From a virus, in the IMG/VR virus record IMGVR_UViG_3300044568_001017, positions 1-54,283 of that record: a DNA stretch of 54,283 nt. One strand, written 5' to 3'. Position numbers and translations under genes: made by a program. Positions 1 through 54,283 of the stretch are shown here, in pieces (positions within the stretch are counted from its first letter, which is position 1; each line of letters starts with the position of its first letter). The notes under the pieces are model-generated. The model made no database searches, had not been told where the DNA came from, and worked only from the letters and a program-made list of their open reading frames with translations.

Positions 1-2
1 AA

Positions 3-119
3 GCAATCCATACTGTAGCAGCGGTCACAGACAGGGTGCTTGGCACTAAACTAGAACACAAAGCAAGGGGATGCAGTTCATGCAATAGAAGAAGAAATGC
101 CTTGAATTCATTATCGTAA
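3..119 (+). CDS. C-terminal end of small cysteine-containing phage protein (partial)
   Basis: This is the last 38 codons of the gene seen whole at 52398-52775; the 5' part lies before the window. The visible part is identical and ends in the same basic tail with a CSSC motif, finishing inside the palindromic site (TTA TCG TAA). Function is unknown. In the circular reading it is the same gene, directly upstream of the portal. Confidence 0.75.
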   Translation, partial: AIHTVAAVTDRVLGTKLEHKARGCSSCNRRRNALNSLS

Positions 120-126
120 ACGATAA
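111..126. promoter_or_regulatory. Palindromic site 1, TTATCG-TAAA-CGATAA
   Basis: Copy of the genome-wide 16-bp element. It overlaps the stop codon of the upstream gene and lies 17 nt before the portal start. Outer hexamers match the consensus perfectly. Confidence 0.85.
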
Positions 127-143
127 AGTAAAATTCTAATATT

Positions 144-2573
144 ATGCTCTCAATAGGAAACGACAACTTCTCTTTAGCAACCCTAGACGAAAATGGCAAG
201 CCGCCAGCAACCCGCATCTCCAATGCCGATCACGCTTGGAACATAGCAAACAATTTAAGGCAAGCCAATGTAGGCAGGGAAAACAAACGCTTACGAATCT
301 ACAAAGCATATAAGATGTTCCCACCTACGGGGTACAGCAAGATTGCTGAAAAGAAACTACCTTGGCAATCGGACGTTAACTACGGACAACTAGGATTTAT
401 CGTAGATAACCAGAAGGCTAGTTACTATGATGTCATTACGGAGCGTCAGGCTTGTTGCACGATCAAGACTAAGTTCGGCAATGAAAAAGAACGACTTGTA
501 AACTCTGAGAATATCTCAACGGCATTTGACCAAGCAATCCGCGAATGGCCCGGCTACCTCTATAATACAGAACAAGACCTAGAGGAAATGCTTCTGTACG
601 GAAAAGGTATCGGAATGTGGGATAGTCCTATGGGATGGATGCCAGAACACGTTTTCCTTTCTGACCTTCTCTTCCCAGATGATATTCGTATCGACTTTTG
701 TAACCTTGAGGAATTTGTGCGCCGTGTCCGCCTAACTCCTTACGAGTTGTACAAAAAGATTGAGAACCGCAAAGCCGCTGAAGCAATGGGCTGGAACTTA
801 GATGCCGCTATTGACGCTATCCGCTTCCACCGATCATTCAGCAACCACAGGAAGACCCGTGAAGACTTCTTCCGCACAATCAGCGAAGCAGGATTCAACT
901 GGAGCCTTTCGGTCAACCAGAAGATTGATCTCTATGAGGTATACTGGAGAGAGTTTGATGGCACGATCTCGAAAGCAATCATCCTACAGGACTACCAACC
1001 TATCGCCCAGTACATCAACTCCAACTTTAAGGGTTCTGGTAAACTGAGTGAAGAGGATGTTCGTAGTGAGCATGGATTTATGATGTTGAAGATCGGTGCA
1101 TATAACTCATGGGATGAGATTCTTTATATGCTTACTGATTCGGTTGGTTCTGGTCTTTTCCAAGACATCAAGAGCCAAGCGGAATCGGCATTCGTTGCTT
1201 GCCGTCAGTATGACTTCACAATGAACGGATTGGTTGATGCAGTTCGACTTAACTCGATGCTGATGATTGAAGGTCAAGGGCCAGACTCTACCAAGATGTT
1301 AAAGCAGATGGAGTGGCTACCAATCTCGGTAATGCCAGATGGAGCGAAGTTCATCCAAAACCGCTTCCAACTCCCAGTAGCAGAGAGCATGGGATTCATG
1401 CAGTTCTTCATGGGTGATCTCTATCGCGGGATGGGGCAGTACCGCATCAACGCTCCTACGGGCGGGGGAAAACAACGAACCAAAGGCGAGGCAGAACTAG
1501 ATGCCGCTGAGTCCGCCAAACTATCTGGAACTCAGATTCGTCGATTCAACGAGTGCCAGACATTATTCTTCAAACAACTCTACAAGCGGTTTTTAAACTC
1601 TAAGTCCAGTGACGATGGGTATGAATACGTTAAGAAGTTCTATGAAATCCTAGAGGAAATGGGAACTCCTAAAGAGGCCGCGCAATTCAAGAACATTACT
1701 AGCATTCGTTCTAACCTTATCAATGGTGCGGGTAGTCCTAGCTTCAAGCTCATCACCGCTGAGAAGCTATTGCAGATCACAGCTATTACCCCAGCAAACG
1801 AAGGTCAAGAGAACGCTGTTAAGGACGCTATTGCCGCACTCTCTGGGCGTGACAACGTAGCTAGGTATCGCAACACAAAGCCAAGTAAGATTGACGATAC
1901 GATGCGAATCATTGGATTTGAGAACGCTGGTATGACGGATGTATTCGTTAACCCAGCTAACTTCCCAGTACTACCAACCGATCCACATATCGAACACGTC
2001 TCTGGTCACTTGCAGGATATGATGATGCAGATTCAAACGAGTATGCAGATGATCCAAGGCGGTCAACCAGACGTTAACGAACTGGCTAAAACTGTACGTT
2101 CTATCCAATTCAAAGGCGGTCACATCATGGCGCACGTTGGATTCATTCAGAAAGACCCATCCAAACAAGATTTCCTCAAGCAATTCATGCAAGGAATGCA
2201 ACAGGCTCAAGGTGCAGCAGACGAAATCGCTGGCGTATACCAAGAGATGGCACAAGCCCAACAAGGCAAACAATCTTCGGAAGAAGAACTCAAGCTCCAG
2301 TACCTCGCTGCCAAATCTGGTATCGAGATCGACACCAAGAAGAAACTTGCGGACATCTCCGTTGGCAAGGCTGCTATCAGTCACGCTCAACGCACAGAGC
2401 AACGCAAGGAGCAAGGCATTACACAACTCGCCCTACAGAAAGCCAAAGCCCGTCAAGAAATCCAAAAGGAAAAGGCAAAGATGGCAACTATGCAAGGCGA
2501 AAAGGTTGAGACTCCAGAAGTAACCGAAGAGGTTGAGATGGAAGTAGAAGAGCCACCACCATTTATTCAATAA
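144..2573 (+). CDS. Portal protein
   Basis: The 809-aa product looks like a podovirus-type portal, the dodecameric ring through which DNA enters and leaves the capsid. Support comes from its size, its place as first large gene of the virion module ahead of a scaffold-like and a capsid-like gene, and a long Gln/Glu/Lys-rich, probably helical C-terminus (about residues 640-800) like the barrel extensions of long portals. The start follows AT-rich sequence with no Shine-Dalgarno. A diverged second copy of its first 274 codons is at 53462-54283, with about 18 substitutions by eye. Family assignment is from context and general resemblance, not from a search. Confidence 0.75.
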   Translation: MLSIGNDNFSLATLDENGKPPATRISNADHAWNIANNLRQANVGRENKRLRIYKAYKMFPPTGYSKIAEKKLPWQSDVNYGQLGFIVDNQKASYYDVITERQACCTIKTKFGNEKERLVNSENISTAFDQAIREWPGYLYNTEQDLEEMLLYGKGIGMWDSPMGWMPEHVFLSDLLFPDDIRIDFCNLEEFVRRVRLTPYELYKKIENRKAAEAMGWNLDAAIDAIRFHRSFSNHRKTREDFFRTISEAGFNWSLSVNQKIDLYEVYWREFDGTISKAIILQDYQPIAQYINSNFKGSGKLSEEDVRSEHGFMMLKIGAYNSWDEILYMLTDSVGSGLFQDIKSQAESAFVACRQYDFTMNGLVDAVRLNSMLMIEGQGPDSTKMLKQMEWLPISVMPDGAKFIQNRFQLPVAESMGFMQFFMGDLYRGMGQYRINAPTGGGKQRTKGEAELDAAESAKLSGTQIRRFNECQTLFFKQLYKRFLNSKSSDDGYEYVKKFYEILEEMGTPKEAAQFKNITSIRSNLINGAGSPSFKLITAEKLLQITAITPANEGQENAVKDAIAALSGRDNVARYRNTKPSKIDDTMRIIGFENAGMTDVFVNPANFPVLPTDPHIEHVSGHLQDMMMQIQTSMQMIQGGQPDVNELAKTVRSIQFKGGHIMAHVGFIQKDPSKQDFLKQFMQGMQQAQGAADEIAGVYQEMAQAQQGKQSSEEELKLQYLAAKSGIEIDTKKKLADISVGKAAISHAQRTEQRKEQGITQLALQKAKARQEIQKEKAKMATMQGEKVETPEVTEEVEMEVEEPPPFIQ

Positions 2574-2574
2574 T

Positions 2575-3345
2575 ATGAGAGGAAACACTATAAGGGAAGA
2601 TGGAACTCAAAAAGGAAGTGGATTTCTTGGAGGAATAAAGAGACTTGATAACCCAGACGACATTTCAAGTGAAATATCAATTGGCGTTGATTGGGGTAGT
2701 GGTGAAAAGTTAATACCACAAATGGTTCCAACTCTTGATGATAATGAACTAAAGTATCTTCTTTCTACTCCAGAGGAAAAACTTCAAGCTGCAAATCCAG
2801 ATTTAAGTAAATCTATTACACGAAAAGCAGTTGAGTTTGCAAAACAAAGAGAATCACAAGGATTGCCATTTTTTGCTCAACCAGATGAGTCACCTAAAGA
2901 ACCCCGTATTATTTCTAATGAAAATAAAATCTTAGGCTATCCAATCGTTGAGCCAGATGAAGAACTTCTAAAGTGGTTTAAAGAAAACCCGCAAACATCA
3001 GGAATGCAATGGGGAGCAGGGAAGAATGATTCTCCAACAGATACTCCTAGATCAATTGTTCTTAATCCGTTTAGTAAAATAAGCAAAGAACAACAAATGG
3101 CAGTAGCAAAGAATGAAGCTATTAGACATTTCATTGATGAAAAGCAAATCATTCCAAAATTCAATCTAACTCCAGAACAAGAGAAAGCATTTGCTGGAAC
3201 TCAATATGGAAAGATTGCAGATAAGACTCCTTTAAAGCAGAGCGTCCTAGCCCGTATTCTTACGGGAGATCAATCTGCTGGAAAAATCACCCCAATGCAA
3301 CAGAAATGGGCGGATTGGGTTCAGTCACAACTACCACAACAATGA
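2575..3345 (+). CDS. Hypothetical virion-module protein
   Basis: This 256-aa protein begins one base after the portal stop. It is hydrophilic, opens with a Gly-rich stretch, and has no signal peptide or membrane segment. The middle is proline-rich (several PDE/PDD-type turns). Internal proteins of similar style lie between portal and scaffold in many environmental podoviruses, so a minor head or internal protein is plausible, but I recognise no domain. Base composition is more AT-rich than the portal, with many AAA/GAA codons, suggesting a different evolutionary history from its neighbour. Confidence 0.7.
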   Translation: MRGNTIREDGTQKGSGFLGGIKRLDNPDDISSEISIGVDWGSGEKLIPQMVPTLDDNELKYLLSTPEEKLQAANPDLSKSITRKAVEFAKQRESQGLPFFAQPDESPKEPRIISNENKILGYPIVEPDEELLKWFKENPQTSGMQWGAGKNDSPTDTPRSIVLNPFSKISKEQQMAVAKNEAIRHFIDEKQIIPKFNLTPEQEKAFAGTQYGKIADKTPLKQSVLARILTGDQSAGKITPMQQKWADWVQSQLPQQ

Positions 3346-3587
3346 CCACAGAAAAAGTAAAACTACTATGCGCTGCGATTACAGCACACGAAGATTGGAA
3401 CAAACTACAAGCATACCTACTGCTAAACGTAACCCCACCAGAAGGAGTAACCACGCTGATTCATGCAATCAAAACTATTGATGCTATTGGAACAGAGGAA
3501 CAAGGAGCATTCAAAAAAGCAAAGTCTTCTCCAAGAAATAAAGAGACAAAAGATAGCTCAGTTGACCCAGACCTCGACGAAAACTAA
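3342..3587 (+). CDS. Small hypothetical protein before the scaffold
   Basis: This 81-aa protein has its ATG at 3342 overlapping the upstream stop as ATGA, which decides the start over an in-frame upstream codon at 3306. The product is charged, with a Lys/Asp-rich C-terminus (PDLDEN end), and has no recognisable domain. It ends 3 nt before the scaffold-like gene, so it is almost certainly co-translated with it. Confidence 0.7.
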   Translation: MTTEKVKLLCAAITAHEDWNKLQAYLLLNVTPPEGVTTLIHAIKTIDAIGTEEQGAFKKAKSSPRNKETKDSSVDPDLDEN

Positions 3588-3590
3588 TTT

Positions 3591-4862
3591 ATGGCAGACA
3601 CAACCGACACAGCAGAAGTAATCAAGGAGCTACAGGGGAAACCCCAAGTTCCTATTAAGGGAAACACATCTGACTTCCTAAAGAAGTTCAGTCAACAACA
3701 AAGCGACGAAGGTAAACCTAGCGCAACCAACATGGGCGACCCAATGCTAGGTCTTAGAAAGAATAATGAAGAAGAACCAGAACACACAGGGATTACTGAA
3801 TCCGAAATCACGTCCGACAGATCAGGCAAGAAAAAAGGATTCGTTGAACGGCAAATCGAAGAGAACCGAAAGCTCAAAGAAGAACTTGAAAAGTATAAGC
3901 GTGACGAAGTTCCAAAGTTTGAAACCAAAATCCAAGAGCTTGAGCAGCTTATCTCGGAAGCAAAATCCACAAAGGAAACAAACCACTACCAACAGCAACT
4001 CAACAAAGCAAACGAAGAAAAGCTCGACGTTGAACACGCCTTGTCAAAGCAAATCCAAGAACTCAGAGGTAAACTGGACTTTCACGACATTGCCAGTAAC
4101 CCCGACTTCCAAAAGAACTACATTGAACCTCTTAAAAGCACTTACGAATCTGCGAGACAATTGCTGGGGAATGATCCAACGCTTGTTTCAACCTTCTCCC
4201 GTGCTGTCAACGCAAACGCCGCTATTTACAATTCCCAAACAGAAGCGGACAGGCAAGCTGCGGAATCGGACAGGGATCAAGCGTTCGACGAAATCACAAA
4301 CTCACTCTCGCAATTCAAACAGTACCAATTTGCAGAGCAAGTCAACAACTTCATCAAAGCCGCAAAAAGCCACAATGCCGCCCTTGCCAACTTTGAAGAG
4401 ACTAAAAAGACCATAATCGAAACGTCTAAGCAACGTGAGCAAGAGGGGCGTAATAAGTTCCTTAATACATGGCGCGATAGTTATAAGACCACCCAGCAAG
4501 AGATAGACGGCGCAACTTCAGAATCAGAAGAAGTTTCTGAGTACATGAAGGAAAAGGGAATCAAGTATGACTTGAGCCGGGATGAAGCAATCGCGCTTTC
4601 GGCAACCCAGCAATCGAATGAGGAAGCATCCGTAGAGGATATGAACCGACTCATTCACCAAGGGCGCAACTATCAAAAGCTACAAGCCCAAATCAAAGCA
4701 TACAAAGAAATGGTAAAAGAGAAGAACGAGTATATCGAACAACTCAAGGGATCATCTCGCATTTCTGCTTCGCCAAAGACTTCTGATTCTCCATCACAAC
4801 GGATGAGTATGTCGGAGGGACTGGCGGCAAAGTTAGCACGATTCGGGCCGCGCACTGCATAG
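3591..4862 (+). CDS. Scaffold-like (capsid assembly) protein
   Basis: The 423-aa product is highly charged and rich in Glu, Lys and Gln, with long predicted coiled coil around residues 75-160 and again near 340-395, and a short basic C-terminus (KLARFGPR). Coiled-coil scaffolds with a basic capsid-binding tail, coded directly before the major capsid gene, are the rule in podoviruses; that is the basis of the call. The gene is followed by a strong terminator and then a separate promoter and leader for the capsid gene. No protease motif was seen. Confidence 0.65.
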   Translation: MADTTDTAEVIKELQGKPQVPIKGNTSDFLKKFSQQQSDEGKPSATNMGDPMLGLRKNNEEEPEHTGITESEITSDRSGKKKGFVERQIEENRKLKEELEKYKRDEVPKFETKIQELEQLISEAKSTKETNHYQQQLNKANEEKLDVEHALSKQIQELRGKLDFHDIASNPDFQKNYIEPLKSTYESARQLLGNDPTLVSTFSRAVNANAAIYNSQTEADRQAAESDRDQAFDEITNSLSQFKQYQFAEQVNNFIKAAKSHNAALANFEETKKTIIETSKQREQEGRNKFLNTWRDSYKTTQQEIDGATSESEEVSEYMKEKGIKYDLSRDEAIALSATQQSNEEASVEDMNRLIHQGRNYQKLQAQIKAYKEMVKEKNEYIEQLKGSSRISASPKTSDSPSQRMSMSEGLAAKLARFGPRTA

Positions 4863-4883
4863 CCCAATAATCCGTAATAGTGG

Positions 4884-4921
4884 AAAGGTGGAAGACTTAA
4901 AAAATCTTCCACCTTTTTATT
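4884..4921 (+). terminator. Rho-independent terminator after the scaffold gene
   Basis: Perfect 12-bp stem, 4884-4895 with 4905-4916, 9-nt loop, followed by a T-rich tract. It separates portal-scaffold transcription from the capsid unit. Confidence 0.9.
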
Positions 4922-4928
4922 TTTTCGC

Positions 4929-4956
4929 TTGACAACAAATATAATGTTTCTATCTT
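4929..4956 (+). promoter_or_regulatory. Promoter for the capsid transcript
   Basis: TTGACA at 4929-4934, 16-nt spacer, TATCTT at 4951-4956. It lies between a strong terminator and the capsid leader. The perfect -35 and 16-nt spacing are shared by other promoter-like sites in the window. Predicted start near 4963. Confidence 0.65.
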
Positions 4957-4979
4957 TTAATCAAACGGGATATCCGACA

Positions 4980-4995
4980 TTATCGTTTACGATAA
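4980..4995. promoter_or_regulatory. Palindromic site 2, TTATCG-TTTA-CGATAA
   Basis: Copy of the 16-bp element about 17 nt downstream of the predicted start point of the capsid promoter, a position where a bound protein could act as a roadblock. Confidence 0.85.
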
Positions 4996-5001
4996 CATTA
5001 G

Positions 5002-5132
5002 GGATTCAGTCTCACCCAGACTGGCGAGTAACATCACTCGCATGAAAAGATGTTTCTGGACTGCTCTCGCAAGAGAGATTCGGGGTTGAATCCAGCCGAA
5101 GAAAACAAAGCACTCGCTTTGACATTCTTCGG
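5002..5132 (+). ncRNA. Structured 5' leader of the capsid mRNA
   Basis: Non-coding leader with many perfect stems: 5007-5012/5018-5023; 5024-5029/5036-5041; 5064-5068/5073-5077 closing a GCAA tetraloop; 5106-5111/5116-5121. GGATT (5002-5006) can pair with AATCC (5089-5093) to close a multibranch junction. CCGAA (5096-5100) can pair upstream with TTCGG (5079-5083), or as the longer CCGAAGAA (5096-5103) downstream with TTCTTCGG (5125-5132); the two are mutually exclusive. No known class is recognised, and it is not a tRNA. Possible roles are mRNA stabilisation or switching of capsid translation. Confidence 0.6.
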
Positions 5133-5183
5133 ACTTGTCATGGGTGCAACAACCAAACCAACTAAACCAAACAAATAAACAAA

Positions 5184-6593
5184 ATGTCAGATCAACTATA
5201 CTTCAATAGCTGTGCTGAAATTGATTCTTTCTTTCGTGAAGGCCGCGAATATTTCAACGACCTTTATGTGAAGAAACTTGTCACTAACAGTGCATACTTC
5301 ACACGTTTCGAGGAGCAAGCATGGCCTCTTAACCATACAACTGAACAGAAAGCATTCCGCTTCGGACGTGGGTTCCACGATCCTTGTACGCCTTTCCGTC
5401 AGATCACCGACACCTACTGCGAGACTGATTCTTGCGATAGCAAACCCGAAGTGATTCAACGCCCCGGCACTGAGTCCTATACTTTCGAGTTGCTCCGTAA
5501 GGAAATGACTACTGACTGGATTTGCGTTGAGAGCTTGCTCTATCGCTTGTTCCCTGCTGAAGAGATTCTTCAGTTTGAAGAGTCGAATGCTCGTATCACC
5601 AAGAATGTTCACGAAGAGTTCCTTCGTTCCAACTACATCGGTGGTTCTGGACACAAATGGATGGGTATCACTACTGATGACGGAACTTATTGCGGCCTCG
5701 TTGACGATGGCGCATGGTTCGTTCCAGAGCATACTCTCAACAACGAAGCTGGTTACGACCTCTGCGCCCTTCGCGTTAAGATCGCCGCCGCTGACCTTGG
5801 CAAGATTGCTTATCTCTCGCTTGATATGCTCGACGATGCACTCGTTGACCTCCAAGACGAAGATGACGCTTTCCGCCTTGATCTACAAGACGCAACGGGT
5901 CAACCTTTGCTCGATATCGTCATCCCTGACCCACAAGTTGGACGTGCGCTTTACTTCCAAGCGAAACGCAACAACGGTTACTGGGATGCAAACACTGATT
6001 TCGACGAGCGTCTTACCCGTCTGAAACTCGGCATCAATCGTATCATCGGCGACTACGCCTTCGGTTATGACATCAACTCCGCTCGCTTCAACGCTGACAC
6101 GGCATTCAATGCTAGTCTCCCTGCGTTCAGCGAAGGAAACCCAGCCTCATGGCCTCGCCTCGTTCGCGTTCCTCGCTACATCAAGACTGTTCTTGAGCAA
6201 GGTTGCGCTTACATTCCTAACCGCGCCTACCGCAATGCCGACTTCGGTATCTCTGTAGCTATGGTTAACAAAGCCATGTGCAAATGGACGATGCCTTCCT
6301 CGACTGGATACGGCCAAGCCCAACAAATGACCCAGAACTACGCTGGCGATTGGGATTGGAAGAATCCAGATTGGGAGTGCAACCGCTGGCGTAAAACGGG
6401 CTTCTATCAAGCCCAGTTCCGTCTTGCCGCACAGGTTAAAGACCCAACCATCATGCATAGCTTCTTGCATCGTATGCCCAAGAGCAAGAACCTCTACGGT
6501 TCCTGCTGCGAAGTGCAGACCTATATCGTTCCTGAGAACAATCAGGATTGCTATAGCTGCGCTGGTGTAGGTGACATTGTTGTGCCTTCCTAA
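5184..6593 (+). CDS. Major capsid protein (probable)
   Basis: The 469-aa product lies directly after the scaffold-like gene, under its own promoter and long structured leader, as expected for the most abundant virion protein. It is soluble, with no signal peptide or membrane segment. It is unusually rich in cysteine, including C-x2-C, CC and C-x3-C clusters near residues 70-90 and at the C-terminus, which is notable for a capsid protein and could mean disulfide or metal crosslinks. The start follows A-rich sequence without Shine-Dalgarno. The call rests on order and size. Confidence 0.7.
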   Translation: MSDQLYFNSCAEIDSFFREGREYFNDLYVKKLVTNSAYFTRFEEQAWPLNHTTEQKAFRFGRGFHDPCTPFRQITDTYCETDSCDSKPEVIQRPGTESYTFELLRKEMTTDWICVESLLYRLFPAEEILQFEESNARITKNVHEEFLRSNYIGGSGHKWMGITTDDGTYCGLVDDGAWFVPEHTLNNEAGYDLCALRVKIAAADLGKIAYLSLDMLDDALVDLQDEDDAFRLDLQDATGQPLLDIVIPDPQVGRALYFQAKRNNGYWDANTDFDERLTRLKLGINRIIGDYAFGYDINSARFNADTAFNASLPAFSEGNPASWPRLVRVPRYIKTVLEQGCAYIPNRAYRNADFGISVAMVNKAMCKWTMPSSTGYGQAQQMTQNYAGDWDWKNPDWECNRWRKTGFYQAQFRLAAQVKDPTIMHSFLHRMPKSKNLYGSCCEVQTYIVPENNQDCYSCAGVGDIVVPS

Positions 6594-6602
6594 GTTAAAC
6601 AA

Positions 6603-6629
6603 GGGGAGGGGCTATTAAAGCCTCTCCCC
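6603..6629 (+). promoter_or_regulatory. Intergenic hairpin after the capsid gene
   Basis: 10-bp GC-rich stem, 6603-6612 with 6620-6629 (one G-U), loop TATTAAA, then CATAACCTT and the next start. There is no T-run, so it looks more like an mRNA stabiliser or processing site than a terminator. A similar hairpin precedes the 7333 gene. Confidence 0.6.
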
Positions 6630-6653
6630 ATAACCTTAAATAAAATCAAATAT

Positions 6654-7268
6654 ATGTCTAATTCACGACCTCTCGCTTATGATCGGGTTAACCTTTTTGG
6701 CCCGATTGCCGTAAACTTGCTCGTTGCTGGTGACGCTGATCTTCTTGTTCTCAATGATGAGGATACTAAGTTCATCCCAACTAGCATCGTTCTCGAAACC
6801 GCTTATGCCCGTGGCACGACCGCAACTGATCCAGTTGTTGTTGCTGACATTGGTACAACTGGTACTGACCTCACATCCTCGCTGACCATCACTGATTCCC
6901 TTGATAACCAAGGAACATCAAACACATTGGCTTTGCTTGCTAACGCTCCTGTAGTTACTGGCTCCCGTAGCGTTCGTCTTCACAAGACAACTGTTGGTGC
7001 TGGTCAAGCTACCGCAACTCGTTCCCGTACTTCGGGCGTTGCTACAATCGTAACTGGTGCTGTTCATGGTTTTACCACGGGCGACACGATCACGATTGCC
7101 AGCATGACCGACACTACGTTCAATGACGTTCAAGCGCAAGTAACTGTTACTAGCACAACTGCATTCACCTACGAAAACGCTGGTGTGGATGTTGTTTCTG
7201 GTGCAGATACTGCCGGACGTGTTGGCGCACTTTATGTGAACGCCTACGTTGTTGGTATCTACTACTAA
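6654..7268 (+). CDS. Minor head or decoration protein (probable)
   Basis: The 204-aa product is rich in Thr, Val and Ala, with the beta-strand look of a decoration or head-fibre protein. Residues about 120-180 form a distinct segment (RTSGVATIVTG to YENAG) with alternating Thr/Val typical of a small beta domain. Its place straight after the presumed capsid gene, behind a hairpin and ending before another hairpin, suggests high expression. No family is recognised. Confidence 0.6.
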   Translation: MSNSRPLAYDRVNLFGPIAVNLLVAGDADLLVLNDEDTKFIPTSIVLETAYARGTTATDPVVVADIGTTGTDLTSSLTITDSLDNQGTSNTLALLANAPVVTGSRSVRLHKTTVGAGQATATRSRTSGVATIVTGAVHGFTTGDTITIASMTDTTFNDVQAQVTVTSTTAFTYENAGVDVVSGADTAGRVGALYVNAYVVGIYY

Positions 7269-7284
7269 CCCATTCCCCATTATT

Positions 7285-7314
7285 GGGTGGGGAGGTCTTT
7301 AACCCTCCCTGCCC
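7285..7314 (+). promoter_or_regulatory. Second intergenic hairpin of the same design
   Basis: 11-bp stem, 7285-7295 with 7304-7314 (two G-U), followed by CCATAACCTT and the 7333 start. The trailing sequence repeats that after the 6603 hairpin. Confidence 0.6.
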
Positions 7315-7332
7315 ATAACCTTTTCTAAAACT

Positions 7333-7596
7333 ATGGCTTGCTTTACATCTTTACCTTACCACAATAAATTCTATCCACTTCTGATTACGGTTTCGGCGGC
7401 GGCTGGCATTACTCCAATTTCTTTCGGTTGCTTTGATGCAGCCAGCGATGCCTCTAGGCTTTATCAATTTTATCTGGCCTTTGCTACAATCGGTGGACTT
7501 ACCCCAGTAACTGAAAACTGCTTTGTACAAACAACGGAAGACCAACAACTCTTTGTTCTTAACGAAGCTGTTGCTGCCGCGCTTATTGTTACCTAA
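7333..7596 (+). CDS. Small hypothetical virion-module protein
   Basis: This 87-aa product is mildly hydrophobic in the middle (residues 17-30, LITVSAAAGITPISF) but too polar for a clear membrane span. Cysteines occur at positions 3, 33 and 63. It follows a hairpin leader and its stop codon directly abuts a palindromic site. Function is unknown; a small head or neck protein is possible. Confidence 0.6.
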   Translation: MACFTSLPYHNKFYPLLITVSAAAGITPISFGCFDAASDASRLYQFYLAFATIGGLTPVTENCFVQTTEDQQLFVLNEAVAAALIVT

Positions 7597-7612
7597 TTAT
7601 CGTTAACGATAA
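7597..7612. promoter_or_regulatory. Palindromic site 3, TTATCG-TTAA-CGATAA
   Basis: Perfect 16-bp palindrome filling the gap between the stop of the 7333 gene and the start at 7620. Confidence 0.9.
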
Positions 7613-7619
7613 CAATCTT

Positions 7620-7895
7620 ATGGCTACTCCAGCACTATCACAACCCTGCTTTGTTGATTTAACTCCAGATCAGCAGAACTTTAATATCTACGAGTCTCTT
7701 AAACAGATCGCAGGATTTGATATTCCTGCCTACGATCAGATTGACATTGCTTATTACGGAACAACAAATAACATTGCAACAGTCCAGTATCTATTCGATG
7801 GAGTGCCAGTAGCTACATTAAACTTGTTCTACTCAGTTAATCCTCCAACAACGAATGATGCAAATCTAACGACTGTCACAGTAACATATCCATAA
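7620..7895 (+). CDS. Small hypothetical virion-module protein
   Basis: The 91-aa product ends in a run of beta-type residues (LTTVTVTYP) and contains many Tyr/Asp residues. Its ATG is 7 nt after palindromic site 3, and it ends one base before the large fibre gene. It may be an attachment or chaperone-like partner of that fibre, but nothing in the sequence proves it. Confidence 0.6.
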
Positions 7896-7896
7896 T

Positions 7897-10725
7897 ATGG
7901 CACTTAAATTTAATCCATTTACTGGAAAGCTAGATTTTGCTGCAAGCCAAGAACCTGCTAGTCAAGCAACATATTATAAAAGTGGCAACCAGAATCTAAG
8001 TGATCCAAATACCGATATTACGTTTGACCAATTGGCAACTTGGAGTAATGGGAATAACTATATCTCGCACACACCGGGTTCTAAAGATTTCACTGTAGTA
8101 AAGAGTGGTCTATATCAATTGGAATGGAATGCTTCTATTGCAGCAAATGGAGCAACATGGAATACCGCAAATAACAAAGTAATTTCTATTGATATTACCC
8201 GTTTTCCTACCGCAGAACAAATTGTAATAGGTCAAAGTGCTATTCAAGCGAACGGTCAAACTTATACTCAGAGTGTAAATTCAACTTTTAATCTTGTTGC
8301 CGGAGATATAATTAATCTTCGTGTTCAATGCACTTGGGCAACTGCACAACCATTTGTTCAAGGAGTTCAAAACACAATTGATCTTAATACTTGGTTTACT
8401 TGGAGGTTTGTATCGTTTGATGGAAATGGAGCGGTTGGAGCAGACGGGGCAACGGGAGCGACTGGCCCCAGTGGTGGCCCAACAGGAGCGACAGGTGTAA
8501 GTGGAGCCACAGGTTCCACGGGATCAACTGGTTTGACAGGCCCACAAGGTACAACAGGCGCAACAGGATTGATTGGATCGACAGGAGCCATTGGTAGTGC
8601 TGGCTCAACAGGAGCCACGGGTGCTACGGGCGTTGCAGGAACCAACGGAACAGATGGAGCCACAGGATCGACTGGAGTCACTGGCGTTATTGGATTAACT
8701 GGAACAACTGGCGCAACTGGAACCTCTGGAACAAACGGGACTACAGGAGCCACGGGCGTTTCTGGGAGTGATGGCGCAACAGGCGCAACAGGAAATGTTG
8801 GTGGTCAAGGTAGCACTGGAGCTACTGGCCCGGCGGCAAACACATCTACATTCGTGCAGAAAACTGGCGACACGATGACTGGGAAGTTGAATCTTCCAGC
8901 TTCAACCTCGTCTTCAGTTCCATTAAATTTAGGCAATGGAGTTTCACCAACAACAACAGTTGCAGGAGATGTATTTTCATCTGGGAATAATATATTCTTT
9001 AAAGGCACAACAGGCGGCCCATATATTTTTGCTTACAAAAATGACACGAATACATTTCTTGTCCCTCAAATAATTAACACTGTATCTCCGACTGGAGACT
9101 CTGCCCCAGCACTTCGCATAACGCAAGCTGGAGGAGGGGAGGCGTTGCGCGTAGAAGACCAGACTACCCCTGATTCTACAGCTTTTGTTGTATCAACTTC
9201 TGGAAGAGTCGGCGTTGGAGTAACGCCTGATGCAACAGTTTCGCTTTCAATAGATACTACTGGAATTAAGTTCGGTGACGGCACTATTCAAACAACCGCT
9301 ACAATCGCTGGTGCAACTGGTGCAACGGGAGCAGGAACGACAGGAGCAACTGGTGCGACTGGAACTTCTGGTGGACAAGGTAGTACGGGAGCCACTGGTT
9401 TGTCTGGCAATGACGGAGCCACGGGAGCGACAGGATTGACGGGCGCAACGGGAATTTCTGGAATTGATGGAGCAACTGGTTCCACGGGAGCAACAGGGAT
9501 AGCTGGACTTGATGGATCGACTGGTGCTACTGGGGTTTCTGGAGCAGATGGAGCGACAGGTGCGACAGGAACACAAGGTGATGTCGGGGCAACTGGAGCC
9601 ACGGGTGCTACTGGAATTGCTGGAGATATTGGTTCTACAGGAGCTACTGGTGTTGCCGGGTTAGACGGAGCAACAGGCGCGACTGGCGTTGCTGGCGATG
9701 TCGGAGCGACTGGCGCGACAGGCGTTGCAGGCGGTCAAGGCTCTACGGGTGCAACGGGCGTTACTGGAAATGACGGGGCGACTGGCTCCACAGGAGCTAC
9801 GGGCGTTATTGGCGATACAGGATCGACAGGAGCAACGGGTGTTGCTGGAGCAGATGGAGCTACAGGATCGACAGGAGCCACTGGCGCGACTGGCGCGAGC
9901 GGTGCAGATGGAACAGGGACTGCATATTACGGACAAGTCTCCCGAATCACAAACGGCACAATATCAATCGCTACTGCTGGGACATATCAATCAACCGGAT
10001 TAACCGCTACGCTCGATTCTGAAAACTTTGGAGTGAGCCTTGGGACAACAGATAGCTTTGCTGTAAAGAATACATCTGGTTCCGCGCAACTTTTCAAAAT
10101 CTACGGATCGGCAGATATTGATGCAGGAAACAATAGGGTTCTTGGAATTAAATTGGCACTTAATGGAACTCCGATTGACAATACAGAGTGCAATGCGTCA
10201 ACTGGACAAGGAACTACTTTTGCAAAACTTGTTACAAATTGGATGATCGAATTGCAACCGAATGACGAGGTTGCCTTGTTCGTTACAAACAAAACTACCG
10301 CTGGAAATGTTACCTTGTTGCGCGGCAGGTTGGTTGCATCAACTGTTGGACGGCAAGGAGAAGAGGGTGCTACGGGAGTTGCTGGGGCTACGGGTGATGT
10401 AGGGGCTACCGGATTAACTGGCGCAACTGGAGTGCAAGGCAATGTTGGTTCTACAGGTGCAACAGGTATCCAAGGTGATACAGGCTCGACTGGAGCCACG
10501 GGTGTTGCTGGTGTGGATGGGGCTACAGGGGCTACTGGTGCTACAGGAGTAGGAACACAAGGTTCGACGGGAGCAACTGGTTCTACCCCAGCCAATATTG
10601 TTCTTTCAGACACCACCGCCGCGCAAGGAGGGACTCAACTGCTTAACATGGTTCAAATAACTCAAGGGGCATACAACGCAATTGGAACTCCAACCTCAAA
10701 TACGCTTTACATCATCGTCGGATGA
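7897..10725 (+). CDS. Collagen-like tail or head fibre
   Basis: The 942-aa protein alternates globular and collagen-like parts. Residues 1-180 look like a C1q/TNF-type beta domain. Gly-X-Y repeats, mostly G-A-T, G-S-T and G-V-x, occupy about 180-313, 468-673 and 818-905. Residues 313-468 carry a fibre-shaft start ([10 protein letters not shown]) as in many phage tail fibres, and 673-818 form a second C1q-like beta domain. The repeats begin with GPSGGPTG, which breaks the Gly register, and the same break is found in two other fibres downstream. Threonine is the dominant Y residue. A trimeric fibre for host binding is the likely role. Confidence 0.85.
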
Positions 10726-11585
10726 AATTGACTGATTCCAATGCGGGAGAAGTGGGAACTAGCAATGTAACTGCAATTGCGTCTGCAACTGCGGCGTTTC
10801 GCCAGATTTTGTGTTACGCCGCGACAACTATTTCGCAAGCGATTACTGGCGCAATAGGGCTAATTAAGAACGGGGTTGGTCAATTAACTCTATCTGGCAC
10901 TTGCAACTACACGGGGCAAACGCAAATCAACGCTGGAACGCTTGAAGTTACAGGCGCATCAACGCTCAACGGAGTTATTAGCGGATCAGGAACATTAAGA
11001 AAAACTGGAACGGCAGTTTTAACAATAGGTGGAAATAATACTTACGCTGGAGGAACATCGTTTGTTTCGGGAGGGTTAAGTGGACTGATATTGTACGCAT
11101 CAAGCAATGCTTTCGGAACGGGACTCTTTACTCTCTCTAACGCCGCAGGGCGAATTGATACAGGGAGTAGTGTGACCCTACCTAATAACTTTCAATTAAA
11201 CACTTCAATTCAGATTCGCACACTCGGAGCAAACACGATAACTATTACGGGTAATATTGCAGGGACTGGAAACATTGATAAAACAGGAAATGGAACCCTT
11301 ATTCTGTCTGGAACATTAACCTATACAGGGCAAACAATTATTACGGGATTGTTGCGAGCGTTCAAAACAACTGGAGCGTCAACCGCGACTGCAACATTTA
11401 ACTCGACTGGCTCATTCATTGCTGTTTCGTTCAATGTTTCACCTCCGTCTGGTGTTACAACATTTCGCTTCTTTCAAGGTTCAACATCAGGCACTTGGGG
11501 CGTAGGGACACTTACAGGAGTTCCTGCTGGAACAACGGCAACTTATAATTCAACAAACTCAACCCTTTCCGTAACAGTCCCATGA
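10722..11585 (+). CDS. Autotransporter-type beta-repeat (PATR-like) protein
   Basis: The 287-aa protein overlaps the fibre stop as ATGA. It contains repeats of the passenger-associated (PATR) kind: a strand ending in LTLSG, then NYTGQT, then a run such as INAGTLEV, seen near residues 55-80, 100-125 and 195-220. Such repeats build beta-helices in bacterial autotransporters and surface proteins, and are unusual in phage fibres. No signal peptide or transporter domain is present, so export is not its route. Placement suggests a tip or accessory part of the 7897 fibre. The repeat identity is by eye. Confidence 0.7.
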
Positions 11586-11794
11586 TCATTACTCCAAGTG
11601 CAAATGGCTGGTCATACGACGATTCTGTAGGAAAATGGAAATTGGCATATGAAGAGAAAACCATTATTTTCTACCAACAAACAGACCAATCAATTGCCAC
11701 GCCACAAACATTATTTGTAGGGACTCACGAAGAATGCGAAATACACATATCCCAACTGGGTTTACATTTCCCAGAAACCGAGGAAACAGAATGA
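11582..11794 (+). CDS. Small hypothetical protein between fibre and lysis genes
   Basis: This 70-aa acidic protein has its start overlapping the previous stop and its own stop overlapping the next start, both as ATGA. It has several aromatic residues (WSYDD, WKLAYEEK) and an acidic tail ending ETEETE. Possibly a fibre-assembly helper; unrecognised. Confidence 0.65.
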   Translation: MIITPSANGWSYDDSVGKWKLAYEEKTIIFYQQTDQSIATPQTLFVGTHEECEIHISQLGLHFPETEETE

Positions 11795-11967
11795 ACGACA
11801 ACGCCACCAATCACGGAATATTTGGAACGATCATTTCGACCACAGGATTTATAGTAAGTATGCTACCAGAAATAGAAGCGTCTATTAGAATGACGGGTGG
11901 GCTAATCAGCATCGTTGCTGGCATCCTAACGTGCATCTATATGTCAAAACAAATATTCAAAAAATGA
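11791..11967 (+). CDS. Small two-span membrane protein, holin candidate
   Basis: The start at 11791 is fixed by ATGA overlap; an in-frame upstream codon at 11734 is not needed. The 58-aa product has two hydrophobic stretches, about residues 10-25 and 33-52, and ends in KQIFKK. Size, two spans and a charged tail fit a small phage holin. It opens a run of overlapping small membrane-protein genes before a lysin candidate. Confidence 0.6.
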   Translation: MNDNATNHGIFGTIISTTGFIVSMLPEIEASIRMTGGLISIVAGILTCIYMSKQIFKK

Positions 11968-12131
11968 AACCAAAACAAATAGTAGTAGCAATGATAGTAT
12001 TATCATTTGTCTTCTTGGGAATGGCATTCTTAACGGGATGCGCTGGGTTTAAAGCACCTAGTGTATGTTTTAAAACAGACTACGGCACACTATGTTATGA
12101 ACTCCCAGAAATTAAAGGACTTAAAAAATGA
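11964..12131 (+). CDS. Small lipoprotein, outer-membrane spanin candidate
   Basis: The 55-aa product starts with a basic N-terminus, a hydrophobic core and a lipobox LTGC at about residues 24-27, so the mature part is only about 29 residues. Rz1-type outer spanins are lipoproteins of this kind, and the position between holin-like genes and a lysin candidate agrees. No inner-membrane spanin partner is obvious. Starts and ends overlap neighbours as ATGA. It implies a Gram-negative host. Confidence 0.6.
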   Translation: MKPKQIVVAMIVLSFVFLGMAFLTGCAGFKAPSVCFKTDYGTLCYELPEIKGLKK

Positions 12132-12301
12132 AAAACCTATTAACTACATTACTCGAAAAGCTGAGTGAGAACTCAACATGGCGCGGACTTATCTTAATTG
12201 CTACGGCAGTTGGAGTTAACATGGACACAGACCTCCAAGAAGCAATCCTAGTCGCGGGATTAGGACTTGTTGGATTAATCAACGTCATCCGAAAAGGCTA
12301 A
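12128..12301 (+). CDS. Small membrane protein of the lysis cassette
   Basis: The 57-aa product is read from an ATGA overlap at 12128 and its stop shares one base with the next start. It has hydrophobic stretches at about residues 20-32 and 40-54 (AILVAGLGLVGLINVI) and a basic end. It could be the holin or an antiholin paired with the 11791 product. Confidence 0.65.
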   Translation: MKNLLTTLLEKLSENSTWRGLILIATAVGVNMDTDLQEAILVAGLGLVGLINVIRKG

Positions 12302-12843
12302 TGGTTCCAAACTCCAGACCGCAACAAGCGAAAGAAAAGACTTTGGCTATGGTCATTAAGTCTGGAATCGTTGATCGTGTTGCTTTGGTTGGAATCAGAG
12401 GCTATTATCGTGATACTATGGGAGAGAAGGGAAAGAATGACCGGGGTATCTACGACGATGCGATTATACTTTTATCTCCTTCTGTTCATGCTACTTTCAA
12501 TGCGAATACTGATCCGTCAGTTCATAAGAAAGGTATTGCGGTTCTCAAGACGGGCATTCATAGGTTTCGCAAGGGCAATCATGGTCTTAGTAAACCCGGA
12601 GGCGGCTACCCTGCGCTTCGACCTTCTAACCCAAAAGAAGAACTGCCAGTCACGCGAGACGGTATTGGGGATGATATGGGAATCGCTATTAACGTCCATC
12701 GGGGAGGATACAACACCACATCGTCGCTGGGTTGCCAAACGATCTACCCGCCACAATGGGAAGGGTTCATCAATCTCGTCTACTCAGAAATGACTAGATA
12801 CAACCAAAAGACAATTCCCTATCTATTAGTGGAAAACATTTGA
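12301..12843 (+). CDS. Lysin candidate with YkuD-like active-site motif
   Basis: The 180-aa protein has INVHRGGYNTTSSLGCQTI near residues 138-156, resembling the His...Ser-x-Gly-Cys active site of L,D-transpeptidase/YkuD-fold enzymes. No signal peptide is present, as expected for holin-dependent release. Its position at the end of a holin/lipoprotein run makes peptidoglycan processing during lysis likely. Whether it acts as hydrolase or transpeptidase cannot be told. It could also be a virion-associated enzyme, since fibre genes follow. Confidence 0.6.
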   Translation: MVPNSRPQQAKEKTLAMVIKSGIVDRVALVGIRGYYRDTMGEKGKNDRGIYDDAIILLSPSVHATFNANTDPSVHKKGIAVLKTGIHRFRKGNHGLSKPGGGYPALRPSNPKEELPVTRDGIGDDMGIAINVHRGGYNTTSSLGCQTIYPPQWEGFINLVYSEMTRYNQKTIPYLLVENI

Positions 12844-12867
12844 CGGATTTTAAAATATCGTTAACGA
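12840..12867 (+). promoter_or_regulatory. Promoter-like element overlapped by a palindrome
   Basis: TTGACG at 12840-12845, 16-nt spacer, TAACGA at 12862-12867. The -10 position falls inside palindromic site 4, so a protein on the palindrome would block it. The same arrangement with identical spacing is found at 14105. Confidence 0.45.
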
Positions 12868-12870
12868 TAA
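12855..12870. promoter_or_regulatory. Palindromic site 4, ATATCG-TTAA-CGATAA
   Basis: One outer base differs from consensus. It lies 4 nt before the start of the second collagen-like fibre gene. Confidence 0.85.
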
Positions 12871-12874
12871 AACT

Positions 12875-14098
<1,224 letters not shown>

Positions 14099-14104
14099 AA
14101 ACAC

Positions 14105-15078
<974 letters not shown>

Positions 15079-15084
15079 AATATT

Positions 15085-16752
15085 ATGGCACTAACTAAAG
15101 CAACTCAAAACGTCCTAGAAGGAATCGTCTCTACTGGATCAACAGGAATCTCCGCAGGATTATTCATTGTAGCACAGCAATACAAGATTACTGCTCTTGG
15201 AACAACAACACAAGCGCAATGGAATACAATTGCTGGAACAGCCGGACAAACGTATGTCGTAGGTTCACTATTCACCGCAGCAACTACTGGAGCAGGTTCT
15301 GGAACTGGAGCGGCAGCAGTAGCAAGGACATTGGCTAACCGCTTTGCTGATGTAGTTAATGTATTGGATTTTGGAGCAGTTGGTAATGGCGTTACGGATG
15401 ATACTGCTGCGATTCAAGCGGCGATTCTTGTTGCTAGAAATTCAGGAGTTGTTGGAGTTAATGTTGGTAAAAGTCTTTTTTTCCCAGCAGGTACATACTG
15501 CATTACTGGATTAATTATTTATCCATATCAGCATTTAATTTTTGATCCATCTGCTGTTTTAAAAATGACTGTTGATGGAATTGCAATTCGCACATCCTCC
15601 GTTCAATCGCAAATAGCTCCAACGGGAAACATCCGTCGAGTTATTCTTGATGGAGTTAGAGTTGACATGAATAGCAAAAATGGATTTGGTATTTTGCTTG
15701 AGTGTTGCACAAATTCTGTAATTAATAATGCATGGATTGTTAATGTAGGTTCAAGTAACTTTAATTATAGCGATGGGTACTCGCCTCTTTTAGCTTGGGC
15801 AAGTACTGGAATTGTAGTAAAAGGAATTACAGATACTTATGGTTGCTATTACAATAAGATAACTAATGCTAACATTTCGAGTACAACTTCTTCATCGAAT
15901 TGTGGTATTTGGCTTGGAACTTCTTTAACTGGTGAAAATCAACGGGCTAATTTTAATCAATTAAATCAGATTGCTTGCGCAAGTCTTCAAACTGGAATTG
16001 ATATTGCTCTTGGTGGAGATAATTTAATTATCCAACCAGAAATGTCTCTTTGTGATGTTGGGATTCGTGTAGGAAATATTACTTACTTTACATCAAATAG
16101 CAGAAGAAATTGGATTCAACAACCTTACCTTGAAAGCAATAGCGTTGCTGGAATCCAACTCCGATCTAATGCCAACGATACTGTAATACAAGGAGTAGCT
16201 AGTAGCAGCGGAACTTCAACGGTAATTGACGATCAAGGGACTACAACAAGTATCTTTTCGGCTAATACAGATAGCATTAGTGTTAATGGATATGTTAGAC
16301 CATACTATGGAAGTATGCGTTTTCCTTCAGTGCAAATTACTGATAGCGATGTAAATGCACTTGATGATTATAAAGAAGGACCTTTTGTTCCAAGCATTAC
16401 TTGCTTAGGAACAGCACCAACATCCGTTACTTACGACACACGCAATGGTATATATACAAAAATAGGAAGGTTAGTTGTAGCTCAAATTGCACTTGAGTGG
16501 AGTTCAATGGCTGGTTCTCCAGCAGGACAAATGGCAATTACTGGTTTACCATATACTCCAAGTAGCATCTCGGTTACTGCAATATATCCTCAGGTAAGCG
16601 TTGGAGGAACTGGTGGAGCTTTTGTTTCTGGAATCACGCTTACAGACGGCACGGTTCCTATGTATAAATTTGATGGGACTAATAATGTAACTTGGAATTA
16701 CGATGCAACAGCGTTTATTCGTTGCACACTCTCTTATTTTACAACCACTTAA
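15085..16752 (+). CDS. Tailspike with pectate-lyase-type beta-helix
   Basis: The 555-aa protein has the N-cap signature of pectate-lyase-superfamily beta-helices, LDFGAVGNGVTDDTAAI, at about residues 93-109, followed by Asn/Ile-rich rungs up to about 400 and a separate C-terminal beta domain (about 420-555). The N-terminal segment (about 28-75) includes a small cassette, QYKITALGTTT...GTGAA, related to one in the 18184 gene. Trimeric beta-helix spikes bind and often cleave surface polysaccharide. Catalytic residues cannot be assigned by eye. Confidence 0.8.
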   Translation: MALTKATQNVLEGIVSTGSTGISAGLFIVAQQYKITALGTTTQAQWNTIAGTAGQTYVVGSLFTAATTGAGSGTGAAAVARTLANRFADVVNVLDFGAVGNGVTDDTAAIQAAILVARNSGVVGVNVGKSLFFPAGTYCITGLIIYPYQHLIFDPSAVLKMTVDGIAIRTSSVQSQIAPTGNIRRVILDGVRVDMNSKNGFGILLECCTNSVINNAWIVNVGSSNFNYSDGYSPLLAWASTGIVVKGITDTYGCYYNKITNANISSTTSSSNCGIWLGTSLTGENQRANFNQLNQIACASLQTGIDIALGGDNLIIQPEMSLCDVGIRVGNITYFTSNSRRNWIQQPYLESNSVAGIQLRSNANDTVIQGVASSSGTSTVIDDQGTTTSIFSANTDSISVNGYVRPYYGSMRFPSVQITDSDVNALDDYKEGPFVPSITCLGTAPTSVTYDTRNGIYTKIGRLVVAQIALEWSSMAGSPAGQMAITGLPYTPSSISVTAIYPQVSVGGTGGAFVSGITLTDGTVPMYKFDGTNNVTWNYDATAFIRCTLSYFTTT

Positions 16753-16759
16753 AAATAAA

Positions 16760-16855
16760 ATGAATCAATTAGAAGCGGCATTACTTGAAGCACTCCACAC
16801 AGGAAATTGGGAGTATTATTACAAAATCTTAGAACATCTTGAAAAACTACCTTAA
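16760..16855 (+). CDS. Possible 31-aa small protein
   Basis: A short frame in the gap after the tailspike, with an ATG in an AAATAAAATG context like other starts here. The peptide (MNQLEAALLEALHTGNWEYY start) is an amphipathic helix candidate. It overlaps the next gene's TTG start by 17 nt, consistent with translational coupling. Short enough to be chance. Confidence 0.4.
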   Translation: MNQLEAALLEALHTGNWEYYYKILEHLEKLP

Positions 16856-17138
16856 CATTTTTCATATCCTAATCTGCCTTGCACTTCAAGGCATTGGATA
16901 TGCTTTGACAAAAGACCTGTTTATCGGAGCGGTAGCAGGGATATTCTTTTTTGCTGGTAGGGAAATTTCTCAAACTGAGTATCGGAACATTGAAGCATCT
17001 GAAAGTAAGTTGAGGAAAGATATGAGTGTGTTTGGTGGATTCAATCCGAAATACTGGACGCTGAAAGCGATGATTGCAGACTTAACAATCCCTTCGTTAC
17101 TAGTAATAACAATAGCAATAATTTTACAAATACTATGA
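16839..17138 (+). CDS. Small membrane protein with TTG start
   Basis: The 99-aa product has hydrophobic spans near residues 8-22, 27-40 and 80-98 and a polar middle (EISQTEYRNIEASESKLRKD). No ATG precedes the first span, so the TTG at 16839 is the best start. Similar small membrane proteins with a charged central helix occur next to tail genes in environmental phages. Function is unknown; a second holin-type role is possible. Confidence 0.55.
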   Translation: MKNYLNIFHILICLALQGIGYALTKDLFIGAVAGIFFFAGREISQTEYRNIEASESKLRKDMSVFGGFNPKYWTLKAMIADLTIPSLLVITIAIILQIL

Positions 17139-18184
17139 GCCTCTGCACACCTTGCACTCCCTGCCCACCTTGCGATTCCGAATATCCTTTGCTTTGTGAG
17201 CCACTAGAAACAACTGCCAATGGGAAACGATTGGTAGTAGAAGACTCTGCTGCTTGTCAGAAGACGATCCAGACTCCAGCTTCCCAGCAAGTCTTGAAGA
17301 CTGATGGCGCAACCAATCTGGCTTGGACAAATGGAGCTAACAATACTGTCCTAGCTAAATCATCTACTGGGATTGTAGAGTTCGATCAAGTGCAAACGGC
17401 CTACATTGCAGATAGCGCAGTAACTACAGCAAAGATAAATAATTTGGCTGTCACAACCGCGAAGATCGTTGATGTAAATGTCACAACTGCAAAGATCGCT
17501 GACAACGCAATAACCACAGCAAAGATTGCGGACAATGCCGTAAACACACTAGAGATCGCAAATGAAGCAGTAACAAGCGCAAAGCTCCGTGACTCAGCTG
17601 CCCTTTCTGTTATCGGAAGAAGCGCAAACTCAACTGGAGTACCAGCCGATATTGTTGCTGGAACAAGTGGACATTTCCTTCGCAGGAGTGGAACTGCACT
17701 TGGATTCGGTGCTATTGTGGCAGATGATCTTCCTGCTGGAACTGTACTGAATGCTAAGTTCTACGAATCTGCCACGGAATTTGTAATTACTAATGCCATT
17801 CCATTTGATAATTCAATTCCACAAAATGGAGAAGGTCAGCAAATTATTACTGGAAGTATTACTCCAACTAAAACTACATCTAAAATCCTTGGGATTGTTT
17901 CATTGAATGGAGATTCTAATGGAATAAGTGTTCAGACTGTTGTTGCTGCATTTAGGGGAAGCGTAGCAGATGCAATTGATGCAACATGGGTAAGATATAT
18001 TAATTATTCATCATTAGTTGCATTTCAATTTATTGATTCGCCAAACACTACATCTGCAACAACATATTCTATACGAATTGGGCCTGATACGGGGATTCTT
18101 TATATCAATAGGACAAATAGCGGATCAATATTAGGTGGTTCAAATAAAATCTCGCTAACGCTACTTGAAATTAACCCTAGCTAA
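17135..18184 (+). CDS. Fibre-like tail protein with Cys-rich N-terminus
   Basis: The 349-aa protein overlaps the previous stop as ATGA. It opens with CTPCTPCPPC (residues 4-13). Residues about 90-150 hold four or five imperfect copies of a 12-residue unit resembling AVTTAKIADNAI, as in phage fibre shafts built of triple beta-spirals. A C-terminal beta-rich domain (about 200-349) could be a head or receptor-binding part. The cysteine cluster matches a Cys-rich C-terminus in the next gene and may be used for crosslinking. Confidence 0.65.
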   Translation: MSLCTPCTPCPPCDSEYPLLCEPLETTANGKRLVVEDSAACQKTIQTPASQQVLKTDGATNLAWTNGANNTVLAKSSTGIVEFDQVQTAYIADSAVTTAKINNLAVTTAKIVDVNVTTAKIADNAITTAKIADNAVNTLEIANEAVTSAKLRDSAALSVIGRSANSTGVPADIVAGTSGHFLRRSGTALGFGAIVADDLPAGTVLNAKFYESATEFVITNAIPFDNSIPQNGEGQQIITGSITPTKTTSKILGIVSLNGDSNGISVQTVVAAFRGSVADAIDATWVRYINYSSLVAFQFIDSPNTTSATTYSIRIGPDTGILYINRTNSGSILGGSNKISLTLLEINPS

Positions 18185-20181
18185 TGCCAGCAGATGGATC
18201 AGTCTTTGATGGTTTCACAAGTATCGTAGCGCAAGACGCAGATACTCACCCATCGTATTTGCCTCCATCAATGGTGGCAGAGTCTGTTAATAGAACATTC
18301 CGAGGAGGGATAAACAGGACAAGGCCGAGCATCCGTAACATCCCAATCGTAGTAGGGGAAGGTCAACCATCGACTATCGTTAACGATATTCAGAATGGTA
18401 GCTTCCAAGGTTCATATCCCTATCGGGCAACTAACTTAAATACTAACGATGGGATTCTTCTATCGGTATCTGGGGTGATCTACTTTCTAAAAATAGTAAA
18501 CAACATAGCCTACGCTTACAAGATCATCGGAGGGAATGACCCCGGCATGATGCACACATTCTTCGTGCAAGCTGAAGATCGGGTATACATCCAGAACGGA
18601 TACCAGAATGCTATTGCTTGGGGAGGAGTATTAGGGACAATAAGTGCCACATCAATAAATATTAATGATTATTGCGAAATCGTATCTGTTGGAACTACAA
18701 ACTTTACTTTAATAGGAGCAGCATCAAATACAGTTGGAGTTAAATTTACTGCAACTGGACAAGGAACAGGAACAGGAACAATTAAGCTTCCAGCGTATAG
18801 GCTGAACCCATATCTGAAGAAGATGCCGATTGGGACTATTATGGAATATGCCTTCGGGCGAGTATTCGTAACTGATAGACTCAACCAAATCTACGCTTCA
18901 GATATTATCTACGGAGCAGGATTCACCGATACCAAGAATACCGAGAACTTCACAGAGATCGGATACTGGGCAGAGGGCGGGGCTTTCAGCACTCCATCCA
19001 TGATGGGGAATATCACAGGCATGAAAGTAATGCCACAGATTGGAACTAACCTCCGCGCCCAAGGTGCATTGGTCATCCTAACTGCTAACGGAGCATTCGC
19101 AATGGATGTTAGTATCCCAAGATCGCAATGGGCAACAACCAATATGCAGACGATCAGTTTGCTTGGACGGGGATGCGTATCACCATCTACAGCTTTAGCT
19201 AACTCTGAGCTTTGGTTCAGATCACACGATGGTTGGGCGTTCTATTCTAATAGCCAATCTGAATTTGCCAGATACTTCTCGCTTCGTAAACTATCTAGGG
19301 AAGTGAACAAGTGGGTATCAAATGATACTCCTTGGTTAAAGCAATTCGCTTCTACGATGTTCTTCGACAACTATCTGATCAGTACAGTAGCACCAGAAAC
19401 CTATCGGGCGGCAGGGGTAGAGGGATTGAATAGGTATCATAGGGGAATGGTAGTTCTTGACCTAGACCAATCTTCTTCACCTTCACCTGACGCACAGCTT
19501 TCTTTTCGCTGGAATGGCATCTGGACGGGCTTTAGACCAACTCAACTGCTATCTGCATTGATCACTGGTCAGAAGCGTGGATTTGGGTTCTCATTCGATA
19601 ACGACAACAAGAATCGTCTGTATGAGTTCACTAACTCTACTGGAAGTGATTTCGGTGCTAATGGAACTAGACAGATTGAATCGTTCTTCACATCGGGAAG
19701 GTATGACTTCGCACAAAGCGGGGCATCAAACAAGTTCTTGAGGAAGCGAATCACTGGTGGAGAAATGTGGCTATCTGAAATTAAAGGAGAGGTAACAAGC
19801 AAAGCTGAGTTCAGACCAGACTCCTATCCATGTTGGAGCGAGCTTAAAGTTCCTACAACCTATGGGTGTAACCCATGTTCACCCGTTCTAAAAACGCCAT
19901 GCAATCCACGCAGGGGTGGAGACTCCTACAAGAGATACAAGTTTAACTCACCCGATCCATCTGAATGTAATTACATTTCTGATATTCCAGTAATTGAAGG
20001 AAGTGAATTTCAATTAAAGATTAACTTGACAGGGACAGCAACAGTGGACAGAGTAAGAATAATGGCAAACATTAAGAATTTGGAAGACTCTCCGATTGGT
20101 GACTGCCCAGAAAACGATCAAGAGTGTCCAGACATTAACTGCTGCCCAGAAAGATATTACGACTACTCAATCAATGGATAA
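18184..20181 (+). CDS. Large tail-hub or stopper-like protein
   Basis: The 665-aa protein is beta-rich with many Tyr/Trp/Gly residues; its place before adaptor-like genes fits a tail nozzle or stopper, such as the beta-propeller proteins of P22-like tails, but this is inference. Residues about 150-200 are an inserted cassette (NFTLIGAASNTVGV to GTGTGTIKL) in more AT-rich DNA than its surroundings. The C-terminus is Cys-rich (CNPCSP, CPEND, CPDINCCPE). Palindromic site 6 lies in the coding sequence. The start shares one base with the upstream stop. Confidence 0.6.
   Translation: MPADGSVFDGFTSIVAQDADTHPSYLPPSMVAESVNRTFRGGINRTRPSIRNIPIVVGEGQPSTIVNDIQNGSFQGSYPYRATNLNTNDGILLSVSGVIYFLKIVNNIAYAYKIIGGNDPGMMHTFFVQAEDRVYIQNGYQNAIAWGGVLGTISATSININDYCEIVSVGTTNFTLIGAASNTVGVKFTATGQGTGTGTIKLPAYRLNPYLKKMPIGTIMEYAFGRVFVTDRLNQIYASDIIYGAGFTDTKNTENFTEIGYWAEGGAFSTPSMMGNITGMKVMPQIGTNLRAQGALVILTANGAFAMDVSIPRSQWATTNMQTISLLGRGCVSPSTALANSELWFRSHDGWAFYSNSQSEFARYFSLRKLSREVNKWVSNDTPWLKQFASTMFFDNYLISTVAPETYRAAGVEGLNRYHRGMVVLDLDQSSSPSPDAQLSFRWNGIWTGFRPTQLLSALITGQKRGFGFSFDNDNKNRLYEFTNSTGSDFGANGTRQIESFFTSGRYDFAQSGASNKFLRKRITGGEMWLSEIKGEVTSKAEFRPDSYPCWSELKVPTTYGCNPCSPVLKTPCNPRRGGDSYKRYKFNSPDPSECNYISDIPVIEGSEFQLKINLTGTATVDRVRIMANIKNLEDSPIGDCPENDQECPDINCCPERYYDYSING
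18374..18389. promoter_or_regulatory. Palindromic site 6, CTATCG-TTAA-CGATAT (intragenic)
   Basis: Centre identical to the perfect copies; both outermost bases differ. It lies about 190 nt into the 18184 gene. Confidence 0.75.
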
Positions 20182-20713
20182 TCAAGATTCCAGTCCAGCC
20201 TTAACATTCCCGAATGTTCCTATTGATTTCTGCCCTACAGGAAACTGGTCAGAAATCTTGCAAGAATTTATTGACGTTGTTCTAGTCAACGGAACAATCA
20301 ACGTACCCGGCTTAGGTGACGTAACGCCAGAACAGATCGCTCAGATCGAAGAAGATTTAGCTGACCAACAGAATCAGATTGATGCGTTAGAAACATTGGT
20401 AGCAACTGAGACTGCAGCAGTTGATGTTCGTCTTGATGCTCTTGAAGCTAACCCAGTAGTTAAAGTAAGATACGGAACTATTACTTCAGTTGTTACTGGT
20501 GATTCAGTTAGAACAGTAACATTCGCAGCACTTCCTTCTACATCGTATGGAGTATCTATAACTCCTATCTGCGATGCAACAATTGGAGCATCGGCTACAC
20601 CATTATTCGCTTTGGTTGCTGCTGGTCAAACAACTACAGGATTCTCAATCCGTATTGAAAATAACATTTCCCAAATAACAAGCGTGGACTGGATGGCGGT
20701 TCACACTTCGTAA
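20174..20713 (+). CDS. Hypothetical tail protein with short coiled coil
   Basis: I use the ATG at 20174 (179 aa), which overlaps the previous gene by 8 nt, rather than an earlier codon deep inside it. Residues about 50-95 form a heptad-like helix (QIAQIEEDLADQQNQIDALE), and the rest is a beta-rich domain, the usual layout of a small trimeric fibre or fibre adaptor. No signal peptide. Function is inferred from shape only. Confidence 0.6.
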   Translation: MDNQDSSPALTFPNVPIDFCPTGNWSEILQEFIDVVLVNGTINVPGLGDVTPEQIAQIEEDLADQQNQIDALETLVATETAAVDVRLDALEANPVVKVRYGTITSVVTGDSVRTVTFAALPSTSYGVSITPICDATIGASATPLFALVAAGQTTTGFSIRIENNISQITSVDWMAVHTS

Positions 20714-20740
20714 GTAATAAGCCATAAGAAAACCAAATAT

Positions 20741-20899
20741 ATGACACCACTAAAAGGAACTGATCCTCGCCTCGTCTCTGGCGGCTCACCAACTCGCGGT
20801 AAGATCGGCGAAGGTATGGGCAATATGCCAAACCTTGGAGCCAAAAAGCCTAGCATCTACACGACTGCTGGCACTCCAAAACAAGGCTACCAGAAGTAA
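20741..20899 (+). CDS. 52-aa small basic protein
   Basis: A complete short frame with its ATG in the AAATATATG context typical here. The product is rich in Gly, Pro, Lys and Thr (GTDPRLVSGGSPTRGKIGEG) with no membrane segment. Its stop codon directly abuts palindromic site 7 and the next gene begins in that palindrome. Similar short Gly/Pro proteins are common in environmental podoviruses between tail genes. Confidence 0.6.
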   Translation: MTPLKGTDPRLVSGGSPTRGKIGEGMGNMPNLGAKKPSIYTTAGTPKQGYQK

Positions 20900-20915
20900 T
20901 TATCGTTAACGATAA
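20900..20915. promoter_or_regulatory. Palindromic site 7, TTATCG-TTAA-CGATAA
   Basis: Perfect copy. It touches the upstream stop and its last base is the A of the next ATG, so a bound protein would cover the start codon region. Confidence 0.9.
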
Positions 20916-21877
20916 TGGGTGATACCCTCAAAGAGATGGCAGAACTCGTAAAGGGTTTTGTCGGAGATAGTGGCGTGTGTTCTGATGAGAGAGCTTTCAA
21001 AGCAATCAATCAGGCTAGACGCTTGCTATGGAATAAACGCGCATGGACTTCTCAAGAAGAGTACGTTCAGATTTGTTGCGTTAACGACTGCTTCACTCTA
21101 CCTAACCGCTATGAGCAAATCAAGCTCGCGTGGGTAGGGAATGAATCAGTATCGTTAGCTGACGAATGGTTCAATGCTACCAATGCTTTTGCGTTGAATG
21201 CTGACCAATCCTGCCATCGTTTGATTACGGAGGTAGGAGGAAAGCACGTTCTCTTCAGAGACTACACCACCCACTTCTATCGTTTAGGAGTGATGTTAGA
21301 AAGCGCAGAAGACATCGGCGTGACTCTAACATTTGAAGTACAAGACCAGTATGATACCTATCATACAATCAAAGTAACTGGGGTTAATCCACCAGAACTA
21401 GCTCAATCTGATCTATTGATCAAAGGAGTAAGGTCAGTAGCTAAACCCGCAACAAAAGGTAGAGTAAGAATATATGCGTACGATACCGCGCTGGAAGCAA
21501 AAACACTAATCTCAGTCTACCAACCTAATGATGTTAACCCATCATTCCGTAGATTCAAAGCACCAAGAACGTGCGAGTGCATCACTCTGTATGCTTCTAA
21601 GAGATACTTTGATCTGGTAGACGAACAAGAGCTAGTTGAGTTCATCCCAGACTCAATGATCTACGCTATCCTTGCTCTGAACTCCAGAGACAACAGGAAA
21701 GCGCAAGAGTTCTTGATGAACCTAGACCTTGCCATCAAAGAGCAGGAGAAAGAAATGGAGAACGAAGAGATACCAACTGCCGCTCCGATTCGATTTGCTA
21801 ACTATAGCAGAGCAGAAAACCTAATCGGTTCTGACCTACTATCTCCATCAGCTAACGATTACTTTCTATATCGGTAA
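20915..21877 (+). CDS. Tail tubular/head-tail adaptor-like protein
   Basis: The 320-aa protein begins with a helical segment (EMAELVKGFVGDSGV) followed by FKAINQARRLLWNK and FTLPNRYEQIKLAWV, a layout typical of podovirus tail tubular protein A or similar adaptors. A beta-rich middle and a helical C-terminus (LDLAIKEQEKEMENEE) follow. Position between hub and internal proteins agrees. Its start is inside palindromic site 7. Assignment is by resemblance of layout, not a search. Confidence 0.55.
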   Translation: MGDTLKEMAELVKGFVGDSGVCSDERAFKAINQARRLLWNKRAWTSQEEYVQICCVNDCFTLPNRYEQIKLAWVGNESVSLADEWFNATNAFALNADQSCHRLITEVGGKHVLFRDYTTHFYRLGVMLESAEDIGVTLTFEVQDQYDTYHTIKVTGVNPPELAQSDLLIKGVRSVAKPATKGRVRIYAYDTALEAKTLISVYQPNDVNPSFRRFKAPRTCECITLYASKRYFDLVDEQELVEFIPDSMIYAILALNSRDNRKAQEFLMNLDLAIKEQEKEMENEEIPTAAPIRFANYSRAENLIGSDLLSPSANDYFLYR

Positions 21878-22227
21878 TGACTGCATATGAGATCGCAAAC
21901 AAATGGCAATTACAATATGGAGATGAATCTTTACAAGAAAGAATCGACTGGCACAAAGAATTTGGGCTTGTTTTTATAACGCCTAAGATATTTATTCTAG
22001 CAAGCGAATTAAATTATAACCCATTAACAAAATATCTAGATATGCAAACATCAAATACTAACGCATGGTTTATAGAGCTAGCTGCAAATGCAACTGGTGA
22101 ATCATTGTTTGAGCATATCAAAAGAATCCTTCCTAATAAAAAAGAATGGGTTTTGTGGTTGCGTAGGGGAAGCAGTAAGTTACACGCCTATAAATGGGAT
22201 GAGTTTGCTAGAAAGGCAGGAGTTTAA
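21877..22227 (+). CDS. Small protein resembling an acyltransferase-like phage product
   Basis: The 116-aa product shares one base with the previous stop. It has alternating hydrophobic strands (FGLVFITPKIFILASEL) and a WVLWLRRGSSKLHAYKW segment. The size and strand/helix pattern recall the small acetyltransferase-like internal proteins of T7-type phages (the gp13 region), but key motifs are missing, so I call it hypothetical. Confidence 0.55.
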   Translation: MTAYEIANKWQLQYGDESLQERIDWHKEFGLVFITPKIFILASELNYNPLTKYLDMQTSNTNAWFIELAANATGESLFEHIKRILPNKKEWVLWLRRGSSKLHAYKWDEFARKAGV

Positions 22228-22229
22228 TT

Positions 22230-23045
22230 ATGGGTGGATCAGCAAAAAAATCTAAGACAGCACAGTATATCGAACGGCCCGGAGATGCTTTACTCAAAGA
22301 TTTACCTCAATATGAACAAGCGGCAAACAAAGCTACCGCCGCTAGGTTGGCTGAGATTGAAAGGGTAATGCCGGGGGCTACGGCCCAACGTGGGCAAGCT
22401 AGTGACATTATATCCTCATGGATGCGAGCAGAACTCCCTAAAGACGCGCAAGAACAAACCATGCGGAGCATTGCAGAGTTTGGTGGGGCAGGATTTAACC
22501 CAGCAACAGCGGGTAGGTCTGGTGGATTCCAGATGGCGCAAGGTATGGTTCCAAGACAATATGGACTACAAGCTACACAACTCCAAGAAAAGGGAGTTAG
22601 CACAGCAATGGGCTGGCAACAACTAGCTGACTCATTTGCTTACGATCCATTTGAAACAGCAGGATTTGTTGGCCCATCACAAGCGTATGGACAACAGAAA
22701 GCAGCAGCAGAACAATACGATGCTAAAGTAAACGCTGCTAACCAAGCATCTAAAACCAATCAGATTATCGGCGCAGTAGGAACAGCGGTAGCAATTGGGG
22801 CTGCTCCATTTACAGGCGGTGCATCACTTGGACTTCTGGGAACTACGCTACCTATGATGGGTGGAGGAAGTGCTGGAGGTGGTGGTGGTGGCGGCGGAAT
22901 CGGTCAATTCGGAGGAGGAATGACTAATCCATTAGCAGGAGGCTTTATGCAAGGCGGAATGCAACCGGGAACAAATCTTACAGGAATGTTCCAATCAGCG
23001 ACTGGAACTGTTCCAAAAGCTACATTACCAGTTTACGGAAGATAA
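22230..23045 (+). CDS. Internal virion/ejection protein candidate (271 aa)
   Basis: The N-terminal half is Gln/Ala-rich and helical. Residues about 170-215 are hydrophobic and Gly/Ala-rich (NQIIGAVGTAVAIGAAPF), followed by a Gly stretch with eight consecutive glycines. Such helical-amphipathic plus glycine-rich proteins occupy the slot of internal or ejection proteins between tail tube and large core proteins. The order of three such genes here supports an ejectosome role. The family is not identified. Confidence 0.55.
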   Translation: MGGSAKKSKTAQYIERPGDALLKDLPQYEQAANKATAARLAEIERVMPGATAQRGQASDIISSWMRAELPKDAQEQTMRSIAEFGGAGFNPATAGRSGGFQMAQGMVPRQYGLQATQLQEKGVSTAMGWQQLADSFAYDPFETAGFVGPSQAYGQQKAAAEQYDAKVNAANQASKTNQIIGAVGTAVAIGAAPFTGGASLGLLGTTLPMMGGGSAGGGGGGGGIGQFGGGMTNPLAGGFMQGGMQPGTNLTGMFQSATGTVPKATLPVYGR

Positions 23046-23050
23046 CTATT

Positions 23051-24586
23051 ATGGCAGAAGATAATATATTAGCAAGTAACCTAGCACAACTGGGTGGGCA
23101 AATCTCCTCAACATTCCAGAATGTTGCATTACAAAACCAATACAAGAATGCACTGCCCGGAATACAGCAAGCCTTCCAATCTGCTATGACAGACTTTGAT
23201 GCTGGCAGAAGCGGAGCAGGGTTCAGCAAGATCATGGCAGTAGCTATGGAGAACCCTAACAATCCAATGATCCAGAACATTAGCCAGATGGCATTCAAGG
23301 CTGGTCAGTTTGCTTCTGATGATTACTTTAAGAGTCAGACCATTGATGTAGCTAGGGCAAAGGGTGGTGGAAGACAACTTACGCAAGAAGAAGTAGACGC
23401 ATTTAATGAGTTTGGAACAGATGGAGATACATCAACAGATTATACTACAACTGTAACAACACCATCACAACCCGCCCCAAGAACTGGATTACCAGCAACG
23501 CAACAGATTACGCAACCGCGCATTGGGAAAGATGGCGTTGCGATTGTTACTGATGTTAACGCCCCAGATGGACTGCCAACAAAGACTGGTAATGAACCAC
23601 CACAAGTTGATTTAATTACACCACTATCCGAAACGGATATAGTCGGCGCACAAGCATCCACAGCTTCACAGATAAGGCCACAACAAGTAGATGATACATA
23701 TCAACTCAAGGAAGATGAGCAAAAGTATGATGCAAGTTTTCTTCAAAAATATGGATTAGATATTGATACTGTAGTTGGAAAACGAGTTCTTACTAAGCAA
23801 GAACAAGAACTTAGCATCAAAAAAGTTCTTGGAGGAAACACCGAAAAAACTCTCCGTACAAAAGATATAAAAGAAAATGAAGCGAAAGCTCTAAAACTTG
23901 AAGCATTATACGATAAACTGCAAACCGCCGATAGAACAATACAATCAAGTAAGACACTCAAGGAGATTGTAAGGCTTTCTGGAAATGATTTAGATAATGT
24001 TGATTTAGATATTGAAGGTGAAAAAGAATCTGCCATTTACACCGCAACTATTAGAAATCCAGATGGAACCGAAACATCAAAAGAATTGTCATCTACACAA
24101 TACGAAGCATTAAGAGTAATTAAAGTTGATTCTGGAAACGCTTCTGACATTAAATTTACTGTACCAAAACCTAAAGCTAAATCAGAGACTCAGCGCGGAC
24201 TACCAGCGGCACAACCTCCTCCAGTTGCTCCACAAATCCCAGAAGCAGCAGGAAATCCATTCGCAGCGAAGCTAGAAACAATACAGAAAACTGAAACCGT
24301 AGAAGGCAAAAAGAAAGTAGTCCAAGAAGTATCTAGGGTAATCGAGACAGTCACAAGACTTGAACAGACTCTTGCTGGACTAGCTAAAGGTGAAATGCCA
24401 GAAACGATAGACTACCTACCTCGCGCTAAAAAAGCGGCACTTCAAGGCACTGATCTTGCTGGTCTGAAAAAAGAATTTAATATCTTGGCAAACCTAAAAC
24501 CAGCTATAGAGTGGGTAAAGAAGAATCCCAATGATCCAAAGGCTGCTCAAGCCGCCGAAGCAATCAGACAACAATTAGGAATATAA
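23051..24586 (+). CDS. Internal virion/ejection protein candidate (511 aa)
   Basis: A mostly helical, charged protein rich in Gln, Lys and Glu. The first 100 residues are Gln/Ala/Met-rich; the middle (about 215-330) is Lys/Glu-rich coiled-coil-like, and a Pro-rich linker (about 385-405, QPPPVAPQIPEAAG) precedes a helical C-terminus. It lies between two other presumed internal proteins and is likely ejected with DNA, like T7-type core proteins. No enzymatic motif was seen. Confidence 0.55.
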   Translation: MAEDNILASNLAQLGGQISSTFQNVALQNQYKNALPGIQQAFQSAMTDFDAGRSGAGFSKIMAVAMENPNNPMIQNISQMAFKAGQFASDDYFKSQTIDVARAKGGGRQLTQEEVDAFNEFGTDGDTSTDYTTTVTTPSQPAPRTGLPATQQITQPRIGKDGVAIVTDVNAPDGLPTKTGNEPPQVDLITPLSETDIVGAQASTASQIRPQQVDDTYQLKEDEQKYDASFLQKYGLDIDTVVGKRVLTKQEQELSIKKVLGGNTEKTLRTKDIKENEAKALKLEALYDKLQTADRTIQSSKTLKEIVRLSGNDLDNVDLDIEGEKESAIYTATIRNPDGTETSKELSSTQYEALRVIKVDSGNASDIKFTVPKPKAKSETQRGLPAAQPPPVAPQIPEAAGNPFAAKLETIQKTETVEGKKKVVQEVSRVIETVTRLEQTLAGLAKGEMPETIDYLPRAKKAALQGTDLAGLKKEFNILANLKPAIEWVKKNPNDPKAAQAAEAIRQQLGI

Positions 24587-24589
24587 TAA

Positions 24590-27500
24590 ATGGCTTTCGA
24601 CATAGACGTTTTTCTAAAAGAAAGTGGAAGTGGCGTTGTTGAAAATGAGAGTCAGACAGAGAAACCTCAATCAGTTCAACCCAAAGAAACTGCATTTGAT
24701 ATTGATACATTCCTAAAAGAGAATGTTTCTAATGTTCCAGTAGTATCAGAGCAAATCCAACCGCAAGAACCATCTGGTATCCTAAGACAAGCAGCAGACA
24801 TCCCACTTAAAGTAGCTCAAGGTGGAATCAGTTCAGTAAAAAGTTTCACTGATTTATTCGGCGCAGACAATGCAATGTCTAAAGAGTTAGCTGGATACGA
24901 GAAGTGGGTTGGTAGCCTAGTATCTGCTGAGTCCAAGAAGGACGATGAAGAGATCGCTAGGATTCTAAAGGATGCAGAAAACAAGGGAGTCTACGATAAG
25001 GTTGTAGCTGGTCTTCAAGCATTCTCTAAAGCTCCACTAGAAATGACAGCGCAAAGTGCTGGGTACATGATACCGCAACTTGCCGCTGGTGTGCTAGGAA
25101 AAGCCGCGCAGTTTACTAAAGCTGGTATCATTGGAACACAAGCTGCCATTGGATTTGCTCAAGGAGCAGGGCAAGCTAAAGGAGACATCTACGAATCGAC
25201 ATTAGATTATCTACGCAAACAAGGTGTGTCAGAAAATGTAGCGAACGATAAAGCAATCGAAGCCCAAGCAACGCTAGGAAAGAACCTAGATCAGATTTTA
25301 TTGAGTGCTATAGGGAATGCTTTGACATCTTCAACTGGTGCTGAAGCTATCGCAACCCGTATACTTATCAAGCAAGGCAAGGAAGCAACTGGTGGTGCTA
25401 TCAAAGGATTTTTAAAGGGAGTTGCCGCAGAATCTCCTTTGGAAGCAATTCAAAGCGCACAACAAGAAGTTGCTAAGAATGTTGCTATACAAAGAGAAGG
25501 TGGCGATGTGCCTACGTTCAAGGGTGCTATCGAGAGTGCTACTACTGGCGCGGTAGCTGGTGCATTTATCGGTGGGCCACTGGGTGCATTTGAAGCAATG
25601 AGTGCAGAGCAGAAGGCAGAGATAGACATTACCAAAGAAGCCAATCGTAAGGCGCGTGACCTAGAAGCACCCGATACAGCAACGCAAGCTATAGCAGCAG
25701 CGATTACTAACCTTGAGCGAGGCATTGATAATAAAAGAAAAGACCTAGATGTTTTAGAATCAACCTCACCAGAGGCATCGAAACTACGCTTAGACATTGC
25801 CGCTGACCAAAAGATTTTAGCTCAATCCAAAGAGCAAGCTAACAAATTAGGATTATCGGAAACGATAACAGAAGCAGAGAAGCAACAGATTGAGTTAGCT
25901 AAACAGATAGCTGCACCCGAAGTTGTCGCAGTCGCAGAAGCTGTAACACCCGCACCAGTAGAACAAGTAGTCACGCCACCAGTAGAGGTTGCACCAACCA
26001 TCGCAGAAACCGCGCCAGTTGAGCCAGTAGTAAGCCAAGAATTTAAAGATGAACTTGAAATGTCTGGAGTTGCTTACGATGGAGATACAAGGTATTCCGT
26101 CCAGCAATCTTCTAATGGCACATTCAGAGCGGAAAGAATTGTAAACGGAAAGAAGGAAGATATTCAAATTGGATTGCCAGACATTGAAACGGCACAAAAT
26201 GTAATCTTTAATTCAGTTGGAAAAGAAGTTCCTGCAATAACAGCAGAAACTCCTGCCATAACAATGCCAGAAATTCAACAGCAAGTTCCAAGTGGGATGT
26301 CGGTTGAGGAAGCCAAGGCATATCTTGAAGAAAGAAATAAATCTACAATCCTTGGATACGCGCCAGAAGATATTATGGCTATGCAACAAGGAAAGCGTGT
26401 TGCCAGAACTATTCCTCCCGCACCAGTCATCGAGCAAGCTGCACCAGCAGAAGCTCCCGCGCCAGAGGTTGCGCCTACTTTATGGGTTGCTCCAGAGCAA
26501 AAACTTACTTTGCAAGAAAACAGAGCATTGCAGATAGCCAACCTAAAAGGGACGGAAAAACGGACTGGTAATATTACTTTTGTTCCAGAAAAAATGATGA
26601 CTCCGCAAAGGTTGCAATCATTAAGAACGGAACAAGAATCATCTGGAACATTGAAGCAATTTCCAAGAGGGGGAAAGTTTATTGAGATAAAAATGATGGC
26701 AGATGTGACTGGTGATCCAAATGCAAAGGGATGGGCTATCATTGATCGCAGAACTGATCTTAATAGGAGAGAATGGATTGCTCAAATACCAAATCGAGAT
26801 GAAAGAATTTTGGCTGGAAGTATTGCAAATAATGAATCACAAAAGATTGTTTCTGCAATAAAAGAAGGAAGTATTACACAAGAAAGATCAAATCAACTTG
26901 TTGATGAGGCAGTAAACAATCAAATAATTTCATCGGATTTTGCTAATAATTTAAAGACTGAAATCAGTAAGTCCACCCGCGCAGTATCGGAAACGATAAC
27001 GGAGCCAGCAGAAGAACAAGGAGGTATCTTAAAAGAAACTGCTAAATTTGCTGACGAAGCTTTGCGCGAGCGAGATAAAGAAGTCGCAAGATACAAAAAG
27101 AAAGCTGATGCAGAACGTAAGGCGGGGCGTGAAGAGATGGCGCAACGATATGAAGGAATGATAGACGATTTAATGTCTGTCCCTTCTGAAGATTTTAAAA
27201 AAGATGTAATTGAAAACCCTGAATATTACATTGAATCAAATATTGATCCATTTCTGCGATTCAAAAACAAAGAAGTAAATAGAGCCACCCCATTAACACC
27301 ATCTAAACGCAAAAAAGAATCGGGCGGCGTTCTAATCCCCACCAAAGAAGACTTCATCCAAGCAGGGCAGAACATCTACGAGGCTGGCATGGAGTTTGGT
27401 GCTTGGGCTAAACAGATGATCCAGAGATTCGGTGATGCGGTGAGAGAGTTCCTTGGTGATGTATGGCAAGCGGTGAGTGGTGCGCCAGCGAAGTTAAATG

Positions 27501-30500
27501 AACTGATGGGTTACTTGCCGGGTAAAGGTGAGGCTGGATCGGTGAACCTTGGCAGCGGGAAACCAGCAACTGAATCAAAAAATGCTTTAGAACTAATTCG
27601 CGGAAACTATGGTGAGTTGAGCGATATGATCAACAAGATCATAGATAGTAATCAAAAAATCGCTGATGCTCTACAAAAGATACCCGTTGAACTAACAAGC
27701 AGGAATTCCTTTGATGGAGAAACTGTAAGAATTAGCAAGAGCTTCTCTGGGCTTAAATTAGTTGACGCAATCAACCACGAAATCACTCACTCATTTCTAG
27801 CGGTAGCATTAAGGGAGATTCCTTCATTCCGTGAAGCGATTAACTCAATCCGTCTTGATGCAATTGAGAGAGCAAAGTATTCAAATGACATAAGTTTTAG
27901 GGGCGCAGTTAGTCTAATAAAAGAAGCGCAAGGCTTATCTAGAGGGCTAATCTATACTAAAAGGGACACAGAAAATTTAAGCCAATACATGATCAGAAAT
28001 ACCAATGGCTTAATGTATTTGTGGAATTTGGATAAAACAAATCCTCCATTTACATACGAGATTTTTGAAACTGCTTATGCATTAGCATCCAACGATGAAT
28101 TCTTGGCTCACCTTATGAGTGACAAAAGATTCCGTGATGAGCTAAAAACATACAAGGTATTCACGCCAGACAATAGGAATCTCTTCCAGAAGTTTATAGA
28201 CTCTATCAAGGGCTTATTCCAAAAATTAACAAAGGTTGAGAAGACTGTTCTTGATAAAGCAATGGAGCAAGTTGAGCGAGTTGTTCAACTACCAGAGTAT
28301 AACCCTCGCCCAATTGAGGGACTTGCAGAAATGCTAGCTAAATATGAACAAGGTGATGCCCCAATAGAACCAGAAGCAGAGACAATCACCGAAGCAATGG
28401 GTCAAGGTCTGGATATTGGCAAAGAAGATAATATGCCAATCAACAATAAGATTGAGAGTCATATTAAGAACTTCGCTGTTGTCCGTGGGTTCTTTGAGTC
28501 TGCTAGTGATAGGTTGCGTAGAGCAGGGTTTAAAAAACTAGCTACAGCTATTGATGATTACTATGACCAAGCTCAACGCCGACTTGGATTCGCTAACAAG
28601 ATTCTTCTCCCAGCTTTTGATGAGTACGCAAAACAATCTAAAGCAAACAAGAAAAAGATTGATGAAGAAGTTAAGATGTTCTATGCCGCGCAAGAAAACA
28701 AGCGTGATACGGCTGAGTTCTTTGATGAGTTGAACCCAATCACTCAGAAGATTGTAACTGCTTGGCAGAAGTTTGGTGAAGAATCTGGTAAAGATAACCA
28801 AAGAATCGGAATCAAAGTTTTTGATCGTGGACTACAAAGGTTTCGACCAATCGGACGAGTAGATAAATTCTTCCCTCGTATTCTCAAACCAAAGTACAAA
28901 CAGGCATTGATGGAGCCAGACAAATATCAGAAAGAATACAACGAGATTGTAGAAGCCTTAATGAAGTCTGGAAGAATCGAGAAACCAGAAGACGCAGAGC
29001 GTTACATCTCTAACTACGAAGGAACTGGCACTCAGAAAGACTACTTCTCAGGTATTGAATCTGCCCGTGGTCAAGCACTCCCAGAGGAATTGTATGACTA
29101 TTCCATGCAAGTGATGACGGACTACGTTGCACGATGGGCGCAACACGCTAGTCGAATCGAACAATTCGGACAGAAACTTGGTGAGAACTCGATGACACTT
29201 TGGAATAGATCAAGAGCATCAACTAGAGATCGCAGGACAATCGACTACATTACCGCTGCTCAAGAACGAGTAGAAGGATACTTCCCAAATGATCCTTTCG
29301 TGAAAGGGATGGCGGCATTGAACATCTGGGCATCGGGATTGCAGTTAGGAAACCCAGCATCAGCTACGATGAACCTTGTTGGTGGCACTACGCTGAATGC
29401 CATGATCGGACAACCCGGCGCGGCTTCTAGCTACGTTGAGTCCCTTGTGGAGCTACGCAAACTTGGTAGCAATCTAAAAGACGCTAGAGAAAAAGGAATC
29501 ATCTCGCGTGATCTGATGAATATCGTAGGAGATCACCAAGAAGTTCTCGATCAAAATGGGATCGCTAAAGCTGGACAGAAGACTGCTGACTTCTTATTGA
29601 AGTGGTCAGGTTTCACTCCAGTAGAGCAGATGGTCAGAACACAAAGTCTGATTATCGGAAAATCATTCTTGAGAAAGACACTATCTAGCTACTCTCAAAA
29701 TCCAGATAGTTTATTCTCTAAACAAGCTAGTACATGGTTAAGCCGAAACAATTTTGATATTGATAAGCTGCTCGTTGAGCAAGGAAGCGGCCCAGAGACA
29801 GACAAGTTGATGCGCTACTTCGCTACTGCTTCCCAAGGTGGTTACACAATTTCACAGACTCCTATCTTCATTGATACACCGATTGGTAAATTCCTTTTCA
29901 AGTATCAGAAGTTCTCTACCCAAGTCATGCGTCAAGCATGGAAGAATACGTTTGAGCCAGCGTGGAAGGCCGTCACGTTTAAAGGTGAGACGATGCAACT
30001 GCCATCTGAAACAAGGCAGTTGCTCTATAGACTGAGACTAGCAGAGGCTAGGGAGATCGGAGACAACCGAAAGATTTCATTGGATGAGATACCACAGAAG
30101 GTATCTAAAGCAGAAGCAAAGGCATTAACTCTCATCCCTGTGATGATGTGGCTTGCCTCTGCGTATGTAGGTGGTGAAGCTATCCTGCGTTTGAGGGATG
30201 TTTTGTTTGGCGTAATGATGAAGGGGCCAGACTACGAAGACATCTTGAAAGCGTTAGAAGATGATGAAGACGATGATGAACTTTATCTAGGACTTCAACG
30301 CGCATGGTACAATCTGATTGGTATCGGTGCGCTAGGATTGATCGGCAACTACGGGCAGTTCTTCATGGACTGGCAGGATCGTGAGCGCGTCAAGAATCCG
30401 CTAGACCCACCAGCACTTAGCCTAGTCAAAGAAACTGCTACTCTGATTCAGAACGTAGCAGACCAAGGCACAATCACTAAAGGAGACATCAACAATTATG

Positions 30501-31024
30501 TGAATCGGATGTCATCCATGTATAGAGTGAGTCAGAAACTATACCAAACAGCAGCTAGTGGATTGGGCTTCTCAGACGCACCAACAGTAGCTGAAGAGAT
30601 ATACAGGAGAGAAGTTGCTGACATCAATAAGTATGGTCGTCGCTGGGCTGAGTCCGCTGGACTTGAGTACAGAACCAAGCGTCCAATGGATATTGCCCCA
30701 AGCAAAATGACTCCTATCAACAGGAAGATTTCTAGTTACCTACAAAGGAATGATCCAGTCGGCGCGTCTGCTTATGCTAAAGAATATCTCAAGACACTAC
30801 CCAAAGATGCTCGCAAGAATGCAATCCAGAGCATGGAGTCTGGAGCTAGGAATCGTCAGCCTCTGCGGTTAGGTGACGGGCCAATGGATGAAGCAGAGAA
30901 GAGAGCATTCTTGAAGTGGGCCAAAACAAAAATGAGTCCAGAGAAGTACGCTAGTATTGAGAAACTGACTAAGCAGTATGAATCGAATCGTAAAAAGTTT
31001 CTGATGCGATTGCCGAATAGATAG
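24590..31024 (+). CDS. Giant internal/ejection protein with HExxH motif
   Basis: The 2144-aa protein is the largest product. A decamer-like unit AFDID-x-FLKE occurs twice at the N-terminus (about residues 2-11 and 34-43). Gly/Ala-rich, membrane-active-looking segments lie at about 155-350. Residues about 900-960 resemble a domain found in large polyvalent phage proteins (FGAWAKQMIQRFGDAVREF). HEITH at about 1063-1067 is a zinc-metallopeptidase-type motif. A long helical part with NIWASGLQLGNPASATMN follows. It probably acts during DNA delivery, opening the envelope or modifying host targets. Two palindromic sites lie within it. Confidence 0.65.
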   Translation: MAFDIDVFLKESGSGVVENESQTEKPQSVQPKETAFDIDTFLKENVSNVPVVSEQIQPQEPSGILRQAADIPLKVAQGGISSVKSFTDLFGADNAMSKELAGYEKWVGSLVSAESKKDDEEIARILKDAENKGVYDKVVAGLQAFSKAPLEMTAQSAGYMIPQLAAGVLGKAAQFTKAGIIGTQAAIGFAQGAGQAKGDIYESTLDYLRKQGVSENVANDKAIEAQATLGKNLDQILLSAIGNALTSSTGAEAIATRILIKQGKEATGGAIKGFLKGVAAESPLEAIQSAQQEVAKNVAIQREGGDVPTFKGAIESATTGAVAGAFIGGPLGAFEAMSAEQKAEIDITKEANRKARDLEAPDTATQAIAAAITNLERGIDNKRKDLDVLESTSPEASKLRLDIAADQKILAQSKEQANKLGLSETITEAEKQQIELAKQIAAPEVVAVAEAVTPAPVEQVVTPPVEVAPTIAETAPVEPVVSQEFKDELEMSGVAYDGDTRYSVQQSSNGTFRAERIVNGKKEDIQIGLPDIETAQNVIFNSVGKEVPAITAETPAITMPEIQQQVPSGMSVEEAKAYLEERNKSTILGYAPEDIMAMQQGKRVARTIPPAPVIEQAAPAEAPAPEVAPTLWVAPEQKLTLQENRALQIANLKGTEKRTGNITFVPEKMMTPQRLQSLRTEQESSGTLKQFPRGGKFIEIKMMADVTGDPNAKGWAIIDRRTDLNRREWIAQIPNRDERILAGSIANNESQKIVSAIKEGSITQERSNQLVDEAVNNQIISSDFANNLKTEISKSTRAVSETITEPAEEQGGILKETAKFADEALRERDKEVARYKKKADAERKAGREEMAQRYEGMIDDLMSVPSEDFKKDVIENPEYYIESNIDPFLRFKNKEVNRATPLTPSKRKKESGGVLIPTKEDFIQAGQNIYEAGMEFGAWAKQMIQRFGDAVREFLGDVWQAVSGAPAKLNELMGYLPGKGEAGSVNLGSGKPATESKNALELIRGNYGELSDMINKIIDSNQKIADALQKIPVELTSRNSFDGETVRISKSFSGLKLVDAINHEITHSFLAVALREIPSFREAINSIRLDAIERAKYSNDISFRGAVSLIKEAQGLSRGLIYTKRDTENLSQYMIRNTNGLMYLWNLDKTNPPFTYEIFETAYALASNDEFLAHLMSDKRFRDELKTYKVFTPDNRNLFQKFIDSIKGLFQKLTKVEKTVLDKAMEQVERVVQLPEYNPRPIEGLAEMLAKYEQGDAPIEPEAETITEAMGQGLDIGKEDNMPINNKIESHIKNFAVVRGFFESASDRLRRAGFKKLATAIDDYYDQAQRRLGFANKILLPAFDEYAKQSKANKKKIDEEVKMFYAAQENKRDTAEFFDELNPITQKIVTAWQKFGEESGKDNQRIGIKVFDRGLQRFRPIGRVDKFFPRILKPKYKQALMEPDKYQKEYNEIVEALMKSGRIEKPEDAERYISNYEGTGTQKDYFSGIESARGQALPEELYDYSMQVMTDYVARWAQHASRIEQFGQKLGENSMTLWNRSRASTRDRRTIDYITAAQERVEGYFPNDPFVKGMAALNIWASGLQLGNPASATMNLVGGTTLNAMIGQPGAASSYVESLVELRKLGSNLKDAREKGIISRDLMNIVGDHQEVLDQNGIAKAGQKTADFLLKWSGFTPVEQMVRTQSLIIGKSFLRKTLSSYSQNPDSLFSKQASTWLSRNNFDIDKLLVEQGSGPETDKLMRYFATASQGGYTISQTPIFIDTPIGKFLFKYQKFSTQVMRQAWKNTFEPAWKAVTFKGETMQLPSETRQLLYRLRLAEAREIGDNRKISLDEIPQKVSKAEAKALTLIPVMMWLASAYVGGEAILRLRDVLFGVMMKGPDYEDILKALEDDEDDDELYLGLQRAWYNLIGIGALGLIGNYGQFFMDWQDRERVKNPLDPPALSLVKETATLIQNVADQGTITKGDINNYVNRMSSMYRVSQKLYQTAASGLGFSDAPTVAEEIYRREVADINKYGRRWAESAGLEYRTKRPMDIAPSKMTPINRKISSYLQRNDPVGASAYAKEYLKTLPKDARKNAIQSMESGARNRQPLRLGDGPMDEAEKRAFLKWAKTKMSPEKYASIEKLTKQYESNRKKFLMRLPNR
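25853..25868. promoter_or_regulatory. Palindromic site 8, TTATCG-GAAA-CGATAA (intragenic)
   Basis: Both outer hexamers match. It codes for LSETIT in the giant protein; a second site codes for VSETIT 1.1 kb downstream. Confidence 0.8.
26984..26999. promoter_or_regulatory. Palindromic site 9, GTATCG-GAAA-CGATAA (intragenic)
   Basis: First base differs; same centre and same reading frame use as site 8. Confidence 0.75.
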
Positions 31025-31025
31025 C

Positions 31026-31053
31026 TTGACATCTCTACATTGAGTAGTAGTGT
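31026..31053 (+). promoter_or_regulatory. Promoter-like element after the virion module
   Basis: TTGACA at 31026-31031, 16-nt spacer, TAGTGT at 31048-31053, followed by GCTTGTACAGC. It starts 2 nt after the giant gene's stop. A near-identical element, with TAGTGT and CTTGTACGAGC, occurs on the other strand at 49058. A terminator lies only about 40 nt downstream of the predicted start, so it may serve a small RNA. Confidence 0.5.
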
Positions 31054-31059
31054 GCTTGT

Positions 31060-31135
31060 ACAGCTGGTTGCTGTTTTGTAAGTGTTCATTCATTAGTGGC
31101 GCACCTTGGAGAAATCTGAGGTGCGCTTCTTTTTT
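31060..31135 (+). ncRNA. Possible short RNA ending in a terminator
   Basis: Predicted transcript of about 75 nt between the 31026 promoter-like element and the terminator at 31099-31135. It holds no credible coding frame. The alternative is that only the terminator is functional and the promoter resemblance is chance. Confidence 0.35.
31099..31135 (+). terminator. Terminator of the virion module
   Basis: 8-bp perfect stem GCGCACCT (31099-31106) with AGGTGCGC (31119-31126), then TTCTTTTTTT. It ends late transcription and precedes a palindrome and the next promoter. Confidence 0.9.
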
Positions 31136-31150
31136 TATCGTTACCGATAA
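31135..31150. promoter_or_regulatory. Palindromic site 10, TTATCG-TTAC-CGATAA
   Basis: It sits between the terminator T-run and the 31168 promoter, 17 nt upstream of its -35. Confidence 0.85.
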
Positions 31151-31167
31151 TTTCTGAAAATAATCTA

Positions 31168-31195
31168 TTGACACTAGAATTATCCTATGTAGATT
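31168..31195 (+). promoter_or_regulatory. Promoter of the 31.2-35.2 kb operon
   Basis: TTGACA at 31168-31173, 16-nt spacer, TAGATT at 31190-31195. The hexamers and spacing are the same as at 35168. Predicted start near 31202, giving a leader of about 34 nt to the ATG at 31236. Confidence 0.7.
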
Positions 31196-31235
31196 TGCCC
31201 TTGTGAGCGGCACAACCTCCGTCCACAAAAAACTA

Positions 31236-31454
31236 ATGAAAGATAAACCAACAACACAAGAAACAGAAGTAAAACCAGAAGTGAAACCATCAGTAGACTC
31301 AGCACTCAAGCGTGAGATTTATCTCCGTTTGATTTCAGCATCAGCGGCGGACGGAAAGTTCGACCTCGGCAAGCTCCCGAATGCAAAGGCAGTAGTGAAT
31401 CAGGGAGATCACCTTCGTGGCGTAGCCGAACTGCTGACCCAGTGCCTCAAATGA
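31236..31454 (+). CDS. Small hypothetical protein, first gene of the DNA-metabolism operon
   Basis: I choose the ATG at 31236 (72 aa) because a GTG at 31203 would lie at the predicted transcription start. The N-terminus is a Lys/Glu/Pro-rich tail (KPEVKPSVDS) followed by a helical domain (REIYLRLISASAADGKFDLG). No domain is recognised. It is the first gene after the promoter and overlaps the next as ATGA. Confidence 0.6.
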   Translation: MKDKPTTQETEVKPEVKPSVDSALKREIYLRLISASAADGKFDLGKLPNAKAVVNQGDHLRGVAELLTQCLK

Positions 31455-31594
31455 ACGAACGAGACTGGGACGAAACGGACGTATCGGGAGAAGTAGAAGA
31501 AGCAAGGCACGAAGCCTTCATTCATACTTGCGCTATGCGTGACATGGATCAAGGCATCGACCCCAACTTATTTTCCGATGACGATAACGAATAA
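31451..31594 (+). CDS. 47-aa acidic protein
   Basis: A short frame with ATGA overlap to the upstream gene and a 17-nt overlap with the nuclease gene. It is strongly acidic (DETDVSGEVEEARHE and a DDDNE end). Acidic miniproteins in early phage operons are often inhibitors or DNA mimics, but nothing proves that here. Confidence 0.5.
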   Translation: MNERDWDETDVSGEVEEARHEAFIHTCAMRDMDQGIDPNLFSDDDNE

Positions 31595-32441
31595 TCACGG
31601 GCTTCCCGCCCCAATGTATCGAGCATTGTCACACGATGGCTACACCCCCGGCACTAGGAGGTCAGACATCTCGGTGACAAGTTTAATCGGGCCACCGAAA
31701 ATCAACCAACTCAAGAAGCGGTATTCTGAGTTTATCGTAGAAGACGCAGCAGACAGGGTATGGGCATTGTTAGGTCAGTCCGTACACAAGGTAGTAGAAC
31801 TGGCTGGCGGCGAGACTGAGATGACAGAGAAGCGTCTCTACATGGAGATCAATGACTATACAATAACTGGTCAGACTGATCTCTACGAGACAGAGAACCA
31901 TACCATCTCAGACTTCAAAGTGACATCGGTCTTCTCATTCTTACTTGGAACCAAGCAAGAGTGGGAGGCGCAGATCAACTTGAACGCCATGCTCTGGAGA
32001 GAGTACGGATACGAAGTCAAGAAAGGTCAGATCGTAGCCATCCTTCGGGACTGGCAAGCGAGTAAGGCTGAATTTGACAAAGAGTATCCCCAGTGTGCAG
32101 TACACATTGTTGACATTCCACTATGGGATAATGACGAGTGTATCCGCTACGCTACTGAGCGCATCAAGATGCATCAAGCAGCGGCGGCAATGTCAGATGA
32201 CCACATCCCAGCCTGTGATCCAAGTGAGAGATGGGCTAAACCAGATACCTACGCCATCAAGAAGGATGGTAACAAACGCGCAGCCAAAGTATGCGAGTCC
32301 AAGGAAGAGGCAGAGAACCTTCTACCTACCTACGGGCCGAAGCATTCGATAGAGAAACGAAACGGTGGGGATATGCGGTGTGAGCGTTATTGCTCAGTCG
32401 CTCCCTTCTGCCACTACTACCAAGCAAACTATAAAGAATAA
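31578..32441 (+). CDS. PD-(D/E)XK nuclease, RecB/Cas4-like
   Basis: I use the ATG at 31578 (287 aa) over 31539, which lies deep in the previous gene. Motifs of the RecB-type nuclease superfamily are visible: GQSVHKVVE (about 65-74), GQTDLY...ISDFKVTS (about 94-117, giving the D and D-x-K), and QINLNAMLW. The C-terminus has a cysteine set (CERYCSVAPFC, about 265-276) that with another cysteine could hold an Fe-S cluster as in Cas4/AddB. It likely processes DNA ends during recombination-dependent replication, together with the nearby ssDNA-binding-like protein. Confidence 0.75.
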   Translation: MTITNNHGLPAPMYRALSHDGYTPGTRRSDISVTSLIGPPKINQLKKRYSEFIVEDAADRVWALLGQSVHKVVELAGGETEMTEKRLYMEINDYTITGQTDLYETENHTISDFKVTSVFSFLLGTKQEWEAQINLNAMLWREYGYEVKKGQIVAILRDWQASKAEFDKEYPQCAVHIVDIPLWDNDECIRYATERIKMHQAAAAMSDDHIPACDPSERWAKPDTYAIKKDGNKRAAKVCESKEEAENLLPTYGPKHSIEKRNGGDMRCERYCSVAPFCHYYQANYKE

Positions 32442-32448
32442 CAAATAT

Positions 32449-32817
32449 ATGTATACTACTCAATACGATCCAAACTGTAAAATGCACGAATTCCTTTACA
32501 CGGGAATCGCAATAACCCAAGAAGCAGGCGGTTTAGCTGCGCTGATAGATATGACTAACGGACTTGATATTGAAAGAGCCAAAGAATTTGGCGTTAATTT
32601 CGATGAGTTGTTGGTATCACAAGCTGATACAGCTTATGAAGCATCAATCGTAGTCCGCAACTTAATTGCGGGAGATGTTGATCACATTGCGATTAACGTC
32701 TGTGGATTCGTTTACGATGCAGAAAAGGAGGCGCAGGCTCCAGAAAAACATAAAAAAAATCAAGCTGAACTTAGGGAGATTTTTTATCGAAAAGAAGGAG
32801 TAAAATCAAATGAATAA
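32449..32817 (+). CDS. Hypothetical early-operon protein
   Basis: The start at 32449 (122 aa) is favoured by the AAATATATG context right after the nuclease gene; an in-frame codon at 32365 lies inside it. The product has an Ala/Ile-rich helical middle and a Lys-rich C-terminus. It overlaps the next start by 8 nt. No domain is recognised. Confidence 0.6.
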   Translation: MYTTQYDPNCKMHEFLYTGIAITQEAGGLAALIDMTNGLDIERAKEFGVNFDELLVSQADTAYEASIVVRNLIAGDVDHIAINVCGFVYDAEKEAQAPEKHKKNQAELREIFYRKEGVKSNE

Positions 32818-33070
32818 CTTCAGAGCGGAATTAAAACCAAGTGAACAATTTGAAATCGGAGCATCTGATGCAGCTTATCTTTGGGAAAAGGCAACACACA
32901 TATTGCAAGAGGAAGTAAATAAAGAATTCCATAAAGATCATCCTATGGTTGTTGCTAAATTAGCTGAAATTCAAGCAAGTTTATACACAAATAAAGCGAT
33001 CACTACAGCTATTCAAGACTTGGCAAGTTCAATTAACTTTTTAGCTGAAGTAGTTAAATGCCGCGAATAA
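32810..33070 (+). CDS. Small helical early-operon protein
   Basis: The 86-aa protein overlaps the previous gene by 8 nt. It is helical and Glu/Lys/Ala-rich with a mostly hydrophobic last third (ITTAIQDLASSINFLAEVV), possibly a helical bundle or dimerisation part. It precedes the ssDNA-binding-like gene by 8 nt. Confidence 0.6.
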   Translation: MNNFRAELKPSEQFEIGASDAAYLWEKATHILQEEVNKEFHKDHPMVVAKLAEIQASLYTNKAITTAIQDLASSINFLAEVVKCRE

Positions 33071-33078
33071 TAAAAATT

Positions 33079-33876
33079 ATGAGTAACCAACTAGACGGAA
33101 TCGAACAGAAAGACATCATCAAACGAGTGACTGGTAAGGTCACTAAATTGTGGGAACCTAAGACATTCAATGGCCCCAAGGGTGAGTTTGTCATCCAAGG
33201 TGGAGAGATTGAGATCGACGGACAGACCTACGGGTTGAAGTTCTTCAACAACAACCAAGAACAGAGCATCAAGAACAACGTAGTCACGCTCTCCTCAGTC
33301 CGAGGCAAGCATGGTCTAACTGGAGTTACCTTGGAGCATGAGTCCTACGAAGGTAAGAATGGTAAGGTAGATCGTGACATCATCAAGGTTACGGCTACTG
33401 GTAAGATTGAGTTTGAGAGTCAAGAACCAGCCAGAGTCACATCCAAAGTTATCGGTAACGATAATCCTGTGGAGGCATTGGATAAGATCGTTGAGCTACA
33501 TAAGTATGTAGATTCACTCGTTCGCCATGCCTACAAGGGAGTGGAAGACGAAGAAACTCTGCGAGCATACGTCTCGTCGGTCTTCATCGAAGCTAACCGC
33601 AAGGGAATAGCGTTCAAGTCAGAGGTTAAAGCTGAACCCAAAGTAGAAGAGCCTAAAGTAGTGGAGCTAGACCCGGCTGACTGGGCATCTGCTATTGTCC
33701 CTAGTGGCACACAGAAGGGCAAGAAGCTCGCTGAGATCGGCAAGCCAGCATTAACTAAACTCTATGAGTTCTACTTGGAGAAGGGGTTCAGTACTCCATT
33801 CGCTAAGTGTGTAGAGCAAGCCGCCGCTGACCTCGACCTCGACGCACCAGTAGAGAACGACGACATCCCATACTAA
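33079..33876 (+). CDS. Single-strand DNA-binding-like protein
   Basis: The start at 33079 (265 aa) follows AAAATTATG; an upstream in-frame ATG at 33058 is inside the previous gene. Residues about 15-115 have the strand pattern of an OB fold (VTGKVTKLWEP..., GEIEIDGQTYGLKFF, DIIKVTATGKIEFE). A helical part follows, and the C-terminus is acidic (DLDAPVENDDIPY), as in many SSBs, where such tails recruit partners. Function by layout and context with a nuclease and helicase. Contains palindromic site 11. Confidence 0.55.
   Translation: MSNQLDGIEQKDIIKRVTGKVTKLWEPKTFNGPKGEFVIQGGEIEIDGQTYGLKFFNNNQEQSIKNNVVTLSSVRGKHGLTGVTLEHESYEGKNGKVDRDIIKVTATGKIEFESQEPARVTSKVIGNDNPVEALDKIVELHKYVDSLVRHAYKGVEDEETLRAYVSSVFIEANRKGIAFKSEVKAEPKVEEPKVVELDPADWASAIVPSGTQKGKKLAEIGKPALTKLYEFYLEKGFSTPFAKCVEQAAADLDLDAPVENDDIPY
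33449..33464. promoter_or_regulatory. Palindromic site 11, TTATCG-GTAA-CGATAA (intragenic)
   Basis: Outer hexamers perfect. Inside the ssDNA-binding-like gene, codons for VIGNDN. Confidence 0.8.
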
Positions 33877-33917
33877 TCCCCCTCGGTTCCTCCCAGAACT
33901 AACCTTAACCAACACTA

Positions 33918-34874
33918 ATGAAAAAAGAACTAGAACTATTCAGTCCAACACAAGAAGGAATCCTTGTATCCGTAGCAACCTATCTTCGCCAGATGGTGGA
34001 GTTCGCCAAAACAGAATGGCGCGGGATTAACATTACCGAATCCCACATCAAGAAGGCGTGGGCCAAGCTCCAGAAGAACGAGTACCTCGAAGATGACGCG
34101 CCAGATGAGATGTTAGAAATGTACGAGAAGATGTCCGCTGACTGGGATATGGCAATCGAAATGGAAGAAGAGAGGATCAACCTAGCTAACATGCCAGAAG
34201 AAGAACCAGAGAACGAATCCTTGGCCCTAGTGGAGAGTGTAAAACAAGGTGTAGAGTTATCCTCCTTCACCAAGAAGTTCGACATCGGCGCGGGGATGAC
34301 CCAATGCGTACCCCGTGGTAAGGTAGAGATGAAAGACTGGGTGGCAGCGTTTGCCTTCGGTCTTACTTTAGAATCAGGCGCGCAATGGATCATCGGTGAT
34401 GCGGTGGTGGCCTTGGATAACGCCGGACATGATGACGTAGTGAACCAACTTTGTGCTAACTTTAAGAAGAGTTACAGCACAGTTTCGGGATACGCGAGGG
34501 CTTGTAGGGCTTTCCCTGCCGCTAAACGTGACGCTGCATTGCCATTTACGGTCTATCGCGAGATCGGAAACGCCAACTTCGGTGATGATAAGACCAATGC
34601 TAAGAAGCAAGCAGCCATGCTAGAGGTGGCTAAAGCGGAGGGTTTGTCCTCTACTGAGGTCAGGAACAGGGTCAGAAACGAGCAAGGTAAGGATGATAAG
34701 TCTGTCCTACCCCATCGGTATTTTGTATTGAATTTAGAAAACTATCGAAACTCGGATGTCAAACGCTCATCACCAGAGAAACCAGAGGCGCATCACTTCA
34801 TCATCGACAGACAAGATATGTCATGGTTCGACGCAGCACAAGGTGAGTGGGTCAAATTCGCAAAGGAACAATAA
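33918..34874 (+). CDS. Possible helix-turn-helix DNA-binding protein
   Basis: The 318-aa protein has an acidic helical N-terminal half. Its central part (about 135-235) contains WIIGDAVVALDNAG and a helical segment with KSYSTVSGYARACRAF, resembling HTH proteins with a W-x-x-G-D element, followed by GLSSTEVRNRVR, a second HTH-like stretch. It could be a replication or transcription regulator and is an alternative ligand for the palindromic sites. Not firmly assigned. Confidence 0.45.
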   Translation: MKKELELFSPTQEGILVSVATYLRQMVEFAKTEWRGINITESHIKKAWAKLQKNEYLEDDAPDEMLEMYEKMSADWDMAIEMEEERINLANMPEEEPENESLALVESVKQGVELSSFTKKFDIGAGMTQCVPRGKVEMKDWVAAFAFGLTLESGAQWIIGDAVVALDNAGHDDVVNQLCANFKKSYSTVSGYARACRAFPAAKRDAALPFTVYREIGNANFGDDKTNAKKQAAMLEVAKAEGLSSTEVRNRVRNEQGKDDKSVLPHRYFVLNLENYRNSDVKRSSPEKPEAHHFIIDRQDMSWFDAAQGEWVKFAKEQ

Positions 34875-34877
34875 TTT

Positions 34878-35159
34878 ATGTCAGAAAAAAACCAACAAAA
34901 CGAAACATCCAAGACAATTCTTGAGGCATTCAGCTTCATTAAATGTGAGGATGAGAAACTAAACGAACGAGTACACGCATTCGCCAGCCTCCTGCACACA
35001 GCAGCGATGATGGTGATCAGATCTGAATCCCGCAAGGGTGAAGGGTTTGAGTGTATTAAATACTTGGAGCTTGCAGGGCTTTACTACAAAGAGAGCCAGT
35101 TCCGCAAGCGTTTCGATACTGAAGAGAAGGAAGAAGAAACTTCCCGTATCATAACGTAA
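34878..35159 (+). CDS. Small hypothetical helical protein
   Basis: The 93-aa product is helical with a hydrophobic patch (FASLLHTAAMMVI) and a Glu-rich tail. It is the last gene before the promoter/ncRNA region, starting 3 nt after the previous stop. No recognised family. Confidence 0.6.
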   Translation: MSEKNQQNETSKTILEAFSFIKCEDEKLNERVHAFASLLHTAAMMVIRSESRKGEGFECIKYLELAGLYYKESQFRKRFDTEEKEEETSRIIT

Positions 35160-35167
35160 AAAAAGAT

Positions 35168-35195
35168 TTGACATTGTTCTTCGCTCAGTTAGATT
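35168..35195 (+). promoter_or_regulatory. Promoter of the non-coding RNA region
   Basis: TTGACA at 35168-35173, 16-nt spacer, TAGATT at 35190-35195, the same hexamers as at 31168. No gene follows for 500 nt on this strand, so its product is RNA. Confidence 0.7.
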
Positions 35196-35196
35196 G

Positions 35197-35294
35197 CTTG
35201 TATCCAATACAAGTTCTGACGGGCTTTGGAGATCAATTTTGAGTCAAAAAAATGGGTCTGTTGTAGTCCGTCAGCTACATCAGGCCCTATTTTT
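35197..35294 (+). ncRNA. Short structured RNA with terminator and loop pseudoknot
   Basis: The predicted transcript begins with hairpin CTTGTAT/ATACAAG (35197-35203, 35207-35213). It ends in a terminator stem, GGGTCTG/CAGGCCC (35254-35260, 35281-35287, one G-U) stacked on TGTAG/CTACA (35262-35266, 35275-35279), with TATTTTTT after it. The terminator loop holds CCGTCAG (35268-35274), complementary to upstream CTGACGG (35216-35222), so a loop pseudoknot can form. It is either a small RNA or an attenuator ahead of the larger RNA. Confidence 0.6.
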
Positions 35295-35295
35295 T

Positions 35296-35630
35296 GCCAT
35301 CATTGGATCGTGTAGCCAGCGGGAATGCGTAAATGACGCACCGAGACATAGGTCTGGGAAGTACTGGTGAAGGAGTGGAGTTGGAATGGCTGTTAGACGT
35401 GTTATCCTGCCAACTTAATGTGCCAGCAATGGCGACTTGCAATTAGTCAACGATATTAGACTAGTCTAGGTAAAGGAAAACCGCTGGACGTGGATTGCTA
35501 AGCGAAGGTGACAATACCTATACGGAAAACGTCTTGATTCGTGGCAAAGTTTTCCCAAACTTTTGGGAGACTTTGTCGCTCGGTTCAGCCCTGCCAAAAA
35601 ACGAGGTTGATTCAATCAGCGTTGAAAACA
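35296..35630 (+). ncRNA. Candidate larger structured RNA, class unknown
   Basis: A 335-nt stretch without a credible frame but dense in short perfect stems: 35326-35330/35336-35340; 35379-35384/35410-35415; 35422-35425/35430-35433 closing a GCAA tetraloop; and a strong hairpin 35543-35550/35570-35577 with an inner stem 35554-35558/35563-35567. GNRA loops, purine-rich joins and the upstream promoter suggest a functional RNA. Large phage ncRNAs such as GOLLD or ROOL are candidates by context, but I cannot match their consensus. It could also be a decayed region. Confidence 0.45.
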
Positions 35631-35664
35631 AAAAAACCAGAAAGGAATTTCTTCCAATCTGGTT
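35627..35664 (-). terminator. Terminator of the helicase operon
   Basis: Stem 35635-35641 with 35658-35664, inner pairing GGAA/TTCC; on the minus strand it is followed by TTTTTTTGTTTT. It lies 21 nt past the helicase stop. Confidence 0.85.
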
Positions 35665-35685
35665 CTAAGTTTTGTGAAACTAGTT

Positions 35686-37305
35686 TTAAATTAGTTCATT
35701 TTTCGGAACTAAGGAAATAGTTCCATCAATTTCACCATCTGCTAATAAATCCATTCGTTTGAGTTTACCATCTAGCTTCTCACAGATGTTTTCTTCTACG
35801 AAAACTCCTGCTGCATAGACAATGTATTGGATGGATTTAGTTTTGCCTCCTGCGCGGTGGACTCTGCCTAAGACTTGTTTAAGGTCGAATACAGAGGGAG
35901 TCGGCATGATTAGCGCAACTCTAGGAGCATCACCAGTCAGATCGTGGAGGTTTAAGCCTTCTCTGCAAGCTTGTATGATACCCACGATAACTTTAGAATC
36001 GCCCCGCTGGAAGGAGTCAATGTTACCTCTACGCTCCATTTCATTCTGACCCCCGTGGATAGAGCAAGATACTTTTAACTCATCAAGAATCCACTTGCGG
36101 GTTTCGGTGTAGTTGACTGCGATAAAGACACTATTGCCTTCTTCGATCAAATCTCTCACCATAGCACAGACCGCCGGGGCTTTATGCATTTCGATCCGTT
36201 GTCTAGCTCTAGTCTGTTCTGCTAGGACGTTAGCAGAGAAGTTTTCCTGCATACGAAGCTCCTCGATCCTGCAACAGAGGTCTTCATACTCATTGGCAAT
36301 CTTTTTAGCGTTGTCCATGTCGAACGCTTTGGCTTTGATTAGCGTCTCTGGAAACGCATCACCAAGGTCAGAGTGTCTTAACCGATTACCTTTTTCGGGG
36401 TAGATTCGGCTATGTAGGCGTTTCAAGATACCATTACCGCCTTGGAACTGCATTCCGAATCGGGTTTTCTTGCATCCGTTCTGGTTAAGGAAGCGGTAGT
36501 AATCTTTCCCGCCTTGGTGCAGACCTAAGAACTGACCGATTGCCCACAACTTCATGGGGTCGTCGGCGATGGTAGCAGAGAGGGCGATAGCTTGGACATT
36601 CTGGTTTACTGAGTCTCTAACTAGGTAAGCGTTCTGGGTGGCTTCACCTTTGCCGCGATGAACCTCGTCAAAGATCAGGATAACATCAGGCGGAAGCATG
36701 AATTTGAACTCATGCTTCTTATCATCTGTCCATCTACCTAGCTGAGATTTACCAGTTTTCGCCCACTCCCATCCGCATACCTCAAAGACCTCAACGCCCA
36801 TCATCTTCGCGGCGCGATGCCAGTCGGTAGTGATAGGCTTTGGACAGATCACAGCAACCCGCTTTCCTAACTCACGGGCGATGCCGAGGGCACAGAAGGT
36901 CTTACCGACACCCGTAGAGTGACCTAGCAGGACTCGGTTATACTTAGCCATGCTAGAAACCCCCATCTGAACGGAAGTTTGCTGATACTCAAAGAGATTT
37001 TCGGGGTGGAGTAGAGGGATTAGATTAAGTTCCTCTACTTTCTCCTCAACATTATCGTTACCGATAACGGGTTTGAACTTGAGGTTTTCATCTGACCACC
37101 AAGACAAGGCCCATTCCTCTCTGAACTTACCCATAGAGATGCCAGCCGCTGCCAGTTGCTCTTTGAATGTCTCCTTGTCTTCTTTGTAGACCTTCCAGAA
37201 AGCATCCTCGATAGGAGCTTTGCGGAGGAGTCTGACCCCTCGTTTCGTATTAAGCTGAATGGGATGTGACCATTCAACCGTTGCCAGTAGATCGTGGACG
37301 TTCAT
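35686..37305 (-). CDS. SF2 DEAD/SNF2-type helicase
   Basis: The 539-aa protein has superfamily-2 motifs in order: Walker A GHSTGVGKT (about residues 127-135), DEVH box (about 210-213), SATIADDP motif III (about 243-250), and motif VI QVLGRVHRAGG (about 477-487). This gives two RecA-like domains, as in SNF2-type phage helicases that remodel branched DNA or displace proteins. It ends a four-gene minus-strand operon chained by ATGA overlaps and is followed by a strong terminator. It contains palindromic site 12. Confidence 0.85.
   Translation of the reverse strand: MNVHDLLATVEWSHPIQLNTKRGVRLLRKAPIEDAFWKVYKEDKETFKEQLAAAGISMGKFREEWALSWWSDENLKFKPVIGNDNVEEKVEELNLIPLLHPENLFEYQQTSVQMGVSSMAKYNRVLLGHSTGVGKTFCALGIARELGKRVAVICPKPITTDWHRAAKMMGVEVFEVCGWEWAKTGKSQLGRWTDDKKHEFKFMLPPDVILIFDEVHRGKGEATQNAYLVRDSVNQNVQAIALSATIADDPMKLWAIGQFLGLHQGGKDYYRFLNQNGCKKTRFGMQFQGGNGILKRLHSRIYPEKGNRLRHSDLGDAFPETLIKAKAFDMDNAKKIANEYEDLCCRIEELRMQENFSANVLAEQTRARQRIEMHKAPAVCAMVRDLIEEGNSVFIAVNYTETRKWILDELKVSCSIHGGQNEMERRGNIDSFQRGDSKVIVGIIQACREGLNLHDLTGDAPRVALIMPTPSVFDLKQVLGRVHRAGGKTKSIQYIVYAAGVFVEENICEKLDGKLKRMDLLADGEIDGTISLVPKNELI
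37052..37067. promoter_or_regulatory. Palindromic site 12, TTATCG-TTAC-CGATAA (intragenic)
   Basis: Outer hexamers perfect. It lies near the 5' end of the helicase gene (VIGNDN codons, the same peptide as site 11 in another gene). Confidence 0.8.
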
Positions 37306-37478
37306 AATTTCGCTTTAAGCAAAGCTGACCTGCATTGGAGGGCTAGGAGAGAGTCAGAATCCCCGAAAGTATCGACAACCGCTTGCAGGGCATCGACAAT
37401 TTCCCGCCGAACTGGATCAGCGAGGTAAGTATCCTTAACGCGGAACGGCTTCTGTTTGTGTAAGGTATGTGTTCTCAT
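37302..37478 (-). CDS. 58-aa small protein upstream of the helicase
   Basis: A short frame fixed by ATGA overlaps at both ends (37475-37478 and 37302-37305). The product has a basic start (RTHTLHKQKPFRVKD) and a helical remainder (REIVDALQAVVDTF). No family is recognised. The unbroken chain of overlaps makes it a real gene. Confidence 0.7.
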   Translation of the reverse strand: MRTHTLHKQKPFRVKDTYLADPVRREIVDALQAVVDTFGDSDSLLALQCRSALLKAKL

Positions 37479-37627
37479 TTCTCGAATTTGATTGCTGTTA
37501 TCTTCTTGTCTGGGTAGACGGTTGACCGAAACTTTGGCATTTCGGTGGTCTTCTCAGCTTTCTGCCAGAGGCGTATGTAGGCTTCTGGCGGTAGGCAAGT
37601 GGCTTGATTTTTTTCGGTGTAGCTCAT
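37475..37627 (-). CDS. 50-aa small basic protein
   Basis: A short frame with ATGA overlaps at 37624-37627 and 37475-37478. It is basic (KFRSTVYPDKKITAIKFEK end), with no membrane segment or domain. Co-translated with its neighbours. Confidence 0.7.
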   Translation of the reverse strand: MSYTEKNQATCLPPEAYIRLWQKAEKTTEMPKFRSTVYPDKKITAIKFEK

Positions 37628-37839
37628 AGTAAGACAGATTTAAGGGCTATCATTTCGTTTTCATCAATGTGCGTTGTCGTGATCTTGTTATCATATGACT
37701 GGATAATGCACATATCGTTGCACTCCTGATCTAATAGGATGCACGTCTCGTAACCATCTATGCAAGTTGTTAGCCTGATAGTATGGCGGGTTTCAGTTCC
37801 TCTGATTTGGTCGATTATTGCTTTGTCTATTGTTCTCAT
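37624..37839 (-). CDS. 71-aa small protein, first gene of the helicase operon
   Basis: The product is beta-rich with four cysteines (TTCIDGYETCILL, QECNDMCII), a pattern that could bind metal or form disulfides. It is the most upstream gene of the operon. TTTCCCTCCACA lies about 24 nt before its start on the minus strand, a sequence also found before the 38767 gene. Unrecognised. Confidence 0.65.
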   Translation of the reverse strand: MRTIDKAIIDQIRGTETRHTIRLTTCIDGYETCILLDQECNDMCIIQSYDNKITTTHIDENEMIALKSVLL

Positions 37840-37914
37840 TTTTATTGTTGTTTGTTGTTGTGTTGTGGAGGGAAATCTGTTGACAATCTGGCATATTTTT
37901 GTGAATAGTAAACT

Positions 37915-38490
37915 ATGAACAAAACGCCAGAATTGAATAGCGAAACGCTAGGCCGTGGAAGTCGGAAAAAGTGGGACATGGAGAAGATAGAAACGCTATT
38001 CATGGGCGGGGCGGAGATGAGTGACATTCTGAAACTCCCTGAGTTTTCGTTGATGAGTAAGTTTTATCTCAAAAACTGCATGGTGAAGGGAAAGTGGATC
38101 GACAAGCGGAAAAGGTTGCGGGAAGAAGTGGCAAACGTGGTGGCTCCGAAGCTGGAGGACGCAATGGCATCTGAAACTATTGCTCATTATGCGTTTATGC
38201 TGAGAGAGATTGCGGCGGAGAGGGTGCAGATTGAAACGAGACACAAGAGCGGGAACATTAAAGATCAGGCGCAAAGGCTGGACGTGTTGGCGGAATATGA
38301 GAAAATTGCCACAAGAGCGTTGGGATTGGATGAAAATAATATGCACGATAAGAAAGGTTTATCTGTGAACGCGATGATTTCTCTGCACGTTAGCGGGCCG
38401 ACGAAAGCGGATAAGGTTGAAATTGTATCCACGCAATATGTCGATGCAGCGGAGGGCTTGGAAAAAGACGATAAATTGGATACAGAGTGA
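37915..38490 (+). CDS. Possible small terminase subunit
   Basis: The 191-aa protein has an N-terminal HTH-like region (about 20-60, KIETLFMGGAEMSDILKLPE then FYLKNCMVKGKW), a helical middle (about 65-130) and a polar tail. This layout, with DNA-binding N-terminus and oligomerising helices, is seen in many small terminase subunits. The large terminase is 12 kb away, so synteny does not help. A general DNA-binding protein is the alternative. TTGACA at 37880-37885 precedes it, but the -10 is weak. Confidence 0.4.
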   Translation: MNKTPELNSETLGRGSRKKWDMEKIETLFMGGAEMSDILKLPEFSLMSKFYLKNCMVKGKWIDKRKRLREEVANVVAPKLEDAMASETIAHYAFMLREIAAERVQIETRHKSGNIKDQAQRLDVLAEYEKIATRALGLDENNMHDKKGLSVNAMISLHVSGPTKADKVEIVSTQYVDAAEGLEKDDKLDTE

Positions 38491-38500
38491 CATTGTGAAG

Positions 38501-38530
38501 AAAAGCGGGAAAGGATCGGACTTGTCCCGC
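38501..38530 (-). terminator. Minus-strand terminator after the 38543 gene
   Basis: Stem 38505-38510/38525-38530 (GCGGGA/TCCCGC), followed on the minus strand by TTTTCTTC. The same design appears at 38899. Confidence 0.7.
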
Positions 38531-38542
38531 GCTAGGTTGAGG

Positions 38543-38767
38543 CTATTTCCAGATAGGGCCGAGGGATTTTAGGTAATTCCACATGGGCTTATGTGGAGGG
38601 ATGACCCTAGTTTGACCGTCAGGGCGAATCCATTCGCAATCGGTCAACTCGCCAGCGGAGGAATACCAAGCGGAGCATTTACCTTTGAATTTTCCCGTGA
38701 TCTTGTGGAGGGCGAACGATTGCGGCTCGAAAATGCCGCCTGTAAATGTGACTTTTTGTATTTTCAT
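38543..38767 (-). CDS. Small hypothetical protein
   Basis: The 74-aa product is beta-rich with two cysteines and aromatic residues (KCSAWYSSAGELTDCEW). Terminated on the minus strand by the 38505 hairpin. The TTTCCCTCCACA motif lies about 13 nt before its start. Function unknown. Confidence 0.6.
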   Translation of the reverse strand: MKIQKVTFTGGIFEPQSFALHKITGKFKGKCSAWYSSAGELTDCEWIRPDGQTRVIPPHKPMWNYLKSLGPIWK

Positions 38768-38794
38768 TTTTTTGGTTTGCTGTGGAGGGAAAGA

Positions 38795-38810
38795 TTATCG
38801 GAACCGATAA
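38795..38810. promoter_or_regulatory. Palindromic site 13, TTATCG-GAAC-CGATAA
   Basis: Outer hexamers perfect. Intergenic, 28 nt upstream of the 38767 start on the minus strand. Confidence 0.85.
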
Positions 38811-38896
38811 CAACGCTACAAGGTGGAGCGGAGGAATCGGAAGGTAGTTTATAGGGTGAAGGGCTGAAAAGGGCTAGGATTGGCAATTAAGAGGAA

Positions 38897-38923
38897 AAGC
38901 GGGGAGGGATTGAACCGCCCCGC
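38897..38923 (-). terminator. Minus-strand terminator after the 38937 gene
   Basis: Stem 38899-38904/38918-38923 (GCGGGG/CCCCGC), followed on the minus strand by TTTTCCTC. The loop contains GGTTCAATCC, which resembles a tRNA T-arm, probably by chance. Confidence 0.65.
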
Positions 38924-38936
38924 ATATGTGGAGGGA

Positions 38937-39134
38937 TTAGATTTTCTCTAGGATGGAATCAATATCATGCCGCTCTGATTTCCAGAGGTGAAACTCATTC
39001 CATGTTGAATCGCCGCAAGTACAAGACCTGATTTTTTTATCGAGAACAACCCAACGCTTTTCTAGTAAATCCAGAAATTCAAAGGAGGACAAGGAGCCTA
39101 AGGCGTGAAGGTCTTTTATTTTTTCTACGCTCAT
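38937..39134 (-). CDS. 65-aa hypothetical protein
   Basis: The start at 39134 is the ATG next to the upstream stop (39137). The product is helical and charged, with a C-x-C pair (RSCTCGDSTW) and a WKSERHDIDSILEKI end. It has no domain I recognise. It ends the 40.6-38.9 kb operon ahead of a terminator. Confidence 0.6.
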   Translation of the reverse strand: MSVEKIKDLHALGSLSSFEFLDLLEKRWVVLDKKIRSCTCGDSTWNEFHLWKSERHDIDSILEKI

Positions 39135-39136
39135 AA

Positions 39137-39535
39137 TCAATTTCCAAGGTAAAAGAATATTTCGCCGGAATCGGAGCGGAAAAGATTAGACGGAGCTTGC
39201 CCGGCTGATTGTGATTCTTCCGCTTCCTCCCAATCAATATCTTGTAAAGAATCGGCCCCAAGCTCTCTACAATCCCCCGCAATCCATTGGAGGAAAAGCG
39301 CATTTACCTCATTTTCATTCCATGCGTTTACCTCACTTTCATTCCATCCACCAGAGGAACGGGCGAAATCGCGCATAGCTTGTAATTTTTCGGGAGTGTC
39401 CAGCAATTTAATTTCTTGCGCTTTGGACTGTGACGCTTTCCAAGTATTATTTCCGGCATTCTCTCCGCCCTCCGCACAAGAATGTGAGAGGGTAAAGCAG
39501 TCGATTTCTAACAAAGGTGTGATATTAATTTCCAT
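39137..39535 (-). CDS. Hypothetical protein, 132 aa
   Basis: I take the ATG at 39535; an upstream in-frame codon overlaps the neighbouring membrane-peptide gene. The product is acidic with a Trp-rich middle containing two copies of W-NE-S/N-EVNA (SGGWNESEVNAWNENEVNAL). The N-terminus (MEINITPLLEIDCFTLSHS) recalls small conserved proteins of plasmids and phages of unknown role. Confidence 0.6.
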   Translation of the reverse strand: MEINITPLLEIDCFTLSHSCAEGGENAGNNTWKASQSKAQEIKLLDTPEKLQAMRDFARSSGGWNESEVNAWNENEVNALFLQWIAGDCRELGADSLQDIDWEEAEESQSAGQAPSNLFRSDSGEIFFYLGN

Positions 39536-39539
39536 AAGA

Positions 39540-39650
39540 TTAAAGACCAAATTTTTCAACGTAGGAAGCGAACGCCATAAAAAGGGAAAAAACCCCATAA
39601 GAGAAGACCGCACAGATTGCAAAGACAGCGAGTTGATCTAGTGTTTTCAT
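39540..39650 (-). CDS. 36-aa single-span membrane peptide
   Basis: A short frame below usual cut-offs, squeezed between two genes with gaps of 1 and 4 nt. The peptide is MKTLDQLAVFAIC followed by a hydrophobic span to about residue 30, with a polar end (YVEKFGL). It is a likely inner-membrane peptide; such peptides in early phage operons are sometimes exclusion or host-takeover factors. Confidence 0.6.
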   Translation of the reverse strand: MKTLDQLAVFAICAVFSYGVFSLFMAFASYVEKFGL

Positions 39651-39651
39651 A

Positions 39652-40017
39652 TTAGAATGAGGAAACGATGATACCGCCGTCAAATTCGATGAGTGTCCCG
39701 TGATCGTTTATGTATTCTCTGATTTTCGCGTCAATTTCGTCGGAATCTTCTAAGTCATCAAATTCAATATCAGCAAACTCTAGAGCGAATAAGAGGGATT
39801 TCGCGCCGAAATGCTCTATAATCCAATCCTGTAGGCTGGTAGTTTCTGAGAAATCGCATCGAATCGCGCAAGTGTCCAATTCCATTTCATCGCCTGTGCT
39901 ATCTTCATATTCCTCGAGATATTCCGCAAGGGCAAGCGATCCATTGTAAGACCAGCGGGCGCAAGTGTCGCGTTTCAGTTCATCAGCTATTTGGTAGGTA
40001 TTAAGTGTTATTTTCAT
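39652..40017 (-). CDS. Acidic ArdA-like protein candidate
   Basis: The 121-aa product is strongly acidic (many Asp/Glu in EYLEEYEDSTGDEMEL and DIEFDDLEDSDEIDAK) with ALAEYLEEYE and WIIEHFG segments. The composition and YLEEYE run recall antirestriction DNA mimics of the ArdA kind, but the protein is shorter than ArdA (about 165 aa), so the call is tentative. Tight spacing to the next gene. Confidence 0.4.
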   Translation of the reverse strand: MKITLNTYQIADELKRDTCARWSYNGSLALAEYLEEYEDSTGDEMELDTCAIRCDFSETTSLQDWIIEHFGAKSLLFALEFADIEFDDLEDSDEIDAKIREYINDHGTLIEFDGGIIVSSF

Positions 40018-40102
40018 TATGTATTTTCTAGTTTGGTTGTGGCAATCTCATCAGTCCACACTTGCCAAGTGTGAAGACGGGAAGAATCCCGTTTCGATTT
40101 TC
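40018..40102 (-). other. Intergenic segment with two hairpins
   Basis: Perfect stems CACACTT/AAGTGTG (40057-40063, 40067-40073) and ACGGGA/TCCCGT (40077-40082, 40087-40092) lie between the 40103 stop and the 40017 start. No T-run follows on the minus strand, so they may be processing or stabilising hairpins. Confidence 0.45.
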
Positions 40103-40366
40103 TCAAGCTTCAGCGTAAGCGGATTCGATGCGTTCGCCGCTGTGGTCACAATATAGCTCACCATCTTCCCAGTTGGTATCACAAGCGACAACCCGCCAGC
40201 CGTCATTTACTTTGTGACGCACAGACCAAAGGACAGCGCGGAAGTTTGAACGGACACTATCAAAGGACAGCGCGGCCCCATCGGACGTGATAAAGTAAAG
40301 AGGGTAAGCACCGGGCCAAGAATAAGCCCCGGAACGAAGGATAGTTTTGAGTTGTTTGGTTGTCAT
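40103..40366 (-). CDS. Small hypothetical protein, 87 aa
   Basis: The product is beta-rich with aromatic residues (SGAYSWPGAYPLYFITSDGA) and a Cys pair in the C-terminal half (VVACDTNWEDGELYCDHSGE). The style matches conserved small proteins of plasmids and phages with unknown function. Its start follows the 42-aa peptide gene by 2 nt. Confidence 0.65.
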   Translation of the reverse strand: MTTKQLKTILRSGAYSWPGAYPLYFITSDGAALSFDSVRSNFRAVLWSVRHKVNDGWRVVACDTNWEDGELYCDHSGERIESAYAEA

Positions 40367-40368
40367 AA

Positions 40369-40497
40369 TTAGCGGGAGAGTTTATGCAAGACGATGGAAA
40401 GACCGATCCGAACGACCAAGAGGGCCGCGCAGATATAGGCAAGGTTTACTGTATCGGGTGACACGGGAAGAGACATGATGTGATTGATAGTTTGCAT
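40369..40497 (-). CDS. 42-aa single-span membrane peptide
   Basis: A short frame just upstream of the 40366 gene. It has a polar N-terminus, then a hydrophobic span (about 18-36, VNLAYICAALLVVRIGLSIV) and a basic end (LHKLSR). Positive residues at the end suggest the C-terminus faces the cytoplasm. Confidence 0.6.
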   Translation of the reverse strand: MQTINHIMSLPVSPDTVNLAYICAALLVVRIGLSIVLHKLSR

Positions 40498-40502
40498 AAT
40501 GA

Positions 40503-40646
40503 TTAGCCTTGGTTCAGTTTTGACAGAAGAGCATCAAATTTGCTTTGCAGTTCATTCGTAGGCTTGTTCAAAGCTCGTGCATCAATAAGCCTTATATTCA
40601 AAGTCGATAGTTTCATTTTCAATGCGTAGGTTTGTTTTTTGTTCAT
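40503..40646 (-). CDS. 47-aa small basic protein
   Basis: A short frame, first in the 40.6-38.9 kb operon. Starts at 40646 or in frame at 40616; I give the longer. The product is basic at the N-terminus (MNKKQTYALKMK) and helical after it (NELQSKFDALLSKLNQ). A UUCG-type hairpin lies 18 nt upstream and a strong promoter 160 nt upstream. Confidence 0.5.
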   Translation of the reverse strand: MNKKQTYALKMKLSTLNIRLIDARALNKPTNELQSKFDALLSKLNQG

Positions 40647-40664
40647 TCTATTATTCTAATGTGA

Positions 40665-40680
40665 GACGCTCGAAAGCGTC
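40665..40680 (-). promoter_or_regulatory. UUCG tetraloop hairpin in the operon leader
   Basis: 6-bp perfect stem, 40665-40670 with 40675-40680; on the minus strand the loop is TTCG, the exceptionally stable UUCG type. It sits in the leader 19 nt before the 40646 start. Confidence 0.6.
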
Positions 40681-40805
40681 CGTGGTTTGTATTCATTCGA
40701 GCCTATCAAAGACAGACACGAAATTTATTTCTATTCAAAGATCAAGATTGTGGATTCACTCGCCAACCCTGCATTCAAAAGGTTCTAGCGACTGCCACGC
40801 CCTTA

Positions 40806-40833
40806 ATTATACAGAGCATTCACACTATGTCAA
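40806..40833 (-). promoter_or_regulatory. Consensus promoter of the 40.6-38.9 kb operon
   Basis: On the minus strand TTGACA (40833-40828), 16-nt spacer, TATAAT (40811-40806): perfect match to the sigma-70 hexamers. Predicted start near 40799, giving a leader of about 150 nt. Confidence 0.8.
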
Positions 40834-41583
40834 TAGATTATTTTTATCTATTTTCATGCTGTCACAAGCAGGAACCATGCCAGCTTGTAAATAGAAAAGT
40901 ATTAGCACATATCATGCCAATGATAAAACATGGGAAGCCATTGAACATATTTACGCATTCAAATATCATGATATGAGACATTCCATCGTTATATCGCTAT
41001 ACACCGATATATCAATATTAGAGCGAAAACATGCCATGGCACTAATCAGCTTCACTAATTCAAAGGTCACCACGGCCTACCTCGCGCAATGATTTCCGGC
41101 TTGTCTCGCTATATATAGCAAAGTAGCCTTTTTCACAACATGAGCTAAAATCACGCCAACTCGTCACAACATAGCAAAGCCCGATTTCGCTGATTATCCC
41201 GCCCCATTCTCTCATGCTGTCCATTGCCAATCACTCGCCCCATTCGATGGCACTAATCACGCGACACTATCGGCAACGATGACAAGCCAGCCAGCCAGCC
41301 AGCCAATGACAAGCGACACGATCCACGCCACAGATTCCGGCATGACATAATCAAACTACACGGCGGGACAGCGACAGGGGCAGATCAAACTATGTGCAGG
41401 GAGCCTAGGGACTCAAAGGAATCTCTTATTGGCTGGAGCGCGATGGCATGGGGGGACTCCCGCATGGCCCCAAACTGGCGAGCCTCCAAAATCCAGATAC
41501 TCCTCTTTATCTAGAGAAACTAGTTATTTGGCCCCTATGCCAGTGTCAATATAATGATGTAACCATCCTTTTTTATTTGGAGA
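40834..41583. other. Gene-poor region, origin or control region candidate
   Basis: About 750 bp without a convincing gene. Plus-strand frames here have unnatural products. A minus-strand frame at 41060-41224 (54 aa) is possible but weak. It contains repeated words (TGGCACTAATCA twice, TCATGCTGTC twice, several CATGCCA), a five-unit AGCC repeat, an inverted repeat ATATCG-N8-CGATAT near 41000, and a degenerate palindrome copy at 41267-41282. A minus-strand TTGACA at 41549-41544 has only a weak -10. Confidence 0.5.
41285..41304. repeat. Tetranucleotide repeat (AGCC)x5
   Basis: Five perfect AGCC units inside the gene-poor region, flanked on both sides by GACAAG. Simple repeats of this size are rare in compact phage genomes. 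Confidence 0.85.
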
Positions 41584-41599
41584 TTATCGTTAACGATAG
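41584..41599. promoter_or_regulatory. Palindromic site 14, TTATCG-TTAA-CGATAG
   Basis: One outer base differs. It contains the stop codon of the possible 26-aa gene on the minus strand and marks the edge of the gene-poor region. Confidence 0.85.
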
Positions 41600-41670
41600 C
41601 GGTTCTCTAGGAGGAAGCAGAGTAGAACGGTTATCCAAGCTAGGGTTAGTGCTAGGGTTTGGTCGGACAT
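41590..41670 (-). CDS. Possible 26-aa membrane peptide
   Basis: A short minus-strand frame overlapping the end of the 41828 gene by 19 nt. It has a hydrophobic core (LALTLAWITVLLCFLL) and an NRYR end, with its stop codon inside palindromic site 14. Very short; judged real only because of the hydrophobic design. Confidence 0.35.
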   Translation of the reverse strand: MSDQTLALTLAWITVLLCFLLENRYR

Positions 41671-41828
41671 TTCTTATTCTTTTGGAAGAAGGAGGTACTT
41701 ACTCCACGGGATTCTAGGAATTTGTTACAGGCTTTATTTATCTCGTCTGTCCTTCTTGGGGTTTTGTAGCCTACTCTAGCGTCATCTGGGGATACGTTAG
41801 ATTCTAGGTTGAGTTTGTTATGTTTCAT
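41652..41828 (-). CDS. 58-aa small basic protein
   Basis: A short frame with ATGA overlap to the dCMP deaminase stop (41825-41828). The product is polar and basic (GYKTPRRTDEINKACNKFLE, ending FFQKNKKCPTKP) with two cysteines. The overlap argues for a real gene. No family is recognised. Confidence 0.6.
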   Translation of the reverse strand: MKHNKLNLESNVSPDDARVGYKTPRRTDEINKACNKFLESRGVSTSFFQKNKKCPTKP

Positions 41829-42214
41829 AGTTTGATTAAGGTGACTCCCATTTTTTGAGCTATTACTAGGGCGGCGGGGTCAGTTTGGTAGATGTCTTTA
41901 TAGAGGACTCTCTTTATTCCATAGGCTACTAGGGTCTTTAAGCAGTCTGTGCATGGGAGTAATGTTGAGCAGAGTGTCTTTCCTTCTCCGGGTTTAGTGT
42001 ATCTGAGGGCGTTTTGTTCTGCGTGGATGACGTACTTCCTTCTTTCATCTCTATCTGACCAGTCTTCTTCTATACCTTTAGGGAATCCGTTGTACCCTAC
42101 TGAGGCTATGGAGTTGTCTTCTCTTAGGATTACCGCGCCGACTTGTCTCCACGGGTCTTTGCTTTTCTTAGCTACTACCTCAGCTATACTCATAGCGTAT
42201 TCGTCCCAGTTCAT
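41825..42214 (-). CDS. Deoxycytidylate (dCMP) deaminase
   Basis: The 129-aa protein shows the zinc-binding cytidine/dCMP deaminase motifs HAEQNAL (about 64-70) and PCTDC (about 88-92), with the conserved NG-FP segment (YNGFPKGI) before them. It converts dCMP to dUMP for thymidylate supply. No thymidylate synthase is seen, so the host enzyme would finish the pathway. Length fits small phage forms. The neighbouring glycosyltransferases raise the question of modified pyrimidines, but nothing supports it directly. Confidence 0.9.
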   Translation of the reverse strand: MNWDEYAMSIAEVVAKKSKDPWRQVGAVILREDNSIASVGYNGFPKGIEEDWSDRDERRKYVIHAEQNALRYTKPGEGKTLCSTLLPCTDCLKTLVAYGIKRVLYKDIYQTDPAALVIAQKMGVTLIKL

Positions 42215-42417
42215 TTGGTGAATTGTATCTCGTCTAGCATTTCAGATGGATCGCGCCACCCGTTTGCCATTGCCTCTATCCATAATGCTGGATCAATTGT
42301 AGCTGTATGCGTCCATCCATCTCGCAATTTTTTCTCTATTGCTAGAGTTTCTTGCGCCGCATGAATCTTCACTGTCCCTTCTTTAGAGAAGATAAATAAC
42401 ATGGTGTCTAAAATCAT
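42211..42417 (-). CDS. Small hypothetical protein, 68 aa
   Basis: The start at 42417 is fixed by ATGA overlap with the glycosyltransferase stop, and the end by ATGA overlap with the deaminase start. It has a hydrophobic start (MILDTMLFIFS) and an amphipathic, Trp-containing rest (DPALWIEAMANGWRDPSEML). Unrecognised; position suggests a partner of one neighbour. Confidence 0.6.
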   Translation of the reverse strand: MILDTMLFIFSKEGTVKIHAAQETLAIEKKLRDGWTHTATIDPALWIEAMANGWRDPSEMLDEIQFTK

Positions 42418-43310
42418 AGGTTGTTTATGTAATTGATCCATTCATTACGAATGATAGCCCAGTCTATTGATTTCCCTATTTCATAGGATTCATTACAGAG
42501 TGTTCTATAATAAGAAGAATCTGCTTTCATTTTTTCTATTTCGTAAACTGCTTTGTAGATGAATCCTTCTTCATCTAATGGGAGAAGTTTACCTCCCCCA
42601 TTTTTGAGGTATTCTGGTGCTATTCCAGTAGGAGTCCCAAGTACAGGTATTCCACAAGAGAATGCTTCTAACATTGGGTATGGATTACCTTCTACTAAGG
42701 AGGCAAAGATAACCAATCCTATTTGGTTGTACATTTGTTCAACTGCAAGGAAGTTAACTGATTCACTTTTTATTAATTGAAGGTTTGTTTTTTCAGCTAT
42801 TACATCTATTAAATGCCCACGTTTAACGTCATATCCTTGGTCTATTCTTTGTGATTTAGCAAAACTTCCTATGTTCTTTAGTTCTGAACTATTATTTTTA
42901 GGATATTGGTTTTGGAATGTTCCTATCCTTAGTAGGCTTGGAACTCTACCTACCCCATGAGATAGTGATACATTTTGAAGCAATGGTGCTATGGCTGCGT
43001 AACCTCCTAGTTTATCAAACCAATCCTTCTTTCCTTCTCTAACTGGATTATAAACATCACAATCTTGGTGAAGAACGCCTATTGTTCTTTCTAGTGGGAC
43101 TCCGTATCTTTCATGGATTAAGAAGCATCCATAAGGAATTGACATGATATAGTCATATTTCTTTAAGAATAAGTCAAAATCTTTATGTGTGTATTGGTTG
43201 TTCCAGCAAGCAATGTCGCAATAGATGTCAGGGTGTAATGCTTTGATTAACTCATTATGAATCTTCCCAAATACCCATCCGTTGTGAATAAAGAATAAAA
43301 CCTTTTTCAT
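42414..43310 (-). CDS. Glycosyltransferase (GT-B, family 4-like)
   Basis: The 298-aa protein has the C-terminal GT-B donor-site region: VIFASLVEGNPYPMLEAFSCGIPVLGTPTG (about 210-240), with the E-x7-E type spacing (E-GNPYPML-E). The N-terminal domain is short. It likely transfers a sugar to a virion or host surface target. It overlaps the FkbM methyltransferase upstream as ATGA and is translated with it. Acceptor unknown. Confidence 0.75.
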   Translation of the reverse strand: MKKVLFFIHNGWVFGKIHNELIKALHPDIYCDIACWNNQYTHKDFDLFLKKYDYIMSIPYGCFLIHERYGVPLERTIGVLHQDCDVYNPVREGKKDWFDKLGGYAAIAPLLQNVSLSHGVGRVPSLLRIGTFQNQYPKNNSSELKNIGSFAKSQRIDQGYDVKRGHLIDVIAEKTNLQLIKSESVNFLAVEQMYNQIGLVIFASLVEGNPYPMLEAFSCGIPVLGTPTGIAPEYLKNGGGKLLPLDEEGFIYKAVYEIEKMKADSSYYRTLCNESYEIGKSIDWAIIRNEWINYINNL

Positions 43311-43906
43311 TTAGTTATAGTTAGATTTTCCGAATGGAATTTTATATTAGGAAACATCTTGTGAAGTGAGAATGCAATTTTATCTATCTGATTGGTATTT
43401 CCGTACCTTCCTACGATATATTCTACTGTTATTGAATTACAGGATATTTTATTAGCAAGAATGCTTTTTGCTACTTCTTTAAATATAATGTGATCATGTC
43501 CCTCTGTGTCTATTTTAAGAATGTCAATATGATCTATATTGTATTTAGATATAAGATTATCAAATGATATGACGTTGATCTTCTTTGATTCTATAATTGA
43601 TAAGGGAACTCCAAAGTTATTAAGATAGTGTACTACAACAACGTGAGGTTCATTTATCTTGCTGCATCCCTTTATCCACATTGGAAGATTATGTGATATA
43701 ATCTTTTCTTCTGGAACATAGAATATATCAATTGATCCATCCTTATCTGAACAGGCTGAGTTTTCCTTTTGGATGTTTTCTCCAGATGGAAGCCTGTTTA
43801 AGTACTCTTCCATTGGTTCAACTAGAAGATAGTTTTTATCTTTAGAGAATACTCCATCAGCAACTTCAAAGTCACACGTCCCTATATCTACATAGTCGTA
43901 GTTCAT
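43307..43906 (-). CDS. FkbM-family methyltransferase
   Basis: The 199-aa protein shows FkbM-type signatures: YVDIGTCDFE at the N-terminus for SAM binding, then ISFDNLIS and IDILKIDTEGHD (about 126-138). These enzymes O-methylate sugars. Coded between two glycosyltransferases with ATGA overlaps, it probably modifies the sugar they add. It is somewhat shorter than typical FkbM proteins. Confidence 0.8.
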   Translation of the reverse strand: MNYDYVDIGTCDFEVADGVFSKDKNYLLVEPMEEYLNRLPSGENIQKENSACSDKDGSIDIFYVPEEKIISHNLPMWIKGCSKINEPHVVVVHYLNNFGVPLSIIESKKINVISFDNLISKYNIDHIDILKIDTEGHDHIIFKEVAKSILANKISCNSITVEYIVGRYGNTNQIDKIAFSLHKMFPNIKFHSENLTITK

Positions 43907-45009
43907 GGATAGTATTTGTAGAGTGAGTTAAGTCCGTTCCCGTCTGCGTACCATCCCCGACCTTGGTAGATGTCTAGGATGTCATTGAAGTATTTCTCGT
44001 ACATTGGAGCTACTTTATCTAAGGTGAAGTTCTTGCCGAAGGCTAGGCAGTCTTGTGGTCTGATTTTCTTAATATTGTGCATGGCATCTATGAAGTCACC
44101 CATAGTCCTGCATCGGTATCCTGTGATCCCGTGTGGGTTGTTTTCAGCGAAGCAGCCCCAGTCTGTAGTTAGGGTAGGAGTACCAGAGAGTAAGTTCTCT
44201 ACTTGGACTCCCCCGAAGGGTTCTACATACATTGAGGGGATGAAGGAAGCTGTGGCGTTGGACATTAACTTCTTTCTCATGTTAACGTCTGCGTAGCCTA
44301 CATATTCAACGTGATCTGGGAGTTTGTAACCTTCCTCTTTTTGCCCAGCTATCACTAGTCTTTTACCTAAGATTTCAGTCGCTTGAATAGCAACTTCAAC
44401 TCCCTTACCAGAATATACCCGACCAAGGTAAAGATAGTAATCCTCTTTTTTCTCGTTATAATCGAAATCATCAAGATCAAAATAGTTGGGTATGACAACT
44501 TCATACCAGTCTTGTCTACAGGAACCTACACCTTGCATACCAGCATAAGCATGGTAGATGGCATAGGATTCAAATACTTTAAATCGCGCCCAGTGACCAC
44601 CAGCATATCCAATGCCGGGTTCAACTACAATCATATCTTGATGAGCGTCACAGATCGGTCTGACTCCTGATCCCCAAAAGGGGAGAATAAAGTCATGTTT
44701 TTGTTTTCTCTTACCTACTTCTTTAATAGCGTTTTTATAGAAGGTTTGATAAGCATGATCGTTAGTATCAAACTTAAAAAATGTCTTACGCCAGTCATGG
44801 CTTCCATAGGATTTCTTAAAGTCATCATTGGTTAATACAGTAACGTGTTCAGTGCATGGTAAGTCTGAGTCTTCATGCCCGTAGTGGATGACTTCATGCC
44901 CACGTTCCGTCATCATCTTTCCGAATTTAACTACCTTTTGTGTATAAGCACAGGCATTAAACTCTTTAGATGAGACCGTGTGAGGAAGCCCTAAAATATG
45001 GTATCTCAT
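43903..45009 (-). CDS. Glycosyltransferase (GT-B type)
   Basis: The 368-aa protein has a GT-B layout: GRVYSGKGVEVAIQA with RLVIAGQKEEGYKL (about 190-225) starting the donor domain, and FIPSMYVEPFGGVQVENLLSGTP (about 255-277), which carries the E-x7-E motif of retaining GT-B enzymes. It is the first of the three-gene sugar cluster. Function as above; acceptor unknown. Confidence 0.8.
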   Translation of the reverse strand: MRYHILGLPHTVSSKEFNACAYTQKVVKFGKMMTERGHEVIHYGHEDSDLPCTEHVTVLTNDDFKKSYGSHDWRKTFFKFDTNDHAYQTFYKNAIKEVGKRKQKHDFILPFWGSGVRPICDAHQDMIVVEPGIGYAGGHWARFKVFESYAIYHAYAGMQGVGSCRQDWYEVVIPNYFDLDDFDYNEKKEDYYLYLGRVYSGKGVEVAIQATEILGKRLVIAGQKEEGYKLPDHVEYVGYADVNMRKKLMSNATASFIPSMYVEPFGGVQVENLLSGTPTLTTDWGCFAENNPHGITGYRCRTMGDFIDAMHNIKKIRPQDCLAFGKNFTLDKVAPMYEKYFNDILDIYQGRGWYADGNGLNSLYKYYP

Positions 45010-45212
45010 ATACTTGTCATAAACTCTTTAAGTTCTTTAATCTTCTTATGTAGGTCTTCTATATGTTTAATATAAGAAGAGTCTACTTCGTAAGTTGTCC
45101 AGTTTGTTCTACACCCTAACTTGGTGCAGTCGCGCCTTCTCATTATCATATTTCCTTTTTCTCTTGAGTCACAAACACTAGAATTTGATCCACACTTAGG
45201 GCATCGTTTCAC
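45006..45212 (-). CDS. NrdR-like zinc-ribbon protein
   Basis: The 68-aa protein matches the N-terminal zinc ribbon of the NrdR repressor: CPKCGSNSSVCDSREKGNMI followed by MRRRDCTKLGC and WTTYE. The ATP-cone domain of NrdR is missing; the remaining 25 residues are a charged helix. No ribonucleotide reductase gene is in the window, so it may target the host promoter. Similar isolated ribbons occur in phages. Confidence 0.65.
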   Translation of the reverse strand: MKRCPKCGSNSSVCDSREKGNMIMRRRDCTKLGCRTNWTTYEVDSSYIKHIEDLHKKIKELKEFMTSI

Positions 45213-45451
45213 TTGGTTGATTTACTTCCCTTACATTTCCACTTCTTACGGGATAGGTTATTCGGGCTATTGGGGTCTGACTTCCAATCTCCCTTGATCT
45301 TAGCTGAACGAGCGCAGTAAGCGTCTCCTTTAGCTGTGCCGGGGCGGATTCGATCTCCACCATCCTTAGCCTTCCCAGCTTGACCATACTTAACAGTCTT
45401 AGTCCTGCCAGTAGCTGGGTTCTTTACTACCTTCGCAAATCTCTTTTCCAT
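45209..45451 (-). CDS. Small basic Cys-containing phage protein
   Basis: The 80-aa, very basic product has a conserved-looking core: GTAKGDAYCARSAKI, then KSDPNSPNNLSRKKWKC. Close relatives of this motif are widespread in aquatic phages as proteins of unknown function, in my memory of such genomes. Overlaps the zinc-ribbon gene as ATGA. Likely nucleic-acid-binding. Confidence 0.65.
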   Translation of the reverse strand: MEKRFAKVVKNPATGRTKTVKYGQAGKAKDGGDRIRPGTAKGDAYCARSAKIKGDWKSDPNSPNNLSRKKWKCKGSKSTK

Positions 45452-45491
45452 ATATTATAAGTTTTGTGTAAACTCGCTAAACTTGTTATAA

Positions 45492-45638
45492 CTACTTTTT
45501 CTTTGCAGTTTTTGCTGATTGTTTGAATGCTTTTGCAGTTGGTGCGCCTTTGGCTCCAACCTTCCTCATCTTCTCGCCACTACCAGCGGCGATCCGTTTT
45601 TTCTTTGCTGCAATATTTGAGTATAGTCCAGTTTTCAT
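45492..45638 (-). CDS. Small Lys/Ala-rich protein (GLYxNI...RKxGxKGAPTA type)
   Basis: A short frame, 48 aa, of a type very common in environmental phages: GLYSNIAAKKKRIAAGSGEK followed by MRKVGAKGAPTAKAFK. The function is unknown; a DNA-binding or virion role is plausible given its charge. Overlaps the next gene upstream as ATGA at 45635-45638. Confidence 0.7.
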   Translation of the reverse strand: MKTGLYSNIAAKKKRIAAGSGEKMRKVGAKGAPTAKAFKQSAKTAKKK

Positions 45639-45799
45639 TTTTTCTTTGATTTACCAGCTACGCTTAGAGCAATTGCCACAGCTTGTTTACGGCTCTTGGC
45701 AAGCGGTGCTTTCTTGGGGCCTTTAGGGTTGATGCCAGCGTGGAGTGTCCCACGTTTGTACTCACCCATGACTTTAGCTACTTTAGTTTTTGGTTTCAT
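45635..45799 (-). CDS. Small basic protein, DUF6496-like
   Basis: A 54-aa frame resembling another very common small phage protein: KVAKVMGEYKRGTLHAG followed by PLAKSRKQAVAIALSVAGK. Overlaps both neighbours as ATGA. It is basic and helical; biochemical function unknown. Family name from memory. Confidence 0.65.
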   Translation of the reverse strand: MKPKTKVAKVMGEYKRGTLHAGINPKGPKKAPLAKSRKQAVAIALSVAGKSKKK

Positions 45800-46125
45800 A
45801 GTCCGTCTACTCCATCTCTTAGTAGTTTAAAGAACGTGGAGGCAGAGATTGTAACCTTCCAGTCTTTGTTGTTCTTCTTGTGAGCGACCGCCCACGCAAT
45901 GCCATTAGCATCACGCTCGGCCTGTTCGCAAGCCTTATCTAAATTTAAATTCTGTACGCATTTAACTTCAAAGTGGAGCTTACCTTTGAGTTCCTCGCAT
46001 ACTACGTCTGGGGAGTCTTGTCCTCCTGCGTGTTGTTGTCCACGTTTAGCGGTGTAACCTTCGGCGCGAAGTTCGTCTCTCCACATCCTTTCTCCTCTGG
46101 CTCCTTTAGCTCTTGAGTTGATCAT
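45796..46125 (-). CDS. Holliday-junction-resolvase/VRR-NUC-like nuclease
   Basis: The 109-aa protein has the compact PD-(D/E)XK layout of Hjc-like resolvases: RAKGARGERMWRDELRAEGY (E in helix 1), then SPDVV (the D) and LHFEVKC (E-x-K), and a later helix with QA. It likely resolves branched DNA before packaging, complementing the RecB-like nuclease and helicase. Overlaps its neighbours as ATGA. Confidence 0.75.
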   Translation of the reverse strand: MINSRAKGARGERMWRDELRAEGYTAKRGQQHAGGQDSPDVVCEELKGKLHFEVKCVQNLNLDKACEQAERDANGIAWAVAHKKNNKDWKVTISASTFFKLLRDGVDGL

Positions 46126-46298
46126 ATTGTATCCCTTTTGATTAATTCTAAAATAGCTTTTAAGAGTCTCACTTCCTCCCGCGCCTCGTCACGCTCGCGT
46201 TCTAATTTGCGAGAAATTTCAGCAGAAACAACTTTGTACAGAATTCCCTCAGAAGAATCTGACCATGTATTTGCGTCTGTCTCTGGTGTGTCACTCAT
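46122..46298 (-). CDS. 58-aa coiled-coil protein
   Basis: A short frame fixed by ATGA overlaps with both neighbours. The C-terminal half is a charged helix with RERDEAREEVRLL, a motif seen twice more in the 46609 gene. It may be an oligomerisation partner of that protein, possibly arisen by duplication. Confidence 0.65.
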   Translation of the reverse strand: MSDTPETDANTWSDSSEGILYKVVSAEISRKLERERDEAREEVRLLKAILELIKRDTI

Positions 46299-46609
46299 TT
46301 TGTTTCCTTCAATGCGTTTCTGGCAATCATCCCCATCTTTTCGCGGTCTGCATAAATATCTGTGCCATCAATAAATAAATCTTCGATCTTCATTAACGCC
46401 TCCCGCGCATCGTCGCGTTCGCGTTTTAGATTTTCATTTGTTACTTTCAATACTCGTTTGTATGCCTTTGATTTTTGTGCATCCTCCCTCGCCTCGTCAC
46501 GCTCGCGTTTATATTCAAGCATCTTCAAGCGATAGTTAGTTTCATCGTTATCGAGTTGTTCGCATAACTCAATAGCTACACTCAATGGATATGTAATCAC
46601 GTCACTCAT
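46295..46609 (-). CDS. Coiled-coil protein, 104 aa
   Basis: The product has two heptad-rich segments, KRERDEAREDAQK and KRERDDAREALMK. The middle lies in one long predicted helix; the C-terminus (YADREKMGMIARNALKETK) is compact. Overlaps upstream and downstream genes as ATGA. Function unknown. Confidence 0.65.
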   Translation of the reverse strand: MSDVITYPLSVAIELCEQLDNDETNYRLKMLEYKRERDEAREDAQKSKAYKRVLKVTNENLKRERDDAREALMKIEDLFIDGTDIYADREKMGMIARNALKETK

Positions 46610-46800
46610 GGAAGCAAACTATCAATATCTTGTAACTCTGTCAATACATTTATCTGAATAAAGTATTCGTTGTAGATTTTCATTCCTTCGTTCCAGTAAT
46701 TCTCCGCTATACAATACCTCTCTTTGTCTTGTGACTCCCAGATACTTAATGCCGCATCCATGAATCTAGATGCCTTCTCGTATGCTTTATCTGTTGACAT
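46606..46800 (-). CDS. Small hypothetical protein, 64 aa
   Basis: The helical product begins MSTDKAYEKASRFMDAALSI and has several aromatic residues. Its start shares one base position with the DnaB stop region and its end overlaps the next gene as ATGA. No family recognised. Confidence 0.6.
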   Translation of the reverse strand: MSTDKAYEKASRFMDAALSIWESQDKERYCIAENYWNEGMKIYNEYFIQINVLTELQDIDSLLP

Positions 46801-48050
46801 TAGAATACCTCCTCGATGCGTGAAGTCTCCCCGTGCATGATAATATCTATCCTGTAATCCTTCGGGCCGCGCCTGTTCTTCTTCACGGTCACTTGGCTTT
46901 TAGTTTTCAGATGCTCAACGTAAATAATCTGATTACTGTGCATCCCAATCGCCCGGCTCTCTCGTAACCTTCCTTCATCATTTAACTGGGAGGCTGTTAG
47001 CAGTACAAGTTTGTTAACGGATGCTGATACCTTTAACCTTCTTGTGATTTCAGAGATAGCATTCTCACGGTTGTCTACACCTTCAATGGATACGATCTGG
47101 AGATAGTCCACGATAACGACATCTGCGCGGTTTTCTCCCACATAGCGGTTAATATTTGACTCAATATCGTTAATATCACTGATGGCATCTATGATTTGCA
47201 GTGGCATACCATGCAATTTTGTCAGTGCATTGGTGATTGCGTCCAGTTCTACCTTGTTTGCGTTGAGATATTCTGCTCTTTCGCGGATCGGATAGCCAGC
47301 CATGTTGCAAGCCATACGAGTTAAGATGTCTTTGGCGTTCATTTCTAGTGAAAAGAAGATAACGGACTTGTTATTGAGTAGATTTGCTACTGCTGCTTGG
47401 ACTAGAAAGATGGATTTACCTCCTCCCGTCTCTGAAGCTACCGTCAATAACTCCCCATGATGCAGTCCGCCCCTCAAAGTTCTGTCTAATCGAATCATTC
47501 CTGTGGTGAAGCACTCTTCTTTAGCCTTACCTTCCATCTCGTCGATGATTTCCAAGATAATATCTTTGACTGGCTTGATTTTCACTCCCCGATCCTCCGA
47601 ACATCTCATTATCGTTTCCGATAATTTCTTCAAATCCGACTTTCCTACGCGAATATTTGGTTCTTCTTCCTCGATAACCTTGATGACATCGCGGTATCCT
47701 TTGTTTCTGACTAACTGCTTGCGGTAATCATCCGCCATATCTTGACAGACCTTCCCAGAAGCGATCTTCATCGTAGAAAGAATCTCATGTACTTCGTTCT
47801 CTCCTCCCGCCGCTTCGATCTCGCCTGTTGCTTCTAACTCAGCAATGGCAGAAAACGGGCAGCAAGCCCCTGTTCGCTGGTGAACCCCTTGGAGGGCAGT
47901 AAAAACCTTCCTGTGAGGCGGCAGGGCGAAATAATCCACCTCCCACGTTTGTTGCGCGAGGATGTTTCTGTCTATTGCGATTAAAGCTAACGCTGCCGCT
48001 TCGCTTTTGGTGGCTATTGGTACTGTTTTCATTAGTGGTGTTTTTTTCAT
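46800..48050 (-). CDS. DnaB-type replicative helicase
   Basis: From the ATG at 48050 (416 aa; a second in-frame ATG is 18 nt further on), the protein has an N-terminal helical domain and a RecA-like motor: Walker A SETGGGKS (about 208-215), Walker B VIVDYLQI (about 310-317), and GRLRESRAIGMHSNQ near the end. It unwinds DNA at the fork. No phage polymerase or primase is seen, so host ones are probably recruited. It begins 5 nt after the presumed loader gene. Contains palindromic site 15. Confidence 0.85.
   Translation of the reverse strand: MKKTPLMKTVPIATKSEAAALALIAIDRNILAQQTWEVDYFALPPHRKVFTALQGVHQRTGACCPFSAIAELEATGEIEAAGGENEVHEILSTMKIASGKVCQDMADDYRKQLVRNKGYRDVIKVIEEEEPNIRVGKSDLKKLSETIMRCSEDRGVKIKPVKDIILEIIDEMEGKAKEECFTTGMIRLDRTLRGGLHHGELLTVASETGGGKSIFLVQAAVANLLNNKSVIFFSLEMNAKDILTRMACNMAGYPIRERAEYLNANKVELDAITNALTKLHGMPLQIIDAISDINDIESNINRYVGENRADVVIVDYLQIVSIEGVDNRENAISEITRRLKVSASVNKLVLLTASQLNDEGRLRESRAIGMHSNQIIYVEHLKTKSQVTVKKNRRGPKDYRIDIIMHGETSRIEEVF
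47609..47624. promoter_or_regulatory. Palindromic site 15, TTATCG-TTTC-CGATAA (intragenic)
   Basis: Outer hexamers perfect; inside the DnaB helicase gene. Confidence 0.8.
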
Positions 48051-48054
48051 TAGA

Positions 48055-48873
48055 TTAAAAGTTAGCGAAGCGTTCTGGTTTGATTGTGTTCTTGGAGCGG
48101 ATGACCCAAGCGGTGAGGAACGCACGGGTGTACTTACGTTCTGGGTGGGCGAGTAGCCATGACTGGGCGTTTTGCGCTTCACGCTCCACGTCCTTTTCTG
48201 GGTTTAGTTTTTGAAGTTCTGCTAGGAACTCAGCGTCTACTGGTTTTTGCACTTTAGGCTTCCTACCCTTGGGTGGGTTGGGCGGCGTAGTTTGCTGATT
48301 AAATAATTCAGAGGTCTGGAATCCATTTGAAGTTTTATCATTTGTGGAAGATGAGGCCATTGCCGAATTTTCCTTTTGTATTTCATTACTAGTATTAGGT
48401 ATTTTATTACTAGTGTTAGGTATTTGTATGCGGGTTTCACACACTCTGGTTTTACCACCCTGTGGGAAAGCCGTAGGGTGGTTCTCTTCAATTTCAGTAA
48501 TATTGAAACTTCCAAGAGTTGCATTCTGAGCAAACTTAACGCCGATATACCAACCTAAAACTCTACCATTTTCACCTATCCTTTGAACATCTTCAACTAG
48601 TCCAAGCTCCAAAAGATTAGCTTTTGCTTTTGAAAATCTTTCACGTCCCCACTTCAATCCTTCCATTGCAAACTCTGAAGTTGCTCTTGGTATGCTGTTC
48701 TTTTGCCACTTGCGGGTATAGCAATAAAAAGTGTAAAGTGCGATACAATCGCCAGCATTATCCATTTTAAGCATTCTATCAATTGATGGTTTTGTGATAC
48801 CAATCAAATGATCCTCAATTGAGCCAGCAGAAGTCGTTTCGCAACGCTCGTATTGCTCTATTTTATATTTCAT
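48055..48873 (-). CDS. Replication initiator/helicase loader candidate
   Basis: The 272-aa protein has an N-terminal winged-helix-like domain (about 20-110, with DCIALYTFYCYTRKW and KAKANLLELGLVEDV), a Gln/Ser/Asn-rich linker with a short repeat (IPNTSNKIPNTSNEI) and a C-terminal helical part (ERKYTRAFLTAWVIR) like DnaD/replication-O proteins. Its place directly before DnaB agrees. The leader contains a long hairpin with a T-run right before the ATG, suggesting attenuation. Confidence 0.65.
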   Translation of the reverse strand: MKYKIEQYERCETTSAGSIEDHLIGITKPSIDRMLKMDNAGDCIALYTFYCYTRKWQKNSIPRATSEFAMEGLKWGRERFSKAKANLLELGLVEDVQRIGENGRVLGWYIGVKFAQNATLGSFNITEIEENHPTAFPQGGKTRVCETRIQIPNTSNKIPNTSNEIQKENSAMASSSTNDKTSNGFQTSELFNQQTTPPNPPKGRKPKVQKPVDAEFLAELQKLNPEKDVEREAQNAQSWLLAHPERKYTRAFLTAWVIRSKNTIKPERFANF

Positions 48874-48950
48874 TTAAAAAAAGGCGACCCCTTGTGACAT
48901 CGGAAAAGTGCGGCAACTGACGCGTAGGAGTGACAACGCCACAAGGGATC
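48874..48950 (-). promoter_or_regulatory. Attenuator-like hairpin in the initiator leader
   Basis: On the minus strand an arm ending 48947-48940 (CCCTTGTG) pairs with 48896-48889 (CACAAGGG), with one extra flanking A-T and one G-U. A TTTTTTT run (48881-48875) lies just before the ATG at 48873. Placed between promoter and start codon, this could terminate transcription or occlude the start. Confidence 0.5.
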
Positions 48951-49029
48951 AAAATATCTTATGTTAATTTACTAACTTTTCTTATACCTCGGCTCCTACC
49001 CCGAAGGCACGATTGCTCGTACAAGACAG

Positions 49030-49058
49030 ACACTACTACATCTAGTATTTCATGTCAA
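49030..49058 (-). promoter_or_regulatory. Promoter of the initiator-DnaB operon
   Basis: On the minus strand TTGACA (49058-49053), 17-nt spacer, TAGTGT (49035-49030), then CTGTCTTGTACGAGC. It resembles the 31026 element closely, including CTTGTAC downstream of the -10. Confidence 0.55.
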
Positions 49059-49268
49059 GCGAATTTGATTATATTTTTCGCGCCACATTATCATCTCACG
49101 TTGATACTTGAACATCTTGATCTGATTTTTGCGCCAAAACTCATAAACTTGCTCTGGAGTCTGACCAAGTATTTGTAGTTTTTTCCAAGCATTCAAGTCT
49201 TCTAATGCAACCTCTAAAGATTGCTTTGCATCTTGCAATTCATATTCTAGTTGATCTTTTGTTTTCAT
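49050..49268 (-). CDS. Small helical protein, 72 aa
   Basis: I use the ATG at 49268; the longer frame to 49292 runs through palindromic site 16. The product is a long charged helix (DQLEYELQDAKQSLEVALED) followed by WKKLQILGQTPEQVYEFW and a basic tail. Unrecognised. The promoter for the replication operon overlaps its 3' end. Confidence 0.6.
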   Translation of the reverse strand: MKTKDQLEYELQDAKQSLEVALEDLNAWKKLQILGQTPEQVYEFWRKNQIKMFKYQREMIMWREKYNQIRLT

Positions 49269-49272
49269 ATTT

Positions 49273-49288
49273 TTATCGGTAACGATAG
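49273..49288. promoter_or_regulatory. Palindromic site 16, TTATCG-GTAA-CGATAG
   Basis: One outer base differs. It fills the gap between the 49289 gene's stop and the 49268 start on the minus strand, as at sites 3 and 7 on the plus strand. Confidence 0.85.
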
Positions 49289-49666
49289 TCACTCTAGACT
49301 AACAGACTTAATTTCATTCCGCGACCATTGATACATCTGGTCATTGATCTTGTCCCATATTTCATCAGCGTCATCTTCATTCTCACATTTGTAGATGTAG
49401 CGTTGTTCACCCATAGCATCATCCTTGATAAAAAAGTTAGACTGATAGATTGTTAGTCCAGTTGCGGCGGTAGTTGCAACAACAGCAGTATTATTTGGTT
49501 TGAGTGCCATGTTGCAGATGCCTTGGTCAGATTCATATTGTGCAATGAACCCAGTATTTAGTGCAGCAGCTAGAGACATATTTGTAATCAGAACTGTTTG
49601 CCTGATTGCGGCAAGCATACGCTCTGCTTCTTTATCTACTTCGTTGTTTTCGTTAGTGTTATCCAT
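49289..49666 (-). CDS. Hypothetical protein, 125 aa
   Basis: The ATG at 49666 is preferred to one 18 nt upstream, which would be close to the divergent promoter. The protein has a helical N-terminal half with a mildly hydrophobic stretch (LITNMSLAAALNTGFIA), a Thr/Ala-rich middle and an acidic C-terminus. No family recognised. Confidence 0.55.
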   Translation of the reverse strand: MDNTNENNEVDKEAERMLAAIRQTVLITNMSLAAALNTGFIAQYESDQGICNMALKPNNTAVVATTAATGLTIYQSNFFIKDDAMGEQRYIYKCENEDDADEIWDKINDQMYQWSRNEIKSVSLE

Positions 49667-49691
49667 AAGTAAATAGACTATCAAAAAAGTG

Positions 49692-49720
49692 TTGACTTGT
49701 CAATAGGATTGGTTTACTTT
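49692..49720 (+). promoter_or_regulatory. Promoter of the XRE regulator
   Basis: TTGACT at 49692-49697, 17-nt spacer, TACTTT at 49715-49720. The predicted start is near 49727 and the ATG is at 49729, so the mRNA would be almost leaderless. Confidence 0.5.
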
Positions 49721-49728
49721 TAATTGAA

Positions 49729-50010
49729 ATGAAGCATCCATTATACGAAGCCTACGAATCCTGCATGACTGCCTATGAGCAGTCTCGCTACATTCGTTCT
49801 ATTGGACGCAAGACCTTTGCCAATCAACTTCGTGAAACCCGCAAGAAGCTAGGGATGACGGTCAGAGAACTCGGAGACAAGATCGGCGTTACTGGATCGT
49901 TAATCAACCAGATCGAAGTCAACTCAAAGAGCATTCTGAAGAAAGAACAAGTGGATAAAGTGATCGAGCTATGTGCGCCGAAATTGAAAACTACTAGCAA
50001 TGCTGAGTAG
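49729..50010 (+). CDS. XRE-family helix-turn-helix regulator
   Basis: The 93-aa protein has a Cro/CI-type HTH at about residues 30-75: LRETRKKLGMTVRELGDKIG with GVTGSLINQIEVNSK as recognition helix and following loop. No protease or oligomerisation domain is present, so it is Cro-like in size. It is the most typical DNA-binding regulator in the window and thus the leading, unproven candidate for binding the 16-bp palindromes. No palindrome lies in its own promoter; the nearest is 440 bp upstream. Confidence 0.8.
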   Translation: MKHPLYEAYESCMTAYEQSRYIRSIGRKTFANQLRETRKKLGMTVRELGDKIGVTGSLINQIEVNSKSILKKEQVDKVIELCAPKLKTTSNAE

Positions 50011-50296
50011 AAAAAAAGGTTTCAAAAAAACAGGGGCAAGGTTAAAGCCTGTTTCAGATAAGCGTAAGGTTCTGAACAAAGAATACTCTGAAGCGAGAAA
50101 GGAATACTTTACTACTCACCCAAACTGCGAGGTATGCGGGGCTGGAGCTACAGATATTCACCACAAAGCTAAGAGAGGAAAGAACCTTTCCAACATAGAA
50201 ATGTTTATGGCAACGTGCAGAACGTGTCATAATAGAATCCACGATAATCCTGCGTGGGCAAGAGAATTAGGATATTTAATATATGAGTTCAAATAA
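50000..50296 (+). CDS. HNH endonuclease-like protein
   Basis: The 98-aa protein has a zinc-stabilised HNH core: C-EVC-G (CEVCGAG), DIHHKAKRG, then TCRTCHNRIHDN, with the H-H, N and H residues present. The N-terminus is basic. Small HNH proteins next to terminase genes assist packaging cleavage in several phages, and the large terminase gene is 0.2 kb away on the opposite strand. A free-standing homing-type role is the alternative. It overlaps the XRE gene by 11 nt. Confidence 0.75.
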   Translation: MLSRKKGFKKTGARLKPVSDKRKVLNKEYSEARKEYFTTHPNCEVCGAGATDIHHKAKRGKNLSNIEMFMATCRTCHNRIHDNPAWARELGYLIYEFK

Positions 50297-50510
50297 TACA
50301 TTCGTTTCAATGATCATCTGCGAGGGTTACCATGAAGATGAGAACCAAGCTAAGATTCTTTTCCAACAGCAGTTCAATCAATGCTGGGTAAAGAAAGCGG
50401 ACATCAAGACAATGGAAACACTAGGCTTCCACGATGGACGTAAGTTCATTCGTATTGTAATCCCAGAGGAAGTGGCAAACACGCTAGAGCTTCAAGGTAT
50501 TCTGGATTAA
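50283..50510 (+). CDS. Small hypothetical protein, 75 aa
   Basis: The product is compact and mixed alpha/beta (FVSMIICEGYHEDENQAKIL, KFIRIVIPEEVANTLELQ). It overlaps the HNH gene by 14 nt and ends exactly where the convergent terminase gene ends. No family recognised. Confidence 0.6.
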   Translation: MSSNNTFVSMIICEGYHEDENQAKILFQQQFNQCWVKKADIKTMETLGFHDGRKFIRIVIPEEVANTLELQGILD

Positions 50511-52361
50511 TTACCAATCTCCATTCTCATCAGATGAATAGCTGTCATCTTGAAGTTCTGCAATTAGCTTTTCATCTCTAGCCCAGAATCTATTTGTAGG
50601 AACAGCTTTATCGTTACCGATAAAAACCAATCCAAACCTACGAGACATTTCTAGGCAGTAGAGAAAGCTATCCGCCAAATCGGGCGAGTATCCAGTGCGT
50701 CCCTTGTAGTCATCTTTAGTCTCTACAGAAATCTTTTTGGATTTAATAAAATACCTACGGATACAAAGTTCTCGCGCCAACTCAGACGCTGCGCCAACCC
50801 CGTAGATCACTCGGCTCTTAAAGCCGTGATAGGCTGAGTACCAGTACTCTGATACCAATCTATCATAAACATCCTTACACGGGCGTTTATCGACCTCTGC
50901 TGCCATACGTTCAGTAGGTTTACCCATAGATGAAATAAGGGCGATAGAATGACCACTAGAATCATACTTCAACCACTCGCGGATGATAGCCTGTGCGACT
51001 CGACCGCCATCACCAGATACGTCCATACCAAATTTGGTAGGTTGAACTCCAGAAGCCCGGCATAGCTCTACTACTTCCTTAGCTAGACCAACTTCAAACT
51101 CAGCGGCTTCACGCGCAGATAGCTGAATGACTTTCTGACTTTCTAGCCACATAACACGATTGCGAGTCCCGCGAATGAAACCCAGTTTAGCTATTGTAAG
51201 CACACACCTATCTCCACCAACCGTAAAAGCGGTATCGAATCCCGCAACCTTGTGGAATCCTTCTGAATCCCAGAGTGGTTCTTCGTTGGTATCGGCGTTA
51301 CGAATGAGATCAGCGGTGAGAATGGTCTGTGCAAACCCAGATTTCGGCCACCAACCGATAGCGTTACGAACGTAGTCAATCGCATTCTCGTCTCCATAAC
51401 ACTGCTTGAGCATGACCTCTTGTTTTTTCCGATCCATCAAGAACGGGAATGGAGATGGTTCATTTGCGGGTGCAGCAAAGTTAGGCGAGCGCATACCATT
51501 GTAGAACAAGCAAACGCCAGTCTCAGTCTCCCACTTATCCATCTCTGGACTGACAGTATCAAAATTAGAAGCACCTTTAGGCATAGCCCAGCGGGTGTGA
51601 GGATTGTCACCAGCAGATGGGTTTCCAATACCGATAAAGACTACATCATTGTTAGCAGATAAGTTTACACGGGCAGTAATCGCACCCAGTTCCATTTCGG
51701 GCAACTCATCAAGGGCTAGTCTAATCCGATCATTCTTACGTCCACGGGTAGTATCAATAGCCTTCTGACCCTCATTACCTGATTGAAATGCCAGAGCTTT
51801 GATGGCATTGCGATAGTCCTTATCCTCATCATTCGACCCGCCACCCCAAACGATCATGTGGCGATAGTCAATGAGCTTACCAAACTGAACAGCGGCGGAC
51901 TTCCACAACTTAGAAATGATACCCCAGATACGATCTTCGGACGCACCAAGAGTAGTAGTAGCAACCCAAGATGAAGTACAATGCGGAGCAGAACACCAAT
52001 CAAGGTAGACCCAAAGACCAACTGGAAATGACTTTCCCATCGAGGCCGCGCCAGCTAAACAGATGTCATCATTATTGCAGAGTTCTTCCAGAGTTCTCAA
52101 CAACTGAGTATTCGTATAACCTCGATTGACAATAGAAACTTCCGTGGGCCATTGAAGTTTTACTGCCTTCAAGAAATGTTCGTATGGAGTAAGTAATTTA
52201 AAATCTGAAAGATTTATATTGTGCTTGTTGCAGTAATCTTTTCCGTATTCACCCTTGCTAATAGCGTAGCAGTATAGCTCTACACCTAGCTCGTCCATGT
52301 TCTCAGGGAATTTGATACCGTACTTTTGGATGCCTGTGTTTCCAGAAAAAATTCTTGACAT
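50511..52361 (-). CDS. Large terminase subunit
   Basis: The 616-aa protein has an ATPase domain with Walker A-like GAASMGKS (about 104-111) and LALDELPEME (about 223-232; acidic pair). A nuclease domain follows, with GFDTAF (about 374-379), GMDVSGDGG (about 445-453) and SPDLADSFLY (about 558-567), giving the three acidic positions of RNase-H-fold terminases. It cuts and pumps DNA into the procapsid through the portal. It is convergent with the 50510 gene and its start overlaps the -35 of the late promoter. Contains palindromic site 17. Confidence 0.85.
   Translation of the reverse strand: MSRIFSGNTGIQKYGIKFPENMDELGVELYCYAISKGEYGKDYCNKHNINLSDFKLLTPYEHFLKAVKLQWPTEVSIVNRGYTNTQLLRTLEELCNNDDICLAGAASMGKSFPVGLWVYLDWCSAPHCTSSWVATTTLGASEDRIWGIISKLWKSAAVQFGKLIDYRHMIVWGGGSNDEDKDYRNAIKALAFQSGNEGQKAIDTTRGRKNDRIRLALDELPEMELGAITARVNLSANNDVVFIGIGNPSAGDNPHTRWAMPKGASNFDTVSPEMDKWETETGVCLFYNGMRSPNFAAPANEPSPFPFLMDRKKQEVMLKQCYGDENAIDYVRNAIGWWPKSGFAQTILTADLIRNADTNEEPLWDSEGFHKVAGFDTAFTVGGDRCVLTIAKLGFIRGTRNRVMWLESQKVIQLSAREAAEFEVGLAKEVVELCRASGVQPTKFGMDVSGDGGRVAQAIIREWLKYDSSGHSIALISSMGKPTERMAAEVDKRPCKDVYDRLVSEYWYSAYHGFKSRVIYGVGAASELARELCIRRYFIKSKKISVETKDDYKGRTGYSPDLADSFLYCLEMSRRFGLVFIGNDKAVPTNRFWARDEKLIAELQDDSYSSDENGDW
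50608..50623. promoter_or_regulatory. Palindromic site 17, TTATCG-TTAC-CGATAA (intragenic)
   Basis: Outer hexamers perfect; near the 3' end of the terminase gene. Confidence 0.8.
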
Positions 52362-52382
52362 ATCAATAATAAAATATATTTT
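52355..52382 (+). promoter_or_regulatory. Late promoter leading into the portal operon
   Basis: TTGACA at 52355-52360, 16-nt spacer, TATTTT at 52377-52382, 16 nt before the 52398 start. Its -35 overlaps the terminase start codon. Around the circle it would drive the small gene, the portal and the scaffold. Confidence 0.65.
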
Positions 52383-52397
52383 CCAACTAAAGGCAAG

Positions 52398-52775
52398 ATG
52401 AAACTCAAAAATAGAAACCTATCTCCAGTTGGCGGGTGGTACTACAAATACGAGATCAAGCGTGATAAACTCACCTTCCCAGCCGTAGTCTACGGAAGCA
52501 CATGGAGCAACTTGATTTCAAACATCCAAAAAGATTGCCGATCAAATGGAGTAGAAATTCCCAGTAACATTGAGCAACTTGTCGAAGATCAAATCTGCCA
52601 ACGCCAGCCAAGTGATCGTTGCTGGTATGCTGATGGGATTGGAGATAGAATCGCGCAAGCAATCCATACTGTAGCAGCGGTCACAGACAGGGTGCTTGGC
52701 ACTAAACTAGAACACAAAGCAAGGGGATGCAGTTCATGCAATAGAAGAAGAAATGCCTTGAATTCATTATCGTAA
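52398..52775 (+). CDS. Small cysteine-containing phage protein, complete
   Basis: The 125-aa protein has an aromatic N-terminal half (GGWYYKYEIKRDKLTFPAVV) and a basic tail with CSSC that may be half of a zinc site. It lies just before the portal or, in the second allele, the HNH gene. Its last third is repeated at the left end of the window. Function unknown; position suggests packaging or portal assembly. Confidence 0.7.
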   Translation: MKLKNRNLSPVGGWYYKYEIKRDKLTFPAVVYGSTWSNLISNIQKDCRSNGVEIPSNIEQLVEDQICQRQPSDRCWYADGIGDRIAQAIHTVAAVTDRVLGTKLEHKARGCSSCNRRRNALNSLS

Positions 52776-52783
52776 ACGATAAA
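52657..52783. repeat. Right copy of the exact 127-nt repeat
   Basis: Identical to 1-127. It is followed here by the HNH gene rather than by the 16-nt gap to the portal found at the left end. Confidence 0.9.
52767..52782. promoter_or_regulatory. Palindromic site 18 (same as site 1), TTATCG-TAAA-CGATAA
   Basis: Contains the stop of the 52398 gene and precedes the HNH start by 1 nt. Confidence 0.85.
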
Positions 52784-53458
52784 ATGGAAACTATCACAAA
52801 ACATAAACGTGGAGATGTCCGAGAGGATGGGATGGTTTTTTGGGCTTTAATTCGTAATCAAGGATATTGGGTAACTAAAGAAAAATTTGCCGAACTTAAA
52901 AAAAGACTAAATGAGTGGTCTATTGAAAACAGAAGTAAAAATCTAAATCTTCGTAGAAAATACGAAAGAGAATGGTATTCTAAAAACAGAATTAAAAAAC
53001 TTGAGCAAAAAAAAGTTATTCGATTAAACAATATTGATTTTTTTAGAGAAAAAGATCGTCTTCAATGGAAAAAAAATCCAGAAAAACATAGGAAAAATGC
53101 ATTAGAGTGGAATAAAAATAATCCCGCAAGAGCTAAACAAAACTTGGATAAATGGAAAAAAGAAAATCAAGATAGATATAAATTACTTTCAAGAAAAGGA
53201 AGCGCAAAACGTAGGGCAACCCAAAAAAATAACACGCCTGATTTAACTTCAGAGCAGAATCTGATTATAGAAACCATATACTTGCAAAGAATAAGACTTG
53301 AAAAAAGATTTGGTTTGCAGTTTCATGTAGATCACATAATCCCAATATCAAAAGGTGGATTGCATATACCTTCAAATCTACAGGTATTACCAGCAAAACT
53401 AAACCTACAAAAAAATTCAAGAAACTCACTAAGGTGGGAAGAACTTCAACTTATTTAA
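52784..53458 (+). CDS. HNH homing-type endonuclease
   Basis: The 224-aa protein has a very Lys/Asn-rich N-terminal two-thirds with repeated short basic helices (for example KNPEKHRKNALEWNKNNPAR). A C-terminal HNH domain follows (about 180-212, FHVDHIIPISKGGL, then NLQVLPAKLNLQKN). The DNA is far more AT-rich than its neighbours, as usual for mobile nuclease genes. It stands between the small gene and the second portal allele and is absent from the same place at the left end, an occupied/empty site pair. Confidence 0.85.
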   Translation: METITKHKRGDVREDGMVFWALIRNQGYWVTKEKFAELKKRLNEWSIENRSKNLNLRRKYEREWYSKNRIKKLEQKKVIRLNNIDFFREKDRLQWKKNPEKHRKNALEWNKNNPARAKQNLDKWKKENQDRYKLLSRKGSAKRRATQKNNTPDLTSEQNLIIETIYLQRIRLEKRFGLQFHVDHIIPISKGGLHIPSNLQVLPAKLNLQKNSRNSLRWEELQLI

Positions 53459-53461
53459 TAT

Positions 53462-54283
53462 ATGTCTTTAAGCATCGGCAATGATAACTTCAGTTTGGCA
53501 ACCTTAGATCAAGATGGTAAGCCGCCAGCAACACGAATTTCCAACGCTAATCATGCTTGGAATATCGCTAACCACTTGAGGCAAGCCAACATCGGACGCG
53601 AGAATAAACGCATCCGTATTTACAAGGCTTACAAAATGTTTCCCCCGACAGGGTATAGCAGGCTTGCCGAAAAGCGATTACCTTGGCAATCAGATGTTAA
53701 CTATGGACAACTTGGATTTATCGTTGATAACCAGAAGTCCAGTTACTACGATGTAATTACTGAGCGTCAGGCTTGCTGCACAATCAAAAGCAAGTTTGGT
53801 AATGAGAAGGAACGCCTTGTCAACTCTGAGAACATTGCAACGGCATTCGACCAAGCAATCCGCGAATGGCCCGGTTACCTTTATAATACAGAGCAAGACC
53901 TAGAAGAAATGCTCTTGTACGGAAAAGGTATTGGAATGTGGGATAGTCCGCTAGGATGGATGCCAGAACACGTTTTCCTATCTGATCTCCTTTTCCCAGA
54001 TGATATTCGTATTGACTTCTGTAACCTTGAAGAGTTTGTGCGCCGTGTCCGCCTGACTCCTTACGAGTTGTATAAGAAGATCGAAAACCGCGCTGCCGCT
54101 GAAGCGATGGGCTGGAATGTAGACGCAGCTATTGACGCTATCCGTTTCCACCGCTCATTCAATAACCACAGAAAGACCCGCGAAGACTTCTTCCGTACCA
54201 TCAGCGAATCAGGATTCAACTGGTCACTTTCTGTAAACCAAAAGATTGATCTCTACGAAGTATTCTGGAGAGAGTTTGATGGC
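53462..54283 (+). CDS. Portal protein, second allele, N-terminal part
   Basis: The first 274 codons of a portal homologous to the 144-2573 gene; the window ends inside it. Protein identity to the first copy is about 93% by eye (about 18 differences in 273), while the DNA differs at many third positions, so the two alleles diverged long ago under purifying selection. It starts in an AATATATG context. Best read as a strain variant picked up by the assembler. Confidence 0.85.
   Translation, partial: MSLSIGNDNFSLATLDQDGKPPATRISNANHAWNIANHLRQANIGRENKRIRIYKAYKMFPPTGYSRLAEKRLPWQSDVNYGQLGFIVDNQKSSYYDVITERQACCTIKSKFGNEKERLVNSENIATAFDQAIREWPGYLYNTEQDLEEMLLYGKGIGMWDSPLGWMPEHVFLSDLLFPDDIRIDFCNLEEFVRRVRLTPYELYKKIENRAAAEAMGWNVDAAIDAIRFHRSFNNHRKTREDFFRTISESGFNWSLSVNQKIDLYEVFWREFDG

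Follow-up and report, generated by a model that had tools for sequence, protein, structure and literature searches.

Does the region in front of the probable capsid gene of an uncultured phage encode an RNA with two exclusive folds, and what might such an RNA do there? The timing of phage structural genes is mostly credited to promoters and gene order; if a two-state RNA does precede a capsid gene, capsid dosage would become tunable after the start of transcription. The locus comes from the virus record of an uncultured phage, the whole 54,283 nt of which we call the window, and an original prediction made from the sequence had placed a switch-like, structured leader before the capsid gene.

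The locus and its phage

The structured RNA (4998-5147) lies in the 5' leader of the probable capsid gene and is conserved among relatives. On one side it has a promoter-like site and what is probably the intrinsic terminator of the preceding gene, on the other the 469-residue gene (Table 1). The terminator is absent from our terminator scan list because its 9-nt loop exceeds the length accepted by the scan. In the promoter-like site, TATCTTTT resembles the Bacteroidota -7 promoter consensus, TAnnTTTG, and the strict pattern TTGACA-N16-TAnnTT is found in 27/104 leaders of relatives within the sequence retrieved. This style of promoter and the A-rich start region suggest that the host may be a member of the Bacteroidota.

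The product of the downstream gene is probably the major capsid protein, judged by gene order and strong conservation; PHROGs, Pfam, the PDB profile and AlphaFold, with a poor model, gave no usable capsid support. The predicted "leader before the capsid gene" is a structured leader indeed, while the capsid identity comes from gene order and conservation, with no profile or structure match. The phage also encodes the terminase large subunit (50511-52361), collagen-like tail genes and helicases. A 942-residue protein at 7897-10725 is rich in collagen triple-helix repeats (Pfam PF01391, E 3e-50), and two glycosyltransferase group 1 genes lie on the minus strand (42414-45009) within the phage genome. 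Searches of the phage genome collection with the capsid candidate or the terminase found no relative. Near both window ends, a stretch of about 91 nt is identical (36-126 and 52692-52782), possibly a terminal repeat or the sign of a circular genome.

Table 1. Features of the leader and its surroundings (window coordinates; swap test as described in the text)
Feature	Position	Strand	Sequence or pairing	Evidence and remarks
Probable intrinsic terminator of upstream gene	4887-4925	+	GGTGGAAGA...TCTTCCACC, then T-rich	Read from sequence
Promoter-like site	4929-4958	+	TTGACA-N16-TATCTTTT	10/12 matches; 1.0 expected by chance
P0, hairpin at leader 5' end	4980-4995	+	TTATCG-TTTA-CGATAA	
P1, hairpin	5007-5023	+	CAGTC/GACTG	Swap test z 6.3, 0/5000; at most 5 pair types per position
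P2, hairpin	5024-5041	+	GCGAG/CTCGC	Paired in 100% of 70 distinct leaders; at most 4 pair types per position
PK1, pseudoknot	5031-5053	+	P2 loop ACATC (5031-5035) with GATGT (5049-5053)	Swap test z 6.8, 0/5000; two pairs E<0.05 (tree-aware test)
PK2	5056-5095	+	CTGGA (5056-5060) with TCCAG (5091-5095)	Swap test 24/5000; compensatory U-A to C-G, E 0.017
P3, variable hairpin	5064-5077	+	CTCTC-GCAA-GAGAG	Read from sequence; reduced or absent in some relatives
P4, pseudoknot with PK2	5079-5100	+	TTCGG (5079-5083) with shared strand CCGAA (5096-5100)	Swap test z 5.4, 0/5000
P5', exclusive with P4	5096-5132	+	CCGAAGAA (5096-5103) with TTCTTCGG (5125-5132)	Swap test z 8.7, 0/5000
P5, caps P5'	5106-5121	+	CAAAGC-ACTC-GCTTTG	
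PK3 (possible)	5110-5147	+	P5 loop region GCACTC (5110-5115) with GGGTGC (5142-5147)	Swap test z 4.8, 0/5000
Unstructured G-poor tail, reaching start codon	5148-5183	+	CAAA/TAAA repeats	
Gene after the leader, probable major capsid protein (469 aa)	5184-6593	+		Gene order and conservation

Architecture and covariation of the leader

Folding of the leader is better than that of all 200 dinucleotide shuffles, with z -3.5 for 4990-5145 and z -4.5 for 4998-5142. From 5' to 3', the order is P0, UUAGNG, P1, P2, PK1, PK2, P3, and P4 crossing PK2, followed by an invariant GGGUNGAN core, P5 with its extension P5', the possible PK3 and the YAAA tail. PK1 and PK2, two features that the original prediction did not contain, follow a consensus: PK1 joins the P2 loop to the segment directly 5' of YGGAC, and PK2 joins CYGGA to UCCRG, with a conserved GGGTNGAN core between its two strands. 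P3 is variable across relatives and often GNRA-capped, and in divergent relatives P0 is replaced by GC-GTGA-GC or GGC-GTGA-GCC. Over 104 leaders, G makes up 8.5% of the tail, and YAAA occurs 5.7 times per 48 nt, compared with 2.6 times in shuffled sequence.

Searching IMG/VR with the 469-residue protein gave many homologues and 104 leaders besides that of the window; the hand alignment holds 70 distinct leaders, including the window. The architecture is common to all of them and the sequence strongly variable. Their capsids are 77-100% identical to that of the window, and the covariation described below derives from one phage group, with recombination between leaders. One locus (L001) has a capsid gene nearly identical to that of the window, yet a different P3-P5 class; such differing modules on near-identical capsid genes imply that parts of the leader recombine among phages.

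Two tests of pairing were used. In the swap test, each strand was set against partners from other leaders, with equal search freedom for own and swapped partners. P1, PK1, P4 and P5' all gave 0/10000 with 22 and with 11 less related representatives, and with nine representatives P4 gave 8/10000 and P1, PK1 and P5' again 0. The second, tree-aware test is a custom one similar to R-scape, in which 60 null alignments were made by redistributing substitutions among columns along a FastTree tree; the columns of P4 and PK2 were placed directly against invariant anchors, with no adjustment for pairing, and the length of an A-run set the offset of PK1. Seven column pairs reached E<0.05, six of them within PK1, PK2 or P4, and P4 supplies three of the four strongest covariations in the alignment. 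P1 is biased in this test because its register was chosen by pairing. In addition, G-U pairs outnumber A-C pairs by 25 to 1 in P1, P2, PK1 and PK2, the bias that a sense-strand RNA would show.

We consider the predicted structure, with P1, P2, PK1, PK2/P4 and P5' backed by covariation, and the sharing of one strand well supported. PK3 is a possible element and the least certain: its covariation is weaker, and it rivals the closing pairs of P5.

One strand shared by two exclusive helices

The predicted stems are present in the window as P3, P4 and P5', and the sharing of one strand by P4 and P5', CCGAA in the window, proves to be a general property of the leader. Each of the 70 distinct leaders can form a P4 of 3 bp or more and a P5' of 5 bp or more, and the two overlap by no fewer than 3 nt. 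Across some seven sequence classes (CCGAA, CAGAG, CTCG, CCTC/CTCAGAG, TAGGA, CAGGG and CTCA), the shared strand, which lies 3' of UCCRG, co-varies with both of its partners, with matching changes on both sides. Compensatory changes in homologues, the lack of which would have spoken against the prediction, were thus found for both exclusive helices in the swap and tree-aware tests.

The junction-closing pair GGATT/AATCC (about 5002-5006 with 5089-5093), also part of the prediction, fared differently. It is formable and unconserved, and PK2, which does covary, is its competitor. The swap tests came out against it as a conserved helix (z -0.8, 4023/5000; 6814/10000 on the 22 representatives). Of the proposed two-state element, the exclusive helices and their covariation therefore stand and the junction closure falls, and a change of state in the cell would be our reading of the exclusive pairing.

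Linkage to the probable capsid gene

The leader is strictly linked to one gene. A pattern describing the RNA and blind to the gene was searched for in 2.9 million viral contigs and had at least 88 distinct occurrences; among the matches listed, the gene follows at most 1.9 kb downstream in 83 of 88, and the other five end at contig ends within 200 nt. With a second pattern for other P2 types, 19 stretches were found, and the new ones inspected showed the same context or a contig end. Every complete copy tested lies directly 5' of the capsid-candidate gene, with a conserved RNA-to-gene spacing of 172-206 nt. The covariance model detects a single copy in the window and at most one per locus, and no second copy was seen in the window or at other genes among the pattern matches listed. 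Two weak covariance-model matches (L138 and L158, 17.5 bits) are antisense within a reading frame and were set aside as chance. No relative was found in GTDB genomes.

Comparison with known RNAs

The leader matches no known element, so the second condition that would have told against the prediction did not arise either: Rfam 15 gave no match at the gathering threshold over the whole window, and a relaxed search (E<=5) of 4880-5200 gave nothing credible, with RAGATH-12 at 15.5 bits against a threshold of 75. Among the ribozyme families of Rfam there was no match for the leader, and ARAGORN found no tRNA or tmRNA in it. The literature search found no capsid leader RNA, the 224 motifs of Weinberg 2017 being compared insofar as Rfam 15 includes them. 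A ribosomal frameshift pseudoknot was rejected, the leader being intergenic, 5' of the start codon and outside any overlapping coding region. In our view the leader represents a new RNA family within a known kind, the cis-acting structured leader, although it is unusual in combining several pseudoknots and the conserved sharing of a strand with a position before a probable capsid gene.

In common with pseudoknotted strand-exchange riboswitches, it has a compact, invariant core and a strand shared by two exclusive helices in a 5' leader. It differs from them in its lack of an Rfam match and in its structural gene, and it lacks the usual platform of a terminator or masked start, as most classes have no U-run after P5' and P5' ends 51 nt from the start codon. 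The T7 gene 10 leader, also a special leader 5' of a capsid gene, is a simple RNase III-processed hairpin with a translation enhancer and, to our knowledge, has no conserved pseudoknots or exchange. Among phages, a glutamine riboswitch has been reported in marine phage Melnitz (PMC9004378).

The closest working analogue, by resemblance and with no homology implied, is the T4 gene 32 pseudoknot operator. In the published accounts of T4 and RB69, a leader pseudoknot is followed by more than 40 nt of unstructured, A-rich UUAAA/UAAA repeats up to the start codon, and gp32 nucleates on the fold of its own leader and spreads over the repeats (PMC535899, PMC3014915). The capsid leader likewise has leader pseudoknots (PK1 and PK2/P4) and an adjoining unstructured tail, G-poor and YAAA-rich, that reaches a phage start codon. 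The gene 32 operator, however, consists of one small pseudoknot (about 28 nt) to which gp32 binds, and these accounts describe no exchange of a shared strand (PMC535899, PMC3014915), whereas the capsid leader has two or three pseudoknots in about 150 nt before a probable capsid gene, and no sequence resemblance was noted. A 2010 review calls T4 gene 32 possibly the sole viral pseudoknot in translational autoregulation (PMC3014915).

Proposed strand exchange and competing explanations

Our preferred reading, to which we give an even chance, is a cis-acting leader in which a compact core and a strand-exchange module set the translation or the mRNA stability of the probable capsid gene. We infer the folding order, the trigger, the level of control (translation or stability) and the switching itself as follows. 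The core (P1, P2 with PK1, and PK2 zipped by P4) would form first, together with P4, as the polymerase moves along; strand 5125-5132, once transcribed, would capture 5096-5100 (in full, 5096-5103) from P4 to give the stable P5' hairpin; and a factor holding P4 (a small molecule or a protein of the phage) would slow or block the exchange. The balance of P4 and P5' would then set translation efficiency or mRNA stability through the unstructured, YAAA-rich approach to the start codon. Since P5' ends 51 nt and PK3 36 nt from the start codon, the exchange should not mask the start directly; with this distance, a mostly missing U-run and a G-poor YAAA tail, control of translation or mRNA stability fits better than attenuation or masking of the ribosome binding site. 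That leaves ribosome loading on the tail, mRNA stability, or a spreading protein, which as an alternative output would nucleate on the fold and spread along the YAAA repeats in a gp32-like manner. In Bacteroidota, Shine-Dalgarno pairing plays no part in translation, which is adjusted by the structure of the leader and by upstream adenines (PMC6847099).

Counting against a switch, the exchange would take place about 50 nt from the start codon in the window, without an obvious terminator, and P4, of only 3-5 bp, may form in passing during folding and have no role in regulation. More tentative, and in our estimate short of an even chance, is the proposal of a new class of switch RNA with two or three pseudoknots, which would sense a late-infection signal of phage or host and set capsid output by strand exchange. 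We know of no earlier sensing leader on a phage capsid gene. The leader is in any case a defined RNA with predicted compensatory mutations, well suited to probing and reporter assays.

Capsid genes require high expression, and the leader could simply be constitutive: a pseudoknotted cap that protects the capsid mRNA, an abundant transcript, against degradation and leaves the ribosome landing site open, with P4 as an early folding step guiding to P5' and no sensing. Partition functions, in a pseudoknot-free model that leaves pseudoknot energies out, agree with this, giving mean probabilities of 0.81 for P5' and 0.01 for P4 in full-length leaders (P5' favored in 60/70) and 0.10 for P4 in leaders ending before the displacing strand; the G-poor tail also suits Bacteroidota initiation (PMC6847099). 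Such a cap, however, has no need of a third strand that goes on matching the shared one through about seven classes, and the invariant GGGUNGAN, YGGAC and UUAGNG suggest that the RNA has a site for specific binding or tertiary contacts; we hold this explanation to be rather unlikely.

An independent non-coding RNA or ribozyme, cut from or made together with the capsid mRNA and acting in trans (for example, in packaging or assembly), would account for the promoter-like site, the preceding terminator, the compact multi-pseudoknot fold and, in the CTCG class, the UUUU directly after P5'. The constant link to the same gene at 172-206 nt speaks against it, as do the missing U-run in most classes and the lack of a ribozyme family match, which make it improbable. 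The CTCG class, with a 9-bp P5' followed by TTTT, also resembles a transcription attenuator, of which mutually exclusive pairing is typical and in which P5' would halt the polymerase unless P4 forms; no U-run follows P5' in CCGAA, CAGAG and most other classes, however, and the sense-strand scan shows no terminator at P5'. These two results rule out an intrinsic attenuator for all classes, and attenuation in general seems very improbable to us. Chance structure or a DNA-level repeat is scarcely credible: the P0 palindrome does recur as DNA throughout the genome, but the leader is single-copy in the window, its crossing helices covary in the swap and tree-aware tests, and its G-U pairs are asymmetric.

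The palindromic repeat

The palindrome TTATCG-N4-CGATAA occurs 12 times exactly in the window, with 0 expected by chance, at 111, 4980, 7597, 20900, 25853, 31135, 33449, 37052, 38795, 47609, 50608 and 52767, and several near copies are found in addition. Copies lie just 5' of the gene starts at 144, 7620, 12875, 14143, 20915 and 52784 (those at 12875 and 14143 with one mismatch each), as well as within genes. The palindrome may be an operator or another protein-binding site.
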